Part shown: one piece after another, positions 1 to 64,000 of the stretch | Layout of the letters: the number at the start of each line of letters is the position of its first letter | Position numbering within the stretch: the first letter of the stretch is position 1 | Origin: Pseudonocardia acidicola | GTDB taxonomy: Bacteria > Actinomycetota > Actinomycetes > Mycobacteriales > Pseudonocardiaceae | Length of the DNA: 64,000 bases | Direction of reading: 5' to 3' | Assembly (NCBI RefSeq): GCF_012911935.1 | Contig: NZ_JAAXLA010000006.1 | Location: forward strand, 1-64,000 | Made by a program: the position numbers and the translations under genes | The notes under the pieces: generated by a model | The model's input: only the letters and a program-made list of their open reading frames with translations | What the model was told of the DNA's origin: nothing | Database searches by the model: none

Positions 1-32
1 AGGTCGGGGAGGTCGGGGAGGTCGGGGAGGTC
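1..32. repeat. 9-bp tandem repeat (AGGTCGGGG)
   Basis: Three full copies of a 9-bp unit and a fourth partial copy run from the window edge into the stop codon of the metallophosphoesterase gene (complement of bases 31-33). The array is cut by the window start, so its real copy number is unknown. It lies immediately 3' of the last gene of the exopolysaccharide operon. Confidence 0.8.
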
Positions 33-1338
33 ATGGCCCGGGTGCGGGGGCGACGGTCCCGGCGCAGGGCACCACGCCGGAGTCCTCGGTGACGCCGTCC
101 TCGGTGATGAAGCGGTAGGTCGCGCCGGTGGCCGACAGCTGCAGTTGCAGCGCCCCCCACGCCGAGGTGGCGTTGTCGAAGCCGACGGCCATCCGCGGGT
201 CCGGGACGAGCAGCGGGCTGAGCCACTGTCCGCCGGTGCCGACCACGAACTCGGTGGTCCCGCCGCCGACCACCGCGCCGTCGGCGTCCATCGGCTTCCA
301 CCGCTGGTAGTTGTGCGAGTGCCCGTTGAGCACCAGCGGCACGTGGTGCGACGCGATCAGCCGCCAGAACGCGTCGAAGTCGGTGGCCGCCTCGCTCGGC
401 CCCTCGGTCTCACTGCGCCCCTCGGTGAACCGCGGCCGGTGGTAGGTCACCAGCGTGCACGGGTCGGGGTGCCGCGCCAGGTCGGCGGCCAGCCACTGAT
501 ACTGCGCCGAGCTCGTGCTCAGGACCGTCGCCGGGCTGACGTTGTCGAGGGTGATGATGTGCCAGCCGTGGGTGTCGTAGCTGTAGTACGGCGGTGGGTC
601 GCCCCAGTAGTCGTAGTACGGTCGGCCGGTCCGGTCGCTCTCGAACTCGTGGTTGCCCGGCGTCGGGTTGGTGATCGACCGGAACCGGCTGTAGAAGCTG
701 CCGTTCTCGCCGTACCAGTTGGCGTACTCCTCGGGGGCGCCGTGCGCGTAGACGTCGCCGAGATAGAGCACGAGGTTGGGTTTCCACGACGCGATCAGGT
801 CCGTCACCCGGCGCTCCGCCGTCAAGCCCGAGACTCCGTCGCCGGCCGCGGCGACGAGCAGCGGACTGCCGGGGGCCGGGTCGGTGCCCGGCGTGGGCCG
901 GAACGGCGCCGTCGGCGGCGGGGCCGGGGTGGCGGTGAAGTCCAGCGGCAGGGTGAGCGGCGGCGAGGCGTACCCACCGCTGAAGGCCACCGAGGCCGAC
1001 AGCGTGTGCAGGCCGGGTGGGTAACGGTAGGTGTGCAGGTTGAACGCGTACGGCGACTGGGGGTCGAAGAGCAGGTAGCCGCCGTCGAGGGTGTAGGTGA
1101 TCCCGTTGACCGCCGGCGCGCGGCCGGTGAGCTGGGTGGTGGCCGTCACCGGCACCGGGCCGGCGACATCGGCGCCCGCCGCGGGCCCGGTGATGCACAG
1201 CTGCACCGTGTATCCGGCCGGGGCCGTGGCGGTGGTGCAGGTCGGCGCGCTCGGTGGCCGCCGGGTGGTGACGTCGACGACGACGACAACCACCAGCAGC
1301 AGCAGGCCGGCCAGCGCCGGGAGCGGACGCGGTCTCAC
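31..1338 (-). CDS. secreted/anchored metallophosphoesterase, last gene of the exopolysaccharide operon
   Basis: 435 residues. A hydrophobic N-terminal stretch (about residues 5-21, very Val/Leu-rich) should export or anchor the protein. It is followed by an Ig/Fn3-like beta region (about 45-145) and a calcineurin-like phosphoesterase domain. Metal-binding motifs appear in order: GDG near 165, LGDVY near 193, PGNHEF near 226, YHRPR near 298 and GHSHNYQRW near 337. The order and the GHSHNYQRW ending resemble purple-acid-phosphatase-like enzymes; the substrate is unknown. The GTG start overlaps the stop of the flippase gene by 4 bp (GTGA), which sets the start even though the frame stays open far upstream. 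Extracellular dephosphorylation of a polymer or substrate is an inference from location in the operon. Confidence 0.85.
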   Translation of the reverse strand: MRPRPLPALAGLLLLVVVVVVDVTTRRPPSAPTCTTATAPAGYTVQLCITGPAAGADVAGPVPVTATTQLTGRAPAVNGITYTLDGGYLLFDPQSPYAFNLHTYRYPPGLHTLSASVAFSGGYASPPLTLPLDFTATPAPPPTAPFRPTPGTDPAPGSPLLVAAAGDGVSGLTAERRVTDLIASWKPNLVLYLGDVYAHGAPEEYANWYGENGSFYSRFRSITNPTPGNHEFESDRTGRPYYDYWGDPPPYYSYDTHGWHIITLDNVSPATVLSTSSAQYQWLAADLARHPDPCTLVTYHRPRFTEGRSETEGPSEAATDFDAFWRLIASHHVPLVLNGHSHNYQRWKPMDADGAVVGGGTTEFVVGTGGQWLSPLLVPDPRMAVGFDNATSAWGALQLQLSATGATYRFITEDGVTEDSGVVPCAGTVAPAPGP

Positions 1339-2645
1339 CCCGTCCCTCCGGCGCCCCGCGGCGTGGCCCCGGCCCGCAACGGCCGGGCCAGGCGGCGGGT
1401 CAGCCCGACGAGCACGGCCGCCGTCACGAGGTAGGCGACACTGGAGGCGATCGCCGCACCCAGAGCGCCGTGCCGCGGGATGAGCACGACGTCCAGGGCG
1501 ACGGTCACGACCACTCCGGCGGCCATCCCGGCCGAGTTCGCACCGGGCCGTCCGACGCCCCACAGGTAGGCCGAGGCGACCGCGGCGGCCCCTTCGACGG
1601 CCAGCCCGACGAGCAGGACGCAGGCCGGTACGACCGCACCGCGGAAGGTCTCGCCGTAGAGCAACGGCAGCGTGAACGCCGCGGCCAGCGCCAGCAGCGG
1701 CGTCGCCGCCGCGGTCAGGGCGACCGCCCGCGGCATCAGCCGGCGCACCTCCGCGTCGGCCACCGCCCGGTCCGAACGGGCGAAGCGCGGGTAGAGCACG
1801 TAGTTGCAGGCAGTGGCGGGCAGCCGCATCAGCTCCGCGAACTTGGACGCCACCGCGTAGACGCCGAGCACGGCCGGCCCGGCGAGCGCGCCCAGGACGA
1901 GGAAGTCCAGCCGCAGGTTCACCAGCCACAGCAGGTTTCCCAGCTGGCCCCGGGCCCCGAAGACGATCACCCGCCGGGCGACGCCGGCCGAGGGTGCGCC
2001 CCAGCCGCGGAAGAAGCCGGTCACCGCGAGGCGGCCCACCGACACCGTGGCCGCCGCCACCCCGCCGCCGACGAGGCCGCCCAGGACCGCCGCGATGCCG
2101 TCCAGCCCGACGGCCAGCGCGACGCCGTAGGCCGGCAGGAACATCAGCTCCTCGGTGACGATGATCAGATTGGAGCCGCGCATGTCCGCGGTGCCCTGAC
2201 AGCACGCCTTGCCCCACACCGTGACCAGCTGGGTGGCCACCGTGACGCCGGCGAGCAGCAGCTGCCCGCGCGACGTCGCGGGAAAGAAGAAGTCCAGGGC
2301 GGGCGCGGCGAGCGTCCAGGCCAGCACGCCCAGCACCGAGCCGCCCATCGCGAGCGCGGTCAGCGTGGGCCGCAGCCGCGGGTCGGCGCCGCGCTCGCCG
2401 GCGACGTAGTAGGTCGACGCCACCGGCAGCCCGGCACTGATCACCACCCCGGTCAGCCAGGGCAGCACGCGCAGCAGCGCGTACTCCCCCAGCACGGCGG
2501 CCCCGCCCCAGCGGGCCACGAGCAGGCTCGCGACCGACAGGGCGGCCAGCGCCCCACCCTGGGCGACGAGGTTGGCGGTCGCGCTGCGCCGGCCCAGCCC
2601 GGGCGCCGGGCGGGACCCGGTGGCGGTGGCCTGCGGGCGGCTCAC
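1335..2645 (-). CDS. polysaccharide flippase (Wzx/MOP-type)
   Basis: 436 residues, almost entirely hydrophobic, with roughly twelve membrane segments separated by short Arg-rich loops. This is the layout of MOP-superfamily polysaccharide exporters (Wzx/MurJ-like), which flip undecaprenyl- or decaprenyl-linked repeat units across the membrane. Near the N-terminus a stretch beginning SATANLVAQGG is typical of these proteins. The GTG start overlaps the upstream polymerase stop by 4 bp. Neighbouring Wzy-like and Wzz-like genes support a Wzx/Wzy-dependent pathway. Family assignment rests on topology and context rather than a catalytic motif. Confidence 0.82.
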   Translation of the reverse strand: MSRPQATATGSRPAPGLGRRSATANLVAQGGALAALSVASLLVARWGGAAVLGEYALLRVLPWLTGVVISAGLPVASTYYVAGERGADPRLRPTLTALAMGGSVLGVLAWTLAAPALDFFFPATSRGQLLLAGVTVATQLVTVWGKACCQGTADMRGSNLIIVTEELMFLPAYGVALAVGLDGIAAVLGGLVGGGVAAATVSVGRLAVTGFFRGWGAPSAGVARRVIVFGARGQLGNLLWLVNLRLDFLVLGALAGPAVLGVYAVASKFAELMRLPATACNYVLYPRFARSDRAVADAEVRRLMPRAVALTAAATPLLALAAAFTLPLLYGETFRGAVVPACVLLVGLAVEGAAAVASAYLWGVGRPGANSAGMAAGVVVTVALDVVLIPRHGALGAAIASSVAYLVTAAVLVGLTRRLARPLRAGATPRGAGGTG

Positions 2646-4003
2646 GACGTCTCCCGCGACGGCACCGACGGGGTGCCCAACGGTCGCACCGGCATCGGCC
2701 AGCGGGCCGCGACCGCGGCGACGAACGCCAGCAACAGCCAGACGTACCGGAAGTGCAGCACCTCGTAGTAGGTGCCGGCCAGGGCCATCGCGGCCAGCGC
2801 CGCGATCAGACCTGAGGGCCGGGGCAGCTCCGCCCAGCCGCGCGGCGGCCCGCGCAGCACCCGGGCGGACCGGAGCACCGCCGTGGCGACGAGCACGACG
2901 ATCCCGACCACGCCGAGGGGGCCCCGCTCGACGAGAGCGGCCAGGTAGTCGTCGTGCGCCTCCTTGGCGTAGGCGTACTGCCGGTCCGACAGCAGTTCCT
3001 TGGTGGTCCCCGGTCCGGAACCGAGCACCCCGTCGCTCGCATAGAGCTGCAGCGACTCGTGGATCAGCTCGCTGCGCTGGGCGCTGCTGCTGTCGCTGCG
3101 GCCGAGCGAGTTCACCAGGATCGGCTGCCCGGAGTCACGCGCCCAGGTCTGGATCTGGGTGAACGGCACGACCGTGAGCCCGGCGCCCACCACGGAGCCC
3201 AGGATCAGCAGCACCGCCAGGGTGGTCATCGCGCCGAAGCGGCGGTGGGTGGCGACCAGCACCACCACCGCGCAGCCGGCGAGCAGCTCCAGCACACCAC
3301 CGTTGGATTCGCTGAGCACCAGCGACCAGACCAGCACCAGGTAGCCCAGCCACCGCAGCCACACCCGCCGTGGCCGCTGGGTCGCGTAGACGATGAAGAT
3401 CGACGACACCCAGAACGTGGCGGCGTAGTTCGGGTCGCCGAAGGTGAACAGCGCCCGGTTGCCCTCCCGGGCCACGATGCCCTCGACGGCGGTGAGCCCG
3501 AACAGCGACGCGGTGACCAGTACCGTCCCCCAGCAGACCGACAGCACCGCCCAGGTCGAGGAGAGCAGCCGCAGGACGCCGGGCCTGCGAGCCAGGTTCG
3601 TCATCGCGGTGGCCCAGGAGAAGATCACGAGGTCCTGGAAGACGGACAGCAGCGAGTTGGCCGGAAGTGGGCCGGCCAACCCGGCGATGGCCCCACCCAG
3701 CACCATCAGCGCCATCGCGCACGCATAGGGCGCTCGCAGCCGGATCGAGGCGCCCGCCGCCCAGATCCCGGTCGCCAGGATGGTCAGCAGGATGGCCACG
3801 TCGACCGGAGAGCTGTTGCCCGGCCCGGTCGGGTGCAGGAACGGTTGCAGTGCCACCGACAGCACGCCGAGCACCACCGCGGCGCGCTCGGCGGTGCGCC
3901 GCGGTGGCAACCGGAGTGGATCGGCCGGCTCCGGGCCGGTGCGGAGGTCCGGGGATCCGGCGGTCGCCGGGATCACCGGGCGCCGATCGTCGAGCTCGGT
4001 CAT
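2642..4003 (-). CDS. O-antigen ligase/polymerase family protein (Wzy/WaaL-like)
   Basis: 453 residues with about ten to twelve membrane segments and one large extracellular loop (about residues 265-340). The loop contains SSAQRSELIHESLQLY and GSGPGT, followed by a HDDYLAALVERGPLG segment. That loop pattern (R...E.....G.GPG.......HN/D) is characteristic of the Wzy_C/O-antigen ligase family, which joins polysaccharide repeat units on the outer face of the membrane. The ATG at 4003 overlaps the upstream kinase stop (ATGA). A longer open frame exists upstream but is only the shadow of the neighbouring gene. The first about 45 residues are charged and cytoplasmic. Polymerase and ligase cannot be distinguished by sequence alone. 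Confidence 0.85.
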   Translation of the reverse strand: MTELDDRRPVIPATAGSPDLRTGPEPADPLRLPPRRTAERAAVVLGVLSVALQPFLHPTGPGNSSPVDVAILLTILATGIWAAGASIRLRAPYACAMALMVLGGAIAGLAGPLPANSLLSVFQDLVIFSWATAMTNLARRPGVLRLLSSTWAVLSVCWGTVLVTASLFGLTAVEGIVAREGNRALFTFGDPNYAATFWVSSIFIVYATQRPRRVWLRWLGYLVLVWSLVLSESNGGVLELLAGCAVVVLVATHRRFGAMTTLAVLLILGSVVGAGLTVVPFTQIQTWARDSGQPILVNSLGRSDSSSAQRSELIHESLQLYASDGVLGSGPGTTKELLSDRQYAYAKEAHDDYLAALVERGPLGVVGIVVLVATAVLRSARVLRGPPRGWAELPRPSGLIAALAAMALAGTYYEVLHFRYVWLLLAFVAAVAARWPMPVRPLGTPSVPSRETS

Positions 4004-5262
4004 GGCGTCGTCTCGCTCAGGGTCATGAACAGCGTCAGCTGGTCGCGGGCGAAGTCCGGGTCGGTGGCCTCGGCGGCGAGCGCGGCGATCTCGGCCAGCA
4101 CGGCGTCGCGCCCGCACGCGGCAGGCAGCCCGAGCCGGGTGAGGCCTGCGGTGAGGAAGCCGCGGACCAGGTCGGGGTACCAGCCGGTGCCGTCGATCCC
4201 GTAGCCGGCGCCGGCACCGGGCCGGCCCGCGACCAGGCGGGGATGGCCGGGCACCGGACGGCCCGGGCGGGTGTGCCGGTCGAGATAGATGGAGTAGGCC
4301 AGGGCGAACCGGGCGATGTCGCGCACCGGGTTGCCGGCGAGCTCGCTGTGCTCCCAGTCGACCACCCCGGTGATCTCGCCACGGTCGGTCAGCAGGTTGC
4401 CGGGCCAGAAGTCGCCGTGCACCAGGGTGGTCGGCGCCGCGTACCGGCCCAGCCGGGCGCGCAGCGCGCCCAGCCGGTCGAGCACGCGGTCGGCGGCCGG
4501 CGCAGCGGTGAGCCGGGCGCGCAGCCGCTCGGCCGTCCCGGGGGCGAGGTCCAGCGGCGCCGCCGGGCCCAGGGTCGCCGACTGGGCCAGCAGCAGCCAG
4601 CGGCTGGCCGCGGCCAGGTCGGCGCGCACCGCCTCCGGGTCCGCCGTGTGGCCCCGGCGGTGGTAGCGGACCAGCATCGGCACGCCCCGCTGCGCCGTCG
4701 TGACGAGCGCGGGGCGGCCGCCGTGGTCGAGCACGTCGAGCACCTGGGGCACGCTGCCGGCGAGGTGGCGGCTGTGCACCCGCTGCAGGGCCAGCAGCCG
4801 CTGTGCCTCGCGGTCGATGCGCGCCGCCGCCCGCACGTCACCGGCGATCTTGACGGCGTGGCTGGGCGACGGTTCGTTCGGGGTGAACAGCAGCAGCACG
4901 CACCGGGCGTCGGGGTCGCGGCTGTGCTGGAGCACCACGAGCCGCTTGTCGCCGTCCGCGACGAAACCGGCCAACGCACCCGCCGGTTCCGCGCCCCCGG
5001 GGCCGCGCGACGCCGGGCGCGGCAGCAGCCGCCACAGCGGCCGGATCCGCAGGGCCTGCCTGGCCGCGGCGTAGACCCAGCTCGGCAGCCCCGACCGCGG
5101 CGGCGCCGCGAGCAGCGAGGTGCGCACGTAACTCAGCACCGGGCGCTCGAACTCGGCCACGACCACCGGACGGTGCCGCGACGGCAGCGCGACGAAGCGG
5201 CGCCCGGGCGGCAGCAGTTCCTGCCACGGCGCCCGCACCGCCTCGTCCGCCGCCGCGCTCAC
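4000..5262 (-). CDS. aminoglycoside-phosphotransferase-fold kinase
   Basis: 420 residues. The C-terminal half carries the APH/choline-kinase active site: LVHGDFWPGNLL (catalytic Asp and Asn) near residue 279 and ITGVVDWEHSELAGNP (metal-binding Asp) near 295. An upstream region with VKIAGD supplies a candidate nucleotide-binding Lys. The N-terminal about 110 residues are family-specific and have no recognisable motif. The GTG start gives a 4-bp overlap with the RtcB-like gene. Antibiotic resistance is unlikely in this setting; phosphorylation of a sugar or lipid-linked intermediate is an inference from operon position. Confidence 0.82.
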   Translation of the reverse strand: MSAAADEAVRAPWQELLPPGRRFVALPSRHRPVVVAEFERPVLSYVRTSLLAAPPRSGLPSWVYAAARQALRIRPLWRLLPRPASRGPGGAEPAGALAGFVADGDKRLVVLQHSRDPDARCVLLLFTPNEPSPSHAVKIAGDVRAAARIDREAQRLLALQRVHSRHLAGSVPQVLDVLDHGGRPALVTTAQRGVPMLVRYHRRGHTADPEAVRADLAAASRWLLLAQSATLGPAAPLDLAPGTAERLRARLTAAPAADRVLDRLGALRARLGRYAAPTTLVHGDFWPGNLLTDRGEITGVVDWEHSELAGNPVRDIARFALAYSIYLDRHTRPGRPVPGHPRLVAGRPGAGAGYGIDGTGWYPDLVRGFLTAGLTRLGLPAACGRDAVLAEIAALAAEATDPDFARDQLTLFMTLSETTP

Positions 5263-6698
5263 GACAGCACCGCGAAGGGACGCATCCGGGCCACCGGCCG
5301 CACCAGCCCGTTGCGGACCAGGATGTCGAGGCCCTCGCCCACGCCGAGGTCGTCGAGGTGCGCGACCTCGCGCGGCGCGGCGTCGCTGTAGGAGTAGCAA
5401 GCCGTGTGCCGGCCCAGCGGGTCCGGCCCGGACCGGCCGTCGCGGACGAACGCGCTGATGATGCTTCCGGTCCCGTGGCAGGCCGTGTAGAGGCTGCGCC
5501 GGGCGTCGGCGGCGGGCACGCACAGGAACGACGACGTCCGGTTCGTGCCAGGCAGCAGCAGCGGCTGGCCCGTCTCCGCGAACGCCGGGTGTCCGGCCAT
5601 CATCTCCGGGGTCCAGGCGCGCGCGGCGTTGTGCCGGTGCACGTACGCCGGCGCGCCGTCGATGTCCTCCTCGTAGATCGAGTTGTGCGGGGAGTCGACG
5701 ACGAGGTCCATCCGCGCACCGAACGCCTCCCGCGCGAAGGAGCGCAGCGCCGCGTAGGTGGCCAGCCGGTAGGCGAACCCGTAGTTCATCGACAGCCGCT
5801 GGGCCAGCAGCACGCGGCGGCCGTCGTCGCCGTCGACCGGCAGCGACGGGCAGCCCGCGGTGAAGTACAGCTCGAAGCGCCGCCGGGCGCGGGCGAGGCT
5901 GCGCGCCCCGAGCAGGTGGGTCAGCGGCTTCTGCGCGGCCATCTCCGCGCGCAGCATCCGGGACGCGGACTTGCGGCGGGCGTACATCTCGCCGATCTGC
6001 CCGGTCAGTACGCCGCCCCCGTTGTGGAATTGCACGGTGACCTGGCCCTGGTGCACCCCGAGCCGCTCGGCGGCCGCCGGGTCGAGGATCTCCTCGACCT
6101 GCTGCAGTTCGAGGAAGTGCGTGCTCGGGCCGATCGTGCCGAAGCGCAGCCGGGCCAGCTGCACGCACAGCCACGGCAGTTCCTTGCGGGCGCGCTCGGC
6201 CCCGCCGAACTCCTCGACCGGGATCCGGCCGAACTCCTCGACGCGGTCGAGCTCGCCGCGTTCGATGCCGTAGCGGTCGGCGGCGAAGTCCGCGCCCTCG
6301 ACGGCGGCGCGCAGCACCTCGTCGCGGGTGAGCTCGAACTTCCAGCCCGGCGGGCTGGGAAACCGCTCACGCACCCGCCGGTAGAAGTCGCCGACGGCCC
6401 GCTCGCTCGGCTTCGGCACGTCCAGGGTGGCCAGCGCCATCCCGCAGTTGAGGGCGGCGTCGGTGAGCGTGGGCCGGATGGCACCACGGGTGGCGACCGC
6501 GATGCTCGAGGGCATCTCGGACTTGGCCTTGTGGCAGAAGTCGGGTAGCACGACGGGCGGCGCCGCCAGGTCCGCGGTGGCGGTGCCGTCGTGCAGCCGG
6601 GCGAGCAGCGTGGGGTCGGCGGGCGAGAGCACGCTGTCGAAGACGGTCGGGCCGTCCTCCCGCTCGGTCTGCTCGCTGCTGATCATGTCTACGCGCAC
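5259..6698 (-). CDS. divergent RtcB-family (RNA-ligase-like) protein in exopolysaccharide operon
   Basis: 479 residues that follow the RtcB pattern from end to end. VLPDF near 49 matches the family's (V/M)PDVH segment. NCGMA near 83 matches DIGCGM, GTIGPSTHFLEL near 188 matches GTxGxGNHFIE, and QFHNGGG near 223 matches LHSGSRG. SPHN near 338 matches HHN, PGTNRTSSF matches PGSMG, and ACHGTGS near 407 matches the guanylated-His motif SHGAGR. All candidate metal/GMP His residues and the Cys are kept. The Asp of DxxC is replaced by Ala, the Asn of GNH by Thr, and the Arg after HGAG by Ser. RtcB proteins ligate RNA 3'-phosphate ends with GTP and Mn2+. The role in a polysaccharide locus is unknown and a moonlighting or altered activity is possible. 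The GTG at 6698 is chosen because AGGAG lies about 5 nt upstream; ATG 6686 is an alternative. Confidence 0.78.
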   Translation of the reverse strand: MRVDMISSEQTEREDGPTVFDSVLSPADPTLLARLHDGTATADLAAPPVVLPDFCHKAKSEMPSSIAVATRGAIRPTLTDAALNCGMALATLDVPKPSERAVGDFYRRVRERFPSPPGWKFELTRDEVLRAAVEGADFAADRYGIERGELDRVEEFGRIPVEEFGGAERARKELPWLCVQLARLRFGTIGPSTHFLELQQVEEILDPAAAERLGVHQGQVTVQFHNGGGVLTGQIGEMYARRKSASRMLRAEMAAQKPLTHLLGARSLARARRRFELYFTAGCPSLPVDGDDGRRVLLAQRLSMNYGFAYRLATYAALRSFAREAFGARMDLVVDSPHNSIYEEDIDGAPAYVHRHNAARAWTPEMMAGHPAFAETGQPLLLPGTNRTSSFLCVPAADARRSLYTACHGTGSIISAFVRDGRSGPDPLGRHTACYSYSDAAPREVAHLDDLGVGEGLDILVRNGLVRPVARMRPFAVLS

Positions 6699-7861
6699 GG
6701 GGTCTCCTGGTCGGTTCGGGAAGGGGCACAGCGGGGTGGGGCGTAGGCGGCGACGAGCGCATCGCCGAGCCTCTGGTCGCCGAAGCGGTCGCCCAGCCAG
6801 TCGCGGGCCGCCGCCGCCATCCGGTCGGCCTCGTCGGGGTGGTCGAGCAGATGACCCACCGCGGTGGCCATCAGGTCCGGCCGCTGCGGCGGCACGAGCA
6901 GCCCGGTGCGGCCGGGGACGACCACGTCGGGCACCGCGTTCACCGCGGTCGCCACCACGGGGACGCCGCAGGTCATCGCCTCGACGATCGCCACGGGAAG
7001 GCCCTCGTAGCGGCTGGGCAGCGCGAAGACGTCGAACGCGGGCAGCACCTCGCGCACGTCGGGACGCTCACCGAGGAGCACGACACGGGCCTGCGGCAGC
7101 GCCCGGGCGGCCGCCGCCCGCACCTGTTCGGCGAGCGGGCCGCCGCCGATCCACACCCCGACCGTGCCAGGGCGGTGCAGCGCGACCATCGCGGCGACGA
7201 AGTCCTCCGGGGCCTTCTGGTAGGCGAGCCTGCCGACGGCGCCGACGACGGTCGCGTCGACCGGCAGCCCCAGGGCGTGCCGGGCCGCGGCCCGGGTGCG
7301 CGGCGTGCGCGGGGTCGCCGCGCCGCCCGTCGCGACGCCGATCGTGCGGACCCGTTCCGGCGCGACCAGCCGGCGGCGCACGACCTCGACCGCCACGCCG
7401 GTGCCGACACAGAGCGCGACGTCGGTGATCCGGCCGAGCCGGCGTTCGATCCCGATGTAGGTCCCGCGCCGGGACGCGGACTGGAACTCGTGATAGGGCA
7501 GCCCGTGGAAGGTGTGCACGATCCGGCCGGCCCCGGCGCGGTGGGCGGCGAGCCGGCCGAGCGTGCCGGCCTTGGCGCTGTGGGTGTGCACCACGTCGTA
7601 GCGCCGGGCGCCGAGCAGCCGGGTCAATCGGCGCAGCGCCCGGATGTCGTCGCGCGGGGCGATCGGCGAGCGCAGCGACGGTTCCAGCACGACCTCGAGC
7701 CCGGCGGCCGCGGCCTCGTCGAGCAGCCGGTTCCCGCTGCCGGCGATCACGGTGACCGGGTAGCGGTCGGGGTCGAGCGCGAGCGCGCCGCGCAGCGCCA
7801 CCTCCCCGGCGCCCGCTTCGAACCGGGTGACGACGGTCGCCACCCGCACCCGCGGGCTCAC
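6689..7861 (-). CDS. glycosyltransferase, GT4-like
   Basis: 390 residues with two Rossmann halves (GT-B fold). The N-terminal half has VVHTHSAKAGTLG and VHTFHGLPYHEF. The C-terminal half has VGRLAYQKAPEDF, then FALPSRYEGLPVAIVEAM (the EX7E-type donor site with both Glu), then GVPVVATAVNAVPD. These are standard for retaining GT4 enzymes that add a sugar from a nucleotide donor to a lipid-linked acceptor at the inner membrane face. The GTG start overlaps the upstream gene by 4 bp. The 3' end overlaps the RtcB-like gene by 10 bp. Confidence 0.9.
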   Translation of the reverse strand: MSPRVRVATVVTRFEAGAGEVALRGALALDPDRYPVTVIAGSGNRLLDEAAAAGLEVVLEPSLRSPIAPRDDIRALRRLTRLLGARRYDVVHTHSAKAGTLGRLAAHRAGAGRIVHTFHGLPYHEFQSASRRGTYIGIERRLGRITDVALCVGTGVAVEVVRRRLVAPERVRTIGVATGGAATPRTPRTRAAARHALGLPVDATVVGAVGRLAYQKAPEDFVAAMVALHRPGTVGVWIGGGPLAEQVRAAAARALPQARVVLLGERPDVREVLPAFDVFALPSRYEGLPVAIVEAMTCGVPVVATAVNAVPDVVVPGRTGLLVPPQRPDLMATAVGHLLDHPDEADRMAAAARDWLGDRFGDQRLGDALVAAYAPPRCAPSRTDQETPCA

Positions 7862-8847
7862 GACCGCGCCCCGGTGGCGGTGGGCCGCCCGGTGAGCAGG
7901 CCGGCCAGGTCCGGCGTCGGCCGGCCGGCCAGGGTGATCTCGGTGGCCGGCAGCCGCGCGGCCAGCGCCCGGGCCACGTCCGCGACCGGCGGGTGCACGG
8001 GGCCCATCCCGGTGCCCATCGCCAGCGTCGCGGCCAGCGCCCAGTAGCGGCGCAGCTCACCGGCCATGTAGGTGCCCCCGGTGAGCACCGCGGCGGCGCG
8101 GCCGGGGTCGAGCCCCGCCACGGTCGGCCGGGGGCCGCCGCCGCGGCGGAGCACGACGATCCGGTCCGGGGCGAGCTCGTCGACCCGCCCGGGCAGCGGG
8201 CGCTCCCGGCGCCCGTGGGCCATCCGGCGCCCGGCACCGCCCTCGACGCGCATCGGCTCCACCAGGCCGTGCACCCGCTCCACGTCGCCGGCGACGAGGT
8301 TGTCCGAGCAGGCCCGGCCACCCGCTTGCGCAGCGGCCAGCAGCACGGTCGACCGGCCCACCCCGCCCGGCCCGGCCAGCAGCGGCACACCCCCGTCGAT
8401 GGCCACAGCGGCGGCGTGCAACGGCACCCGGCCGCGCCGGCCCGCCTGCCACAGCGCCGGGTACTGCACGAGCACCGCCCGGGCCAGCAGGTGGAACCGC
8501 GCGCGCAGCAGCAGCGCGGCGAGCCGTTCGCGGCGCGGCGGTCGCCACCGGGCCACCACCTGCAGAGCCCCGGAGTGCAGGGCGTCCACGTGCAGGTCGA
8601 ACCCGGCGCCGCAGGCGTTCTGCACGACGCACCGGTTGCCCCGGCGGTACGCACCCCGGGTCAGCGGCTCCCAGCCCCGCACGTCGAAGCCCGCGGAATG
8701 CGGCTCGACCAGCACCTCGACGTCGGCCGGGCGGCCCGACGGCGCCCGCCATGCGTCGCCGGCTGCCTCGGCGAGCACCTCGTCGAGCCAGCGCGGCTGC
8801 GCGTGCACGACCAGCCGTTCCCCGGCCTGGATCAGCTCGCCGTCCAT
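7858..8847 (-). CDS. HPr-kinase-like protein with degenerate P-loop
   Basis: 329 residues. The centre contains LHAAAVAIDGGVPLLAGPGGVGRST (quoted in two parts: LHAAAVAIDGG, then AGPGGVGRST), near residues 143-168. This is the arrangement of HprK/P-type kinases, where a His-containing strand precedes a Walker A loop. The invariant Lys of GxxGxGKS/T is Arg here. SDNLVAGD a little downstream may supply the acidic metal site. Such HprK-like proteins occur in actinobacterial polysaccharide and peptide clusters, usually with unknown substrates. The start is ATG 8847, which overlaps the upstream stop (ATGA). Activity cannot be assumed because of the Lys-to-Arg change. Confidence 0.68.
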   Translation of the reverse strand: MDGELIQAGERLVVHAQPRWLDEVLAEAAGDAWRAPSGRPADVEVLVEPHSAGFDVRGWEPLTRGAYRRGNRCVVQNACGAGFDLHVDALHSGALQVVARWRPPRRERLAALLLRARFHLLARAVLVQYPALWQAGRRGRVPLHAAAVAIDGGVPLLAGPGGVGRSTVLLAAAQAGGRACSDNLVAGDVERVHGLVEPMRVEGGAGRRMAHGRRERPLPGRVDELAPDRIVVLRRGGGPRPTVAGLDPGRAAAVLTGGTYMAGELRRYWALAATLAMGTGMGPVHPPVADVARALAARLPATEITLAGRPTPDLAGLLTGRPTATGARS

Positions 8848-10340
8848 CAGAAGCCGTCCGGGTAGGGCGCGTCGAACAGGCCGCTCGCGGCCGGGACCGC
8901 CAGCGCGGGCGGGGTGTACTCCGGCACCACCCGGGTCAGCCGGGCGCGCACCTCCTGCGCGGCGTTGGCCTCGGCCGCGGCGTACAGCGCGTGCAGACCG
9001 TCCTCGAAGTCGTCGGGCAGCGCCGGCCCCAGCGTCGCCGAGATCCGCGGGTGCGCGGTCGGGGTCCGGTCCTCGGAGTCGCTGAACAGCGCCTCGTTGA
9101 GCTTCTCGCCCGGCCGCAGCCCGGTGAACCGGATGTCGACGTCGGTGGCGCCGACCTGCGCGGCGTAGGACTCGACGAGGGAGACGATCCGTACCGGCTG
9201 GCCCATGTCGAGCACGAAGGTCTCGCCGTCCTCGGCCATCGCCCCGGCCTCGAGCACCAGCCCGACCGCCTCTTCGACGGTCATGAAGAACCGGTCCACG
9301 TCCGGGTCGGTGATCGTGACGGGTTCGTGCGCGGCGATCTGGTGGGCGAGTACGTGCAGGAACGAGCCACGGCTGCCCAGCACGTTGCCGAACCGCACCG
9401 ACCCGACCGCGGTGCGGCCACCGGCCCGGCTGGCCACGATCAGCTCGGCCAGCCGCTTCGTGGCGCCGAGCACCGAGGTCGGGGCGGCGGCCTTGTCGGT
9501 GGAGATGAGGATGAAACGCTCGGTGCCGTGCTCCACCGCCGCGTCCACCAGGTGCTGGGTGCCCAGCACGTTGGACTTGACGCCCTCGCAGGGATGGCGC
9601 TCCAGCAGCGGCAGGTGCTTGTGCGCCGCGGCGTGGAACACGACCTGCGGGCGCAGCTCGGCGAAGATCTGCCGCATCCGGGAGCGGTCCCGGATATCGG
9701 CGACGAGCAGTTCGTCGGTGTCGAGCAGCGCCGCGCCGCTGATCTCCAACTGCAGGCTGTGCAGGTTCGACTCGTCGTGGTCGAGCATGTAGAGCGCGCT
9801 GGGCCCGTAGGAGCGGATCTGCCGGCACAGCTCGCTGCCGATCGACCCGCCCGCCCCGGTCACCAGCACCCGCCGATCGCGGACCGTGGCCCGGGTCGTC
9901 GGCCGTACGACGTGCACCTCGTCGCGGCCCAGCAGCGCCGCCGGCGCCACCGCCATCAGGTCACCGCCGCGGCTGTCCCGCTGCACGGCGGCGTGGAACG
10001 ACGGCAGGTAGCGCACCCGGGCCCCGGACCGGACGGCCTCGCGGACCAGGGCCGCCAGTTCCACCGGCGGCATCGACGGGATCGCCACCACGACGACGTC
10101 GATCCGCTCGGCACGCACGGTGTCGGCCAGCGCGGAGAGCGGACCGAGCACCGGCAGCCGGTTGACCCGCCGCTTGCGCGCGTCGTCGTCCAGGTGCCCG
10201 AGGAGGGTGAGGCCGTACTCGGGGTTGCGCATCAGGTCGCGGGCCAGGGTGCGACCGGCCGCGCCCGCGCCGACGATGAGCGTGCGGGTTCCGGTCGGCG
10301 GCGGTGGGGTGCGGCGGAGGCGCAGGCGCAGACGCTGCAT
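8847..10340 (-). CDS. CapD/PglF-type nucleotide-sugar 4,6-dehydratase (soluble form)
   Basis: 497 residues. The first Rossmann domain begins TLIVGAGAAGRTLARDL (about residues 20-36). A second, NAD(P)-binding SDR domain begins VLVTGAGGSIGSELCRQI near 148. The later segment STDKAAAPTSVLGATKRLAE is the UDP-GlcNAc 4,6-dehydratase hallmark, with the usual catalytic Tyr position occupied by Leu (Met in PglF/FlaA1). The four N-terminal membrane helices of full-length WbpM/PglF are absent. The product would be a 4-keto-6-deoxy sugar nucleotide, the expected substrate for the DegT aminotransferase encoded next. The ATG overlaps the aminotransferase stop. Confidence 0.9.
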   Translation of the reverse strand: MQRLRLRLRRTPPPPTGTRTLIVGAGAAGRTLARDLMRNPEYGLTLLGHLDDDARKRRVNRLPVLGPLSALADTVRAERIDVVVVAIPSMPPVELAALVREAVRSGARVRYLPSFHAAVQRDSRGGDLMAVAPAALLGRDEVHVVRPTTRATVRDRRVLVTGAGGSIGSELCRQIRSYGPSALYMLDHDESNLHSLQLEISGAALLDTDELLVADIRDRSRMRQIFAELRPQVVFHAAAHKHLPLLERHPCEGVKSNVLGTQHLVDAAVEHGTERFILISTDKAAAPTSVLGATKRLAELIVASRAGGRTAVGSVRFGNVLGSRGSFLHVLAHQIAAHEPVTITDPDVDRFFMTVEEAVGLVLEAGAMAEDGETFVLDMGQPVRIVSLVESYAAQVGATDVDIRFTGLRPGEKLNEALFSDSEDRTPTAHPRISATLGPALPDDFEDGLHALYAAAEANAAQEVRARLTRVVPEYTPPALAVPAASGLFDAPYPDGF

Positions 10341-11509
10341 CAGGGGGACCCTCCTCGGCGGCCCAGATCGGTGATCAGGGCACAGACGTGGTCGACATCG
10401 GCGTCGGCCAGGGCGGGGTGCAACGGCAGCGACAGCAGGCCGTCGAAGACCTGGTCCGCCACCGGCAGGTGCGGGGCGCCGAGCAGGGCTCGGAAGTACG
10501 GGAAGTGGTGCACCGGGATGAAGTGCACGGAGGTCCCGACACCGCGTTCGGCGAGCGCCGCGGCGAGCGCGTCGCGGGTGAGCCGATAGCCGGGGCCGAC
10601 GCGGAGCACGTAGAGGTGCCAGGCGTGCCGCCCGGTCACCGGCCGCGGTGGCGGCGTCAGACCCGGGACGTCGCGCAGCGCGGCGTCGTAGCGGTCGGCG
10701 AGCTCGGCCCGCCGGGCCTGCCAGCCCTCCAGCCGGGTCAGCTGCGCGCTGCCGATCGCGGCCTGCAGGTCGGTGAAGTTGGCCTTCATCCCGTCGACCT
10801 CGACGGAGTACCGCCAGCCGCTACCGGGGTGGTAGCGCCGCCAGGCGTCACGGCTCATCCCGTGCTGACGGCTCTGCCGCAGCAGGTCGGCCAGTTCGGG
10901 GTCGGCGGTGGTCACCGCGCCGCCCTCGCCGATCGGCAGGTTCTTGGTGGCGTAGAAGCTGAAGCAGGTCGCGCCGGGTGCGCTGCCCACCGGATCCGGT
11001 CCGGCCGCCGCGCCCAGCCCGTGCGCGGCGTCCTCCACGACGTGCGCGGGATCCAGCCCGGCGGCCGCGGCCAGCTCGGCGACCGGCGCCGGGTAGCCGG
11101 CCATGTGCTGCACCACCATGGCCCGGGCACCGGACCGCTCGGCGGCGCTCGCGACGTCGCGGGGGCGCAGGGTCAGCGTCGCCTCGTCCACGTCGACCAG
11201 GACCGGCCGCAGGCCGGCGTGCACGATCGCGTGCACCGCACCGCAGAACGTCAGCGTCGGGCTGAGCACCGGCGAGCCGGCCGGCAGCCGCAGCGCGCGC
11301 AGCGACAGCTCGATGGCCGCGGTGCACGAGCTCACGGCGACGGCGTGTTCGGCGCCGACCCAGCGGGCCAGCTGGTGTTCGAACTGCGCGGTACGCGGGC
11401 CGGTGGTGACCCAGCCGCTCTCCAGGACGGCCAGCGCCGCGGCCCGGGCCTCGGGGATGATCTCACAGGTGGCGAACGGGACCGCACGGCCGATGTCGGC
11501 GGTGGTCAT
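10340..11509 (-). CDS. DegT/DnrJ/EryC1/StrS-family sugar aminotransferase
   Basis: 389 residues of PLP fold type I. GWVTTGPRTAQFE near the N-terminus, HAVAVSSCTAAIELSLRAL for cofactor phosphate binding, VVEDAAHGLGA and SFYATKNLPIGEGGAV with the Schiff-base Lys are all present. Such enzymes transaminate 4-keto (or 3-keto) sugar nucleotides, which fits the adjacent dehydratase: the pair would make an amino-dideoxy sugar for the polymer. ATG 11509 is preferred to a GTG 9 bp upstream because it reproduces the 4-bp ATGA overlap used throughout the operon. Confidence 0.92.
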   Translation of the reverse strand: MTTADIGRAVPFATCEIIPEARAAALAVLESGWVTTGPRTAQFEHQLARWVGAEHAVAVSSCTAAIELSLRALRLPAGSPVLSPTLTFCGAVHAIVHAGLRPVLVDVDEATLTLRPRDVASAAERSGARAMVVQHMAGYPAPVAELAAAAGLDPAHVVEDAAHGLGAAAGPDPVGSAPGATCFSFYATKNLPIGEGGAVTTADPELADLLRQSRQHGMSRDAWRRYHPGSGWRYSVEVDGMKANFTDLQAAIGSAQLTRLEGWQARRAELADRYDAALRDVPGLTPPPRPVTGRHAWHLYVLRVGPGYRLTRDALAAALAERGVGTSVHFIPVHHFPYFRALLGAPHLPVADQVFDGLLSLPLHPALADADVDHVCALITDLGRRGGSP

Positions 11510-12522
11510 CGTGTCCACCGCCGGCTCGTCCCGGGCCCGGAGAGGGCCTGCCGGTAGATCTCCAGCAGCCCGCGGGCCAGCGCGTGCGCGGCCGGCCGGT
11601 CGTCGGCGGTGGGCACGACCCGGCGTGGCGGGCGTGCCTCGTCCAGGTGCGCCGCGACCGCGTCGGCGATCGCGTCGTCGCGCGGGGCGACGACGTTGCC
11701 GTTGAGCCCGGAGGTCACCAGCTCGGCCGCGCTGTCGGTCGTCACCGCCACCACCGGCAGCCCCATGGCCAGCGCGGAGACGCCGGGGCTGACCGCGGAC
11801 AGGTCCTGCCCGGCGGCGACGAACAGGTCGGCGGCCTCGAGCAGCGCGGGCAGCGGCAGCCGGCCCGCGGGATGCGCCGGCGCCCGGCCGGCCTCACCGC
11901 TGAGTCGCAGCACGTGCACGTCGCTACGACCCAGCCGCTCGACGGCCGCGGCCCAGTCTCCGAGCATCGCGGTGCGACGCGCCGGGACCACGCCGACGAC
12001 CAGCCGGACCCCGGGGCGGATCCCGAGCTCGCGGCGTACCGCGCCACGCTCCGCGGCCCCGCCGTCCCGGCTCCCGGCTCCGGGCGCGTGCCAGGGGGAC
12101 AGCACCGGCAGGCACCGCACCCGCTCCCCCGGGGCCAGCGCCGCCTCCACGACGATCCGGCCCGCGGTGCGCCCGTGGGTGAGCCAGACGGCGCAGCGGG
12201 CGGCGCGCCGGCGCTCGCGGCGCGCCCAGCGGCGCGTCGCGACCAGCTCGTGGCCGCGCAACGGGATCCGGTCGACGGTGTGCACCCGGTACGCGGCGAG
12301 CCCGGCGTCGCCGTCGACCTCGCCGACGGTGTGCAGCAGATCCGCCCGCTCGCCCGGCCGGGCCAGCCGCAGCCGGCCCGCACCCAGCAGCAGCTCGACC
12401 GCCTCGCGCAGCGCCGCGGCCAGCGGCCCGGCACCGGGTGCGGCCTGCAGCCGCAGGCTGGGCACCGTGTCCGGCACCGGCGAGACCACCGCCGGCGGGC
12501 CGGCCGGGTGGATCGCGGTCAT
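11506..12522 (-). CDS. glycosyltransferase, GT4-like (divergent)
   Basis: 338 residues. The C-terminal half has the GT-B donor-site pattern: LPALLEAADLFVAAG, then SPGVSALAMGLPVVAVTTDSAAELV with a Glu in the expected place. The N-terminal half is weakly conserved and contains VWLTHGRTAGRIV. The start is ATG 12522, preceded by AGGAGGAG 3 bp away and overlapping the Wzz stop (ATGA). A longer frame reaches 12549 but lacks support. It is a likely second sugar transferase for the repeat unit; the sugar is unknown. Confidence 0.8.
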   Translation of the reverse strand: MTAIHPAGPPAVVSPVPDTVPSLRLQAAPGAGPLAAALREAVELLLGAGRLRLARPGERADLLHTVGEVDGDAGLAAYRVHTVDRIPLRGHELVATRRWARRERRRAARCAVWLTHGRTAGRIVVEAALAPGERVRCLPVLSPWHAPGAGSRDGGAAERGAVRRELGIRPGVRLVVGVVPARRTAMLGDWAAAVERLGRSDVHVLRLSGEAGRAPAHPAGRLPLPALLEAADLFVAAGQDLSAVSPGVSALAMGLPVVAVTTDSAAELVTSGLNGNVVAPRDDAIADAVAAHLDEARPPRRVVPTADDRPAAHALARGLLEIYRQALSGPGTSRRWTR

Positions 12523-13889
12523 GAGCTCCTCCTGAGAAGACGCCGCCACGACCGGGGCCGCCGGGCGGCCCCGGGATCACCGAGGACGCCGATGACCGGC
12601 AAGCCGGTCGCCGCGGCCAGGTCGTCGAGGCGCTGCAGCGCGGTGTGCCGGGCGAGCACCGGCACCACCGGCAGCAGTCCACAGTGGTCGGTCGAGCGGA
12701 GGGTGTCGCACGTCGTCAGGGCCTGCACGTCGAGCCGGTCGAAGGTGCGGCCGCGGGTGACCTCCCAGGGCGCCTCGAGCACGGCGGTTCGGACGTCCGT
12801 CCGGGCCGGGCCCGCCTCGTGCAGACCGTTGGTCCCGGCAGGCCGGGGCGCCGGCGACGGCGGGGGTGTCATGCCCGGCCCGCCGGCCGGCGGGTCCGCC
12901 TCGTTCAGCGCCGCCCGCAGCGCGGCCGCGATCGCCGCCAGCCGCTGCGGGTCGCCCGGCCCGACGAGCAGCGCGCGCCGGACCTCGTGCCGCTGGGCCG
13001 CCCGGCGCAGGGCGAACAGCAGTTCGGGGTCGGCGGCACGGCCCTGATCGGTCCGCGGCAGCTGCCCGATCAGCGGGACACCGATACCCCGCGCGAACGC
13101 CCGGGCGTCGGGCACCCGCGGCCGCAGCACCTCGACCACGGTTGCGGCCAGCAGCCCGGCGACGAGCCCGATCACCAGGGCCAGTCCGAGGTCGGTGGCG
13201 AGGTTCGTCGGAGTGGCGCCGGTGCTGACCGCCGGGGAGATGACGGCGGCCGAGCCTGCCGAGCCTGCGGACGTCCCGCTCAGCTGCAACTGGCGCATCG
13301 TCGAGCTCAGGTCGTTGAGCTGCTGGTCGATACCGGCGAGCTGCGCCGCGGTGTCGGCGCTGGCCACCGGGTCCTTGGTGAGGGCCAGCGCCGTGGCCGT
13401 CTTCTGCCGCTGGTCCTGCAGTTGCTTCTGGCGGTCGCTGAGACCGCTGAGAAGATTGGCCGTGCGGGCATCGCCGGCGTTGTTGAGGTAGCTGACCACA
13501 TCCGTCGCCAGTGCCTGATCCAGCTTGGTGGCCACGGCCGGATCACGGTCGGTCACCGACACGTCGAACACCGCGGAGCTGCCCAGCCGGACGACGTCGA
13601 TCCGAGTGGCCGTGGTCGTCGGGTCCCGCCCGGTGACGCCGGCCTCGCCCAGCGCCCGCTGCACCATGGCGTTGCTGGTGGCCACCCCCTTGACCAGGTT
13701 CAGCAGCGCGTCGGCCTCGGTGTCCGAACCCGCCAGCACGGTGCCCCCCTGGATGCGCGACCACGAGGCGTACGTCCGGGGCGTGACAGCGGCCAGCAGC
13801 CCCAGCACGAGAGGGGGCAGCAGCAGGCAGACGAGCAGGAGTCGCCAGTGTCCGCGGAACACGCGCAGGAGAATCTCGTTGACGTCCAT
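12519..13889 (-). CDS. Wzz-type chain-length/capsular regulator with degenerate tyrosine-kinase-like domain
   Basis: 456 residues, first gene of the operon. TM1 (about residues 18-38) and TM2 (about 225-250) flank a periplasmic region with a Gln/Lys-rich coiled-coil stretch (LSDRQKQLQDQRQK). This is the Wzz/YveK co-polymerase layout. The cytoplasmic C-terminus resembles the BY-kinase domain usually fused or paired with Wzz. Its Walker A is missing, however: the corresponding LLVGPGDPQRLAAIAAAL has no GKS/T, and no Tyr cluster ends the protein. It is probably a regulatory co-polymerase without kinase activity. ATG 13889 has a GGATGGA stretch just upstream. Confidence 0.82.
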   Translation of the reverse strand: MDVNEILLRVFRGHWRLLLVCLLLPPLVLGLLAAVTPRTYASWSRIQGGTVLAGSDTEADALLNLVKGVATSNAMVQRALGEAGVTGRDPTTTATRIDVVRLGSSAVFDVSVTDRDPAVATKLDQALATDVVSYLNNAGDARTANLLSGLSDRQKQLQDQRQKTATALALTKDPVASADTAAQLAGIDQQLNDLSSTMRQLQLSGTSAGSAGSAAVISPAVSTGATPTNLATDLGLALVIGLVAGLLAATVVEVLRPRVPDARAFARGIGVPLIGQLPRTDQGRAADPELLFALRRAAQRHEVRRALLVGPGDPQRLAAIAAALRAALNEADPPAGGPGMTPPPSPAPRPAGTNGLHEAGPARTDVRTAVLEAPWEVTRGRTFDRLDVQALTTCDTLRSTDHCGLLPVVPVLARHTALQRLDDLAAATGLPVIGVLGDPGAARRPRSWRRLLRRSS

Positions 13890-13985
13890 TAGTCCATCCG
13901 TGTGAGACCGAGAGTTGTGCCGTGACGTTGCGTCGACGCTAGGGACGCCATCTGACCGAAGGCTCACACCGATGGATGAGACTTC

Positions 13986-14693
13986 CTACGTCGTTCGAAC
14001 GGACCGCACCACGGTCGAGGCATCGTTTCCGGGTGGGCGCATACCGGCCGCGCGCGCCAGCGCGACGGCCTCCAGCCGGCTGTGCACGTCGAGCTTCGAC
14101 AGGATGCTGCGGCTGTGCGTGCGGACGGTGTTCGCCGACAGGAACAGCTCACGGGCGATCTCGGTGCCCGTCTTGCCCTCCATCATGCCGAGCAGGACCT
14201 CACGCTCCCGCGCACTCAGCACCTCGAGCGGACCGTCCCCGGCGCGGGCCCGGCGCGCGTCCTCCCGCAACTCGCGCAGGATCGTGCCGAGCAGGTCCTC
14301 GGGGTAGCAGGCACCGCCCTCGTGCACGATGTGCAGGACGGTGACGAGCCGTTCGAGCGAGACGTCCATACCCAGCCAGGCGTTCGCCCCGGCCTGGGCC
14401 ACCGCGACCGCCACCGCCGGGTCGTGGGTGGCGGTCAGCACCACGATCCGCACCTCGGGCCGAGTGGCGCGGATCCGCTCGATCAGCCCGGGCGCCTCGA
14501 CCCCGAGCGACTCCACGTCGATGGTGACGACGTCCGGTCGCCAGCTCGTCACGATCTCGACGAGCCGGGGCTCGTCGGTGGTGCAGCGGCCGAGAACCCA
14601 GAGATCCGACGTCGCGGCCAGCCCGGCCGCGATCGCTTCGGCGAGCATCTGGTGGTCGTCGATGAGCAGCACGCGCAGCCTGGACACGCTCAC
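13986..14693 (-). CDS. LuxR/NarL-family response regulator, probable operon regulator
   Basis: 235 residues. The N-terminal receiver has the acidic pair (LLIDDHQ) and the phospho-acceptor Asp in VVTIDVESLG, but the usual Lys of the final strand is Met (AWLGMDVS). The C-terminal LuxR-type helix-turn-helix reads LSAREREVLLGMMEGKTGTE, then IARELFLSANTVRTHSRSIL. The GTG at 14693 is chosen because GGAGG lies 7 nt upstream. It sits 97 bp upstream of the Wzz gene on the same strand and is divergent to the secreted protein at 14814, so control of both is plausible. No sensor kinase is encoded nearby. Confidence 0.88.
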   Translation of the reverse strand: MSVSRLRVLLIDDHQMLAEAIAAGLAATSDLWVLGRCTTDEPRLVEIVTSWRPDVVTIDVESLGVEAPGLIERIRATRPEVRIVVLTATHDPAVAVAVAQAGANAWLGMDVSLERLVTVLHIVHEGGACYPEDLLGTILRELREDARRARAGDGPLEVLSAREREVLLGMMEGKTGTEIARELFLSANTVRTHSRSILSKLDVHSRLEAVALARAAGMRPPGNDASTVVRSVRTT

Positions 14694-14813
14694 ACCGTTG
14701 CCTCCCGAACGGATTTCGTCTTCGGCCGCCTGCACGAGACACCTCATGCAGTTGTACGAGCCGCGGACGGCCTGTACCGGGGAGAGTCGGCACGGAAGAA
14801 GGGAGGTGCCCGA

Positions 14814-15674
14814 GTGGGTCCGCTTGCCCGGCCCTTCTCGCGATCCCCGCGCACCGCCCGCCGCACCGTGTGGCGGATCGCCGCGGTGGTCGCGGGCCTG
14901 CTCGCGGCGCAGGCCTGCTCCCCCGCCGCACCGCCGGCGCGGACGGCCGCGAACCCGTTCCCCTCGATCGTGCTCGACACCCAGGACCCGGCCGCCGCCG
15001 GTGACGGCTTCACCGCCGTGGACGCCACCCCGTCCCAGCTGGTCCGGGTGCCGCCCGGGCAGCGGGCCCTGATCTGGCTGGGCGGGTACGACAACGGCAC
15101 CTGCACGTGGGGCGAGAACGACGACCAGGTTCGGTACGAGTTCGCCCGGTACGCGCTGGCCACCGACGCGCGCGTGCTCGGCTACTTCCTCGCCGACGAG
15201 CCGAACACCGACGGCCACTGCCCCGGGGCGAGCACACAGGTGCGCAACCGGGCGGCGCTGGTCCGCTCGCTCGACCCGAACCCACGGCACATCACGCTGG
15301 CCAACATCGACGACCCCACGCAGTTCGCCGCGTTCCGCGACGCCGTCGACGTGCTGGCCACCGACCCGTACCCGTGTGTCGCGGGCGGCGGCTGCGACTG
15401 GTCGCTGATCCCGTCCTACATCGCCCGGCTGCACGCCGCCGGGGTCGTGCACTACATGGGGATGCTGCAGGCCTTCTCGGGCGAGGAGTGGCGCTGGCCC
15501 ACCGCCGCGGAGCTGCAGCGGATGATCGAGCAGTGGCGGGCGTCGGACTGGTGCGGCGCGCTGACGTTCTCCTGGTCCTACCAGGGCGGCCGGCTCGTCG
15601 ACCATCCCGACCTGCTGGCGGTGCTGCGCGGGTTCAACACCCGGCCGCCCGCTCCCACCACACCGTGCGCATGA
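14814..15674 (+). CDS. exported TIM-barrel-like protein, putative glycan hydrolase
   Basis: 286 residues. An Arg-rich N-terminus and hydrophobic segment ending LLAAQACSP gives either a signal peptide or a weak lipobox (Cys about 35). The mature part has LGYFLADEPNTDGHC with an acidic pair, LATDPYPC, and WCGALTFSWSY near the end. These are the beta-strand-end acids and aromatics seen in TIM-barrel glycoside hydrolases. I cannot assign a GH family. The GTG at 14814 has GGAGG 7 nt upstream; a much longer open frame upstream is the shadow of the regulator gene. Divergence from the exopolysaccharide operon suggests action on that polymer. Confidence 0.72.
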   Translation: MGPLARPFSRSPRTARRTVWRIAAVVAGLLAAQACSPAAPPARTAANPFPSIVLDTQDPAAAGDGFTAVDATPSQLVRVPPGQRALIWLGGYDNGTCTWGENDDQVRYEFARYALATDARVLGYFLADEPNTDGHCPGASTQVRNRAALVRSLDPNPRHITLANIDDPTQFAAFRDAVDVLATDPYPCVAGGGCDWSLIPSYIARLHAAGVVHYMGMLQAFSGEEWRWPTAAELQRMIEQWRASDWCGALTFSWSYQGGRLVDHPDLLAVLRGFNTRPPAPTTPCA

Positions 15675-15966
15675 CGGGCGCGCCGGGGAGAACCGTTCGG
15701 GCGGTCCTGGGCCGCCGGTCGGCGCGCACCCACGCCGCCTCCCCGGAAAACCGGGCCGGCCGCCAGTACTGTGACAGGAGTCCGATTCCGCTGGGGAACT
15801 TCCGGCGGGATCCGCGACGTCGTACCAGGTGACCGCGCACCGCGGGCCCGCACGATCCGGCCCCTCGACCAGACAGGACCATGGACCCGTCCCGAAGTAC
15901 CGGCAGCGTCGCCGACCGACGCTGCATTCCCCTGCTTGATCCCGCCGCCGCCCTGGCGGCCCCCCG
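15675..15966. other. 292-bp non-coding stretch between exported protein and CorC pair
   Basis: No open frame with convincing codon use. It contains a short CCCGG-AAAA-CCGGG hairpin (15742-15755) that could end the 14814 transcript. The TACTGTGACAGG box near 15767 is unassigned. The promoter for the CNNM/CorC pair should lie here but cannot be placed with confidence. Confidence 0.4.
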
Positions 15967-17352
15967 ATGACCACCGTCCTGAGCATCATGCTCGGCGTTC
16001 TGGTGGTCGTCGCCATCACCGCGCTGACCGGCTATTTCGTCGCCCAGGAATTCGGCTACATGGCCGTCGACCGGTCCCGGCTCAAGGCCCGTGCCACCGC
16101 CGGTGACGCCGGCGCCGAACGGGCCCTGGCCATCACCCGGCGCACCTCCTTCATGTTGTCCGGCGCCCAGCTCGGCATCACCGTCACCGGTCTGCTCGTC
16201 GGTTACGTCGCCGAGCCGATGATCGGCAACGGCATCGGGGTGCTGCTCGGCGGCGTCGGCGTGCCGAGCGCCGTCGGCGTGGCGATCGGCACCGTGCTGG
16301 CACTGCTGTTCGCGACCGTCGTGCAGATGGTCTTCGGCGAGCTGTTCCCGAAGAACCTCGCGATCGCCGAGCCGGAGCCGGTGGCCCGCGCGCTGGCCCT
16401 GTCCACCGCGATCTACCTGAAGCTGTTCGGCTGGCTGATCTGGCTGTTCGACCAGGCCTCGGTGCTGCTGCTCAAGGCACTGCGCATCGAGCCGGTGCAC
16501 GACGTCGAGCACGCGGCCACCCCGCGCGACCTCGAGGCGATCATCGACGAGTCCCGCGACAGCGGCGACCTGCCCGAGGAGCTGTCCACCCTGCTCGACC
16601 GGGTGCTGGACTTCACCGACCGCACCGCGCGGGCCGCGATGATCCCCCGCCCGCACGTGGCGTCGGTGTCGGCCGACGAGACCGTGGGCCACCTGGTGGA
16701 GATCATGGCGTCCGGGCACTCCCGGCTGCCGGTACTCGGCAACGGCGCCGACGACGTCGTCGGCGTGATCTGCCTGCGCGACGTGCTCGCGCTCGAGGGC
16801 CGCGACCTCGACGCCATCCGGGTGGCCGCTGTGATGCGCAAGGCCGTGCTGGTGCCCGCATCGCTGCCGCTGCCCGCCGTGCTGCACCAGCTGCGCGAGG
16901 CCGACGACGAGTTCGCCTGTGTGGTCGACGAGTACGGCGGCCTGGCCGGCGTGGTGACGATGGAGGACATCGCCGAGGAGCTCGTCGGTGAGATCACCGA
17001 CGAGCACGACCCGGAGGGCGAGGACGAGGCCACGATCGGTGACGGTGACTGGACCGTGCCCGGCACCCTGCACATCGACGAGGTCGAGCGGCTGCTCGAC
17101 CACGACATGCCCGAGGGCGACTACCAGACCATCAGTGGCCTGGTGATCGCCGAGCTGCAGCGGCTGCCCGAGCCGGGCGACGCCGTGATCGTCACGCTGC
17201 CCCGCCCGTCGGGTGCCGACGACGACGAACCGGACCCCCGGCTTTCGGTGACGGTGCTGACCGTGGACCGCCGGGTGCCCGAGACGGTGCGGCTGGCCTG
17301 GGCCGACGCATCCGATCAGGACTCCCCGAGCGCCGCGGAGGTGCGGGCATGA
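15967..17352 (+). CDS. CNNM/CorC-family membrane protein with CBS domains
   Basis: 461 residues. An N-terminal DUF21/CNNM region (about 1-190, several TM helices) contains FMLSGAQLGITVTGLLVG and QMVFGELFPKNLAIAEP. A CBS pair follows (about 215-340, including MIPRPHVASVSADETV and CVVDEYGGLAGVVTMEDIAE). The C-terminal CorC_HlyC domain begins WTVPGTLHIDEVERLL. The family is linked to Mg2+/Co2+ efflux and homeostasis; older annotations call it haemolysin. It overlaps the next gene by 4 bp (ATGA), so the two probably form a heteromer. Confidence 0.92.
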   Translation: MTTVLSIMLGVLVVVAITALTGYFVAQEFGYMAVDRSRLKARATAGDAGAERALAITRRTSFMLSGAQLGITVTGLLVGYVAEPMIGNGIGVLLGGVGVPSAVGVAIGTVLALLFATVVQMVFGELFPKNLAIAEPEPVARALALSTAIYLKLFGWLIWLFDQASVLLLKALRIEPVHDVEHAATPRDLEAIIDESRDSGDLPEELSTLLDRVLDFTDRTARAAMIPRPHVASVSADETVGHLVEIMASGHSRLPVLGNGADDVVGVICLRDVLALEGRDLDAIRVAAVMRKAVLVPASLPLPAVLHQLREADDEFACVVDEYGGLAGVVTMEDIAEELVGEITDEHDPEGEDEATIGDGDWTVPGTLHIDEVERLLDHDMPEGDYQTISGLVIAELQRLPEPGDAVIVTLPRPSGADDDEPDPRLSVTVLTVDRRVPETVRLAWADASDQDSPSAAEVRA

Positions 17353-18356
17353 ACCTCACCGCCGTCATCGTGTCGATCGGCCTGATCGCGCTGAGCGCGT
17401 TCTTCGTGGCGATCGAGTTCGCCCTCGTCGCGGCCCGGCGCTACCGGCTCGAGGAGGCCGCGGAGACCAGCGCCTCGGCCCGCGCGGCGCTGCGCAGCGC
17501 CCGCGACCTGTCGCTGCTGCTGGCCGGGTCGCAGCTGGGTATCACGCTGTGCACCCTGGGCCTCGGCGCCGTGGCCAAGCCCGCCGTCGACGAGGCGCTG
17601 GAGCCGCTGCTGGTGAGCTGGGGGCTGCCCACCGCGACCGCGGGCGTGCTCGCGTTCGTGCTGTCCATGGTCGTGGTGACGTTCCTGCACCTGGTCGTGG
17701 GCGAGATGGCCCCGAAGTCCTGGGCGATCTCGCACCCGGAACGCTCGGCCACCCTGCTCGCGCTGCCGATGCGGGGGTTCATGTTCCTCACCCGGCCGCT
17801 GCTCGTCGCGCTGAACGGGATCGCGAACTGGTGCCTGCACCGGGTCGGCGTGGAACCGGTGGACGAGGTCGGCGCCGGGCGCAATCCCGACGACCTGCGC
17901 GAGCTGGTGGACCACTCCGCCCGCGCCGGCGCGCTCGACCAGGGGCGCCACGACCAGCTGCTCACGGCGATGGAGCTGGACAGCGCGCCGCTGCGCGAGC
18001 TGGTCCGCGACGAGCTCGCCGCGGTCGCGATCGACGACCGCGTGCAACAGATCCGCGAGGTGTCCCGGACGAGCGGCCACCTGCGGCTGGTGGTGCGCGA
18101 CGGTGCGATACCGGTCGGCGTGGTGCACGTCCGCGACACCCTCACCCGGGCTCCGGAGACCACCGCCCGCGATCTGATGCGTCCGGTGCTCACCCTGACC
18201 GGCGAGGAGACCGCCTACGCCGCGCTCGGGATCATGCGCCAGCAGCGCAGCCACCTGGCGCTGGTGCGGTCCGAGGACCGGCTGCTCGGCCTGGTGACGA
18301 TGCAGGACCTGCTGGACCGGCTGCTGCCGGCCGAGCCGGAGCCGGCTGGGGCCTGA
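17349..18356 (+). CDS. CNNM/CorC-family protein, second member of pair (no CorC_HlyC domain)
   Basis: 335 residues. The N-terminal CNNM domain has LLLAGSQLGITLCTLGLGAV and HLVVGEMAPKSWAISHPE, near-identical in layout to the previous gene. CBS repeats follow, including HLALVRSEDRLLGLVTMQDL, and the protein stops after them, lacking the C-terminal CorC_HlyC domain. The ATG overlaps the upstream stop. Paired long and short CNNM proteins are common in actinobacteria; the substrate is presumably a divalent cation. Confidence 0.9.
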   Translation: MNLTAVIVSIGLIALSAFFVAIEFALVAARRYRLEEAAETSASARAALRSARDLSLLLAGSQLGITLCTLGLGAVAKPAVDEALEPLLVSWGLPTATAGVLAFVLSMVVVTFLHLVVGEMAPKSWAISHPERSATLLALPMRGFMFLTRPLLVALNGIANWCLHRVGVEPVDEVGAGRNPDDLRELVDHSARAGALDQGRHDQLLTAMELDSAPLRELVRDELAAVAIDDRVQQIREVSRTSGHLRLVVRDGAIPVGVVHVRDTLTRAPETTARDLMRPVLTLTGEETAYAALGIMRQQRSHLALVRSEDRLLGLVTMQDLLDRLLPAEPEPAGA

Positions 18357-18493
18357 GACCCGGCCCGGGCGGCGCGGTTCCTTTCAGCCACTGGAAGGCC
18401 CGTTGCCGCCCGGGACCCGGAGCCGGTGGACTGCGCCCTCCGCACCGCAGCGGACCACGTACCCCGGAGGTTCCGACGCCCGCCCCTATATGT

Positions 18494-18542
18494 CACGAAC
18501 GGCACTTTCGTTCAATAGGTTTGAACGAAAGTGCCGTTCGTG
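18494..18542. terminator. perfect 22-bp inverted repeat, convergent terminator / repeat element
   Basis: The left arm 18494-18515 and right arm 18521-18542 are exact reverse complements around a 5-nt loop (TAGGT). It sits between the converging CorC gene (ends 18356) and glyS (ends 18582) and has no T-tract, as is usual for high-GC actinobacterial terminators. The stem contains the decamer GAAAGTGCCG and its complement. The same decamer recurs at 42825, 42847 and 51265, so this may be a copy of a dispersed palindromic element as well as a terminator. Confidence 0.75.
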
Positions 18543-18581
18543 GGGAAACGGGGGGCGGGCATCGGGCGGGGTGGCCCGGGG

Positions 18582-19979
18582 TCAGGCGCCCAGGAGGCGG
18601 GCGCCCAGGTAGCCCTCGACCTGGTCGAGAGCGACGCGCTCCTGGGCCATGGTGTCGCGCTCGCGGATCGTCACGGCCTGGTCGGTGAGGGTGTCGAAGT
18701 CGACCGTGATGGCGAACGGTGTGCCGATCTCGTCCTGGCGGCGGTACCGGCGGCCGATCGCGCCGGCGTCGTCGAAGTCGACGTTCCAGTTCCTGCGCAG
18801 CTGCTGGGCGAGGTCACGCGCCTTCGGTGACAGGTCGGCGTTGCGCGACAGCGGCAGCACCGCGGCCTTGACCGGGGCGAGCCGCCGGTCCAGCCGCAGC
18901 ACGACGCGCTTGTCGACCCCGCCCTTGGCGTTGGGCGCTTCGTCCTCGGTGTAGGCCTCGATGAGGAACGCCATCATCGAGCGGCCGACACCCGCGGCCG
19001 GCTCGATCACGTACGGCCGGTACCGGGTGCCGGTGGCCTGGTCGTAGAACGACAGGTCGACGCCGGAGTGGTTCGAATGCGTCGTCAGGTCGAAGTCGGT
19101 GCGGTTCGCGATGCCCTCGAGCTCGCCCCACTCCTGCCCGGTGAAACCGAACCGGTACTCGATGTCGACGGTGCGCTTCGAGTAGTGCGAGAGCTTCTCC
19201 TTGGGGTGCTCGTACTGCCGGAGGTTCTCCGGCGCGATCCCCAGGTCCACGTACCACTTCGTGCGCTCGTCGATCCAGTACTGGTGCAGCTCCTCGTCGG
19301 TGCCGGGCTCGACGAAGTACTCCATCTCCATCTGCTCGAACTCGCGGGTGCGGAAGATGAAGTTGCCCGGGGTGATCTCGTTGCGGAAGCTCTTGCCCAT
19401 CTGGCCGATGCCGAACGGGGGCTTGCGCCGCGACGTGGTCTGCACGTTCAGGAAGTTCACGAAGATGCCCTGCGCGGTCTCCGGGCGCAGGTAGTGCAGG
19501 CCGTCCTCGGACTCGACCGGGCCGAGGTGGGTCTTGAGCATCATGTTGAACTCACGCGGTTCGGTGTACTGGCCGCGGGTGCCGCAGTTCGGGCAGGGCA
19601 CGTCGGACAGGTCGTCCTCGGCGACGTCCTTGCCGGTGCGCTCGTTGTACTCCTCGACGAGCTGGTCGGCGCGGAAGCGCTTGTGGCAGGACACGCACTC
19701 GACGAGCGGGTCGTGGAACGCGTTGACGTGCCCGGAGGCCACCCACACCTGGCGAGGCAGGATCACCGACGAGTCCAGACCGACGACGTCCTCACGGCCG
19801 GTGACCATCGAGCGCCACCACTGCCGCTTGATGTTCTCCTTGAGCTCGACGCCCAGGGGCCCGTAGTCCCAGGCCGACCGGGTTCCGCCGTAGATCTCGC
19901 CCGAGGCGAAGACGAAGCCGCGGCGCTTGGCGAGCGCGACGATGGTCTCGATCTTGGCGGAACTCGGCTTGCTGGCCAC
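18582..19979 (-). CDS. glyS: glycyl-tRNA synthetase (single-chain, dimeric type)
   Basis: 465 residues, full length. Class II aaRS motifs are present: [44 protein letters not shown] and [20 protein letters not shown] (motif 2). A final [18 protein letters not shown] (motif 3) follows. A zinc-knuckle-like C-x2-C...C-x2-C ([18 protein letters not shown]) lies near residues 92-135. The C-terminal anticodon-binding domain starts [11 protein letters not shown]. It charges tRNA-Gly. It is divergent from the ArsR/zur genes with an ABM-domain gene between, as in mycobacteria. Confidence 0.97.
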
Positions 19980-20000
19980 GGAGGTACTCCTGGAAGCGGG

Positions 20001-20414
20001 TTACTCGGGAGGGCGGAGAGATGGAAGCGACACGCCGCCCACATCCAGGTTACCGTCGCGAACGGGTCGGGCCGTCGCGGGCCGGTCACCGGTGAGCATG
20101 CTCTCGTGCGCGCGCACCGCGCCGGCCTCGCCGCGCAGCAACGTCTCGTAACCGGCGGGCTCGTCGGCGAGCGCCTCGGACAGCAACGGGACGACGTGCT
20201 CACGCACCGGGAACGGCGACAGCGCGCGGCGGTAGGCGTCCACCGAGACGAAACGGACGGTCAGCACCCAGCGCTGCGGGTCGTCGACGGCCCGGCCGAA
20301 CTCCCCGCCCAGGCAGCCCGGGGCCGCCGTCAGCAACTCCAGGGCGCGGCGGGCGCGGGCGGTGAACGCGGGCTCCTCCGCGGGCACCACGACGAAGCGG
20401 CAGACGAGCAGCAC
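20001..20414 (-). CDS. antibiotic-biosynthesis-monooxygenase (ABM)-domain protein
   Basis: 137 residues. The dimeric alpha/beta-barrel ABM pattern is seen in LLVCRFVVVPAEEPAF, APGCLGGEFGRAVDDP, RWVLTVRFVSVDAYRRALSP and HVVPLLSEAL. The C-terminal about 35 residues are Pro/Arg-rich and probably disordered. ABM proteins are mostly cofactor-free oxygenases or unknown; no function is assigned here. The GTG start is inferred from the start of the first beta strand. It lies directly upstream of glyS on the same strand (21-bp gap). Confidence 0.75.
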   Translation of the reverse strand: MLLVCRFVVVPAEEPAFTARARRALELLTAAPGCLGGEFGRAVDDPQRWVLTVRFVSVDAYRRALSPFPVREHVVPLLSEALADEPAGYETLLRGEAGAVRAHESMLTGDRPATARPVRDGNLDVGGVSLPSLRPPE

Positions 20415-20514
20415 GAACAGTCAATCTAGACGCGCCTACGATGGAGGCGCGGCCCGGTGATGAGCAGCCACCGCCAGGGGCGTGGCCGCCGCCCCTCGAG
20501 GGATGAGGACGACG

Positions 20515-20880
20515 ATGTCGATCACGGACGCCGGGCACGCCGAGGAGCACGTCCACTCCGAGGAGCGTCCCGCCGCCGTCCCGGCGCCGGTCCGCACGCC
20601 GCGTACCCTCGCCGCGGCCGGCGACCTGCTGCGGGCGCTCGCCGCGCCGGTGCGCATCGCCATCGTGCTGCAACTGCTGGAGTCCTCGCGTTGCGTGCAC
20701 GACCTGGTCGACGCGCTCGGCGTCACCCAGCCGTTGATCAGCCAGCATCTACGGGTGCTCAAGTCGGCCGGGGTGGTCCAGGGCGAGCGGCAGGGCCGTG
20801 AGGTGGTGTACTCACTCGTCGACGACCACCTCGCTCACATCGTCGTCGATGCGGTGGCCCACGCGGAAGAAACGGGATGA
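20515..20880 (+). CDS. ArsR/SmtB-family metal-responsive repressor
   Basis: 121 residues. The winged helix includes LLRALAAPVRIAIVLQLLES, then VTQPLISQHLRVLKSAGVV as the recognition helix, and REVVYSLVDDHLAHIVVDAV. The last segment has Asp/His residues (DDHLAHIV...H) in the place of the SmtB alpha-5 metal site. The N-terminus contains HAEEHVH, a possible extra metal site. The ATG at 20515 has GAGG 6 nt upstream. Immediately followed by zur, it matches the mycobacterial SmtB-FurB(Zur) operon, in which the SmtB protein is zinc-released; zinc sensing here is inferred from that. Confidence 0.88.
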   Translation: MSITDAGHAEEHVHSEERPAAVPAPVRTPRTLAAAGDLLRALAAPVRIAIVLQLLESSRCVHDLVDALGVTQPLISQHLRVLKSAGVVQGERQGREVVYSLVDDHLAHIVVDAVAHAEETG

Positions 20881-20896
20881 CCTGGATGACAGCGAC

Positions 20897-21316
20897 ATGA
20901 CCGAGACCCAACCGGCCAACCGCATCGTGCGGGCCACCCGCCAGCGTGCCGCGGTGTCCGCGCTGCTCGACCGGCTCGACGACTTCCGGTCGGCGCAGGA
21001 GATCCACGAACAGCTGCGCCGGTCCGGTGAGGGGATCGGGCTGACCACCGTCTACCGCACCCTGCAGGCCCTCGCCGACAGCGGCGAGGTCGACGTGCTG
21101 CGCACCGGCACCGGCGAGGCCGTCTACCGGCGCTGCGACTCCGCCGAGCACCACCACCACCTGGTCTGCCGCCGCTGCGGGCGCGCGGTGGAGATCGAGG
21201 GCCCCGCGGTGGAGAGCTGGGCCCAGCGGGTCGCCGACGAGCACGGCTACACCGAGCTCAGCCACACCGTCGAGATCTTCGGTCTGTGCCGGGAGTGCGC
21301 GGCCGAGCGCGGCTGA
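20897..21316 (+). CDS. zur: zinc uptake regulator, Fur family
   Basis: 139 residues. The N-terminal winged helix contains RQRAAVSALLDRLDDFRSAQ and GLTTVYRTLQALADSGEVD. The C-terminal dimerisation/metal domain has EHHHHLVCRRCGRAVEIEG, with His-rich and C-x2-C sites, and LCRECAAERG as the second C-x2-C. This set matches Zur/FurB rather than iron Fur. It lies 16 bp after the ArsR gene, so one transcript. No clear palindromic Zur box was found in the 100 bp upstream of the ArsR gene. Confidence 0.92.
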   Translation: MTETQPANRIVRATRQRAAVSALLDRLDDFRSAQEIHEQLRRSGEGIGLTTVYRTLQALADSGEVDVLRTGTGEAVYRRCDSAEHHHHLVCRRCGRAVEIEGPAVESWAQRVADEHGYTELSHTVEIFGLCRECAAERG

Positions 21317-21417
21317 ACAACCCCGCAGACCGCTCACCGAGCCGTCTCATTTCGAGATCTCCGCAGCTGCCCCACCCCGCTACCGTCCGGCGCACGCACG
21401 CAGGAAGGCGGGTTGTC

Positions 21418-22098
21418 GTGAGTGACACGAGCGCAACGGGCGGGCACGGCGGCAACGGCGCCGTGCCGGGCAACGGCACGGCCGAGGCCGCCGCCCCGGC
21501 ACCCAACGCGGTCCGCAGGCTCGACACGCCTGAGTCCCGGGAGCTGGCCCAGCTCGCGGCGGTGTTCGAGGACCTGCAGTACGTGCTGCGCTGCTGCGAG
21601 CACCTGGTCACCGCGCTCGGCTCCCCCGACGCCGGGCCGGTCCGGGTGGACACCGACACCGCGCTGGTCGAGGCACTGTGGACGGGCGCGCTGATCGGCT
21701 ATGCCCGCTGCTTCTCCGGGCGGACCGACCTCCTCTCCGAGACCGACCTGACCGCGCTCGACCTCGAGGGCGACGTCGTCGGCTTCCACAACCTGCTCAA
21801 GAAGCTGCGTGACCACTACGCGTCGCGGCACGTGAACCCGCGCGAGACGTTCACCATCGGGGTCGCCCAGTCCAACGCCGGCCTCCCGACCGGCGTCGCC
21901 GTGGTCTCCGCGCCGCAGCCGAGCGTCGACGACACCACGGTCCGCCAGCTCGGCCGCATCGCGTACGGACTCAGCGGACTGATCGATGCGCGGATGCAGG
22001 AGGCGCAGCAGAGGGTGCTGGCCGCGGCGGGCGAGATGGCCCCGGCGGCACTGAGCGGGTTGCCGCTGGTCCAACTCAGCGGCGACCCGGCGAGCTGA
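21418..22098 (+). CDS. conserved hypothetical protein (helical, no recognised domain)
   Basis: 226 residues. A Gly/Ala/Pro-rich leader of about 35 residues precedes a helical body. The body includes ESRELAQLAAVFEDLQYVLR, EALWTGALIGYARCFSGRTD, and HNLLKKLRDHYASRHVNPRE. It has no signal peptide or membrane segment and no catalytic motif I recognise. GTG 21418 is chosen because AGGAAGG lies 9 nt upstream. It stands alone on the plus strand after zur, 101 bp away. Confidence 0.7.
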   Translation: MSDTSATGGHGGNGAVPGNGTAEAAAPAPNAVRRLDTPESRELAQLAAVFEDLQYVLRCCEHLVTALGSPDAGPVRVDTDTALVEALWTGALIGYARCFSGRTDLLSETDLTALDLEGDVVGFHNLLKKLRDHYASRHVNPRETFTIGVAQSNAGLPTGVAVVSAPQPSVDDTTVRQLGRIAYGLSGLIDARMQEAQQRVLAAAGEMAPAALSGLPLVQLSGDPAS

Positions 22099-22147
22099 GC
22101 CCTCCTGCCGCTTGCCGAAAGATCGGTTCACCCGGTTGGATGCAGCC

Positions 22148-22408
22148 GTGGAGTTCCGGGTCGACGGCGTGATCATGGTGCTGGACGGCCACGTGCTGGA
22201 GGTGTTCGGCGGCGCGGTCGGCGGCAGCCGCCGCTTCCACCGCGACCAGGTCGGCATGCGGGTCTGGCCGCAGCCCGGCGGGACCTACCGGGTGCAGATC
22301 GGGCTGGCGGGCCGCCGCGGGCCCGAGGCCGCCGTCGCGGTGGAGCTCGACTCCGCGCAGTACGACGAGTTCCAGCGGTTCATGGACCAGCTGCAACTGC
22401 CGGAGTGA
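22148..22408 (+). CDS. small conserved hypothetical protein
   Basis: About 86 residues from GTG 22148; an ATG at 22112 in the same frame would give 98. Beta-rich composition: VEFRVDGVIMVLDGHVLEVF, FHRDQVGMRVWPQPGG, and a C-terminal acidic helix YDEFQRFMDQLQLPE. It looks like a small soluble domain of unknown function. It is probably co-transcribed with the preceding gene (50-bp gap) and converges on the minus-strand genes beyond. Confidence 0.6.
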   Translation: MEFRVDGVIMVLDGHVLEVFGGAVGGSRRFHRDQVGMRVWPQPGGTYRVQIGLAGRRGPEAAVAVELDSAQYDEFQRFMDQLQLPE

Positions 22409-22634
22409 ACGCGAGGATCGCGCCGGGGTTCGCGAGCAGGCCGGTGTGTGATCCGGACTGGGGCCCCGCCAGGCCGTCGCTGTCGGTCGCGACGTAGACC
22501 GTGCCGTTCTTCAGGCTCGTGACCAGCAGTGCGTTCGCCATCGCCGGAATCGGGGCCTCGTTCGTGGGAACGTAGGCGATGCTCGACCGGGCGATGGAGG
22601 ACCGGCCGAATCGGCGTGCGGGCCGGAGAGAGCG
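22380..22634 (-). pseudogene. possible coding remnant (DUF397-like ending?) downstream of the 22635 gene
   Basis: Minus-strand frame from the stop of the 22635-23072 gene to a TGA at 22380-22382 has strongly coding-like third positions and reads sensibly (AYVPTNEAPIPAMANALLV, then NGTVYVATDSDGLAG, then PGAILAFTPAVAAGP). It has no good start codon and continues the frame of the gene before it after that gene's TGA. The ending VATDSDG...LAFTPA loosely resembles the DUF397 C-terminus. It overlaps the 3' end of the small plus-strand gene. It may be a decayed small gene or 3' extension. Confidence 0.3.
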
Positions 22635-23072
22635 TCATACGGTGAGTTCCGCGCGCACCGCCGACGCATTGCTCACCACGAGCATCAGCAGTGTGCCCAT
22701 CGCCTGTTCGCCGAGCCCCACGGCGGGAAACGCATAGCGCAGCGTGATGTCCCAACCGTGCGTGCCCCGCACCGCGCCGAGGGTGCCGAACAGGCCCTCG
22801 CCCGCGCGCAGACCGACCCGCGACGCCACATCCATCTCCGGCGGCAGGTCCCAGGCCACCACGCAGGTCAGGTTGAGCACCGGCAGGCCCTCGGCCAGCT
22901 CGAGGCCCTGCACCACGCAGAGCACGTCGCCGTGCCGGAAGGTCAGCGCACCGTCGTCGTCGACGTTCACCTCGACGTAACGCTCCAGCGCGCGCCGGGC
23001 GGTGTCGAGCATCTCCGGGATCGGGCCCGGCCCGGACTCCGGCGCCGGCTGCGACTCCGCAGGCACGCTCAC
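22635..23072 (-). CDS. conserved hypothetical protein downstream of uppS
   Basis: 145 residues, alpha/beta. Visible segments are [40 protein letters not shown], then [20 protein letters not shown] and [20 protein letters not shown]. The layout resembles YbjN/sensory-type small domains, but I do not assign it. The GTG overlaps the uppS stop by 4 bp, so it is translationally coupled to it. A conserved hypothetical gene occupies the same place beside uppS in mycobacteria. Confidence 0.75.
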
Positions 23073-23860
23073 GACGCCTCCCCCGCTCCCGGAGCGTCCT
23101 GCGCCCCGCCGAACCGGCGGTCCCGCCGGGCGTAGATCTCGATGGCCTTCCAGATGTGGCGGCGGTCGAAATCGGGGAACAGCGTGTCCAGGAAGACCAT
23201 CTCCGCGTAGGCCGACTGCCAGAGCATGAAGTTCGACGTGCGCTGCTCACCGGAGGAGCGCACGAACAGGTCGACGTCGGGCATGTCCGGCTCGTCGAGG
23301 TACTTCGCGATCAACTTCTCGTCGATCTTGTCCGGCTTGACCTTGCCGGCGGCGACGAGCCGGCCGATCTCCCGGGCCGCGTCGGCGATCTCGGCCCGGC
23401 CGCCGTAGTTCACGCACATGGTCAGGTTGAGCACGTCGTTGTGCTTCGTCTTCTCCTCGGCGATCTCCAGCTCGCGGATCACGCTGCGCCACAGTCGCGG
23501 CCGGCGCCCGGCCCAGCGCACCCGCACACCCATCGCGTGCATCTCGTCGACCCGGCGGCGGATGACGTCGCGGTTGAAGCCCATGAGGAAGCGGACCTCG
23601 TCCGGGCTGCGCTTCCAGTTCTCGGTGGAGAACGCGTACGCCGAGAGCCACGTGACACCGATGTCGATGCAGCCGCGTGCGACGTCCATCAGCGACGCCT
23701 CACCGCGGCGGTGGCCCTCGATCCGGGGCAGGCCGCGGGCGTTGGCCCAGCGCCCGTTGCCGTCCATCACCAGGGCGACGTGGTTCGGCACCAGCTCGGG
23801 CGGGATGGCCGGGGGCCGGGCGCCCGACGGGTGCGGCGCAGGGGGCTGGAAGCGAGACAT
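23069..23860 (-). CDS. uppS: isoprenyl (decaprenyl) diphosphate synthase
   Basis: 263 residues of the cis-prenyltransferase family. [20 protein letters not shown] carries the catalytic Asp and substrate loop. [33 protein letters not shown] and [20 protein letters not shown] follow, and [15 protein letters not shown] ends the core. It extends an allylic diphosphate with isopentenyl diphosphate to the lipid carrier used for peptidoglycan and for the exopolysaccharide encoded at the start of this window. The start is ATG 23860; the open frame upstream is a shadow of recO. Confidence 0.95.
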
Positions 23861-23922
23861 CGCATCCCACCCTACGGTCGATCGCGAGCCCGGCGGCGAC
23901 ACCCCCGGCCCCGGCGGGGACG

Positions 23923-24684
23923 TCAGGGGGCGCGGTCGGCCGGGACGGGGGGTGGACGGCGTTCCACCAGCGGGAGTGAGCGCAGTTGCCGTTCCAGGTG
24001 CCACTGCAGGTGCGCGGCGACGAGGCCGCTGGTGTCGCGCCGGGTCGCCGCGCCCGCCGCGTCGGCGACGTCCCAGTCGCCGTGCAGCAGCGCGTCGAGC
24101 AGCGTGAACGTCTCGGCCGACGGGGTGACCGAGCCGGGCGGGCGGCAGCGCGGGCACACCGCTCCCCCACCCGCGACGCTGAACGCGCGGTGCGGGCCGG
24201 GCTCGGCACAGCGCGCGCACTCGGTGATCGCGGGCGCCCACCCGGCGTAGCTCATCGCCCGCAGCAGGAACGCGTCGAGCACCAGCGACGGGTCGCGCTC
24301 GCGCCCGGCCAGCGCCCGGATCGCGCCGACCAGGAGCAGATACACCCGCAGCGCGGGCTCGCCCTCCTCGGACACCAGCCGGTCGGCGGTCTCGAGCACC
24401 GCGCATCCGGCGGTGTAGCGCGGGTAGTCGCCGATCACGCCGGCGCCGAACGCGTCGACGGTCTGCGCCTGGGTGATCACGTCGAGGGTGCGGCCGGTGT
24501 AGCACTGCACGTCGACGTGGTTGAACGGCTCCAGCCGGGCACCCCACCGGGAACGGGTGCGGCGCACGCCCTTGGCCACGGCGCGGATCTTGCCGTGCCG
24601 GCGGGTCAGCAGCGTGACGATGCGGTCGGCTTCGCCCAGCTTCTGCACGCGCAGCACCATGCCGGTGTCGCGGTACAGAGCCAC
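23923..24684 (-). CDS. recO: DNA repair protein RecO
   Basis: 253 residues. The N-terminal OB fold reads [20 protein letters not shown], followed by [20 protein letters not shown] and [21 protein letters not shown] zinc-finger-like C-x2-C...C-x2-C ([20 protein letters not shown]) lies near residues 169-200. RecO loads RecA on SSB-coated DNA in the RecFOR pathway. The start is uncertain. GTG 24684 matches the family's usual N-terminus, while ATG 24735 would add 17 residues. It is in line with uppS and the next minus-strand genes as in mycobacteria. Confidence 0.93.
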
Positions 24685-24796
24685 GCCGAACAGGGTACGT
24701 CTCGCCTCGGACGGGTACGCGACGTCCTGAGTCATTCCGCCGGGGGTCGCACGGCCCTACGATCACCCGGTCCACGACCCGAGGGGGATCCGCACC

Positions 24797-25489
24797 ATGA
24801 GCCAGGACAGGCCGTCCGAGCACGGCCCGGACGACGACCCGACGGCGGTCGTGCGCCAGCCCGCCGACCCGTCGTCCCCCCGGCCTGCGTCGGACGCCAC
24901 CGCTTCGGCCTCGGCCCCCCACGAGTCTCAGCCCCAGGGGTGGGGGCAGCAGCCCGCGCCGGCGCCGGAGCCGTCCGAGCCGCAGCAGGGTGCGCCGTAC
25001 TGGGGCCACCCGGGCCCGGACGCCGCCCAGCCGGGCTACGGCCAACCGAACGGCGGCCCGGCCGCCTACCCCGGCTTCGACGCCGGCCAGCAGCCGGCGT
25101 ATCCCCAGCAGGCCTACGGCCAGCCCGGCTACGGGCAGCAGCCGGGTTACGGCTACGCCCCGCCGCCCGGCTACGCCCCGCCGCCCGGCTACGGGCAGCC
25201 GAGCGGCTACTACCCGCCGACCTACCCGGCCGTCCCGCAGACGAACACGATGGCGATCCTGGCGCTGGTCTTCGCGTTCGTGTTCGCCCCGCTCGGCGTG
25301 GTGTTCGGCCTGATCGGGCGCAGTCAGATCAAGCGGACCGGCGAGGGCGGCGACGGACTGGCGCTGGCCGGCATCATCATCGGCGCGATCTTCACCGTGC
25401 TGATCATCGTCTACGTCGTGTTCATCGTCGTGGCCCTGACCACGGCCGTGAACTCGGTGCCGGACCTGTCGAACTTCCCCGTCCGGTAG
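24797..25489 (+). CDS. DUF4190-type membrane protein with Pro/Gly/Tyr/Gln-rich N-terminus
   Basis: 230 residues. The first about 150 are disordered and repeat [15 protein letters not shown] units. The last about 80 form two membrane helices ([20 protein letters not shown] and [20 protein letters not shown]) separated by [17 protein letters not shown]. That is the DUF4190 signature, common in actinobacterial membrane proteins of unknown function. It is read on the plus strand, opposite to recO and era, and so interrupts the otherwise mycobacterial-like order. RBS GAGGGGG lies upstream of ATG 24797. Confidence 0.85.
25151..25186 (+). repeat. 18-bp tandem repeat inside the DUF4190 gene
   Basis: Two exact copies of an 18-bp unit (GGCTACGCCCCGCCGCCC) code for two GYAPPP units in the disordered N-terminal region. 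Shorter PGYGQ-coding units flank it. This is a slippage-prone low-complexity segment rather than a mobile element. Confidence 0.8.
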
Positions 25490-25500
25490 CCGGCTGCGCC

Positions 25501-26418
25501 TCAGAAGCCCAGCTTGCGCAGCTGGCGCGGGTCGCGCTGCCAGTCCTTGGCCACGGTGACGTGCAGGTCCAGGTAGACCTTCGTCCCCAGCAACGCCTCG
25601 ATCTGGCGGCGCGCGGCGGTGCCGACGGCGCGCAGCCGCTCGCCGCCCTTGCCGATCACGATGCCCTTCTGGCTCTGCCGCTCCACGTAGACGGTGGCGT
25701 GCACGTCGAGCATGTCGTCGCGGCCCTCGCGCGGGAGCATCTCCTGTACCACGACGGCGATGGAGTGCGGCAGCTCGTCGCGCACCCCCTCGAGCGCCGC
25801 CTCGCGGACCAACTCGGCGACCAGCGTCTCCTCCGGCTCGTCGGTCAGCTCGCCGTCCGGATAGAGCGGCGGGCCCTCCGGGAGCCGGGCGACCAGCAGG
25901 TCGGACAGCAGCCCGACCTGGAACCCGTCGACGGCCGAGACCGGCACGATCTCGGCGAAGTCCATCAGCCCGCTCAGCTCGGTGAGCCGCTGCGCGACCT
26001 GCTCGGGCGGGGCCAGGTCGGTCTTGGTGACGATCCCGATCACCGGCGTGCGGCCGGCGACGGACCGCAGCTCGCCCGCGATGAACTCGTCACCGCGACC
26101 CACCGGCACGTCCGCCGGCACGCAGAACCCGATCACGTCGACCTCGGCCCAGGTCTCGCGGACCAGGTCGTTGAGCCGGCTGCCGAGCAGCGTGCGCGGC
26201 TTGTGCAGGCCCGGCGTGTCGACGACGACGAGCTGCGCGTCCGGGCGGTGCAGGATGCCCCGGATCGCGTGCCGGGTGGTCTGCGGACGGCTCGACGTGA
26301 TCGCGATCTTGGACCCGATCAGCGCGTTGGTCAGCGTGGACTTGCCCGCGTTGGGCCGCCCGACGAAGCAGGCGAAGCCCGACCGGAAGCCCTCGGGGAC
26401 CTGCGCGAAGCCGTTCAT
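25501..26418 (-). CDS. era: GTPase Era
   Basis: 305 residues. The G-domain has [16 protein letters not shown] (G1), [15 protein letters not shown] (G2), [15 protein letters not shown] (G3) and TKTD (G4). The C-terminal KH domain has the [20 protein letters not shown] signature. Era binds 16S rRNA near its 3' end and is needed for 30S maturation; YbeY and RsmE in this same block also act on 16S rRNA. The ATG overlaps the lhgO stop by 4 bp. Confidence 0.96.
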
Positions 26419-27743
26419 CGCGCCTCGCTCCGCTCGGCTCGTGCGCGGAAATAGCTGCCAGGGCGACTGTTTCCGCGCACGGGCGCCGCAGGCGCGAGTC
26501 GCTCGCCGGTCAGGCGCTCGAGGATCTCCCGGCCGATCGGCAGGGCGGCGGTGGCGGCCGGCGACGGCGCGTTGAGCACGTGCAGCACCGAACCCGGGCC
26601 GCCGCCTCCGTTGACCCCGGGCTGGTCGACGAACAGGAAGTCGTCGACCAGCGAGCCGTCAGGGCGCACGGCCTGCGCGCGCACCCCGGCACCGGCGGGT
26701 TCCAGATCCTCGGCACGCACGTCGGGCAGCATCCGCTGGATCTGCTTGGCCATCGCCTCCCGGGACAGCGAGCGGTGCACCTCGCCCAGCCCGTAGCGCC
26801 AATGCTTGCGTGCGAGCCGCAGCATGCCCGGGTGGGCCAGCGACGCCGCCAGCTCCTTGGGCTTGACCGTGCCCCACGAGTAGCCCTCGCGGGCCAGGGC
26901 GAGCACCGCGTTCGGGCCGGCGTGCACGTGCCCGTCGACGCCGCGGGTGGCGTGCACCCCGAGGAACGGGAACGCCGGGTCGGGCACCGGGTAGATCAGG
27001 CCCCTCACCAGCTGGTCGGCGGGTGCCTTGAGCCCGGAGTACTCCCCGCGGAAGGGAACGATCCGGATGCCGGGGTCGGCGCCGGAGGCCTTCGCGAGCT
27101 CGTCGCAGCGCAGCCCGGCGCAGACCACCACCCGAGAGGCCAGCAGGTCCCCGCCGTCGGTGCGCACCACGACGTCGTCGATCCGGCGGACCAGGCGTAG
27201 CACCGCGCGCCCGGTGTGGATCTCGCCGCCCTCCTTGGCCACCAGCTCGCCGATCTTCTCGGCGATCAGCCGGTAGTCGCAGATGCCGGTGGACGGCACG
27301 TACAGCGCGGCGATGCCGCGAACGTGCGGCTCGTGCTCGCGCATCCCGGCCTGGTCGAGCTGGTGGGCCTCGACTCCGTTGGCCTTGCCGCGGCGGGCCA
27401 GCTCGGCCATCCGGGGCAGTTCCTCGGGCTCGGTGGCCACGACGAGCTTGCCGGTCACCTCGTGCGGCAGGTCGTGCTCGCGGCAGAACGCGACGGTCTC
27501 CGCGCAACCGGCCACCGCGAGCCGCGCCTTGAGCCCACCCGGGGCGTAGTACAGCCCGGAGTGGATGACGTTGGAGTTGTTGCCGGTCTGGTGGGCGGCG
27601 AGGCGCTGCTCCCGCTCGACCACGGCCACCGACCGCCCGGTGCGGGCCACGGCGTGCGCGGTGGCGAGCCCGACGATGCCGCCGCCGACCACGACGACGT
27701 CGAACCGCGGGGTGGGCGGCAGCGCGGCGGCAGGCGGGGTCAT
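26415..27743 (-). CDS. lhgO: L-2-hydroxyglutarate oxidase
   Basis: 442 residues. The N-terminal FAD-binding segment is DVVVVGGGIVGLATAHAVAR. The LhgO signature HQTGNNSNVIHSGLYYAPGG follows, then AGLRCDELAKASG, RIVPFRGEYSGL, VHAGPNAVLALAREGYSWG and DDFLFVDQPGVNG. It oxidises L-2-hydroxyglutarate to 2-oxoglutarate with FAD. The usual protein ends near the LPIGREIL segment. Here about 22 extra residues (PVRGNSRPGSYFRARAERSE and so on) are coded by a palindromic element (26441-26480). Its ATG overlaps the stop of the next gene. Confidence 0.93.
   Translation of the reverse strand: MTPPAAALPPTPRFDVVVVGGGIVGLATAHAVARTGRSVAVVEREQRLAAHQTGNNSNVIHSGLYYAPGGLKARLAVAGCAETVAFCREHDLPHEVTGKLVVATEPEELPRMAELARRGKANGVEAHQLDQAGMREHEPHVRGIAALYVPSTGICDYRLIAEKIGELVAKEGGEIHTGRAVLRLVRRIDDVVVRTDGGDLLASRVVVCAGLRCDELAKASGADPGIRIVPFRGEYSGLKAPADQLVRGLIYPVPDPAFPFLGVHATRGVDGHVHAGPNAVLALAREGYSWGTVKPKELAASLAHPGMLRLARKHWRYGLGEVHRSLSREAMAKQIQRMLPDVRAEDLEPAGAGVRAQAVRPDGSLVDDFLFVDQPGVNGGGGPGSVLHVLNAPSPAATAALPIGREILERLTGERLAPAAPVRGNSRPGSYFRARAERSEAR
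26441..26480. repeat. palindromic element (11-bp arms) inside the 3' end of lhgO
   Basis: The left arm 26441-26451 (GTGCGCGGAAA) is the exact reverse complement of the right arm 26470-26480, with an 18-nt loop. It is read through as the odd C-terminal tail of lhgO and stops 23 bp short of the era start. The pattern is that of a REP-like intergenic element captured into a coding end. Confidence 0.7.
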
Positions 27744-28105
27744 GCCGAGGCTCCGGCGCGATAGGCCTGCAGAACGGTGCCGCGCGCGTCGGCGAGCAGG
27801 ACGGTGGCGCCGGGGGCGAGGTCGCGGACGGCGGCCAGCGACGCGACGTCGACGGCGCCGTCATCGGTCACGACGGCCACGGCCTCCAGGCCGGACGCAC
27901 CGCTGGACACCGCGGCGGCCACCGCGGCCTGCAGCGCGGTGAGCTGCAGCGAGGGCAGGGCGACGGTGGCGGCGGCGTAGGTCCGACCGTCGGTGTCACG
28001 GACGGCGGCGCCCTCGGCGGCCCCGGTCCGGGCCCGCGACGAGCGGGCCAGCGTCACGATCTTCGCGTCCTCGGGGTCGAGGTCACCACTGGGCGTGCCG
28101 GACAT
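27740..28105 (-). CDS. cytidine-deaminase-like protein lacking zinc ligands
   Basis: 121 residues with the CDA beta-alpha pattern: KIVTLARSSRARTGAAEGAA, VRDTDGRTYAAATVALPSLQ, then LTALQAAVAAAVSSGASGLE and LLADARGTVLQAYRAG. The catalytic His/Cys-Ala-Glu and the later PCxxC of true deaminases are absent (LQLTALQAAV instead of the CAE helix; no Cys in the protein). It is therefore probably not a deaminase; a comparable gene sits beside era in mycobacteria. ATG 28105 lies inside the 3' end of the CorC gene (23-bp overlap). Confidence 0.78.
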   Translation of the reverse strand: MSGTPSGDLDPEDAKIVTLARSSRARTGAAEGAAVRDTDGRTYAAATVALPSLQLTALQAAVAAAVSSGASGLEAVAVVTDDGAVDVASLAAVRDLAPGATVLLADARGTVLQAYRAGASA

Positions 28106-29555
28106 CTGTTCCTTCCCGACGGGTGGCGTCCTCGGCGGCGCTCGCCCCGTCCCCCTCTGTCGTCTCCGCGGTCGGTGCCGCGGGCTCGGTGTCGTCCCTG
28201 GTGCCGCTGTCCGGACCGGAGCCGCCGGCTGCCTCGGTGCCGGCTTCGCCGTCGCGCACCCGACTGACCAGCACCGACGTGATGCGGATCCGTCCCCGGG
28301 CGTCCTTGCCGCCCTCGGCGAGCAGGTGCAGCCCGGCGATCTCGACCTCGGCGCCGGGCAGCGGCACCCGGCCCAGCCGCTGGGCCAGCAGCCCACCGAC
28401 GGTGTCGACGTCGGCCGCGGCGAGCGCCTCGGCGAGCTCGGCCTCCAGCTCGGCGTCGGTCCCGGTTCCGGCGCCGAACAGCTCACCGAAGTCCTCCACC
28501 GGCAGCCGCGCGGCGACCCGCAGCCTACGTCCGTCGAGCTCCTGGACCGCCGGCACCTCCTCGGAGTCGTACTCGTCGGTGATCTCGCCGACGATCTCCT
28601 CGAGGATGTCCTCGATCGTGACGACGCCGGCGGTGCCGCCGTACTCGTCGACGACGATCGCCATGTGGTTGCGGGTCCGCTGCATCTCCTTGAGCAGTTC
28701 GTCGATCCGCTTGCTGTCCGGGACGAACACCGCGGGACGCATCACCTCGGTGAGCGTCGCACCCTCCCGGTCGCCGTGCTGGGCACCGACGAGGTCCTTG
28801 AGGTAGGCGACGCCGACGATGTCGTCGATGCCCTCACCGAGCACCGGCAGCCGGGAATAGCCGCTCTTCAACGCCAGCCGCAGCACCTTCTCCACCGGGG
28901 TGTCGCGGTCCGCCCACACCACGTCGGGGCGGGGCACCATGACCTCGCGGACCAGGGTGTCGCCCAGCTCGAAGACCGAGTGGATCATCTGCCGCTCATC
29001 CTCGTCGACGACGCCGCGGGTGCTGGCCATGTCCACCAGTTCGCGCAGCTCGACCTCGGAGGAGAACGGCCCCTCGCGGAAACCGGGGCCGGGGGTGATC
29101 GCGTTGCCGACCAGGATCAGCAGCGTGGTCAGCGGCGAGAGCAGGGTGGCCAGCGCCCGGACCGGGGCGGCGACGAGCATCCCGACCCGGTAGGGATGCT
29201 GGCGGCCCATGGTGCGCGGCCCGACGCCGATCAGCACGTAGCTGACCACGACCATGATCACCGCGGCGAGCAGGATTCCCAGCCAGGGCGGGTCGACGAT
29301 GCGGGCCAGCGCGAACGCGAGCAGGACGGTCGCCGCGGTCTCGGCCATCAACCGCAGCAGCAGCAGCAGGTTGACGTGCCGGGGCCGGTCGGCGGCCACC
29401 GCGGCCAGCGCCCGCGCCCCCGGCCGCCCGGCCCGTACCAGCGCCTCGACACGGGCCCGGGAGACGGAGTTGAGCGCGGCGTCGGCGGCCGCGAACACCC
29501 CGGCGAGCGGGATGAGCAGCACGGCGATCACGATCAGCGTGACGGTGGTGCTCAT
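28083..29555 (-). CDS. CNNM/CorC-family membrane protein (CBS domains)
   Basis: 490 residues. The CNNM membrane domain covers about 1-190 (TLIVIAVLLIPLAGVFAAAD, GPRTMGRQHPYRVGMLVA). The CBS pair includes VMVPRPDVVWADRDTPVEKV and AIVVDEYGGTAGVVTIEDIL. The CorC_HlyC domain has GRRLRVAARLPVEDFGELFG. An acidic/Ala-rich tail of about 60 residues follows. It belongs to the same family as the 15967/17349 pair but to the era-ybeY-linked lineage; the function is probably divalent cation homeostasis. The gap to ybeY is 7 bp. Confidence 0.92.
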   Translation of the reverse strand: MSTTVTLIVIAVLLIPLAGVFAAADAALNSVSRARVEALVRAGRPGARALAAVAADRPRHVNLLLLLRLMAETAATVLLAFALARIVDPPWLGILLAAVIMVVVSYVLIGVGPRTMGRQHPYRVGMLVAAPVRALATLLSPLTTLLILVGNAITPGPGFREGPFSSEVELRELVDMASTRGVVDEDERQMIHSVFELGDTLVREVMVPRPDVVWADRDTPVEKVLRLALKSGYSRLPVLGEGIDDIVGVAYLKDLVGAQHGDREGATLTEVMRPAVFVPDSKRIDELLKEMQRTRNHMAIVVDEYGGTAGVVTIEDILEEIVGEITDEYDSEEVPAVQELDGRRLRVAARLPVEDFGELFGAGTGTDAELEAELAEALAAADVDTVGGLLAQRLGRVPLPGAEVEIAGLHLLAEGGKDARGRIRITSVLVSRVRDGEAGTEAAGGSGPDSGTRDDTEPAAPTAETTEGDGASAAEDATRREGTDVRHAQW

Positions 29556-29562
29556 GTGGTGC

Positions 29563-30099
29563 TCAGTCGTCCTCGAGGCCGACGGTGCCGAGCACCCGGG
29601 AGTCGTGGCGCCGCTGGGCCTCGCGCGCTGCGGTCTGGGCGCGGCTGGTGCGCCAGTCGGTGAGCAGCTTGTTCTGCAGGCCGAACATCTCGCGTTCCTG
29701 CTCGGGCTCGGCGTGGTCGTAGCCGAGCAGGTGCAGCACGCCGTGCACGGTGAGCAGGTGCAGTTCGTCGGCGAGCCCGTGGCCGGCCTTGCGGGCCTGG
29801 TCCCTGGCGAACGCCGGGCACAGCACGATGTCGCCGAGCAGCGCCGGGCCGATGTCCGGCGCGTCCGGGCGCCGGGTGTCGTCGGCCAGCTCGTCCATCG
29901 GGAACGACATCACGTCGGTCGGCCCCGGCTCGTCCATCCACCGCTCGTGCAGTTCGGTCATCACCTCCGTGGTGACCGCGGTGATCGCCAGCTCCACGGC
30001 CGGGCTCACCCCCATCGCATCCAGCGCGTACCGCGCCACGGACACGATCAGCGACTCGTCCAGGGCGATGCCGGACTCGTTGCAGACCTCGATGCTCAC
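29563..30099 (-). CDS. ybeY: endoribonuclease YbeY (16S rRNA maturation)
   Basis: 178 residues. The zinc motif HGVLHLLGYDH (H-x3-H-x5-H) lies near residue 118, preceded by DVMSFPMDE and LGDIVLCP. YbeY is a single-strand endonuclease acting in 16S rRNA 3' maturation and rRNA quality control. The C-terminal about 35 residues (TSRAQTAAREAQRRHDSR) are a charged extension beyond the usual length. It lies between CorC and phoH, the typical neighbours. Confidence 0.95.
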   Translation of the reverse strand: MSIEVCNESGIALDESLIVSVARYALDAMGVSPAVELAITAVTTEVMTELHERWMDEPGPTDVMSFPMDELADDTRRPDAPDIGPALLGDIVLCPAFARDQARKAGHGLADELHLLTVHGVLHLLGYDHAEPEQEREMFGLQNKLLTDWRTSRAQTAAREAQRRHDSRVLGTVGLEDD

Positions 30100-30207
30100 G
30101 CTGAGAACCCCTGAACTGCTGCCTGACCCGGGTGCCGGGCCGCCGCGGTGACCGTGACGAGCGTAGTCGGTGCTGGTGGGACGCCCGCGCCGCGCCCGTT
30201 CCGGGCA

Positions 30208-30231
30208 CCGGCCGGGGAGTTCCCCGGCCGG
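30208..30231. terminator. strong GC hairpin between phoH and ybeY
   Basis: Ten perfect pairs (CCGGCCGGGG / CCCCGGCCGG) close on the tetraloop AGTT. A second, weaker hairpin (CCCGCG-GGCA-CGCGGG, 30243-30258) lies just before it in the direction of phoH transcription. Both are 3' of the phoH stop and 5' of ybeY. They may stop or attenuate transcription between the two genes. There is no T-tract. Confidence 0.5.
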
Positions 30232-30262
30232 CTCACGGCCAACCCGCGGGCACGCGGGCGGA

Positions 30263-31285
30263 TCAGCGGCGGCGCGAGCGCCGGGCCTGCTCCGGGCCGG
30301 TGCGCGGGGCGGACGCGAGACCCCGCCGCTCGTTGCTGGCGTCCCAGCGCGCGTAGGCGTCGACGATGTCGCTCACCAGCCGGTGCCGGACCACGTCGGT
30401 GCTGGTCAGCTGGGCGAAGTGCACGTCGTCGACGCCGTCGAGGATGTCGCGCACCACGTTCAGCCCGGACCGCACCCCACCCGGCAGGTCGATCTGCGTG
30501 ATGTCACCGGTCACCACGATCTTCGAGCCGAAGCCGAGCCGGGTGAGGAACATCTTCATCTGCTCGGGCGTGGTGTTCTGCGCCTCGTCGAGGATGATGA
30601 ACGCGTCGTTGAGCGTGCGCCCGCGCATGTAGGCCAGCGGCGCGACCTCGATCGTCCCGGCCGCCATCAGCTTCGGGATGGACTCCGGGTCGATCATGTC
30701 GTGCAGCGCGTCGTACAACGGGCGCAGGTACGGGTCGATCTTCTCGTAGAGCGTGCCGGGCAGGTACCCGAGCCGCTCCCCCGCCTCCACCGCCGGCCGG
30801 GTCAGGATGATCCGGTTGACCATCTTGGCCTGCAGCGCCTGTACCGCCTTGGCCATCGCGAGATAGGTCTTGCCGGTACCGGCGGGCCCGATGCCGAAGA
30901 CGATCGTGTTGGCGTCGATCGAGTCGACGTAGCGCTTCTGGTTGAGCGTCTTGGGCCGGATCGTCTTGCCCCGCCGGGACAGGATGTCCAGGCTCAGCAC
31001 CTCGGCGGGCGACTCCCCGCGCAGCGCCGCCGCGGCCGGGTCGTCGCCGGTGAGCATCTCCACGGTGCGCCGCACCGTGTCCTTGCCGACCTGCTGACCG
31101 CGTTCGGCCAGCGTGATCAACTCAGTGAAGACGCGCTCGGCGAAGGCCACATCGGCCGGGTCCCCGGAGAGGGTCAGCTCGTTGCCGCGAACGTGCACGT
31201 CTGCGTCGAGCAGCTCTTCGGCGGTGCGCAGGCTCTCGTCACGAGAGCCGAGCAGCGCGAGCAGGGCGGTGTCCGGGACAGCCAT
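30263..31285 (-). CDS. phoH: PhoH family protein (ATPase)
   Basis: About 340 residues from ATG 31285. The motifs are RGKTIRPKTLNQKRYVDSID, then FGIGPAGTGKTYLAMAKAVQ (Walker A), ILTRPAVEAGERLGYLPG, AFIILDEAQNTTPEQMKMFL (Walker B) and KIVVTGDITQIDLP. This is the PhoH/NTPase core of the mycobacterial PhoH1 type, a putative RNA-associated ATPase. A TTG about 36 bp upstream is an alternative start; the frame stays open further but without coding signal. Confidence 0.94.
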   Translation of the reverse strand: MAVPDTALLALLGSRDESLRTAEELLDADVHVRGNELTLSGDPADVAFAERVFTELITLAERGQQVGKDTVRRTVEMLTGDDPAAAALRGESPAEVLSLDILSRRGKTIRPKTLNQKRYVDSIDANTIVFGIGPAGTGKTYLAMAKAVQALQAKMVNRIILTRPAVEAGERLGYLPGTLYEKIDPYLRPLYDALHDMIDPESIPKLMAAGTIEVAPLAYMRGRTLNDAFIILDEAQNTTPEQMKMFLTRLGFGSKIVVTGDITQIDLPGGVRSGLNVVRDILDGVDDVHFAQLTSTDVVRHRLVSDIVDAYARWDASNERRGLASAPRTGPEQARRSRRR

Positions 31286-31547
31286 CCGAGACTGGACGGC
31301 TTCCGGCTCGGTTCCTGTCAATGCGTCTGACGCCTGCCTTCTGCTGCTCTGCTCGCGGTCGCCGCCGGTCCCCACGGCGACCTGTCGGTCCGGCCCGATG
31401 TTACCGGCTGGTCCCGACAGTCCGCTGCCCGTTTCGCCCGCGCCGGGTGACCCGCGCCGCCCCGCCGCCCACGACCGCCCCGGACCAGGCCATCCCCAGC
31501 ACGGCGACCGACCCCCCGAGCGCACCGCCGCCGCGGCGGGCGGGGAG

Positions 31548-32081
31548 TCAGCGGATGAGCTTCTGCACCTCGCGGAACCGCGGATGGGTACTGTCGGCCA
31601 GCCACTCGAACAGCACCATCTCGGTGGTGACGATCTCCGCACCGTGGCCACGGGCCCGCTCGATCGCCGCCGCCCGGTTGGCCGGGTCGCGGGACCCGAT
31701 CGCGTCGGCGACCAGCATGACGCGCCGCCCGGCGGCACGCAGCCCGAGCACGGTCTGCAGCACGCAGACGTGCGCCTCGCAGCCGGCCACCACGATCTCG
31801 CCGCGGCCGGGCGGCAGCAAGCTGTCGAAGCCCGGCTCGGCGGTCGCCCCGAAGGCCGTCTTGGCCAGCACGAGCTGCGGGTAGCCGGCGACCTCGGGCA
31901 CGGTCGGCCCCAGCCCGTCCGGGTTCTGCTCGGTCGCGGCCACCGGGACGCCGAGCAACCCGGCCCCCTCGGCCAGCCGCACGGCGTTGGCGACGACGGC
32001 CTCGCCGCCGGCGATGGCCGGCATCAACCGCTGCTGCAGATCCACCAGCAACAGCACGGAATCGGCCGCGGAGATCAGCAT
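31548..32081 (-). CDS. isochorismatase-family (cysteine) hydrolase
   Basis: 177 residues. The catalytic triad positions are visible: Asp in LLLVDLQQRL, Lys in LAKTAFGA and Cys in CEAHVCVLQTVLGL. The family hydrolyses nicotinamide, isochorismate, N-carbamoyl amides and similar compounds; the real substrate is unknown. ATG 32081 has GGTGAG 4 nt upstream; GTG 32090 is an alternative. It lies directly 3' of the TPP enzyme on the same strand, so one unit with it is likely. Confidence 0.85.
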   Translation of the reverse strand: MLISAADSVLLLVDLQQRLMPAIAGGEAVVANAVRLAEGAGLLGVPVAATEQNPDGLGPTVPEVAGYPQLVLAKTAFGATAEPGFDSLLPPGRGEIVVAGCEAHVCVLQTVLGLRAAGRRVMLVADAIGSRDPANRAAAIERARGHGAEIVTTEMVLFEWLADSTHPRFREVQKLIR

Positions 32082-32102
32082 GGTGCTCACCGTAGTGGGC
32101 GG

Positions 32103-33755
32103 TCAGTGCCCCAGGAACGCCTCCGCCAGCCACCACGAGCCGCCGTCGGAGGCGATCTTCGCGTCGACCAGGAGGGGGGCGGTGCGCGGACCGGCGACCC
32201 AGTCGGCGACGCCCTTCAGGTCGCCGAGCGCACGCACCGTCACCGCCTCGAAGCCGAAGCCGCGGCCGATCGCCGCGATGTCGGTCTCCGGGAAGCGCAC
32301 GGCATCGAGGTCGGCGCCGTCCGGGCCGAAGTGGTGCACTTCGGCGCCGTAACCGCGGTCGTCATAGACCACCACGACCATCGGGATGCCCAGCCGGACC
32401 ACGGTCTCCAGCTCGGCGACCCCCATCAGCGCGCCGCCGTCGCCCAGCGCGGCCACCGCCAGCCGGTCCGGCCGGGCCAGCGCGGCGCCGATCGCCGTGG
32501 CCAGCCCCAACCCGATCGACTGGAACCCCTGGGTGAAGCAGAACCCGAACTCGTCGGGCACCGCCAGGTAGGCGCTCGGGTAACCCATGAAGTTGCCGGA
32601 GTCGACGGCGACGACCCGCTCGGCGGGCAACACGTCGTCGAGCCCGATCGACAGCGTGCGCGGGTCGATCCCGTCCGGGCCGGTCAGGTCGTCGAACGGA
32701 ACGTCGCGCCAGCGCACCCGGGTCTCGATCACCGAGCGGACGTCGTCGGTGCGGTAGCCGGTCGCGGTGCGTGAGCCCAGCGCGGCGAGCACGTCGGTCG
32801 CGGTCGCCGCGACGTCGCCGAGCACCCCGAGATCGACCGGGCGGTTCCCGCCGATCGCGTCCGGGTCCAGGTCGACCTGCGCCACGCGGGCGCCGGCGCC
32901 GACCAACCGGCCGTGCCGCATCGTCCACATGTTCAGCGCGCAGCCCCAGCCCACGACGAGGTCGGCGCCGCTGATCAGCTCGGCGGCCGGCGGGGAGGCG
33001 AACCCGCCGGAGATGCCCAGCGACCACGGGTCGCCGTGGAACAGCCCGGCCGCGACGGCCGAGGTGGCCAGCAGCGCCCCCGACGCCCCGGCCAGCGCGC
33101 GCAGCTCCTCCCGCGCACCGCGGGCGCCGCGCCCGGCGACGAACACCGGGCGCTGGGCCGCGGCGATCAGCTCGGCGAGCGCGGCCGCCGCGCCGGCGGC
33201 GGGCCGGCCCGCGGCCAGCTGCGGCACCGCGGGGACCGCGGTGGAGCCGGCCGTGTCGTTGCCGGGCGCCGCCATCGCCTGCACGTCGAGCGGCAGGTTC
33301 AGCACCACGGTCCGGCGCTGCTGCACGGCGGTCCGGTAGGCCCGCACCGTGTCGGCGATCGCGCCCGCCGGCGAGTGCACCCGCTCCGCGACCGCTCCGA
33401 CCGCGCTCACCAGCGCGTCCTGGTCGATCCGGAAGTTGGACCGCACCGCGGCTCCGGCGGTGTCGGCGGCCAGCACGATCAGCGGGGTGCGGCTCTTGGC
33501 CGCCTCGGTGATCCCGGTCATCGCGTTGGTCAGCCCGCAGCCCTGGTGCACCGACAGCACCGCCGGTCGCCCGCTCATCCGGGCGTAGGCGTCGGCCATC
33601 GTCGCGGCGCCGCCCTCGTGCCGGGCCGCGACGAACGGGACGCCCGCGGCGCGCAGCGCGTTCGTGACGTGGAAGTTCCCGCTGCCGACGACCCCGAACG
33701 CCTGTCCGACGCCCAGCTCGCCGAGCGTGCGACCGACCAGTTCTGCGACGTTCAC
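32103..33755 (-). CDS. thiamine-pyrophosphate enzyme, acetolactate-synthase-like
   Basis: 550 residues in three parts: PYR domain with RHEGGAATMADAYARMSGRP (activating Glu), central domain with RPVFVAGRGARGAREELRAL, and PP domain with ALGDGGALMGVAELETVV followed by YDDRGYG (Mg/TPP motif, Asp in place of the second Asn). The family includes benzoylformate decarboxylase, acetolactate synthase and sulfopyruvate decarboxylase. The context (cyclase next to it) suggests a 2-oxo acid decarboxylase or lyase in a catabolic route. The GTG overlaps the cyclase stop. Confidence 0.88.
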   Translation of the reverse strand: MNVAELVGRTLGELGVGQAFGVVGSGNFHVTNALRAAGVPFVAARHEGGAATMADAYARMSGRPAVLSVHQGCGLTNAMTGITEAAKSRTPLIVLAADTAGAAVRSNFRIDQDALVSAVGAVAERVHSPAGAIADTVRAYRTAVQQRRTVVLNLPLDVQAMAAPGNDTAGSTAVPAVPQLAAGRPAAGAAAALAELIAAAQRPVFVAGRGARGAREELRALAGASGALLATSAVAAGLFHGDPWSLGISGGFASPPAAELISGADLVVGWGCALNMWTMRHGRLVGAGARVAQVDLDPDAIGGNRPVDLGVLGDVAATATDVLAALGSRTATGYRTDDVRSVIETRVRWRDVPFDDLTGPDGIDPRTLSIGLDDVLPAERVVAVDSGNFMGYPSAYLAVPDEFGFCFTQGFQSIGLGLATAIGAALARPDRLAVAALGDGGALMGVAELETVVRLGIPMVVVVYDDRGYGAEVHHFGPDGADLDAVRFPETDIAAIGRGFGFEAVTVRALGDLKGVADWVAGPRTAPLLVDAKIASDGGSWWLAEAFLGH

Positions 33756-34528
33756 GCGTTCTCCACCAGAGCCAGCACCCGGGCCGGGCTGCCCGACCCA
33801 CCGACGATCGGCAACGGCCCGGCGATCACCACCGCGCCGGTGGCGGGCAGCCGGGCGAGGTTCTGCAGCTGGGTCAGCCCGTACTTGCCCGCGCCGAGCA
33901 GGAACGAGTGGCAGGGGAACGGCGGGTCGAACGAGTGGGCGCCGCCCGCGTCGGTGCCGACCGTCTCCACGCCGACGCCGAGCAGCGAGGTCTCCTCGGC
34001 CAGCCACCGCGCGCACTCCACCGAGATCCCCGGGGTGTGCGGGCCGCTCTCGTCGGCGTTCACGAACTGCGCGGCGTCTTCGCTGCGCGCGTCCCAGCCG
34101 GTGCGGTAGAGCAGCCAGCCGCCGTCGGGCAGCGAGCCGTGCTCGGCCTCCCAGGCCCGGACGTGGGAGATCTCCAGCAGGAAGTCGGGGTTCTTCGCCG
34201 ACTCGGCGGAGAAGTCGAGCACGACCGCGGGGGCGACGAGCCGGTCCGGCGGCACCTGGGAGATGTCCTGGCCGTCCTTGCCGGTCACCCAGTGCACCGG
34301 GGCGTCGAAGTGGGTGCCGGTGTGCTCGCCGGTGTGGATGTCGTTCCAGTACCAGGCCGGGCCGCGCTCGTCGTAGCGGCTGATCTCCTCGAGGCCGAAC
34401 GGGATGGTGTTGGCGAACGGCTCGGGCAGCCGCAGGACCGGCGTCCCGGAGTGCAGCGGCGCGGTGAGGTCGATGACCTCGACGCAGCGGGTACGGAGCG
34501 CCTCGAGCAGGTCCTGCAGCACGGACAT
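33752..34528 (-). CDS. cyclase family protein (kynurenine-formamidase-like)
   Basis: 258 residues. The metal-binding motif HTGEHTGTHFDAPVHW (H-x3-GTHxDxPxH) lies near residue 66, and GVGVETVGTDAGGAHSFDPP supplies the second metal-site half. These enzymes hydrolyse aryl-formamides or cyclise amides. ATG 34528 has GAGGAG 6 nt upstream, while the open frame further upstream is a shadow. It is coupled to the TPP enzyme by a 4-bp overlap. Confidence 0.9.
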   Translation of the reverse strand: MSVLQDLLEALRTRCVEVIDLTAPLHSGTPVLRLPEPFANTIPFGLEEISRYDERGPAWYWNDIHTGEHTGTHFDAPVHWVTGKDGQDISQVPPDRLVAPAVVLDFSAESAKNPDFLLEISHVRAWEAEHGSLPDGGWLLYRTGWDARSEDAAQFVNADESGPHTPGISVECARWLAEETSLLGVGVETVGTDAGGAHSFDPPFPCHSFLLGAGKYGLTQLQNLARLPATGAVVIAGPLPIVGGSGSPARVLALVENA

Positions 34529-34602
34529 CGCAGCTCCTCGGAAGTAGGCGGGGGTGACCGGCACAGCATCGCCGAACCGATGCACTCCCGGCCATACGCC
34601 GA

Positions 34603-35505
34603 TCAGCCGAGCAGCCGCTCCACCGCGTGCCGGCACTGCGCCCAGGCAGCGGTCGACGGGTCGATCACGGCGAAGTGGTCGACACCGGGCAACGTGATGA
34701 GCTCCGCGCGGTCGCCCGCGGCCCGGGCCGCCGTCGTGAACCGCTCGCTCTGCCGGATCGGGACCCGGGTGTCGTCGGTGCCGTGCACGCAGATCGTCGG
34801 CACCCCGATGGGGAGCCGGGCCACAGGCGAGGCGAGCGCGTAGCGCTGCGGGACCACGCCGGGTGCGCCGCCCAGCAGGTCCTGCACGGCGCCGGCCCCG
34901 ACGCCGCGCTCGGCGGCGCCGACGAGGTCGAGCACCCCGGCCTGACTGACGACACCGCGCAGCCGGACCCGGGGATCCGCGCCCGGAGCACCCGCCGGCA
35001 GCCCGGGCCGCGCGGCCAGCCAGACGGCCAGGTGCCCGCCGGCGGAGTGCCCGAGCGCGACGACCCGGTCGAGGTCGAGGTGCGCGGCCGCCTGCCGGTG
35101 CCCCACGGTGTCGAGCACGGCCAGCAGGTCCAGGGCCGCGGCGACGTCGTCGAACGTGGCCGTCCAGCCGCCGTCGCCGCCGACCCGGCGGTACTCGACG
35201 TTCCAGGTCGCGAGGCCCGTCCCGACCAGCGCGGCGGCGAGCGGGCGGCCGAGTTCGAGCCCGAACCGGTTCCGCCAGAACCCGCCGTGCAGGATCACCA
35301 CGACGCCCCGGACGGGCCCGGCCGGCAACGTGAGCTCGCCGAACTGGCTGGGATGCGGGCCGTAGGGCACTCGCAGCGGCGCAGGGCCGGCCGGCGGCGC
35401 TCCCGGCCCGACGGCGCACGCCGCGAGGACCGCGGGCAGTGCCAGCAGCCGGCCGGCGGCCAGGCCCAGGGAGACGACGCGCGGACGGCTCACGGCATCG
35501 ATCAT
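34603..35505 (-). CDS. exported alpha/beta hydrolase (lipoprotein, BD-FAE/kynurenine-formamidase-type)
   Basis: 300 residues. The N-terminus ends with LPAVLAACAVG, a lipobox-like LAAC, so a lipoprotein is likely. The oxyanion motif HGGFWR, the nucleophile GHSAGGHLAVWLA and a His in LPGVDHFAVID, together with CVHGTDDTRVP, define the alpha/beta-hydrolase. The closest layout is the esterase group with HGG(A/G)W and GxSAGG. ATG 35505 is chosen as the first start before the signal sequence. It lies 74 bp upstream of the cyclase on the same strand. Confidence 0.82.
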   Translation of the reverse strand: MIDAVSRPRVVSLGLAAGRLLALPAVLAACAVGPGAPPAGPAPLRVPYGPHPSQFGELTLPAGPVRGVVVILHGGFWRNRFGLELGRPLAAALVGTGLATWNVEYRRVGGDGGWTATFDDVAAALDLLAVLDTVGHRQAAAHLDLDRVVALGHSAGGHLAVWLAARPGLPAGAPGADPRVRLRGVVSQAGVLDLVGAAERGVGAGAVQDLLGGAPGVVPQRYALASPVARLPIGVPTICVHGTDDTRVPIRQSERFTTAARAAGDRAELITLPGVDHFAVIDPSTAAWAQCRHAVERLLG

Positions 35506-35744
35506 GACACGGCGTCCGGGGCGGTGGGGCCGTTCTGGTTGCCACGCCGCGGCGGACGTGGGGGGACACCCACCGCGACGTGGCGCCGCCGGACGAGGGG
35601 GACTCTCCGGCGGCCCGGCGGGTGCGAACACCCGCGGTCCCAGCCCTGGTCGCACGAGGCGACCGGTCCGGTCGAGGATAGACCGTGCCCCTGCTGGGTG
35701 GTTGACGAGTCACCCGGATGACGGCAGCGGCCGCCACCGGTCGT

Positions 35745-36509
35745 TCAGATGGACCAACGGCCGGTCAGCACGCCCAGCGCGCCGAGCGCCACGGCCGCCG
35801 CGGTGGACGCTCGCAGCACTTCGGGCCCGAGCCGGACCGGCCGTGCGCCGGCGGCCACGAGCTCGTCGATCTCGGCGGCGGTGATGCCACCCTCCGGGCC
35901 GACGACCAGCAGCAGGTCCCCGCCGCCGGGCAGCTCCCCGGCGGCGGCCAGCTCGCGCAGTCCGACGGTCGCGCCCTCGTGCAGCACCAGGGCGCATGCG
36001 GCCTCGCCGACCCGGCCGGCCAGCGCGCCCGTCGTCACCGGCTCGCCGACCTGCGGCACCCACGGGCGGCGGGCCTGCTTGGCGGCCTCGCGCACCGTGC
36101 TGCGCCAACGGGCCAGCGCCTTGTCCCCGCGGGTGCCGGCCTCCCACTTCGCGACGCAGCGCGCGGCCCGCCACGGGAGCACCTCGTCCACCCCGGCCTC
36201 GGTGGCCATCTCCACGGCGAGCTCGCCGCGGTCGCCCTTGACCAGGGCCTGGGCCAGCACCACGCGCGGCGCGGGCGGGTCGAGGGTGACCCGCTCGACG
36301 ACGTGCACGGCGAGCGAATCGCGGCCGACCGCCTCGACCACGGCGCGGGCCAACCCGCCGCGGCCGTCGGCGAGCTGGATCTCCTCGCCGACCCGCAGCC
36401 GCTTCACGGTCGCGGCGTGCCGCCCCTCCGGGCCGGTCAGCTCGGTGCTGCCCCCGGCCGGGGGCAGCCCGTCGGTGCCGTCGACGAGGAACAGCGGTGC
36501 GGTGCTCAC
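35745..36509 (-). CDS. rsmE: 16S rRNA m3U1498 methyltransferase
   Basis: 254 residues. The N-terminal PUA-like part (ELTGPEGRHAATVKRLRVGE) precedes the SPOUT domain. That domain has ALVKGDRGELAVEMATEAGV, VGPEGGITAAEIDELVAAGA and LGPEVLRASTAAAVALGAL, where the knot binds SAM. GTG 36509 is the likely start. Its place just downstream of dnaJ and hrcA matches mycobacteria. Confidence 0.94.
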   Translation of the reverse strand: MSTAPLFLVDGTDGLPPAGGSTELTGPEGRHAATVKRLRVGEEIQLADGRGGLARAVVEAVGRDSLAVHVVERVTLDPPAPRVVLAQALVKGDRGELAVEMATEAGVDEVLPWRAARCVAKWEAGTRGDKALARWRSTVREAAKQARRPWVPQVGEPVTTGALAGRVGEAACALVLHEGATVGLRELAAAGELPGGGDLLLVVGPEGGITAAEIDELVAAGARPVRLGPEVLRASTAAAVALGALGVLTGRWSI

Positions 36510-36531
36510 CGGGAGATCATCCCGGAGGGCC

Positions 36532-37713
36532 TCAGCGGCCGCCGAAGGAGTCGCGCAGCCGGGAGAACAGCCCGTGCCCGTTGCGGGCGCCCACCGCCAG
36601 GTCGGGCTGCTCCTCACCGCGCAGCGCGGCGAGCTGCCGCAGCAACTCGGTCTGCTCCTTGTCGAGCTTGGTCGGCACCGCGACGTCGATGTGCACCATC
36701 AGGTCGCCCTGGCCGTCGACCCGGCCGGTCGAGCGCAGCCGGGGCATGCCCTTGCCACGCAGTGTGCGGACCGTCCCGGCCTGGGTGCCCGCCTCGACGT
36801 GCAACTCCTCGACGCCGTCGAGCGTCGGCAGCGGCAGCGTGGTGCCCAGTGCGGCCGCGGTCATCGGCAGCTGCACGGTGCAGTGCAGGTCGGCGCCGTC
36901 CCGGGTGAAGACCTCGTGCGGCACCTCCTCGACCTCGACGTACAGGTCACCGGCGGGCCCACCGCCGGCGCCGACCTCGCCCTGTCCGGCCAGCCGGACG
37001 CGCATGCCGTCGGCGACACCGGCCGGGATCCGGACCCCGACGTTGCGCCGGGCGCGGACCCGCCCGTCGCCGCCGCACTGCCGGCACGGCTCGGGGATGA
37101 CCTCGCCGAAGCCACGGCAGTTCGGGCACGGCCGGGAGGTGACGACCTGGCCGAGGAGCGAGCGCTGCACGCTCTGCACCTCGCCACGGCCGCCGCAGAT
37201 GTCGCACACGGTGGGCGAGGTACCCGTCGCGCAGCCGGAACCGGTGCATTCCGAGCAGATCACCGCGGTGTCGACGGCGAGGTCACGCTGCACCCCGGAG
37301 GCGCACTCCTCGAGCGTCAACCGGATCCGGATCAGCGCGTCGGCGCCGGGCTGCACCCGGCTGCGCGGTCCGCGTCCCCGGCCGCCGCCGGTGGCGGTGC
37401 CGAAGAAGGCGTCCATGATGTCGCCGAAGCCGAACGCGCTGAACGGGTCGGCCGCGCCCGCTCCGCCGCCGCCACGACCGTTGTCCAGCGGGTCGCCGCC
37501 GAGATCGACGATGCGCCGCTTCTCCGGGTCCGTGAGCACCTCGTAGGCGGTGCTGACCTCACGGAAGCGTTCCTGCGCACCCGGGTCGGGATTGACGTCG
37601 GGATGCAGTTCCCGGGCCAGCCGGCGGTACGCCCGCTTGATCTCGTCGGGGCCGGCATCGCTGTCGACGCCCAGGATCCCGTAGTAGTCCCGTGCCACCC
37701 TTGCGTTCCCCAT
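36532..37713 (-). CDS. dnaJ: chaperone protein DnaJ
   Basis: 393 residues. The J domain has [18 protein letters not shown] and the HPD motif in [13 protein letters not shown] Gly-rich linker follows. There are four zinc-finger repeats, [27 protein letters not shown] and CRQCGGDGR (about 145-205). The C-terminal substrate domain includes [16 protein letters not shown]. It acts with DnaK and GrpE. ATG 37713 has AAGGA just upstream. It follows hrcA after 33 bp, as in the mycobacterial DnaJ2 locus. Confidence 0.96.
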
Positions 37714-37746
37714 GATCCTTCAGCTAGAAGTCGTGCCGGCGCGCGA

Positions 37747-38766
37747 TCAGCGCCCGGACAGAATCTCACCCACATATCGGGCGACCGCATGCACCGCCGC
37801 GATCGTGCCCGGATAGTCCATCCGCGTCGGTCCGACGACGCCCATCCCACCCAGCACCGTGCCTGCGCCGTAGCCGATGGAGACCACCGAGGTGGCCCGC
37901 ATCTCCTCGACCTCGTTCTCCTCACCGATCCGCACCGTGACCAGGCCCGGGTCCTGCGCCGCGGCCAGCAGCTTCAGCACCACGACCTGCTCCTCGAGCG
38001 CTTCCAGCACCTGGCGCAGCGACCCCGGGAAATCGGCCACGTTACGCGTCAGGTTGGCGGTGCCGCCCAGGACCAGACGTTCCTCCGGGTGCTCGACGAG
38101 GGTCTCGATGAGCACCGTGGACAGTATCGTCGCGACATCGCGCAGCTCGGCGGGGACCTTCTCCGGCAGCTCGGCGACCGCCGCCGAGGCGGCGGTCAGC
38201 GCCCGGCCGGCGAGCGCGGCGTTGATCTGGGCGCGCAGATCGGCCACGTCGTCGTCGTGCAGCACCTCCCCGAGGTCGACGACCCGCTGATCAACCCGCC
38301 CGCTGTCGGTGATCAGCACCAGCATCAGCCGGGCCGGGGTCAGCGAGACCACCTCGAGGTGCCGGACGGTCGACCGGGTCAGCGTGGGGTACTGCACCAC
38401 CGCGACCTGCCGGGTCAGCTGGGCCAGCAGCCGGACACTGCGGCGCAGGACGTCGTCGAGATCGACGGCGCCTTCCAGGAACGTCTGCACCGCCTTGCGC
38501 TCGGCGCCCGACAGCGGCTTGACCTGGGACAGCCGGTCGACGAACGCCCGGTAGCCCTTGTCCGTCGGGATCCGGCCCGCGCTCGTGTGCGGCTGAGCGA
38601 TCAGGCCGTCCTCCTCGAGCACGGCCATGTCGTTGCGGACCGTCGCGCTGGAGACCCCGAGGTTGTGCCGCTCCACAATCGCCTTGGAACCGACCGGCTC
38701 GTGGGTGGACACGTAGTCGGCGACGATCGCCTGCAGCACCGCGAATCGGCGCTCGTCGGCGTTCAC
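37747..38766 (-). CDS. hrcA: heat-inducible transcription repressor HrcA
   Basis: 339 residues. The N-terminal winged helix has [20 protein letters not shown] and [20 protein letters not shown], then [18 protein letters not shown] (the HrcA signature). The GAF-like core contains [20 protein letters not shown] and [19 protein letters not shown]. It represses groE-type operons through CIRCE elements. No CIRCE inverted repeat was seen in this window, so its targets lie elsewhere. GTG 38766 has AGGAGG 6 nt upstream. Confidence 0.96.
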
Positions 38767-38985
38767 CGCCCACCTCCTCGTCGATCAACGATCACCGGAT
38801 GTACCGGACCAGTCTAGGCGCTGGGCGGACGTTGGGGCCGATTCACGATCGCCACCGCAGGTGTGACCTCGGTGGAGTGCCGCCACAACGGGCCGCCGCC
38901 GATCCGCCGGGCGGCGGCCGACGGACGTTTGTCGAGCTACCGAAGGGGTAGCGGCCCGCGGGACCCGACCCGTTCACCGGCTCCT

Positions 38986-40131
38986 GTGGCATCGTCGGGT
39001 GGCGTGGTTGCCGCGCCTCGATTCAGCCGGCGATGGCTGCTGGTCGCCGCCGGCGCCGCCGGTCTGGTCGGGCTCGGGGTGGCCCCCGGGGTACTGCCCG
39101 CCGTCTCCACCGCCGGTACCGCCCCGGAGCAGCTGCGGGACCGGCTGCGGGCGTCCGCCGCGCAGCCCTACGTCGGGTACGCCGAGAGCAACGGCCGGCT
39201 CGGGCTGCCTCAGCTCCCCCAGCTCGAGCAGGTCACCGGGTTGCTCACCGGCACCACCCGGATTCGGGCGTTCGTCGCCGGACCCGACCGATGGCGGGTC
39301 GACGAGCTGACCCCGGCCGGCGAGCGCGGCACCTACCACTGCGGCGACGCCGAGGCCGTCTGGGACTTCGGCGCGAACCAGCTCACCCGCGTCGTGGGCA
39401 CCACCCCGGTCCGGCTGCCCCGCGCCGCCGATCTGGTGCCGCCCGATCTGGCCCGCCGCCTCGTCGGCGCGACCCGGGCCGACCCCGTCACGGGACTGGC
39501 CGCCCGGCGGATCGCGGGCCGCGACGCCGCCGGGCTGCGGGTCGTCCCGGCCGACCCCGGCACCACGGTCGGCCGGGTCGACGTGTGGGCCGACCCGGTG
39601 AGCGCGCTGCCGCTGCGGGTCGAGGTCGCCGGCCGCGGCGACGCGGCACCGGTCCTGATCACCGAGCTCCGCGACGTCGACCTGCGCGCGCCCGCCGACG
39701 ACGTCCTGGTCCCGACGGTGCCGCCGGGTGCGGGGTCGGTGACCGCCCGGGCCGCCGACGTCGCCGGCGTGCTGCGGGCGCAGGGCGCCCCGGAGCCGCC
39801 GTTGCAGCTGGCCGGCCGGGCCCGCGTGCGGCTGCCCGGCGACAGCGGGGACGCACTGCCGGGGGTGGGGCTCTACGGCACCGGCCTGGCCGCGTTCGTG
39901 CTGGTTCCGGTGAGCCGGCGGATCGCCGCGCAGGTGATCGACGACGCCGGCGGCGCGGGTGGGACATCGCTGGACATCCCCGGCGCGCGGGCGGTCCGCG
40001 TCGGCACCCCGCTGCTGTCGCTGGTCGCGCGGACCGTCGGCCGGCGCGGCGGGGCGTTCCTCGCCGGCGCCGTGGTCCCGGAACTGCTGGAGCAGGCGGC
40101 GCGTGAGCTGCCGGTCGGGGGGCGGGTGTGA
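38986..40131 (+). CDS. exported LolA/outer-membrane-sorting-like protein linked to an ABC transporter
   Basis: About 381 residues from GTG 38986; GTG 39004 is an alternative, and the longer frame upstream lacks coding signal. The N-terminus has FSRRWLLVAAGAAGLVGLGV, a twin-Arg-like signal sequence. The mature part includes AQPYVGYAESNGRLGLPQLP, WRVDELTPAGERGTYHCGD and VDVWADPVSALPLRVEVAGR. That is the LolA/LppX-like layout of actinobacterial exported proteins. The stop overlaps the next gene's GTG (GTGTGA), so it is coupled to the transporter. Confidence 0.75.
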   Translation: MASSGGVVAAPRFSRRWLLVAAGAAGLVGLGVAPGVLPAVSTAGTAPEQLRDRLRASAAQPYVGYAESNGRLGLPQLPQLEQVTGLLTGTTRIRAFVAGPDRWRVDELTPAGERGTYHCGDAEAVWDFGANQLTRVVGTTPVRLPRAADLVPPDLARRLVGATRADPVTGLAARRIAGRDAAGLRVVPADPGTTVGRVDVWADPVSALPLRVEVAGRGDAAPVLITELRDVDLRAPADDVLVPTVPPGAGSVTARAADVAGVLRAQGAPEPPLQLAGRARVRLPGDSGDALPGVGLYGTGLAAFVLVPVSRRIAAQVIDDAGGAGGTSLDIPGARAVRVGTPLLSLVARTVGRRGGAFLAGAVVPELLEQAARELPVGGRV

Positions 40132-41126
40132 GCACGGTGGCGGCGGCGCCGGCGTCATCGGCGTCCTCGGCGGACGAGGTCATCGTGACGTCCGGGCTCA
40201 CCAAGCGCTTCGGGCGGGTGACCGCGGTCGACGGCGTCGACCTGCGCGTCCCCGCGGGCGTCCGGTTCGGGTTGCTCGGCCCGAACGGGTCGGGCAAGAC
40301 CACGCTGGTCCGGATGCTCCTCGGACTGGTGCACCCGACATCCGGGTCGATGGAGGTCCTCGGCCGCGCCATGCCACGGCACGCCGGCCGGGTGCTTCCG
40401 CAGATCGGGGCCCTGGTGGAGAGCCCGGCGGCCTGGGCCAACCTCTCCGGCCGGGCGAACCTGCGGCTGCTCGACGCGGCCGGGCCTGGCGGGCGGCGGC
40501 GCGACCGGCGCGCCCGGGTGGAGCACGCGCTGGAGCAGGTGGGCCTCGGCGGGGTGGACCGCCGCCCGGTGCGCACCTACTCGCTGGGCATGCGCCAGCG
40601 GCTCGGGATCGCCGCCGCCCTCCTGCGGGCACCGCGACTGCTGCTGCTCGACGAGCCGACGAACGGGCTCGATCCACGCGGGATCACCGAGATGCGGGCG
40701 CTGTTCACGCAGCTGAACGCGGCCGGCACCACGGTCGTGCTGTCCAGCCACCTGCTGGGCGAGGTGGAGGCGCTGTGCACCCGGATCGGGGTGATGGACG
40801 CCGGGCGGCTGGTGCTCGCCCAGGACCTCGCCGCGCTGCGGGCGCCGACCGGGCGGGTGCTGCTGCGCACCCCGGACCCGGCGGCCGCGGTCGCGCTGCT
40901 GGACGGCCGCGTGGAGGCCCGGGCGGATGGGCGCGACGGCGCGCTGCTGACCGTGCGGCACGACGACCCGGGCGCGCTGAACCGTGAGCTGGTGGCCCAC
41001 GGCGTGCCGGTGACCGGGTTGAGCACCCAGCGGCGGTCGCTGGAGCAGGTGGTGCTGGAGGTGACCGGGGCGGGCTCGGACCGGATCGAGCGGGCCGGCG
41101 CTGCGGGGTGGGGGGTGCCGCGATGA
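40128..41126 (+). CDS. ABC transporter ATP-binding protein
   Basis: 332 residues. Walker A is GLLGPNGSGKTTLVRML, the signature loop is the relaxed YSLGMRQRLGIAAAL, and Walker B is LLLLDEPTNGLDPRGITEM with the His in TVVLSSHLL. The C-terminal about 90 residues are the accessory region usual in DrrA/CcmA-type exporters. It works with the permease at 41123. The substrate is unknown, and the LolA-like partner may deliver or accept it. Confidence 0.93.
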   Translation: MSTVAAAPASSASSADEVIVTSGLTKRFGRVTAVDGVDLRVPAGVRFGLLGPNGSGKTTLVRMLLGLVHPTSGSMEVLGRAMPRHAGRVLPQIGALVESPAAWANLSGRANLRLLDAAGPGGRRRDRRARVEHALEQVGLGGVDRRPVRTYSLGMRQRLGIAAALLRAPRLLLLDEPTNGLDPRGITEMRALFTQLNAAGTTVVLSSHLLGEVEALCTRIGVMDAGRLVLAQDLAALRAPTGRVLLRTPDPAAAVALLDGRVEARADGRDGALLTVRHDDPGALNRELVAHGVPVTGLSTQRRSLEQVVLEVTGAGSDRIERAGAAGWGVPR

Positions 41127-41953
41127 TCGGGGTCGAGCTTCGGCTGATGCTGCACCGGCGCCGGGTGTGGCTGTGCTGGATCCTGCTGTGCGGGCTGCCG
41201 GCGCTGGTCGCGCTGTTGCTGGCGACCACCCGGCTGGCCCCGCCACCGGGCCGCGGCGGGGCGTTCCTGTCGGCGGTGGTGGCGAACGGACAGCTGTTCC
41301 CGGCCGCGGCGCTGGCGCTGGTGCTTCCGGTGTTCCTGCCGATCACGGTGGCCATCGTGGCCGGCGACGCGGTGGCCGGCGAGGCGTCTGCGGGCACGCT
41401 GCGCTACCTGCTGGCCCGGCCGGTCGGGCGACTGCGGCTGCTCACCGCGAAACTGATCTCGGTGGCGGCGTTCGTGCTGCTCGCGGTGCTGTTCGTGACC
41501 GTGACCTCGTACCTCGTCGGGGTCGCCGCGTTCGGTTTCGGTGCGCAGACGCCGCAGGGCGGGGTCGCCGGGATCCCATCGCTGTCCGGGGCGGTGCTCA
41601 CCCCGTTCGACCTGGTGCTGCGGACCGCGGCGACGGTCGGATACCTGGCGCTGTGCATGCTCGCGCTGGGCGCCGTGGGGCTGTTCTTCTCCACGCTGAC
41701 CGACTCCCCGCTCGCCGCGGCACTCGGCGTGCTCGCCCTGGTGGTGGCCAGCGCGGCGCTGCAACCGCTGGACGCCGCGGCGGCGATCGAGCCGTTCCTG
41801 CCGACCTCGCACTGGCTGGCCTGGGTCGACCTGTATCGCGACCCGATCCTCTGGGAGAGCGTGCGCACCGGGGTCGAGGTGCAACTGGGCTACGTGCTGG
41901 TGGCGTTCGGGGCGGCGTGGGCGAACTTCGCGACCAAGGACGTCACCAGCTGA
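41123..41953 (+). CDS. ABC-2-type transporter permease
   Basis: 276 residues with six hydrophobic segments. It starts MIGVELRLMLHRRRVWLCW and contains AGDAVAGEASAGTLRYLLAR and GRLRLLTAKLISVAAFVLLA, the ABC-2/NatB-type core. The ATG at 41123 overlaps the ATPase stop (ATGA). It ends 24 bp before the converging hydrolase gene. Confidence 0.9.
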   Translation: MIGVELRLMLHRRRVWLCWILLCGLPALVALLLATTRLAPPPGRGGAFLSAVVANGQLFPAAALALVLPVFLPITVAIVAGDAVAGEASAGTLRYLLARPVGRLRLLTAKLISVAAFVLLAVLFVTVTSYLVGVAAFGFGAQTPQGGVAGIPSLSGAVLTPFDLVLRTAATVGYLALCMLALGAVGLFFSTLTDSPLAAALGVLALVVASAALQPLDAAAAIEPFLPTSHWLAWVDLYRDPILWESVRTGVEVQLGYVLVAFGAAWANFATKDVTS

Positions 41954-41977
41954 GGGCGGCCGCCCGCGGCGTGCCGG

Positions 41978-42784
41978 TCAGCCCGCCCCGGCCGCCCGCA
42001 CCGCCGCGCACTCCTGCGGGCCCGCCGCGGACAGTGGCGCCGCCGACAGCGCCCGCAGCACCAGCCCGGTGACGACGGGATCGGTCGGCAGCGCGGAGTG
42101 GCCGACCCGGGCGCCCGCACACACCGACTGCACGGGGACGTTCACGGCGCCGTCGAGCCGCGCGGAGTCCGGCGGGGTCACGGTCTCGTCGTCGGCGGTC
42201 CACACCGACAGCCACGGCAGCGCCGATCCCACCCGGGCCCGCTCCAGCTCCGCGAGCTCGGCACTGCCGGGGACGAGCTGCCGGCACGCGACCGGGCACG
42301 CGTCGGGGGCCAGCAGCGCGCCGGCGCCGGCCACGGTGGTGCCGTGCAGCGGCGCGCCCAGGGTGACGACCCGGCGGGCCTTGGAGGCGCCCTCGTCCCG
42401 CGCGACCCAGAGCCCGGCCACCACGCCCCCGGCCGAGTAGCCGACCACGTCCACCGAGGGGGCGCCCGCGGCCAGTGCGGCGTCGACGCCGTCGTCGAGC
42501 ACCCGGACCTGCGCGAGCAGATCGCCGGTGCCGTCACCGGCCAGGGTCAGGACCTGCGCGGTCCGGCCGGTGGCCTCGATCCGCCTCGCCAGGCTGAGCA
42601 GCGAGCTGCGGCCACCGCCGTAGCCGGGCACGAGCAGCACGGTGCCGGGCCGGTCCTGCGCCGGGCGCGCCAGTGGGTCGACGGAGACGCTCCCGCGGCC
42701 GAGCACCTGTACTCCGACGCCGACCGCGGCCGCCAGCACCATCAGGGCGAGCAGCCCGACCAGCAGCCGCCGGCGCGGGCTCAC
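41978..42784 (-). CDS. exported alpha/beta-fold hydrolase (lipase-like)
   Basis: 268 residues. An N-terminal hydrophobic anchor (LLVGLLALMVLAAAVGVGVQ) is followed by VLLVPGYGGGRSSLLSLARR. DVVGYSAGGVVAGLWVARD carries the nucleophile Ser and VTLGAPLHGTTV is typical of lipases. VWTADDETVTPPDSA has the acid and GARVGHSALPTD has the His. It is likely an extracytoplasmic esterase or lipase. The start GTG 42784 is weakly supported, since GAGG abuts it. Confidence 0.85.
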   Translation of the reverse strand: MSPRRRLLVGLLALMVLAAAVGVGVQVLGRGSVSVDPLARPAQDRPGTVLLVPGYGGGRSSLLSLARRIEATGRTAQVLTLAGDGTGDLLAQVRVLDDGVDAALAAGAPSVDVVGYSAGGVVAGLWVARDEGASKARRVVTLGAPLHGTTVAGAGALLAPDACPVACRQLVPGSAELAELERARVGSALPWLSVWTADDETVTPPDSARLDGAVNVPVQSVCAGARVGHSALPTDPVVTGLVLRALSAAPLSAAGPQECAAVRAAGAG

Positions 42785-42824
42785 CTCGGCGACCCGTCGA
42801 CCGGGAACGCCGATTCGGCCACCC

Positions 42825-42862
42825 GAAAGTGCCGACTCGCACGCCAGAAAGTGCCGACTCGC
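42825..42862. repeat. 16-bp direct repeat, 22-bp period
   Basis: GAAAGTGCCGACTCGC occurs at 42825-42840 and 42847-42862, between hemW and the hydrolase gene (both minus strand). Its core GAAAGTGCCG also forms the palindrome at 18494-18542. It could be an operator for the hydrolase gene or part of a dispersed repeat family. Confidence 0.7.
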
Positions 42863-42877
42863 GGGGTCATGGTGGGG

Positions 42878-44053
42878 TTACACCGGGGCTGCGGCGAGGA
42901 GGTCCTGCACGACTCCGTCGGCCAGCAGCCGGCCGCGCCGGGTGAGCACCGCCCGCCCGGCGGCCAGCGCGCCGGGGTCGAGCAGGCCCTCGTCGGCGGC
43001 GCGGGCCGCGGCGGCCCGGCCGGCGTCGTCCAGCAGCACGAGCGGCAGTCCGGTGGCCAGCCGCAGCCCCAGCATCACCCGTTCGGTGGCCCGCTCGGCC
43101 GTGGTCAGCTCCTCGCGGCCGGCCTCGGGGGGCTCCCCGGCGCCGAGCAGCGCCGCGTACCGCGCCGGGTGCTTGACATTCCACCAGCGTGCCCCGTCGA
43201 GGTGGCTGTGCGCGCCGGGCCCGGCGCCCCACCAGTCCCCGTCGAGCCAGTAGCCCAGGTTGTGCCGGCAGGCGGCGTCCGGCGACGACGCCCAGTTCGA
43301 CACCTCGTACCAGGAGAAACCGGCGCCGCTCAGCACGTCGTCGATCAGCTCGTAGCGCTCGGCGGCCACGTCGTCGTCGGGCGCGGGGAGCTCGCCGCGC
43401 GACACCCGCCGGGCCAGCGCGGTGCCGTCCTCGACGATGAGCGAGTACGCGGAGACGTGGTCGACCCCGGCCGAGAGCACCGCGTCCAGGGAGGACCGCA
43501 GGTCATCGTTCGTCTCCCCCGGCGTCGCGTAGATCAGGTCGAGGTTGACGTGGCCGATCCCGGCCGCGCGGGCCTCCCGGGCCGCGGCGACCGCCCGGCC
43601 CGGCGTGTGCCGCCGGTCCAGCACCCGCAGCACGTGCGGCGCGGCGGACTGCATGCCCAGCGAGACCCGGGTGAACCCGGCCTCGGCGAGCCCGGCGAAG
43701 AACTCCGGCGACGTCGACTCGGGGTTGGACTCGGTGGTCACCTCGGCCCCCGGCGCGAGGCCGAACTCCGACCGGATCACCGACAGCACCTCACCCAGCC
43801 GCTGCGCCCCGAGCAGCGACGGCGTCCCGCCCCCGACGAACACCGTGTCCACCGCCCGCGGCCCGACCGTGCGGGCGGCCAGCGCGAGCTCGCGGCGCAG
43901 GGCCGTCAGCCAGCCGTCCGGGGACGCACCGGATCCGTCCAGCTCGGAGGGGGTGTAGGTGTTGAAATCGCAGTAGCCGCAGCGCGCCGCGCAGAACGGC
44001 ACGTGAACGTAGATCCCGAACGGCGGCCGGGATGCGGGAACGGCAGGTGACAC
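42878..44053 (-). CDS. hemW: radical-SAM heme chaperone HemW
   Basis: 391 residues. The radical-SAM cluster motif FCAARCGYCDFNTYTP (C-x3-C-x2-C) lies near residue 19, with FVGGGTPSLL, RVSLGMQSAAPHVLRVLDR and HVNLDLIYATPGETNDD following. HemW hands heme to respiratory proteins; it is often annotated as oxygen-independent coproporphyrinogen oxidase but lacks the extra Cys of true HemN. The GTG start has GGGAT upstream. It stands just after the hrcA/dnaJ block. Confidence 0.93.
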   Translation of the reverse strand: MSPAVPASRPPFGIYVHVPFCAARCGYCDFNTYTPSELDGSGASPDGWLTALRRELALAARTVGPRAVDTVFVGGGTPSLLGAQRLGEVLSVIRSEFGLAPGAEVTTESNPESTSPEFFAGLAEAGFTRVSLGMQSAAPHVLRVLDRRHTPGRAVAAAREARAAGIGHVNLDLIYATPGETNDDLRSSLDAVLSAGVDHVSAYSLIVEDGTALARRVSRGELPAPDDDVAAERYELIDDVLSGAGFSWYEVSNWASSPDAACRHNLGYWLDGDWWGAGPGAHSHLDGARWWNVKHPARYAALLGAGEPPEAGREELTTAERATERVMLGLRLATGLPLVLLDDAGRAAAARAADEGLLDPGALAAGRAVLTRRGRLLADGVVQDLLAAAPV

Positions 44054-44231
44054 GACATCCCAGTGTGCCAGCTACGACGCCGGGCGGCCCACAGCGCACA
44101 CCCGCCGAACGCCGCGCCGCGGCACCCGGCTGCTCGCGCCGAGCGCCATACCGCAGAGTTCGGTCTGTGAGTCGGCTCCCAGCATCGGTCGCCCGGTAGC
44201 CATCCGGCGATCCAGATGGCACGCTGAGCGG

Positions 44232-44318
44232 GTGATAGCGCTGACCCTGCGGCTCGTGGCTCGACGTCACGTCGATCTGCAGCGTGTCAACAGCGCCATT
44301 TGTCGGCCGACCCGTTAG
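44232..44318 (+). CDS. Cys-containing leader peptide of the sir/cys operon
   Basis: 28-codon ORF from GTG 44232 to TAG 44318. Its core ARRHVDLQRVNSAICR matches the family of short actinobacterial leader peptides found before sulfur-metabolism genes (R-R-x-H-V-D-L-x-R...S-A-x-C). The Cys codon (TGT) lies five codons before the stop. A hairpin (44371-44392) follows and sir starts at 44427. Ribosome stalling at the Cys codon when Cys-tRNA is low would be a simple attenuation control. Two similar ORFs occur at 53215 and 55615. The start codon choice is uncertain. Confidence 0.75.
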   Translation: MIALTLRLVARRHVDLQRVNSAICRPTR

Positions 44319-44370
44319 GTCCGCGCCGAATCCCTTCCATGGACTGACCGTCCCGGCGCCGGACGCACCG

Positions 44371-44392
44371 GGCTCCGGGCCGTCCCGGAGTC
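44371..44392 (+). terminator. attenuator-like hairpin before sir
   Basis: A nine-pair stem (GGCTCCGGG / CCCGGAGTC, one G-T pair) closes on loop CCGT. It lies 52 bp after the leader peptide stop and 22 bp before the GGAGG ribosome site of sir. It could stop transcription or mask translation in response to leader translation. Confidence 0.55.
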
Positions 44393-44426
44393 GCGGTGTG
44401 CTCGGCCGCGATCCGGAGGCCCCGAA

Positions 44427-46100
44427 TTGCCCCCCACCACCACGCAGCCCACGCGCAAGCGCGGCGAAGGCCAGTGGAAGCTCGGCCATCGTGAGCCGCT
44501 CAACCCGAACGAGCGGTTCAAGAAGGACGACGACGGCCTCAACGTCCGCGCCCGCATCGAGAACATCTACTCGAAGCAGGGCTTCGACTCGATCGACCCG
44601 TCCGACCTGCGCGGCCGGATGCGGTGGTGGGGCCTGTACACCCAGCGCAAGCCCGGGATCGACGGCGGCCGCACCGCGGCGCTGGAGCCCGAGGAGCTCG
44701 ACGACCGCTACTTCATGCTCCGGGTGCGCATCGACGGCGGCGCGCTGACCACCGAGCAGCTGCGCGCGGTCGGCGAGGTCTCGCAGACCTACGCCCGCGA
44801 CACCGCGGACGTCACCGACCGGCAGAACATCCAGTACCACTGGATCCAGATCGAGGACATGCCCGCGATCTGGGACAAGCTCGAAGGCCTGGGCCTGCTG
44901 ACCACCGAGGCCTGCGGTGACACCCCGCGCGTCATCCTCGGGTCGCCGGTCGCCGGGATCTCCGCCGACGACAAGCTCGACCCGGAGCCGGCGATCCGGA
45001 CGATCCTGGACCGCTACATCGGCAGCCCCGAGTTCTCGAACCTGCCGCGCAAGTTCAAGACCGCGATCTCCTGGCAGCAGGACGTCGCGCACGAGGTCAA
45101 CGACGTCTCGTTCATCGGCGTCGAGCACCCCGAACACGGGCCGGGCTTCGACCTCTGGGTCGGCGGCGGCCTGTCCACCAACCCGAAGATCGCGCAGCGG
45201 CTCGGGGCCTGGGTCCCGCTGGACGAGGTGCCCGAGGTGTGGGCCGGGGTCATCTCGGTGTTCCGCGACTACGGCTACCGCCGGTTGCGCCACCGCGCCC
45301 GGATCAAGTTCCTGGTCGCCGACTGGGGTACCGAGAAGTTCCGTCGGGTGCTGGAGGACGAGTACCTCGGCCGCACACTGATCGACGGCCCCGCCCCGGT
45401 CACCCCCGAGCGCCCGATCGACCACATCGGCGTGCACAAGCAGACCGACGGCCGCACCTACATCGGCGTCGCCCCGGCGTCCGGCCGGGTGTCCGGTTCG
45501 ACGCTGATCGCGCTGGCCAAGGCCGCCGAGTCGGCCGGGTCGCGGCGGGTCCGGCTGACCCCGCAGCAGAAGATCGTCGTGCTCGACGTGCCGGAGGAGA
45601 ACGTCGAGACGCTGAAGGCCGAGCTGGCCGGGCTGGGGCTGCAGGCCGAGCCCTCACCGTGGCGGCGGGCGACGATGGCCTGCACCGGCATCGAGTTCTG
45701 CAAGCTGGCGATCGTCGAGACCAAGGAGCGGGCGATCCGCCTGGTCGAGGAGCTGGAGAAGCGCCTCGCCGACGTGCAGGACAGCCTCGAGGTCCCGATC
45801 TCGATCCACCTCAACGGCTGTCCCAACGCGTGCGCCCGCACCCAGGTGGCCGACATCGGGCTCAAGGGCCAGATCGTCACCGACGCCGAGGGCAACCAGG
45901 TCGAGGGCTTCCAGGTGCACCTGGGCGGCGGCCTCGGCCTCGACGCCGGCTTCGGACGCAAGCTGCGCGGGCTCAAGGTCACCTCCGCGGAGCTGGGCGA
46001 CTACGTGGACCGCGTCGTGCGCCGCTTCGCCGAGCAGCGCGAGCCCGGCGAGCGCTTCGCGCAGTGGGTCGTCCGCGCCGCCGAGGACGACCTGAAGTGA
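44427..46100 (+). CDS. sir: ferredoxin-type sulfite (nitrite/sulfite) reductase
   Basis: 557 residues. The two half-repeats typical of siroheme reductases are present, with FMLRVRIDGGALTTEQLRAV near the start and the cluster/siroheme Cys motifs C-x5-C (ACTGIEFCKLA) near residue 417 and C-x3-C (NGCPNACARTQ) near 463. It reduces sulfite to sulfide with electrons from ferredoxin, in the cytosol. It starts at TTG 44427, with GGAGG 7 nt upstream. Being first in a sulfate-assimilation operon makes sulfite, not nitrite, the likely substrate. Confidence 0.93.
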   Translation: MPPTTTQPTRKRGEGQWKLGHREPLNPNERFKKDDDGLNVRARIENIYSKQGFDSIDPSDLRGRMRWWGLYTQRKPGIDGGRTAALEPEELDDRYFMLRVRIDGGALTTEQLRAVGEVSQTYARDTADVTDRQNIQYHWIQIEDMPAIWDKLEGLGLLTTEACGDTPRVILGSPVAGISADDKLDPEPAIRTILDRYIGSPEFSNLPRKFKTAISWQQDVAHEVNDVSFIGVEHPEHGPGFDLWVGGGLSTNPKIAQRLGAWVPLDEVPEVWAGVISVFRDYGYRRLRHRARIKFLVADWGTEKFRRVLEDEYLGRTLIDGPAPVTPERPIDHIGVHKQTDGRTYIGVAPASGRVSGSTLIALAKAAESAGSRRVRLTPQQKIVVLDVPEENVETLKAELAGLGLQAEPSPWRRATMACTGIEFCKLAIVETKERAIRLVEELEKRLADVQDSLEVPISIHLNGCPNACARTQVADIGLKGQIVTDAEGNQVEGFQVHLGGGLGLDAGFGRKLRGLKVTSAELGDYVDRVVRRFAEQREPGERFAQWVVRAAEDDLK

Positions 46101-46264
46101 GCGAGCGCGCCGTCCCCTTCTACTGCCCGTACTGCGGCGAGGAGGACCTGCGGCCCGCCGAGCAGACCGAGCGCGTCCCCCACGGCGCCTGGTACTGCGC
46201 GGACTGCCTGCGGACGTTCTCGCTGAAGCTGGTGGGGATCGGAATCCCGGAGGTGTCCCGATGA
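46097..46264 (+). CDS. 55-residue zinc-ribbon protein of the sir operon
   Basis: Short gene bounded by two 4-bp overlaps: its GTG overlaps the sir stop (GTGA) and its TGA overlaps the cysH ATG (ATGA). It has two C-x2-C pairs, VPFYCPYCGEEDLRPAE and GAWYCADCLRTFSLKL, about 24 residues apart, so a single zinc ribbon or a small iron-sulfur site. The ending LKLVGIGIPEVSR is well defined. Its fixed place between sir and cysH in this operon suggests a role in sulfite or APS reduction (for example delivery of electrons or metal); that is inference. Confidence 0.85.
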   Translation: MSERAVPFYCPYCGEEDLRPAEQTERVPHGAWYCADCLRTFSLKLVGIGIPEVSR

Positions 46265-46965
46265 GCGTTGCCACCGAGACGGACCTGCGCGCCGTCGCCG
46301 AGCGCGGCGCGGCCGGGCTCGGCCCGGACGCGACCGCCGAGCAGCTGCTGAGCTGGGCCGCCGAGACGTTCGGCCAGCGGCTGATCGTCGCGTCCAACAT
46401 GCAGGACGCGGTGCTCGTCGACCTCGCGGCGAAGGCGAAGCCGGGCGTGGACGTCCTGTTCCTGGACACCGGTTACCACTTCGCCGAGACGATCGGCACC
46501 CGGGACGCCGTCGGCGCCGTCCACGACGTGCGGATCGTCAACGCCGAGCCGGAGCACTCCGTCGCCGAGCAGGACTCGCTGCTGGGCAAGGACCTGTTCG
46601 CCCGGGACCCGAACCGGTGCTGCGGGCTGCGCAAGGTCGTGCCGCTGCAGCGCACGCTGGCCGGCTACGACGCGTGGGTCACCGGCGTGCGCCGCGTCGA
46701 GGCCCCGACCCGCGCGAACACCCCGCTGATCACCTACGACGAGAAGTTCGGGCTGGTGAAGATCAACCCGATCGCCGCCTGGAGCGACGAGGACATGGAC
46801 ACCTACATCGCCGAGCACGGGATCCTGGTGAACCCGCTGGTCGCCGAGGGCTACCCCTCGATCGGCTGCAAGCCGTGCACCGCCAAGCCACTGCCGGGCG
46901 CCGACAAGCGCTCCGGCCGCTGGGCGGGCACGGGCAAGATCGAGTGCGGGCTGCACGTCTCATGA
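46261..46965 (+). CDS. cysH: adenylyl-sulfate (APS) reductase, 4Fe-4S type
   Basis: 234 residues of the PAPS/APS-reductase family. LFLDTGYHFAET is the substrate fold marker. The iron-sulfur Cys pairs RCCGLRKVVPL (near residue 120) and GCKPCTAKPL (near 203) show it carries a 4Fe-4S cluster, so it reduces APS rather than PAPS. The C-terminal ECGLHVS holds the catalytic Cys that accepts sulfite. This agrees with a CysN that lacks the APS kinase domain. The ATG overlaps the zinc-ribbon stop. Confidence 0.93.
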   Translation: MSVATETDLRAVAERGAAGLGPDATAEQLLSWAAETFGQRLIVASNMQDAVLVDLAAKAKPGVDVLFLDTGYHFAETIGTRDAVGAVHDVRIVNAEPEHSVAEQDSLLGKDLFARDPNRCCGLRKVVPLQRTLAGYDAWVTGVRRVEAPTRANTPLITYDEKFGLVKINPIAAWSDEDMDTYIAEHGILVNPLVAEGYPSIGCKPCTAKPLPGADKRSGRWAGTGKIECGLHVS

Positions 46966-47864
46966 GCGCCGCGACCCTCGACGCCCTGGACTCCCTGGAG
47001 TCCGAGGCCATCCACATCTTCCGTGAGGTCGCCGGCGAGTTCGACCGCCCGGTGATCCTCTTCTCCGGCGGCAAGGACTCCACGCTGCTGGTGCACCTCG
47101 CGGCGAAGGCGTTCGCGCCCGCGCCGGTGCCGTTCCCGCTGCTGCACGTGGACACCGGGCACAACTACCCGGAGGTCATCGACTTCCGGGACCGGCTCGC
47201 GGCCCGGATGAAGCTGCGCCTCGAGGTCGCGCACGTGCAGGACTGGATCGACGACGGCCGCCTGGTCGAGCGGGCCGACGGCACCCGCAACCCGCTGCAG
47301 ACCCAGCCGCTGCTGGACTCGATCGTCGAGCACCGCTTCGACGCGGTCTTCGGCGGCGGGCGCCGCGACGAGGAGCGGGCGCGGGCCAAGGAGCGGATCA
47401 TCTCGCTGCGCGACGCGTTCGGCCGCTGGGACCCGCGCAAGCAGCGTCCCGAGCTGTGGAACCTCTACAACGGCCGGCACGCCCCGGGCGAGCACGTCCG
47501 GGTGTTCCCGATCTCGAACTGGACCGAGCTCGACGTCTGGCGCTACATCCAGCGGGAGGACATCGAGCTGCCGTCGATCTACTACGCGCACCGGCGCGAG
47601 GTGTTCCGCCGCGACGGCATGTGGCTGGCCGAGGGCCCGTGGGGCGGCCCGCGCGGCGCGGAGACCCTCGAACTCAAGACCGTCCGCTACCGCACCGTCG
47701 GGGACGGCTCGTGCACCGGCGCCGTCGAGTCGACGGCGACGACGCTGGACGAGGTGATCGCCGAGGTGATGGCGTCCCGGCTGACCGAGCGTGGGGCCAC
47801 CCGGGCCGACGACCGGCTCTCGGAGGCCGCCATGGAGGACCGCAAGCGTGAGGGGTACTTCTAA
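46962..47864 (+). CDS. cysD: sulfate adenylyltransferase subunit 2
   Basis: 300 residues. The PP-loop is FSGGKDSTLLVHLA near residue 37. LHVDTGHNYPEVIDFRD, VFGGGRRDEERARAKERI and VFPISNWTELDVWRYIQRED follow. With CysN it makes APS from sulfate and ATP. It starts at ATG 46962 (overlapping the cysH stop) and ends two codons before the cysN GTG. Full family length. Confidence 0.96.
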   Translation: MSAATLDALDSLESEAIHIFREVAGEFDRPVILFSGGKDSTLLVHLAAKAFAPAPVPFPLLHVDTGHNYPEVIDFRDRLAARMKLRLEVAHVQDWIDDGRLVERADGTRNPLQTQPLLDSIVEHRFDAVFGGGRRDEERARAKERIISLRDAFGRWDPRKQRPELWNLYNGRHAPGEHVRVFPISNWTELDVWRYIQREDIELPSIYYAHRREVFRRDGMWLAEGPWGGPRGAETLELKTVRYRTVGDGSCTGAVESTATTLDEVIAEVMASRLTERGATRADDRLSEAAMEDRKREGYF

Positions 47865-49211
47865 GTGACGAGCCAGACGCGGGACCTCCTCCGCTTCGCC
47901 ACCGCCGGCAGCGTCGACGACGGCAAGTCCACCCTGGTGGGCCGGCTGCTCTACGACACCAAGTCGGTGCTGGCCGACCAGATCGAGGCCGTCCGGCGCG
48001 CGTCGGTCGACAAGGGACTGTCCACCCCGGACCTGTCACTGCTGGTCGACGGCCTGCGCGCAGAGCGTGAGCAGGGCATCACGATCGACGTCGCGTACCG
48101 GTACTTCTCCACACCGGTCCGCGAGTTCGTCCTCGCCGACACCCCCGGCCACGTGCAGTACACCCGCAACACGGTGACCGGGGCGTCCACCGCCGAGCTC
48201 GCCGTGCTGCTGGTCGACGCCCGGCACGGCGTGGTCGAGCAGACCCGCCGGCACGCCGCGGTGCTCGCCCTGCTGCGCGTCCCGCGGCTGGTGCTGGCCA
48301 TCAACAAGATCGACCTGGTCGACTACGACCAGGCCGTCCTGGAGGCCATCGCCAAGGACTTCGCCGGGCTGGCCCGCGCGCTCGGTTTCGCCGACGACGC
48401 GGTGCTCACCATTCCGGTCTCGGCGCTGGTCGGCGACAACGTCGTCGAGCGCTCCGAGCGCACGCCCTGGTACGACGGCCCGACGCTGCTCGGCCACCTG
48501 GAGTCGGTGCCGGTCACCGGCCCCGAGGTCGACGCCCCGTTCCGGATGCCGGTGCAGTACGTGATCCGCCCGCGCACCGACGAACTGCACGACTACCGCG
48601 GCTACGCCGGTCAGGTCGCCGCCGGCACCGTCCGCCCCGGTGACGAGGTCGTGGTGCTCCCGGCGGGCCGGCGCACCACGGTCGCGGCCGTCGAGACCGC
48701 GGACGGCCCGCTGGCCGCCGCGAGCGCCGGGCGTAGCGTGACCGTGCTGCTCGACGACGACATCGACATCTCCCGCGGGGACGTCCTCGCCGCCGTCACC
48801 GACCAGCCGCGGGTGACCGACGAGCTCGAGGCCACCCTGTGCTGGCTGGCCGAGAAGCCGCTGCGCCCCGCGGCCCGCCTGCTGCTCAAGCACGGCACCC
48901 GCACCACCCAGGTGATCGTGGGCGCGGTGTCCGACCGGCTCGACACCGACACGTTCACGCTCTCCACGCCCGAGCAGTTGGAGATCAACGACATCGGGCG
49001 GGTCAGCCTGCGCACGGCAGACCCGCTGCCCGTCGACGACTACGCCGACGTGCGGGCCACCGGCAGCTTCCTGCTGATCGACCCGCCGACCGGCAACACG
49101 CTCGCGGCCGGGCTCGTCGGCAGCCCGCTCGTCCTGGTCGATCTCCCCGGCTCGGCCGACGGTTCGCCGCGCAGGCTCGGCTCCGGCGAGCCCTCCACTC
49201 CCGGCCCGTAG
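47865..49211 (+). CDS. cysN: sulfate adenylyltransferase subunit 1 (GTPase)
   Basis: 448 residues. The EF-Tu-like G-domain is visible in TAGSVDDGKSTLVGRLLYDT (G1), EQGITIDVAYRYF, LADTPGHVQYTRNTVTGAST (G3) and AINKIDLVDYD (G4). It powers sulfate adenylation by CysD. It has no C-terminal APS kinase (CysC) domain, unlike the CysNC fusion of mycobacteria, which fits APS-level reduction. The start is GTG 47865, directly after cysD. Confidence 0.95.
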   Translation: MTSQTRDLLRFATAGSVDDGKSTLVGRLLYDTKSVLADQIEAVRRASVDKGLSTPDLSLLVDGLRAEREQGITIDVAYRYFSTPVREFVLADTPGHVQYTRNTVTGASTAELAVLLVDARHGVVEQTRRHAAVLALLRVPRLVLAINKIDLVDYDQAVLEAIAKDFAGLARALGFADDAVLTIPVSALVGDNVVERSERTPWYDGPTLLGHLESVPVTGPEVDAPFRMPVQYVIRPRTDELHDYRGYAGQVAAGTVRPGDEVVVLPAGRRTTVAAVETADGPLAAASAGRSVTVLLDDDIDISRGDVLAAVTDQPRVTDELEATLCWLAEKPLRPAARLLLKHGTRTTQVIVGAVSDRLDTDTFTLSTPEQLEINDIGRVSLRTADPLPVDDYADVRATGSFLLIDPPTGNTLAAGLVGSPLVLVDLPGSADGSPRRLGSGEPSTPGP

Positions 49212-49247
49212 TCCCCCGCTGCGGCCATCGAAAGGAATCCCGACGAC

Positions 49248-50324
49248 ATGCCCCTCCGCTCCCGAGTCCCCGTCGCCGTCCTGGCCGTTCTCGTCACGGT
49301 GGGGGTGCTGGCCTCCTGTTCTCGAGCGGAGGAGCCAAGCAGCTCGACCGCGCCGGTGGCCACGTCCCCGGCCGGCGAGCTGCGCCTCGGCTACCTCCCG
49401 AACATCACGCACGCGCCGGCGCTGATCGGGCTGAACAAGGGGTTCTTCGCGAGCGAGCTGGGCAGCACGAAGATCATCCCGCAGTCGTTCAACGCGGGCC
49501 CGGACGAGGTCGGTGCGCTCCTCGGCGGCTCGCTGGACGCCGCCTTCATCGGCTCCGGGCCGGCGATCAACGCGTTCGCGAAGTCAGGCGGCGAGGCCGT
49601 CCGGCTGGTCGCGGGCTCGACGTCGGGCGGGGCGCAGCTCGTCGTCAGCCCGGACATCACCTCTCCCGCGCAGCTCAAGGGCAAGACCATCGCCACCCCG
49701 CAGGCCGGCAACACCCAGGACGTCGCGCTGAAGACGTGGCTCAAGCAGAACAACCTGCCGCAGGGCGCCGACGGCGTGACGGTGCAGAACATCGACAACC
49801 CGCGCGCCCTGGACCTGTTCCGCAGCGGGCAGATCGCCGGCGGCTGGCTGCCGGAGCCGTGGAGCTCGCGGCTGGTCGACGCCGGGGCGAAGGTCCTGGT
49901 GGACGAGCGGTCGCTGTGGCCGAACGGCCGGTTCCCGACGACGGTGCTGGTCGTGCGCACCCAGTACCTGGCCGAGCACCCGCAGACCGTCGAGGCGCTG
50001 CTGCGCGGCGAGCAGAAGGCGGTCGAGTTCGCCACCGGCAACCCGGCCGAGGCCAAGACCGTCACCAACGACGCGATCGCGCAGCTGACGAACACGAGCC
50101 TGCCCCCCGCGGTGCTGGACCGGGCCTTCACCGAGCTGACGTTCACCCTGGACCCGCTGGCGGCGACGTTCCCCCGGCTGTCCGAGGACAGCGTGACCGC
50201 CGGCGTCATGCCGACGGAGACCAACCTGCAGGGCTTCGTCGACGTCACGGCGCTCGACAAGGTCCTGCAGGCCGCCGGAAAGCCGACGGTGGACGCCGCC
50301 GGCCTCGACAAGACTCAGAGGTGA
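49248..50324 (+). CDS. ABC transporter substrate-binding lipoprotein (sulfonate/taurine-type)
   Basis: 358 residues. Signal with lipobox VGVLASCSRAEE (Cys about 24). The mature part follows the SsuA/TauA pattern: RLGYLPNITHAPALIGLNKG, GGSLDAAFIGSGPAINAFAK, then KGKTIATPQAGNTQDVALKT and AGGWLPEPWSSRLV. It would bind an aliphatic sulfonate, taurine or sulfate ester outside the membrane. RBS AAAGGAA upstream of ATG 49248. It is the first gene of the transport half of the sulfur operon. Confidence 0.9.
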   Translation: MPLRSRVPVAVLAVLVTVGVLASCSRAEEPSSSTAPVATSPAGELRLGYLPNITHAPALIGLNKGFFASELGSTKIIPQSFNAGPDEVGALLGGSLDAAFIGSGPAINAFAKSGGEAVRLVAGSTSGGAQLVVSPDITSPAQLKGKTIATPQAGNTQDVALKTWLKQNNLPQGADGVTVQNIDNPRALDLFRSGQIAGGWLPEPWSSRLVDAGAKVLVDERSLWPNGRFPTTVLVVRTQYLAEHPQTVEALLRGEQKAVEFATGNPAEAKTVTNDAIAQLTNTSLPPAVLDRAFTELTFTLDPLAATFPRLSEDSVTAGVMPTETNLQGFVDVTALDKVLQAAGKPTVDAAGLDKTQR

Positions 50325-50331
50325 TCGGGGC

Positions 50332-51126
50332 ATGACCGTGACCATCATGAAGGGCACCGAGGCCCGCACCGGGCGGCCCGCCGTGCACCTCGACGGTGTC
50401 GGCAAGACCTTCGGCACCGGCTCAGGCGCCGTCACCGCGCTGCGCAGCATCGACCTGCAGGTGCTGCCCGGCGAGTTCGTCTGCCTGCTCGGCGCCTCCG
50501 GGTGCGGCAAGTCGACACTGCTCAACCTCATCGCCGGGCTCGACGACCCGACGACCGGGCGGGTCGAGCTGAACACCACTCGGCCGTCGTTCATGTTCCA
50601 GGAGCCGGCGCTGCTGCCGTGGCTCGACGCCGGCAGGAACGTGGAGCTGCCGCTGCAGCTCAACGGGGTCTCCCGGGGCGCGCGCCGCACCCGGGCCTCG
50701 GAGCTGCTGGAGTTGGTCCGGCTCGACGGGCTGGGCCGCAAGCGTCCGCACGAGCTGTCCGGCGGGATGCGGCAGCGCGTCGCGCTGGCCCGCGCCCTCG
50801 CCGCAGCCACCAGCGCGAACGGCAGCGCCGACGGGAACGGGACCTCGGGTCTGCTGCTGATGGACGAGCCGTTCGCCGCGCTGGACGCGATCACCCGTGA
50901 CGTGCTGCAGGGCGAGCTGCTGCGGGTCTGGAAGGCGACCGGCACCACGGTCATCTTCGTGACCCACGACGTTAGGGAGGCCGTCCGGCTGGCCCAGCGC
51001 GTCGTGCTGCTGTCCTCCCGGCCGGGCACCGTGGTCGGCGAATGGGACGTCGAGCACGACGGCGACACGCTGCACGACGAGATCACGGCCCGGCTGCGCC
51101 AGGTCATCACCAGCCATGCCGCATGA
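50332..51126 (+). CDS. ABC transporter ATP-binding protein (sulfonate/taurine-type)
   Basis: 264 residues. Walker A is GASGCGKSTLLNLIAGLDDP, the Q-loop is FMFQEPALLPWLDAGRNV, the signature is ELSGGMRQRVALARAL and Walker B is LLLMDEPFAALDAITR with the switch His in FVTHDVREAVRLAQRV. These match SsuB/TauB-type importers. It lies 8 bp after the binding protein and overlaps the permease start by 11 bp. Confidence 0.93.
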   Translation: MTVTIMKGTEARTGRPAVHLDGVGKTFGTGSGAVTALRSIDLQVLPGEFVCLLGASGCGKSTLLNLIAGLDDPTTGRVELNTTRPSFMFQEPALLPWLDAGRNVELPLQLNGVSRGARRTRASELLELVRLDGLGRKRPHELSGGMRQRVALARALAAATSANGSADGNGTSGLLLMDEPFAALDAITRDVLQGELLRVWKATGTTVIFVTHDVREAVRLAQRVVLLSSRPGTVVGEWDVEHDGDTLHDEITARLRQVITSHAA

Positions 51127-52063
51127 GCTGACACCGGTCGGGGGACGCGAGGACGACGACCGATCGCGGCCGGGATCCCCGGTGAGCGAGGACGACGGCC
51201 GCGCGCTGGAGGACGCCGCCGCGGCCGTGGCCGGCCTCGACGCGCTCGACACCCCGAGCGCCCAGAAAGTGCCGTGGTGGCGGCGCGCGCTGTCGGTGTG
51301 GCTGCCGCCCACCGTCGCGCTGGTGCTGTTCATCGTCGTCTGGCAGATCGTCTGGGCCTCGGCCATCACCAGCGAGTACAAGATCCCGGCCCCGGCCGCG
51401 GTCTGGGCCCAGGTCACCGAGGTCTTCACGGACGGCCGGGTGTGGTCGATCCTGTGGACCTCGATCAGCCGCGCGTTCCTCGGCTTCTTCATCGCCCTGC
51501 TCATCGCCACCCCGCTGGGCCTGCTCGTGGCCAAGGTGAAGGTGGTGCGGTCGGCGATCGGCCCGCTGCTGTCGGGCCTGCAGAGCCTGCCCTCGGTCGC
51601 GTGGGTACCGGCCGCGGTGCTGTGGTTCGGGCTGACCGACGCGACGATCTACTTCGTCGTGCTGCTCGGCTCGATCCCGTCGATCGCCAACGGCCTGGTG
51701 GCCGGCATCGACCAGATTCCGCCGATCCTGCCCCGGGTCGGCCAGGTGCTGGGCGCCCGCGGCCTGACCAGCGCGCGGCACATCCTGCTGCCGGCGGCAC
51801 TGCCGGGGTTCATCGCCGGGTGCAAGCAGGGCTGGGCGTTCTCGTGGCGCTCGCTGATGGCCGCCGAGATCATCGCGGCGGGCCCGCTACTGGGCTTCGG
51901 GCTCGGCGCCTTCCTCAAGGAGGGCAGCGACTTCAACGACATGCCCAAGGTGATCGCCGCGATCTTCCTGATCCTCGTGGTGGGCATCGGTATCGAGCTG
52001 CTCATCTTCCGCCCGATCGAACGGCGGGTCCTGCGGGCGCGCGGCCTCTCGCTGGGGCGCTAG
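51116..52063 (+). CDS. ABC transporter permease (sulfonate/taurine-type)
   Basis: 315 residues from ATG 51116; GTG 51183 is an alternative that removes 22 of about 60 disordered N-terminal residues. Six membrane helices follow. The cytoplasmic EAA loop region reads GARGLTSARHILLPAALPGF, then IAGCKQGWAFSWRSLMAAEI, as in SsuC/TauC. It forms the channel of the importer. The N-terminal linker carries a GAAAGTGCCG copy (51265). Confidence 0.9.
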   Translation: MPHELTPVGGREDDDRSRPGSPVSEDDGRALEDAAAAVAGLDALDTPSAQKVPWWRRALSVWLPPTVALVLFIVVWQIVWASAITSEYKIPAPAAVWAQVTEVFTDGRVWSILWTSISRAFLGFFIALLIATPLGLLVAKVKVVRSAIGPLLSGLQSLPSVAWVPAAVLWFGLTDATIYFVVLLGSIPSIANGLVAGIDQIPPILPRVGQVLGARGLTSARHILLPAALPGFIAGCKQGWAFSWRSLMAAEIIAAGPLLGFGLGAFLKEGSDFNDMPKVIAAIFLILVVGIGIELLIFRPIERRVLRARGLSLGR

Positions 52064-52080
52064 GGCGGGAGATCGGCCAC

Positions 52081-52983
52081 ATGAGCGGGCGGCGTGACGA
52101 TCATCCGGGTAGCGTTTCCGGAGTGTCCATCAGGGTCGATCACGCAGCCGGTGCCGTGGGCCCGGACGCGGGTCGGCACCCGGTGGACAGGTCACGCCCC
52201 GCTCTGGTCGCGGTCGCGCACGGCAGCCGCGACGGCCGCTCGGCGGCCACCATGGCGGCGCTGACCAGGGCTGTGCGCGAGCACGCCCCCGGGCTGGACG
52301 TGCGGCTGTCCTTTCTCGACTTCAACGCCCCGCGGCTGCCCGACGTGCTGGCCGCCGTCGCGGCCGACGGTCATTCGCAGGCCGTCGTGGTGCCGCTGCT
52401 GCTCGGCGCGGCGTACCACGCGAAGGTCGACGTCCCCGCGGCCGTGGACGCGGCGGTGCACCGGCACCCGAGGCTGCGCATCGTGACCTCCCAGGTGCTG
52501 GGCTCCGCCCCCGTGCGCGGCCCGTGGTGCTCCAGCGCCGCTTACCGCGCACGAGCGGCGCAGCCGCTCCTCGACGTCGCGTTCGCCCGGCTGCGTGAGG
52601 CCGGCGCCGATCCCGACGACCCGGGGCTGGGAATCGTGCTGGCCGGGGCCGGCTCGTCCGATCCCACCGCCAACGCGGTGGTCGCCGGGCTGGCGGCCTC
52701 CCGGCCGCGCACGGTGGCCGCCTTCGCCGCCGGGGCGGGCCCGAAGGTCGACGCGGCGCTGGCGAGCCTGCGGGACCGCGGCGCCACCCGGTTCGCGGTC
52801 GCCCCGTGGTTCCTCGCCCCCGGCCGGCTGCTCGACCGGGTCCGCACCACCGCGCAGGCGGCGGCGCCCGGCGTCGTCGCGGCCGAGCCGCTGGGCGACC
52901 ACCCGGTGGTCGCCCAGGTGCTGCTCGGGTGCTACCGCGCCGCCGGCGCGGAGACCGAGGAGTGTGCCGATGCCGTCGGCTGA
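52081..52983 (+). CDS. sirohydrochlorin chelatase (CbiX/SirB family)
   Basis: 300 residues in two similar halves: LVAVAHGSRDGRSAATMAAL (His of the first half), VVVPLLLGAAYHAKVDVPAA, then GIVLAGAGSSDPTANAVVAG and FAVAPWFLAPGRLLDRVRTT. This long form with both halves is the CbiX/SirB type, which inserts iron (or cobalt) into sirohydrochlorin. As last gene of the sulfur operon it can supply siroheme to sulfite reductase. ATG 52081 has GGGAG 9 nt upstream; GTG 52123 is an alternative start. Confidence 0.9.
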   Translation: MSGRRDDHPGSVSGVSIRVDHAAGAVGPDAGRHPVDRSRPALVAVAHGSRDGRSAATMAALTRAVREHAPGLDVRLSFLDFNAPRLPDVLAAVAADGHSQAVVVPLLLGAAYHAKVDVPAAVDAAVHRHPRLRIVTSQVLGSAPVRGPWCSSAAYRARAAQPLLDVAFARLREAGADPDDPGLGIVLAGAGSSDPTANAVVAGLAASRPRTVAAFAAGAGPKVDAALASLRDRGATRFAVAPWFLAPGRLLDRVRTTAQAAAPGVVAAEPLGDHPVVAQVLLGCYRAAGAETEECADAVG

Positions 52984-53154
52984 GCCCCGGGTACCGGGCC
53001 ATGTGCGCGAACCCCTCCTGGAACGTTCCTGGCCGCCCGCATGCGCACGCTGAACGTCGCCGACGGCCCGTGCACGGTAAGTGATGCCGGAGCACCGCTC
53101 ACCGCGCACGACCCCGGCCGACCCATGAAGACAACCGGGCCGCCGAGGCCCGGG

Positions 53155-53173
53155 TCGGTGGCGTGGCCACCGA
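53155..53173 (+). terminator. hairpin 3' of the sulfur operon
   Basis: An eight-pair stem (TCGGTGGC / GCCACCGA) with a 3-nt loop lies 172 bp past the chelatase stop and 42 bp before the next translation start (53215). It could end the sulfur operon or act in the leader of the following small gene. A 10-bp palindrome GGAACGTTCC (53020-53029) sits upstream in the same gap and is a possible operator. Confidence 0.4.
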
Positions 53174-53214
53174 CGGCCGCCCGGGGCGCGGCGGCCGCTG
53201 AGGAGGGGGCGCGG

Positions 53215-53538
53215 TTGACCCATCGCCGCGACCTCGACCATCGCCGGACGGCGAGCGCGCTGTGTCAGGAGACGACCACACCCCCGGCCGTTTCCCGACC
53301 TGTTCACAGGAGAGAAGTTGTAATGTCCGTTTCCACCGACCACGACAACGCTCAGCAGACCGTCGCCGACCGCCTGCTGACCTCGCTCGACGACCTCGTG
53401 CAGCGGCACCGCGCGCTGGCACTGCACGGCGAGCACATCGAGCTGCACACCGAGCTGATCGCCGCCGAGGTGGCGCACGAGCTCGCGATGGCCCGTAGCG
53501 CGCTGCACCGGCAGCCGCAGCTGCGCCGGGTGAGCTGA
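53215..53538 (+). CDS. small helical protein with in-frame leader-peptide-like N-terminus
   Basis: Two starts are possible. TTG 53215 has a near-ideal AGGAGG 8 nt upstream and gives 107 residues. ATG 53323 has AGGAGAG 9 nt upstream and gives 71. The extra 36 residues begin THRRDLDHRRTASALCQ, which matches the leader-peptide pattern of 44232 (D......R..S-A-[IL]-C) but runs in frame into the body with no stop. The body is a charged helix protein (DRLLTSLDDLVQRHRALALH, then HTELIAAEVAHELAMARSAL) of no known family. Cys-dependent control is suggested by the leader motif. The start choice remains open. Confidence 0.65.
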   Translation: MTHRRDLDHRRTASALCQETTTPPAVSRPVHRREVVMSVSTDHDNAQQTVADRLLTSLDDLVQRHRALALHGEHIELHTELIAAEVAHELAMARSALHRQPQLRRVS

Positions 53539-53548
53539 CCCCCATCCA

Positions 53549-53593
53549 GCGGCCTCGTCGCCCCCGGGCTTCCCGGGGCGCCGACGAGGCCGC
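53549..53593. terminator. bidirectional hairpin terminator
   Basis: Arms 53549-53560 and 53582-53593 (GCGGCCTCGTCG / CGACGAGGCCGC) pair perfectly, with a nested GC-rich stem in the loop. The hairpin separates the converging small gene (ends 53538) and FAD/NAD(P) gene (ends 53603), so it can serve both. Confidence 0.75.
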
Positions 53594-53602
53594 GGATCAC
53601 CG

Positions 53603-55546
53603 TCAGGCTGCCCGGTCGATCCGTTCGGGCAGCGCCTCCGCCACGCTGCTCAGCACCGCGCGGGCGACGGCATCGTTGTAGCGCAGGCTCTGCGCGTTCG
53701 TGCCGGGCCGGGTGAACGCCCCGGCGACCTTGACGACGGTGTGCGGCCCGACCGCGAACCGCCGCGGATGGGCCACGCCGTCGGCGTCGAGCAGGGCCCC
53801 GTCGGCGGGCCGGACCCGGATCAGCCCGGTGTTGAGCAGCACGCTGCCGTCGTCGTCGAGCAGGATGTCCTCGGCCGCCGCGCCGTCGCGGAGCAGACCG
53901 GCCAGCAGCGGGTCGACGGTGCGGCCCGCGCTCGGGCCGGGCAGCCGCGCGTCGACGACGACGCGCGCGGTGACCGGCGGCGCCCCGGCCAGCGCGGCGC
54001 TGCCCGCGCGGAAGACCCCGGCCGTGTCGTCGACGTCGAGCCACATGCCCGGGCCGAGGAAGTCGACGTAGCCCGCCCGGGACAGCGCGAGCAGCTCCCG
54101 GACCCGGAATCCGGGCGGCCCGCTCGTGACCGCGTTGAAGAAGCTCTGCCACCACCCGACGTCGTGGGCGCGAGACCGGTCGGACAGCGCGCCCTCCCCC
54201 TGCAACCGGGTGATCTCGCCGTACACCGACAGCATCGCGACGAACGCGCCGAGGTGCGGGGTGTACGCCGGATCGACGTGCTGGCGCAGGTCCTCGGCGA
54301 TCCGTGCCCGGACCAGCGGCTGCAGCCCGGCGAGGGTGTCGGCGCGCAGGCCGTCGAGAGGCCGGTCGAGCGTGGCGAAGTCGATCCGGTCGATCGGGTC
54401 CGGGACCGCCTCGGTGAGCAGCCGCGCCATCTCGGGGCTGTCCCAGTCGGCGGCGGCGTACCGCTCGGCGAACTCCCCCCACCCGAGCCGGACGCGTTCG
54501 GGGTGGCCCATGACCAGCTCGTGGTACCAACCCCAGCCGATCTCCTTGGCCATCAGCGGCCACAGCTCGGCGCGCAGCTCCAGCGGCCGGCCGGTGCCGG
54601 CCAGCCGGTCGAGCACGTCGGGCGAGAAGAACCGCGGCAACGACGGGCGGCCGGCCTGCAGCTGGTAGTGCGTCTTGGAGTGGTAGGGCGCGCCGCGGGG
54701 CGACCCGGCGAACAGCCGCGGCTCGGCCCCGGACGGGACGTAGCGCAGCTCGCCGTCGCCCCGGTCCTCGAAGCGGCCGCCCCGTCCCTCGAACAGCAGC
54801 ACGACCAGGTCGACGAACGCGAGCCCCATCCCGCGGACGATCACCGGTTCGCCGGGTTCGATCACCGACAGGTCGGAGTCGGTGGTCTGCTCGGGCGGCA
54901 GGTAGCGCAGCCCGTGCTCCCCGGCCCGGCGCACGAGGCCGGCCTCGTCGTCGGTCGGACGGGCGTCCAGGTGCCCGGAGGCGAGCACGACGGTGTCCAC
55001 CCGCAGCGGCTCGGCCAGGCCTTCGACGCTGACCAGCTGGTCCTCGCCGTCCTCGGCGAGCGCGGTGGCCCGGCCCCGGTGGACGTGCACGTGCACCCGG
55101 TCGGGCAGCCCGGCGACCACGCGCCGGAACACCCAGCCGAGGTACTCGCTCTGCAGCCGGCGGCTGGGGAAGGTGGTCGGGGTGACGGCGCGCAGCTCGG
55201 CGGCCAGCACCGGGCCGAGATCGCCGATGTCCTCGCCGGGCAGCTCGCCGTCGCGCAGCAGCTCGGCCCACCGGGCGAACGTGGGGCCGGGACGGATCGG
55301 GCCGGCGCAGACCACCGTGGCGTCGGTGAACATGGTGACGTCGGCGGCCATCGAGTTCATGGCCAGCAGCGGAGACTGCTCGTGCCGCCAGATCCGCCCG
55401 CCACCCGCCGGAAACGGGTCGATCATGTGCACGTCGAGCTCACCGTCCGGGTAGAGCTCGGGCAGGCTCGCACCCAGTCGCTCCAGGATCCCGGTACCGC
55501 GCGGCCCGGCACCGACGATGGCGATGCCGGCACGGCTGGTGGTCAT
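53603..55546 (-). CDS. FAD/NAD(P)-binding protein
   Basis: 647 residues. The N-terminal dinucleotide fold is GIAIVGAGPRGTGILERLGA, and VVLASGHLDARPTDDEAGLV and VIVRGMGLAFVDLVVLLFEG mark the second nucleotide-binding part. This is the FAD-NAD(P)-binding (HI0933/lysine-monooxygenase-like) family also seen with adenylylation or sulfur genes; the substrate is unknown. ATG 55546 has a GGGGAG site 6 nt upstream. A leader peptide (55615) and hairpin (55582-55612) just upstream suggest regulation with the sulfur genes. Confidence 0.8.
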   Translation of the reverse strand: MTTSRAGIAIVGAGPRGTGILERLGASLPELYPDGELDVHMIDPFPAGGGRIWRHEQSPLLAMNSMAADVTMFTDATVVCAGPIRPGPTFARWAELLRDGELPGEDIGDLGPVLAAELRAVTPTTFPSRRLQSEYLGWVFRRVVAGLPDRVHVHVHRGRATALAEDGEDQLVSVEGLAEPLRVDTVVLASGHLDARPTDDEAGLVRRAGEHGLRYLPPEQTTDSDLSVIEPGEPVIVRGMGLAFVDLVVLLFEGRGGRFEDRGDGELRYVPSGAEPRLFAGSPRGAPYHSKTHYQLQAGRPSLPRFFSPDVLDRLAGTGRPLELRAELWPLMAKEIGWGWYHELVMGHPERVRLGWGEFAERYAAADWDSPEMARLLTEAVPDPIDRIDFATLDRPLDGLRADTLAGLQPLVRARIAEDLRQHVDPAYTPHLGAFVAMLSVYGEITRLQGEGALSDRSRAHDVGWWQSFFNAVTSGPPGFRVRELLALSRAGYVDFLGPGMWLDVDDTAGVFRAGSAALAGAPPVTARVVVDARLPGPSAGRTVDPLLAGLLRDGAAAEDILLDDDGSVLLNTGLIRVRPADGALLDADGVAHPRRFAVGPHTVVKVAGAFTRPGTNAQSLRYNDAVARAVLSSVAEALPERIDRAA

Positions 55547-55581
55547 CGATCTCCCCTCACCGAAACGCTGTCACGGACGGC

Positions 55582-55612
55582 GGTTCGCGGTCGCGCCGGG
55601 CGACCGCGAACC
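55582..55612 (-). terminator. attenuator-like hairpin between leader peptide and FAD/NAD(P) gene
   Basis: Perfect 12-bp arms (GGTTCGCGGTCG, 55582-55593, and CGACCGCGAACC, 55601-55612) enclose a 7-nt loop. The stem starts directly after the leader peptide stop (55615) and ends 36 bp before the FAD/NAD(P) gene start. The position is what a leader-controlled attenuator needs. Confidence 0.65.
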
Positions 55613-55614
55613 CC

Positions 55615-55719
55615 TCACAGTGCTGCGCTGGTGCGGCAGAAATCCACGTGCCGGCGACGGGTGGACCAGATCGTGCGCAGCGCGACCGGGGCCCTCCGGG
55701 TGTGCGTCGCGGCGTACAC
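55615..55719 (-). CDS. Cys-containing leader peptide of the FAD/NAD(P) gene
   Basis: 34 codons from GTG 55719, though the true start may lie further in, since only the 3' part is diagnostic. The end STRRRHVDFCRTSAAL (stop) matches the actinobacterial sulfur leader-peptide pattern R-R-x-H-V-D-[LF]-x-R and resembles the peptide at 44232. A Cys codon (TGC) lies seven codons before the stop. A strong hairpin follows at once. Leader-type control of the FAD/NAD(P) gene by Cys supply is inferred. Confidence 0.6.
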   Translation of the reverse strand: MYAATHTRRAPVALRTIWSTRRRHVDFCRTSAAL

Positions 55720-55946
55720 CCCCTCGACTGTAAGGGCCCGACAGGTCTGCGGCCAGCGGATCGGTCGAACCTCACGGCCCGGTGACGCGGGTCGCGCCTG
55801 CCCTGCGGCGGCTGCTCGAGGTGGCGAAGCGGGGCGAGCGCCACGACCGGGCACTGTGGACGGTGACGGCGGCTCGTGGACGCCCGCGGGTTCGACCGCG
55901 AGGTCGTCCCGCTGGTGCGCGCCGAGGTCGCCGGGCGCGTCAGCGC
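55720..55946. other. 227-bp gap between leader peptide and F420-type oxidoreductase gene
   Basis: No intact gene. Plus-strand frames give short stretches with coding-like composition (TRVAPALRRLLEVAKRGERH from 55782, then FDREVVPLVRAEVAGRVSAQ in a different frame from about 55882), broken by a frame change. They could be a remnant of a lost gene, but no family is recognised. Confidence 0.3.
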
Positions 55947-56819
55947 TCAGAACCGGGCCGCGGCCGGGATGACGTCGCGCCCGAGGATCTCCAGCGGTTC
56001 GATCCGGTACACCTGCGGCACGATGCCGTGCGCCTCCTGGATGCCCAGCTCGGACAGCTTCTGCAGCTGGGCGAGCAACGGGCCCGTCTTGTCGCCGTTC
56101 GCCCCGGGGTCGAGCGGCAGCATGACGGTCTTCTCGATCTCGTCGTAGTCGCGGCCCTCGGCGTCACAGTGCCGGCGCAGCACGTCGAGCTTGTGTTCCA
56201 GTTCGGGGCCGGGGAAGAGGTTGCAGGCCTGGGCGTAGCGGGCGACGAAGCGCAAGGTCTTCTTCTCGCCGCTGCCCCCGATCAGGATCGGCGGGTGCGG
56301 CTTGCGCAGCGGCTGCGGCGCGTTCAGGGTCCGCTCGAGCTGGTAGTGCTTGCCGTTGTACGGACCGTCGTCGTCGCTCCACATCTGCAGGCAGATCTGC
56401 AGCGCCTCCTCCAGCCGCTCGAAGCGCTCCGCGGTCGGCGGGAACGGCAGCCCCAGCCCACGGGCCTCCTCCTCGTACCAGCCCGCCCCGATGCCCAGCC
56501 AGGCGCGGCCGCCGGAGAGGACATCGAGGGTGCTGACGATCTTCGCGAGCATCCCGGGCACCCGGTAGGTCGCGGCGGTCACCCAGGCGAGGATCTCGAC
56601 GCGGGAGGTGTGCGCGGCCAGGTACCCCAGCGTCGTGTACGCCTCGAGCATCTCGTGCTCCGGCGGGCCGACCACGCTGATCTGCCACAGATGGTCCATC
56701 ACGCTCACCCGCGCGAAACCCGCGTCCTCCGCGGCCGTCACGATCCGCGTCAGGTCACCCGCGAGCCCGGGCGGGCCGCTCGGGTAGGTGAAGTCCGCGA
56801 TGTGCAGTCCGATCTTCAT
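55947..56819 (-). CDS. LLM-class (F420-dependent-type) oxidoreductase
   Basis: 290 residues of luciferase-like TIM-barrel type. It starts MKIGLHIADFTYPSGPPGLA and has FARVSVMDHLWQISVVGPPE, VSTLDVLSGGRAWLGIGAGW and PHPPILIGGSGEKKTLRFVA. This is the layout of F420-dependent reductases of the TIGR03560 kind, abundant in actinobacteria. The substrate is unknown. ATG 56819 has GGACGAGCG just upstream. Confidence 0.88.
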   Translation of the reverse strand: MKIGLHIADFTYPSGPPGLAGDLTRIVTAAEDAGFARVSVMDHLWQISVVGPPEHEMLEAYTTLGYLAAHTSRVEILAWVTAATYRVPGMLAKIVSTLDVLSGGRAWLGIGAGWYEEEARGLGLPFPPTAERFERLEEALQICLQMWSDDDGPYNGKHYQLERTLNAPQPLRKPHPPILIGGSGEKKTLRFVARYAQACNLFPGPELEHKLDVLRRHCDAEGRDYDEIEKTVMLPLDPGANGDKTGPLLAQLQKLSELGIQEAHGIVPQVYRIEPLEILGRDVIPAAARF

Positions 56820-57326
56820 TCGCTCGTCCCCAGGGTCGGTGATCGGCTTCCTGCACGACGATAGTCCGGTCCGGGGAGAATCGCCCGGTGACACCGCCAC
56901 CGATCTGCAATCGGCGCCCGAACAGAACCGCGGACGCCGCGCCGGCACGCACCACGAAAGAGCCCCGGCGCGCGGATCCGCATCCGGTTGGCCATTCACA
57001 TCTGATTCTCAGGATTCATCCTAGCAACCCTCGACGCGGTTGCGCGAACCGGTCCCGCACATCTCTCATTACGCTTTTGTGCTCACCTTGACCTGCACTC
57101 TTACTCCTTCCATAGTCTACAGACAGAGCTTCCACACACACGACAAAGCAGTTGCCGGAAACGAGCCGGATGGGAGCCCCAGACGGACACGGATTTCGAA
57201 ATACGGTCGCGTCGTTCGACTATTCGAGTGATCCACGATGAATAGTGAAACGGAGCGATGCCCGGCGGAGATACTCCCGATGCGAACCCCGCCGGGGGTC
57301 GTGGAATCAAAAGAAAGGGTAACGGA
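56820..57326. other. 507-bp AT-richer intergenic island with promoter of the peptide gene
   Basis: From about 56990 to 57320 the base composition drops visibly below the rest of the window, with AT-rich runs and no convincing long frame. It holds the promoter at 57088-57116 and a hairpin (CCCGGCGG at 57261-57268 with CCGCCGGG at 57289-57296) in the presumed 5' leader of the 57327 gene. A short ATG frame at 57238 overlaps the peptide gene out of frame. It may be a uORF but looks non-coding. Confidence 0.6.
57088..57116 (+). promoter_or_regulatory. sigma-A-type promoter for the small peptide gene
   Basis: TTGACC (57088-57093), a 17-bp spacer and CATAGT (57111-57116) give a good -35/-10 match for the housekeeping sigma factor. 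Transcription would start near 57123, leaving a 5' leader of about 200 nt before the peptide start at 57327. Confidence 0.6.
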
Positions 57327-57467
57327 ATGTCTTGGTCCAAGTGTGTCCCGGTCGTCCACAAGAAGGAGTGCAACCACCCCGCTCCCCCGAAGCCGGCCTG
57401 TGACGAGCACCGCCGTGAGCTGAAGCACAAGAAGCACCACCACAAGGCTCACAAGCCGGGCTGCTGA
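57327..57467 (+). CDS. 46-residue Cys/His/Lys-rich peptide, candidate secreted metallopeptide or precursor
   Basis: Starts MSWSKCVPVVHKKEC and ends KKHHHKAHKPGC. Cys at 6, 15, 25 and 46; nine His and eleven Lys; no hydrophobic segment or signal peptide and no GG-type leader. ATG 57327 has AAAGGG 7 nt upstream; an in-frame ATG at 57258 would add 23 residues but has a poor ribosome site. Low-GC leader region, own promoter, strong 3' hairpin and then an ABC exporter: this is the arrangement of a highly expressed precursor with an export gene. It could be a metal-binding peptide, a disulfide-linked cationic bacteriocin, or an unknown RiPP. No modification enzyme is encoded nearby. Confidence 0.75.
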   Translation: MSWSKCVPVVHKKECNHPAPPKPACDEHRRELKHKKHHHKAHKPGC

Positions 57468-57482
57468 GCAGGACCATCCCGA

Positions 57483-57516
57483 GCGGCCCCGCCCGTGTCC
57501 GCACGGGCGGGGCCGC
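57483..57516 (+). terminator. 15-bp-stem hairpin between peptide gene and ABC exporter
   Basis: Perfect arms 57483-57497 and 57502-57516 (GCGGCCCCGCCCGTG and its complement) close on TCCG. It starts 15 bp after the peptide stop and ends 18 bp before the exporter's GTG. It can act as a partial terminator or 3' stabiliser, giving more peptide mRNA than exporter mRNA. Confidence 0.8.
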
Positions 57517-57534
57517 CGTCCGTCTGGAGTCGTC

Positions 57535-59616
57535 GTGACCACAACCGCTGCCACCGCGCTGGTGGACCAGGCGCCCCGGGTTCGGCTGCGGGCCGTGTTC
57601 GACCGGTTCTGGCCGTACACCCGGCCGTTCCGCGGCCGGCTGGCGCTGAGCCTGCTGCTCGCCGGGATCGGCCCCGCACTGAGCACCGCCTCGATCTGGC
57701 TATTCAAGATCCTCGTCGACGACGTCCTGACGCCCCACGACTTCCGCCTCTTCCCGGAGGTCGCCGCCGGCTACCTGACCATCACCCTGCTCGAGGGCCT
57801 CGCCACCTTCGCCGACGAGTACCTCTCGGCCTGGGTCGGCGAGCGATTCGTCCTCGACCTGCGCACCCGGCTGTTCGCGCACCTGCACCGGCTCTCGCCG
57901 GGCTACTTCGAGAACCGCCAGCTCGGCGACATCATGTCCCGCCTCACCGGCGACGTCGGCGCCGTCGAGCAACTCGTGCTCACCGGGGTGAACCAAGGCC
58001 TGACCTACCTGGCCCAGATCGCCCTGTTCACCGGGGCGCTGTTCTACCTGAACTGGCAGCTGGCCCTGGCCTCGCTCATCGCCGCCCCCGGCTTCCTGCT
58101 GGTGGCCCGCGTGCTGTCGCGGCGGATCCGGGACGCCTCCCGGGAACAGCGGCGGCGCTCCGGCTCGATCAGCGCCGTCGCCGAGGAGAGCCTCGGCAAC
58201 GTGGCGCTCGTCCAGGCCTACGACCGGCAGGCCGACGAGGTGGCCCGTTTCCACGAGGAGAACCTCGGCGGCTTCGCCGCCCAGATGCTCGCGGTCCGGC
58301 TGGAGGCGCTGTTCGGCCCGCTCAGCAGCCTGCTCGAGACCATCGGGGTGCTGATGGTCATGGGCCTCGCGGTGTGGGAGCTGACCCAGGCCCGGATCAC
58401 CCTCGGCGGCCTGCTGGTGTTCATCGCCTACCTCACCCAGCTCTACGGCCCCATCACCGGCACCGGGAGCCTGTGGAACTCCGTCTTCGCCGCGGGTGCC
58501 GGAGCCGAGCGGATCATCGAGCTGCTCGCCGAGGAGCCGGGGGTCCGCGAGCCCGACGCCCCCCGCCCGCTGCGGCGCGCGACGGGGATGCTCGCGGTCG
58601 AGCAGCTGAGCTTCCGCTATCCAGGCACCGACCGGGCCGCCCTGTCCGGGATCGGGTTCCGGGCCGCCCCCGGGCAGAAGGTCGCCATCGTCGGTGCCAG
58701 CGGCGCGGGCAAGACCACCCTGACCAAGCTGCTGCTGCGCTTCGCCGACCCCGACACCGGCCGGATCACCCTGGACGGGCACGACCTGCGCGAGCTGTCG
58801 CTGAGCGACCTGCGGCGCAACATCACCGCCGTCCTGCAGGAGACGCTCGTCTTCGACGGCACCGTGGCCGACAACATCCGCTGGGGGAAACCGGACGCGA
58901 CCGGCGAGGAGATCACCCGCGCCGCCGTCGCCGCCGACGCGCACGACTTCATCACCCGCTTGGCCGACGGCTACGACACCCGCATCGGGCAGCGCGGACG
59001 GCTGCTCTCCGGCGGGCAGCGCCAGCGTCTCGCCATCGCCCGCGCCGTGATCCGCGACTCGCCGGTCCTGCTGCTCGACGAACCCACGACCGGCCTGGAC
59101 GCCGAGTCGACCCAGCGGGTCATCGCGCCGTTACGCCGGCTGATGGCCGGCCGGACGACGATCATCATCTCGCACAACCTGCTGACGATCGCCGACGCCG
59201 ACCTCATCCTGTTCCTCGACGGCGGCCGGATCGAGGGTGCCGGCACGCACGACGAGCTGCTGCGTACCGTGCCCGGTTACGCCCGGCTGTACCGGCTGCA
59301 CCACCCGTCCGCCGGACCGCAGGCACCCGTCCACCACCCGCGGGCCGTTCCCCCCGGCCGCGACGGGCGGCCCTGGCCGCCCCGGCCGCAGCCCCGGGCA
59401 CCGAGAGTCCCGGCGGCCCCGGGCGGACCCGGTCCCCGCCACGTCGGCCCGCCCACACCGGGTCCGCGGCCGGTTCCCCACCCGGGGCTGCTGCCGGTGC
59501 CCCCGATGATCGGGCTGCGGGGCGACCGGCACGGGCCGCGGCGAGCGCCGCAGAACCCGGCTGGCGGGCCACCGGATCAGCTTCGGTATCGGGACCCCAC
59601 GCCGCGGTCCGGATGA
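57535..59616 (+). CDS. ABC exporter (fused membrane and ATPase domains) with Pro/Arg/His-rich tail
   Basis: 693 residues. Six-helix ABC membrane domain (about 20-320; HRLSPGYFENRQLGDIMSRL is the conserved loop), then ATPase with GASGAGKTTLTKLL (Walker A), LLSGGQRQRLAIARAV (signature) and VLLLDEPTTGLDAES (Walker B). A roughly 105-residue tail rich in Pro, Arg, Gly and His (from about 588) follows and is unusual. No C39 peptidase domain is present. GTG 57535 has GGAG 5 nt upstream. The preceding peptide gene suggests peptide or metal-complex export. Confidence 0.9.
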   Translation: MTTTAATALVDQAPRVRLRAVFDRFWPYTRPFRGRLALSLLLAGIGPALSTASIWLFKILVDDVLTPHDFRLFPEVAAGYLTITLLEGLATFADEYLSAWVGERFVLDLRTRLFAHLHRLSPGYFENRQLGDIMSRLTGDVGAVEQLVLTGVNQGLTYLAQIALFTGALFYLNWQLALASLIAAPGFLLVARVLSRRIRDASREQRRRSGSISAVAEESLGNVALVQAYDRQADEVARFHEENLGGFAAQMLAVRLEALFGPLSSLLETIGVLMVMGLAVWELTQARITLGGLLVFIAYLTQLYGPITGTGSLWNSVFAAGAGAERIIELLAEEPGVREPDAPRPLRRATGMLAVEQLSFRYPGTDRAALSGIGFRAAPGQKVAIVGASGAGKTTLTKLLLRFADPDTGRITLDGHDLRELSLSDLRRNITAVLQETLVFDGTVADNIRWGKPDATGEEITRAAVAADAHDFITRLADGYDTRIGQRGRLLSGGQRQRLAIARAVIRDSPVLLLDEPTTGLDAESTQRVIAPLRRLMAGRTTIIISHNLLTIADADLILFLDGGRIEGAGTHDELLRTVPGYARLYRLHHPSAGPQAPVHHPRAVPPGRDGRPWPPRPQPRAPRVPAAPGGPGPRHVGPPTPGPRPVPHPGLLPVPPMIGLRGDRHGPRRAPQNPAGGPPDQLRYRDPTPRSG

Positions 59617-59689
59617 TGCGCCCCGGCGAGCGGGAGCAGCACGCCACCCGGCCCACGGGCGCAATGGCGGGCTTCGCCTCGGTCGGCTC

Positions 59690-59974
59690 CTAGGCCGAGC
59701 GGAGCCCACCGTCGGGCAGGTCGAGCGCGGGACGCCGTCCGGGGCGCCGGGACCGGGTCGGCAGCGGCCTGCTGCGCACCGGGACACCCCGGGTGTCGGA
59801 CTCGAAGTCCACCAGCATCCGGCGGAACTCCGCGCGGACCGTGCTGGAGCCGAGGTCCACCTCGTGGAACCTGCGGTCGAGCATCAATTGCGCGATCGTG
59901 CTGCGCGGCCGGTCGGCACCGATCTGGGTGAGCAGCCAGTCCTCGAACGTCGCCATCGGAGTCTCGATCAACAC
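59690..59974 (-). CDS. small hypothetical protein
   Basis: 94 residues. The N-terminal half (ATFEDWLLTQIGADRPRSTI, then AQLMLDRRFHEVDLGS) looks like a compact helical domain, possibly of the YozE/SAM-like kind. The last about 35 residues are Arg/Pro-rich. GTG 59974 has AAGG 7 nt upstream; ATG 59956 is an alternative. It is read towards the exporter gene and follows the truncated thioesterase on the same strand. Confidence 0.6.
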   Translation of the reverse strand: MLIETPMATFEDWLLTQIGADRPRSTIAQLMLDRRFHEVDLGSSTVRAEFRRMLVDFESDTRGVPVRSRPLPTRSRRPGRRPALDLPDGGLRSA

Positions 59975-60065
59975 ACACTGCCTTCGTGCCGGGGAGCGGA
60001 CCTCTCCACGGTGCCACGGTGCGGCGCCGGGTTACCGGCGGCTGTGACCCGATCCTCGCCGCCCG

Positions 60066-60374
60066 CTACCGCAGCACCGCCCGGGTCCGGGTCACCCGCC
60101 CGACCGGCCTGCCGTCCGCGTCGCGCACCTCCGTGCCGATGACGATCACGCTCCGCCCGGCGTGCAGCGGGCGGGCCGCCGCCTCGACGTGACCCGCGCT
60201 CACGCCGCGCAGGAAGTGCGTCGTGGAGTCGACGGTCGCGGTGCCCGTCGACCCGTCGGGCAGGTCGAGGAACGCGCTCCAACCGCCCGCCGCGCCGGCG
60301 AGCCCCATCAGCGCGCCGCCGTGCAGCAGGCCGCCGGCCGTGCACCGAACGCTGCGGGGTCCTACCGCCGGCAC
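60066..60374 (-). CDS. truncated hotdog-fold thioesterase (PaaI-like)
   Basis: 102 residues. The core is intact: GGLLHGGALMGLAGAAGGWS (the HGG motif) and TATVDSTTHFLRGVSAGHVE, then GRSVIVIGTEVRDADGRPVG. About 30-40 N-terminal residues normal for the family are missing. An in-frame TAG lies just upstream of GTG 60374, and the divergent enoyl-CoA hydratase begins 18 bp away. It is probably a 5'-truncated or decaying acyl-CoA thioesterase. Confidence 0.6.
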   Translation of the reverse strand: MPAVGPRSVRCTAGGLLHGGALMGLAGAAGGWSAFLDLPDGSTGTATVDSTTHFLRGVSAGHVEAAARPLHAGRSVIVIGTEVRDADGRPVGRVTRTRAVLR

Positions 60375-60392
60375 CGACTACGGTCGCGTCTC

Positions 60393-61190
60393 ATGACCGC
60401 CCCCGCCACCGGTGACAACGCCGCCCCGGAACTCGTCCACCTCGACGTCGACAGCGGCGTCGCGACGATCACGCTGGACTCCCCCGCCAACCGCAACGCG
60501 CTGTCCGCCCAGCTGCGCCGCGAACTGCTCGCGCACCTCGACGCGGCGATCGCCGACGACGCGGTCCGGGTCGTCGTGCTGACCCACACCGGGCGGGTGT
60601 TCTGCGCCGGCATGGACCTCAAGGAGTCACGCGGCGCAGGCGCGCAGGGCCAGGGGGTCAACGAGGTCCCGGCGATCCTGGAGCGCATCTGGAGCTCGCC
60701 GAAGCCGGTGGTCGCGCGGCTGGCCGGCCCGGCCCGTGCGGGCGGGGTCGGCCTGGTCGCGGCGTGCGACCTGGCCGTCGCCGCGGAGGAGGCGACGTTC
60801 GCGTTCAGCGAGGTCCGGATCGGGGTCGTCCCCGCGGTCATCTCGGTGACCGTGCTCCCCCGGTTGCTGCGCCGCGCCGCGCACGAGCTGTTCCTCACCG
60901 GCGAGACGTTCGACGCCCGCCGCGCCGCCGCGATCGGGCTGATCAACAGCGCGGTGCCAGCGGACGAACTCGACGCCGAGGTCGACCGCTACGTCCAGGC
61001 GCTGCGTCTCGGGGCGCCCGGCGCGCTCGCCGGGACCAAGGAGATGCTGCGCCGCGAGCGGCCGTCGTCGATGCGTGAGGACTTCGCGCAGATGCAGGAC
61101 CTCTCCGCCCGCTACTTCGCCGGCGACGAGGGCCAGGAAGGCATCCGCGCCTTCGCCGAGAAGCGCCCCCCGTCATGGGTGGACGCCTGA
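60393..61190 (+). CDS. enoyl-CoA hydratase/isomerase family protein
   Basis: 265 residues of crotonase type. VATITLDSPANRNALSAQLR leads in, then VFCAGMDLKESRGAGAQGQG (oxyanion loop) and LAGPARAGGVGLVAACDLAV. FSEVRIGVVPAVISVTVLPR follows, where one catalytic Glu of true hydratases is Ala/Val (RIGVVPAV) while the region FAFSEVR retains a Glu. It acts on acyl-CoA substrates; hydratase versus isomerase is undecided. ATG 60393. Confidence 0.9.
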   Translation: MTAPATGDNAAPELVHLDVDSGVATITLDSPANRNALSAQLRRELLAHLDAAIADDAVRVVVLTHTGRVFCAGMDLKESRGAGAQGQGVNEVPAILERIWSSPKPVVARLAGPARAGGVGLVAACDLAVAAEEATFAFSEVRIGVVPAVISVTVLPRLLRRAAHELFLTGETFDARRAAAIGLINSAVPADELDAEVDRYVQALRLGAPGALAGTKEMLRRERPSSMREDFAQMQDLSARYFAGDEGQEGIRAFAEKRPPSWVDA

Positions 61191-61204
61191 TTCGCCGAGC
61201 AGGC

Positions 61205-61813
61205 TCAGGGGCGCCGGTGGGGGTTGCGGCCGGTGACGCCCAGAGCGCGTTCGAAGGCGGGCGCGGACGGGGCGACCGGCACCTCCGGGCCGAACCAGCC
61301 ACCGTCGCGTCCCGTCTGCGCCATGCCGGAGGCGGCCTCCACCACCGCCTCGCCCAGCCCGGGCGGGCAGACGAGGCTCTGACCGGTGGCCGCGGCGACG
61401 TCCCAGGCGTGGCTCACGAACTCGCTGGTCATGATGGAGCCGACCATCGCGGCGGGCATCGTCGAGCCGCCGAGGTCGGTGTCACCCTCCCGGGCCTGCG
61501 GGTCGGCCCAGACCCGGGCGGCCGCCTCCGCCTGCCGGCCGGCTGCCTCGGCCCACCGCTCCTCCGGGACGTCGACGAGGAACGGCACGAGGACGAGGAA
61601 CGGCACGAGATCGAATCCCGCCCACGCGGGGTCCCATCCCATCCGGGTGCCCGACCGCTCGGCGAGCAGGAAGCCGAACGCGCGATGGTTGGTCGCCTTG
61701 GCCACGGTGTCGTCGCTGCACGGGCTGGGATCGGCGAACCGGTCGGGGCGCGCGCCCCGGATCGCCGTCGTGGCGATGTCGACGCTCTGCGCGAAATGGT
61801 CTGCGTGATCCAT
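61205..61813 (-). CDS. TIGR03086-type maleylpyruvate-isomerase-like (mycothiol-linked) protein
   Basis: 202 residues of the DinB-like four-helix bundle. FADPSPCSDDTVAKATNHRA and SEFVSHAWDVAAATGQSLVC place the His residues of the metal site; the family is linked to mycothiol chemistry in actinobacteria. Residues PFLVLVPFLVDV reflect an exact 18-bp duplication (61575-61610). ATG 61813. It converges on the crotonase gene with a 14-bp gap. Confidence 0.8.
   Translation of the reverse strand: MDHADHFAQSVDIATTAIRGARPDRFADPSPCSDDTVAKATNHRAFGFLLAERSGTRMGWDPAWAGFDLVPFLVLVPFLVDVPEERWAEAAGRQAEAAARVWADPQAREGDTDLGGSTMPAAMVGSIMTSEFVSHAWDVAAATGQSLVCPPGLGEAVVEAASGMAQTGRDGGWFGPEVPVAPSAPAFERALGVTGRNPHRRP
61575..61610. 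repeat. 18-bp in-frame tandem duplication
   Basis: GACGAGGAACGGCACGAG occurs twice in direct succession (61575-61592, 61593-61610) inside the TIGR03086-type gene and codes for the doubled PFLVLVPFLVDV stretch. It is in frame, so the protein is not broken; it is likely a recent slippage event. Confidence 0.85.
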
Positions 61814-61900
61814 GCCCCGACCCTCCCGCGGGCCGCCACCGGGGTCTTGTAGGAACGCGGCCCCGCGCCCGGCGTTCGGTATCCACCTACCCTGGGGGCC

Positions 61901-62776
61901 GTGCAGAGCTCAACCGTCGCGTCGTCCGTCGAGCGCGCCCTGGACGTGCTGGCCGGTCGGCGGGTGGTCGCGCTGACCGGTGCGGGACTGAGCACCGACT
62001 CCGGGATCCCCGACTACCGCGGCCCCGGCTCGCCCGCCCGCACCCCGATGACCTTCGACGAGTTCCGATCCGGCGAGCCGGCGCAGCGCCGCTACTGGGC
62101 GCGCAGCCACGTCGGCTGGGCACGGATGCGGCGCGCCGAGCCGAACGACGGCCACCGGGCGTTCGCGGACCTGGAGCGCACCGGCGTGCTGCGCGGGCTG
62201 ATCACGCAGAACGTCGACGGGCTGCACCGCGCCGCAGGCAGTCGCTCGGTCATCGACCTGCACGGCCGCATCGCCGACGTCATCTGCCTGGACTGCCACC
62301 AGGTCACCCCGCGCGACCACCTGCAGGCGCGGCTGGCCGAGCTCAACCCGGGTTTCGCCGCGACGGCCGGGCCGGCGGTGGAGACGGCCCCGGACGGGGA
62401 CGCGGTGCTCGAGTCGGTCGAGGGATTCCGGATCGCCCCCTGCACGGCGTGCGGCGGTGTGCTCAAGCCGGACGTCGTGTTCTTCGGTGAGAACGTGCCA
62501 CGGGACCGGGTTGCACAGGCGTACGCGCTGGTCGACGCACTGGCGCCGGACCCGTCCGGAGATCCGGGCGGGGTGCTGCTGGTCGCGGGCTCTTCGCTTG
62601 CGGTGATGTCCGGGCTGCGTTTCGTCCGGCACGCGTTCAAGCACGGCATCCCGGTGGTGATCGTCAACCGCGGCCGGACACGCGGCGACGAGTTCACCAC
62701 CGTGCGGGTCGACGGCGGTTGCTCCGAGGTGCTGCCGGTCCTGGCCGCTGCGGCGGCGGGGTCGGCCGCGGTCTGA
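61901..62776 (+). CDS. Sir2-family NAD-dependent protein deacylase
   Basis: 291 residues. The NAD site reads VVALTGAGLSTDSGIPDYRG, with LRGLITQNVDGLHRAAGSRS and VIDLHGRI (catalytic His). The zinc module is C-x2-C (VICLDCHQV) and C-x2-C (APCTACGGVLKPDVVFFGE). GVLLVAGSSLAVMSGLRFVR closes the domain. The GAGLST...DYRG spacing matches class II/SIRT4-like bacterial sirtuins. GTG 61901. Confidence 0.93.
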   Translation: MQSSTVASSVERALDVLAGRRVVALTGAGLSTDSGIPDYRGPGSPARTPMTFDEFRSGEPAQRRYWARSHVGWARMRRAEPNDGHRAFADLERTGVLRGLITQNVDGLHRAAGSRSVIDLHGRIADVICLDCHQVTPRDHLQARLAELNPGFAATAGPAVETAPDGDAVLESVEGFRIAPCTACGGVLKPDVVFFGENVPRDRVAQAYALVDALAPDPSGDPGGVLLVAGSSLAVMSGLRFVRHAFKHGIPVVIVNRGRTRGDEFTTVRVDGGCSEVLPVLAAAAAGSAAV

Positions 62777-62864
62777 GGTCCGGTCGAGCGACGAGGAGGC
62801 CCGCCCGGTCTTCTCGCCGCGCCGGCTGCTCCCCGTTCGTCATCTCCGGCTCCGCAGACACCAC

Positions 62865-63107
62865 TCACAACGGCCTCGGCCCTCCCCTCACGGACTCGAT
62901 CGCCGACCCGAGCACCTCGAGTACCGCCGGTATCCCGACGGGTCCGTCCGGCGCAGCACGTTCGACCCGTCCCACCAGCACCACCTCACCGGTCGCAGCC
63001 AGGACAGGTCGGTCAGGCTGTCGTGCAGCGCGTCGAGGTTGTGCCCGAAGTACTCCGGGAAACGCAACGCCTGCCCGACGGCCGGTCCGCTCCACGCCGC
63101 CGGTCAT
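62865..63107 (-). pseudogene. barstar-like RNase-inhibitor gene, broken by frameshifts
   Basis: The minus strand contains the barstar core FPEYFGHNLDALHDSLTD in one frame, ATGEVVLV in a second, WDGSNVLRRTDPSGYR back in the first, and AVLEVLGSAIESV in the second again. Each fits the barstar fold in order, so at least three indels have broken the gene. The ATG (63107) overlaps the stop of the RNase remnant (TGATG), the usual toxin-then-inhibitor order. The N-terminal barstar strand is missing. Confidence 0.75.
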
Positions 63108-63319
63108 CAGCCGGTGGCGGCCGCGTCGACGACGACGAAGCTCGCGTAGTGATCGGCGGTGTAGTACAGCTCGCGCTTGCTCCCCGTGATGAGGCGGCGG
63201 GCGCCGCGGTCGCGTTCGCCCGGGTCGGCACGGTGTATTCGTGGTAGTAGCCACGAGGACCCGAGCGGCACCACCACGGCAAGACCCGCGGCCGCGGCGA
63301 ACCTCGCCTTTCGGCGCAC
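63107..63319 (-). pseudogene. guanyl-specific ribonuclease (RNase Sa/barnase family) remnant
   Basis: The C-terminal catalytic part of an RNase Sa-type enzyme is readable as GYYHEYTVPT (63252 to about 63223) and, one base out of frame, PGERDRGARRLITG then LYYTADHYASFVVVD to the stop at 63107. The conserved catalytic Glu/Arg/His region (HEYTV, RRIITG, DHYxSF) is recognisable. Loss of one C in a CCC run explains the frame change. The first half of the mature domain is missing. A signal-like RRKARFAAAAGLAVVVP lies directly upstream. It is a decayed secreted ribonuclease. Confidence 0.75.
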
Positions 63320-63323
63320 CGAT

Positions 63324-63518
63324 TCAGGAACGGTCTCGAGGGGAGCGGGAGCGCCACGGCCAGCGGGCCACGGCGGCGTCGACACCACGATCGAGCAGCC
63401 CCGCAGCCGCCCAGCACAGCGGCAGCAGCACAAGGATCGCGAGCACGACCTGGAACGGGAACGCGAGCTGGGTGACCCACAGCTCTATCGCGTCCCACCA
63501 ATCAGCCAGCGCGCGCAC
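63324..63518 (-). CDS. small membrane protein
   Basis: 64 residues: RALADWWDAIELWVTQLAFP, then FQVVLAILVLLPLCWAAAGL as one membrane helix, and a short Arg-rich tail. Small single-helix proteins of this type are common in actinobacteria; no function is known. GTG 63518 has a weak ribosome site. It lies just upstream of the RNase remnant on the same strand. Confidence 0.5.
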   Translation of the reverse strand: MRALADWWDAIELWVTQLAFPFQVVLAILVLLPLCWAAAGLLDRGVDAAVARWPWRSRSPRDRS

Positions 63519-63562
63519 GCCTCACACAGTAGCCGGGCCGCGACATGACTAGATTCCCTGAC

Positions 63563-64000
63563 ATGTTCGCCGTCTACGCCGCAGAGCCCAACGCCGACGC
63601 TCCGCTCGACTCCCTGACCGTGGGCGAGCGCCCCGACCCCGAGGTCCCCGACGGCTGGGTGGCGGTGAAGGTCACCGCCGCCAGCCTGAACATGCACGAC
63701 ATCTGGACCCTGCGTGGGGTCGGCATCAAACCCGACCAGTTCCCCATGATCCTCGGCTGCGACGGGGCCGGGATGCTGGAGGACGGCACCGAGGTGGTGC
63801 TGCACTCGATCATCGGCGACCCGAACTGGAGCGGCGACGAGACCCTGGACCCGAAGCGCACGCTGCTCACCGAGAAGTACCAGGGCACCTTCGCCGACAC
63901 CGTCGTGGTGCCGGCCCGCAACGCCGTCCCGAAGCCCGAGGGGCTGACCGCGGTCCAGGCCTCGGTCATGGGTACCGCGTGGCTGACCGCCTACCGGATG
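63563..64000 (+). CDS. zinc-binding alcohol dehydrogenase/quinone-oxidoreductase family protein (partial)
   Basis: The first 146 residues are in the window and the gene runs off the edge. GWVAVKVTAASLNMHDIWTL and MILGCDGAGMLEDGTEVVLH, then KYQGTFADTVVVPARNAVPK and ASVMGTAWLTAYRM, match the MDR superfamily N-terminal domain. The catalytic-domain GCDGAG motif lacks the zinc Cys typical of true alcohol dehydrogenases, so a quinone-oxidoreductase-like enzyme is more likely. ATG 63563. Confidence 0.88.
   Translation, partial: MFAVYAAEPNADAPLDSLTVGERPDPEVPDGWVAVKVTAASLNMHDIWTLRGVGIKPDQFPMILGCDGAGMLEDGTEVVLHSIIGDPNWSGDETLDPKRTLLTEKYQGTFADTVVVPARNAVPKPEGLTAVQASVMGTAWLTAYRM

Follow-up and report, generated by a model that had tools for sequence, protein, structure and literature searches.

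The closest described systems for the protein studied here are the RtcB RNA ligases, and all RtcB activities known to us, from the parts of the literature consulted, act on nucleic-acid ends. Titles and abstract openings searched outside the subscription journals contained no role of RtcB in polysaccharide synthesis. Maughan and Shuman reportedly described, in 2015, Myxococcus RtcB paralogues, including 5′-phosphate capping by RtcB3; going by the title of that work, RtcB3 can be taken as a precedent for activity of an RtcB paralogue on a phosphate that is not an RNA 3′ end.

According to the consulted excerpts of structural studies, metal A of RtcB (Cys, His, His) binds the alpha-phosphate of the nucleotide and metal B (Asp, Cys, His) the gamma-phosphate (PMC10630183, PMC10944509), while Glu, Ser and the C-terminal Lys touch the guanine and an Asn touches the phosphate (PMC8668186). 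In human RTCB, exchange of the metal-B Asp (D119A) is described as leaving weak guanylylation and no ligation, and K375 as binding the leaving phosphate (PMC10944509). A more distant system is found among lasso peptides, where, in the excerpt available, HPr-kinase homologues phosphorylate the peptide and, in another cluster, a kinase is paired with a nucleotidyltransferase (PMC8498205).

Compared to the RtcB RNA ligases of P. horikoshii (4dwq) and human (RTCB, 8odp), the protein described here has a similar predicted fold (Z 33.1-36.7), the Cys/His/His ligands of metal A, the second His of site B, the His nucleophile and the Glu and Ser guanine contacts. It differs from them in the metal-B Asp, the Lys after VHR, the Arg after HGxG, the C-terminal Lys and the GSRG loop (here GGG), all of which are replaced in 21/21 subfamily sequences, and in its polysaccharide-cluster setting, whereas the host's canonical paralogue lies with archease elsewhere in the genome. 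Similarity to RtcB2-PrfH and the NCBIfam "RNA ligase RtcB family" (NF007153, TIGR03073) is recognisable, at scores (64 and 41.5 bits) far under the curated cut-offs of 407 and 271.8; the protein also stays below the cut-off of NF038162, and none of the eleven operon genes was recognised as PrfH.

An RtcB homologue in a polysaccharide operon

The gene was identified at positions 5259-6698 of the window (the whole analysed stretch of 64,000 nucleotides) as a minus-strand open reading frame with a GTG start encoding 479 amino acids; the plus-strand reading of the same interval is interrupted by an in-frame stop. An earlier note on this DNA had proposed a profile search, which matched PF01139 over residues 49-415 (E 1.2e-39) with 137.2 bits against a Pfam gathering score of 27. 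Among solved structures, P. horikoshii RtcB was a phmmer match at 4.4e-29. The protein is a genuine RtcB homologue. A chance reading frame or a decaying gene was ruled out by the PF01139 match together with dN/dS values of 0.08-0.21 in four pairs.

The gene belongs to eleven successive minus-strand genes, in agreement with the polysaccharide operon described earlier:

12519-13967, minus strand: Wzz/chain-length-type protein, a tentative name (TIGR03007 16.1 bits, far under the cut-off; no Pfam match)
11506-12549, minus strand: second glycosyltransferase-like protein (weakly similar by tblastn to GT4 genes in other loci)
10340-11518, minus strand: DegT-family aminotransferase (PF01041, 2.4e-98)
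8847-10340, minus strand: UDP-sugar 4,6-dehydratase family protein (Polysacc_synt_2; PF02719, 1.5e-96)
7858-8847, minus strand: HprK-like P-loop protein (PEPCK/HprK predicted fold; no Pfam match; searched as 7858-8850)
6689-7861, minus strand: GT4 glycosyltransferase (PF00534, 1.5e-31; 10-bp overlap with the start of the RtcB-like gene)
5259-6698, minus strand: RtcB-fold protein of 479 aa, polysaccharide-locus subfamily (PF01139; C85/H225/H338, H194, H408)
4000-5262, minus strand: APH-family kinase, 420 aa (PF01636, 3.1e-17, searched as 4002-5262; 4-bp overlap with the end of the RtcB-like gene)
2642-4003, minus strand: Wzy/O-antigen-ligase-type membrane protein (PF04932, 3.1e-11; searched as 2642-4006)
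1335-2645, minus strand: Wzx-type flippase (named from translation and position)
31-1338, minus strand: metallophosphoesterase with an Ig-like domain (PF00149, 7.8e-12; PF17957, 4.7e-7)

Among the genes from 31 to 8847, six of the joints overlap, by 4-10 bp. As the first base of the window is also the first base of the contig, the 3′ end of the operon lies outside the view. The RtcB-like gene is flanked by the GT4 glycosyltransferase and APH genes; the earlier note had placed it next to both the APH-type kinase and the HprK-like protein, which is right for the former, while the latter lies one gene further away. The APH motif residues HGD, N and DWE were invariant across 12 sequences.

An AlphaFold2 model of the RtcB-like protein, computed with 21 relatives as input, reached a pLDDT of 82.5 and a pTM of 0.84. 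All 16 Foldseek matches at E ≤ 0.001 were RtcB chains (lowest E 2.6e-27); one of them, 2epg, bears the title TTHA1785 only, and the same chain was returned by the phmmer search. With a second structure aligner, ten RtcB entries gave the Z scores of 33.1-36.7 quoted above over 379-395 residues, and no non-RtcB family was found above Z 8, the next entry having Z 5.2. The structure prediction suggested in the earlier note therefore speaks for the RtcB fold, and the equivalence of the His/Cys site with that of RtcB is proposed from the alignment. Two loops of the model (183-193 and 240-250), near the site residues in sequence, have a pLDDT below 50.

A rare and sharply distinct subfamily

A search of 200 genomes of the family gave matches in 18 of them at E 1e-10, of which only those in the host and two other genomes (77% identical) belong to the subfamily; the remaining ones scored at most 77 bits. 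Scanning a genome collection for short peptide patterns of the window protein, an approach that finds close relatives only, gave ten loci with 71-84% identity from Geodermatophilaceae, Amycolatopsis, Streptomyces (3), Streptacidiphilus (2), a Streptosporangiaceae MAG and Actinobacteria MAGs (2). Using a subfamily profile and scoring the best 4 or 5 candidates per genome, we detected members in 8/397 genomes of the order and 4/396 of the phylum, with the host counted in each. The orders and classes around two divergent genomes held no further member (1/3 and 2/5 genomes, all already known); these profile-sensitivity searches were made within the Actinobacteria phylum. A plasmid search returned only canonical-looking relatives with less than 30% identity (10 records).

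The resulting set (A3) comprises 21 sequences that are 46-84% identical to the window protein; L054 and L027 come from one genome and were counted as a single locus, and two loci were merged with larger versions. In a tree with 12 of 32 canonical sequences, the 21 stood apart with a branch support of 100/100 and a branch length of 5.25 changes per column, for which the program issued a long-branch warning. The subfamily is thus sharply distinct within RtcB, rare and well defined.

The host genome contains three other PF01139 matches, with 537 bits (contig C55), 365 bits (contig C159) and a fragment with 34 bits (contig C104), compared to 136 bits for the window gene in the same search, and an archease gene adjoins the 537-bit gene. 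The window gene is a specialised paralogue alongside an ordinary host RtcB set. All four sampled genomes with a subfamily member hold another RtcB match, in G582 as fragments only.

Conserved and replaced active-site residues

The 21 subfamily sequences were compared with 32 canonical RtcBs (two from the host and the 30 best-scoring loci of the genome sample), a set that leans to typical members and in which L002 aligns poorly (17.6 bits). Ten tabulated site residues are invariant in 21/21 subfamily sequences: the metal-A ligands C85, H225 and H338, the second His of site B (H194), the equivalent of the nucleotidylated His (H408), the guanine-contact residues E197 and S390, and D53, N84 and E61. 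The His/Cys metal and GMP-His residues were therefore rightly described before as kept (C85, H194, H225, H338 and H408).

Four residues found in 32/32 canonical RtcBs are replaced throughout the subfamily, namely the metal-B Asp of DxxC (Ala 16, Ser 5; A82 in the window protein), the Lys after VHR (His 19, Tyr 2; H356), the Arg after HGxG (Ser 16, Thr 5; S412) and the C-terminal Lys (Thr 11, Ser 5, Asn 4, Arg 1; S479). The Ser of the GSRG loop, likewise present in 32/32 canonical sequences, is Gly in 21/21. The metal ligand set D, C, H, H, H is thus incomplete, with C, H, H, H kept in 21/21 and the Asp absent, and so is the GMP-pocket set of the RNA ligases (Glu, Ser, Lys and alpha-phosphate Asn), in which Lys occurs in 0/21 and Asn in 7/21 sequences. 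By our own mapping, the Lys after VHR corresponds to human K375.

The losses of Asp (A82), Asn (T193) and Arg (S412) named in the earlier note hold for the window protein; H356 and S479 are two further replacements that it had missed. The change in GNH is no hallmark of the subfamily, with Thr in 14/21 and Asn in 7/21 sequences. According to the alignment, the seven that keep Asn are the same seven with His where the other 14 carry residue C55, and since both changes share one 7/14 split, they arose after the other replacements.

E61 and R387 are present in 21/21 subfamily sequences and absent at those columns from the canonical set, and H56 and H356 are near-invariant (19/21 each). That E61 could have taken over from the metal-B Asp was considered as a candidate idea.

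Loci of the relatives and conservation of the cluster

The neighbourhoods of all 21 loci, including the window, were surveyed by tblastn of the operon proteins, by profiles and, for L052, by Pfam. Polysaccharide genes lie beside the RtcB-like gene in 21/21 loci, each with at least two cluster genes, so that the question raised in the earlier note, whether the subfamily always sits in polysaccharide loci, is answered positively for this set. The APH gene is present in 20/21 loci (missing in L052, a 7.7 kb contig), the Wzx-type gene in 20/21 (missing in L035) and the HprK-like gene in 18/21; the exceptions for the latter are the short contigs L035, L056 and L057 of 5.6, 9.6 and 14.2 kb. Besides LuxR-type genes, L052 contains a flippase and an HprK-like gene only. 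Other genes near the relatives encode PIG-L deacetylases, a sugar transferase, a formyltransferase, an asparagine-synthase and a FemAB-like protein. An inositol chemistry deduced from the PIG-L deacetylase genes near L028, L029, L049 and L056 was considered too thin to use.

Across the 14 of 21 loci sharing seven common genes, the RtcB-like protein has the highest mean pairwise identity (0.71), compared to 0.52-0.63 for Wzx, Wzy, APH, GT4, the HprK-like protein and the dehydratase; cluster genes present in fewer loci reach up to 0.67. Its dN/dS in four pairs was 0.19, 0.08, 0.21 and 0.16. Only in the fourth pair did no other cluster gene have a lower value, and in the third pair it exceeded the three other genes compared. 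The gene is maintained under purifying selection, and dN/dS does not set it apart.

The HprK-like neighbour

The model of the HprK-like protein matched PEPCK (Foldseek E 4.9e-7) and HprK (3.6e-5), with low TM-scores of 0.24-0.45 by query length, consistent with a predicted fold of the HPr kinase/PEPCK superfamily. Its Walker A motif (GPGGVGRST) has Arg in place of the Lys, as do 11/18 members including that of the window, with Lys in the other 7/18; because of this exchange, even its kinase activity is putative.

The HprK-like gene was searched by profile in the order and the phylum, scoring the best 4 or 5 candidates per genome. In the order it was found in 8/397 genomes, which are identical to the eight with the RtcB-like gene (chance of drawing the same 8/397 genomes, 7e-17); the profile used (A4) derives from 11/18 loci with the gene, all of which also contain the RtcB-like gene, and favours that kind. 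Since the cluster is passed on as a whole and A4 rests on such loci, we read this as one module: the co-occurrence shows one inherited cluster and is not proof of a direct partnership. The phylum sample gave 4/396 genomes for the RtcB-like and 2/392 for the HprK-like gene. Both additional RtcB-like genomes are incomplete (82% and 62% complete) with loci at contig ends, and perhaps not both are within the 392. The pairing of the two genes offers a concrete place to seek an undescribed step of polymer assembly that depends on phosphate.

Possible function in polymer assembly

The protein is very probably no RNA ligase. RNA ligation had been called unexpected in the earlier note, and the residue pattern and the polysaccharide loci agree with this: an RNA ligase working in situ was rejected on the replacement of the four canonical residues in 21/21.

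Tentatively, and as a possibility more than a probability, the reading that we prefer is a cytoplasmic nucleotidyl-His transferase of the polymer pathway acting on a phosphorylated sugar intermediate. A cluster kinase (HprK-like, perhaps APH) would phosphorylate a sugar hydroxyl or other small acceptor, the RtcB-like protein would bind a guanosine nucleotide at metal A, and an NMP-His408 would form, from which the nucleotidyl group would be moved onto, or in the other direction taken off, the acceptor phosphate. The outcome might be an activated NDP-type donor for a glycosyltransferase, or the reverse. In this putative scheme, the first two half-reactions of RtcB would proceed without RNA joining.

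GMP transfer by RtcB calls for those parts that are kept (metal A, the His nucleophile and the larger share of the guanosine pocket), while the lost residues would serve the triphosphate leaving group and, as we infer, RNA. Because the grip on the gamma-phosphate has been lost, a diphosphate nucleotide (e.g. a GDP-sugar) is a more likely ligand than GTP; with the metal-B Asp and, by our own mapping, the Lys of the leaving phosphate replaced in 21/21, GTP itself may therefore not be the donor. The nucleotidyl-His reading is supported by the invariance of metal A, H194, H408, E197, S390 and D53, by the uniform loss of the metal-B Asp, VHR Lys, HGxG Arg and C-terminal Lys, and by the polysaccharide genes in 21/21 loci with the HprK-like gene in the same 8/397 genomes. 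The top mean identity among genes of the 14 loci and the dN/dS of 0.08-0.21 point in the same direction. As for precedents, the RtcB paralogue with reported 5′-phosphate capping provides one. In its excerpt, the lasso peptide work provides another, where a small-molecule or peptide kinase stands beside a nucleotidyl-type enzyme, but the nucleotidyltransferase family and the product differ, so that this is an analogy only (PMC8498205).

Several points weigh against the nucleotidyl-His reading. The human RTCB mutant lacking the metal-B Asp is described, in the excerpt, as guanylylating weakly without ligation (PMC10944509). The alpha-phosphate Asn is Thr in 14/21 sequences including the window protein, and guanine specificity is not assured because the guanine-contacting Lys is gone in 21/21 (one has Arg). 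Furthermore, low-pLDDT loops lie near site residues in the sequence, the HprK-like co-occurrence reflects shared cluster inheritance, and in three of four pairs another cluster gene has a lower dN/dS than the RtcB-like gene.

A doubtful though conceivable alternative is a nucleotide-independent metal phosphotransferase or phosphoesterase, in which a one-metal Cys/His site would have a sugar-phosphate, cyclic phosphate or lipid-linked phosphate as its direct substrate and H408 would serve as phosphoryl carrier or general acid. This would fit the retention of the metal-A ligands and H408 alongside the loss of the triphosphate-gripping residues and the base-contacting Lys, as well as the gained residues (E61 and R387 in 21/21, H56 and H356 in 19/21). 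However, E197 and S390, two of the three guanine contacts, are invariant in 21/21 and would be needless without a nucleotide.

It is unlikely that the polysaccharide machinery uses the protein without catalysis, as a scaffold or sensor with an RtcB fold that perhaps binds nucleotide or metal: residues essential in studied RtcBs are lost, as such a role would allow, but ten site residues are invariant in 21/21 and the protein is the most conserved among the genes common to 14 loci. We regard as quite unlikely a GTP-dependent glycan phosphodiester ligase, close to the idea of the earlier note, that would perform the full three-step RtcB reaction with a sugar-phosphate and the hydroxyl of a sugar or lipid instead of RNA ends; the His nucleophile is retained together with metal A and the larger share of the guanosine pocket, and the cluster kinases could supply the phosphate, whereas the metal-B Asp and the leaving-phosphate Lys (of human RTCB, by our own mapping) are replaced in 21/21. 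That an RNA ligase or an enzyme capping RNA ends sits in the operon by happenstance is highly improbable, since the RtcB fold and His nucleophile that this would explain are set against polysaccharide genes in 21/21 loci, the replacement of four residues of 32/32 canonical RtcBs, a second RtcB match in all four sampled subfamily genomes (G582 fragments only) and the end of ligation described, in the excerpt, for the equivalent Asp mutant of human RTCB (PMC10944509).

Returning to the nucleotidyl-His reading, these data suggest that an RNA-ligase fold has been reused to help build a polysaccharide in actinobacteria. In its fullest form, which we put forward as a tentative and by no means probable proposal, a nucleotidyl-His transferase activating or linking an HprK-like-phosphorylated sugar would belong to a polysaccharide pathway found here and there among actinobacteria. 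To our knowledge, the fold is unrelated to those of known sugar nucleotidyltransferases. If true, the proposal would show how an RNA-repair enzyme can move into carbohydrate chemistry, in a subfamily with the GMP-His and the alpha-phosphate metal retained, the triphosphate- and RNA-related residues lost, and the gene inherited with a polysaccharide cluster. What is new is the genomic role of an RtcB subfamily in one actinobacterial polysaccharide cluster. Pfam annotation would name the genes of this subfamily "RNA ligase RtcB", which calls for caution among annotators.

Variation among genes neighbouring the RtcB-like gene

In the HprK-like protein (window 7858-8847, minus strand), the Walker A lysine is replaced by arginine at 11 of 18 loci, and it is retained in the divergent loci. 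The APH protein of the window is extended at its N-terminus by some 110 residues, and this extra segment may be the counterpart of separate ORFs that adjoin the APH gene in divergent loci (L057:11848-12540, L056:6432-7169 and L050:10266-10898) and have no Pfam match. Lipoprotein-like secreted proteins, likewise without a Pfam match, are encoded next to the RtcB-like gene in two divergent loci (L052:4330-5454 and L055:11086-12126); their likeness to each other was judged by eye. Directly upstream of the operon lies a LuxR-type response regulator gene (window 13986 to ~14770), and several relatives have similar genes upstream of their operon.

Other RtcB-related genes

The host genome (G000) also encodes a canonical long RtcB adjoining a divergent archease gene (contig C55, 19553-21633), a second, shorter RtcB (C159, 18613-19719) and an RtcB fragment on C104. 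A further group of open frames, 366-413 amino acids long and including G646:C106:17532-18194 and G583:C2:31028-31660, matches PF01139 weakly, at 24-37 bits, and perhaps represents another distant RtcB-like family.
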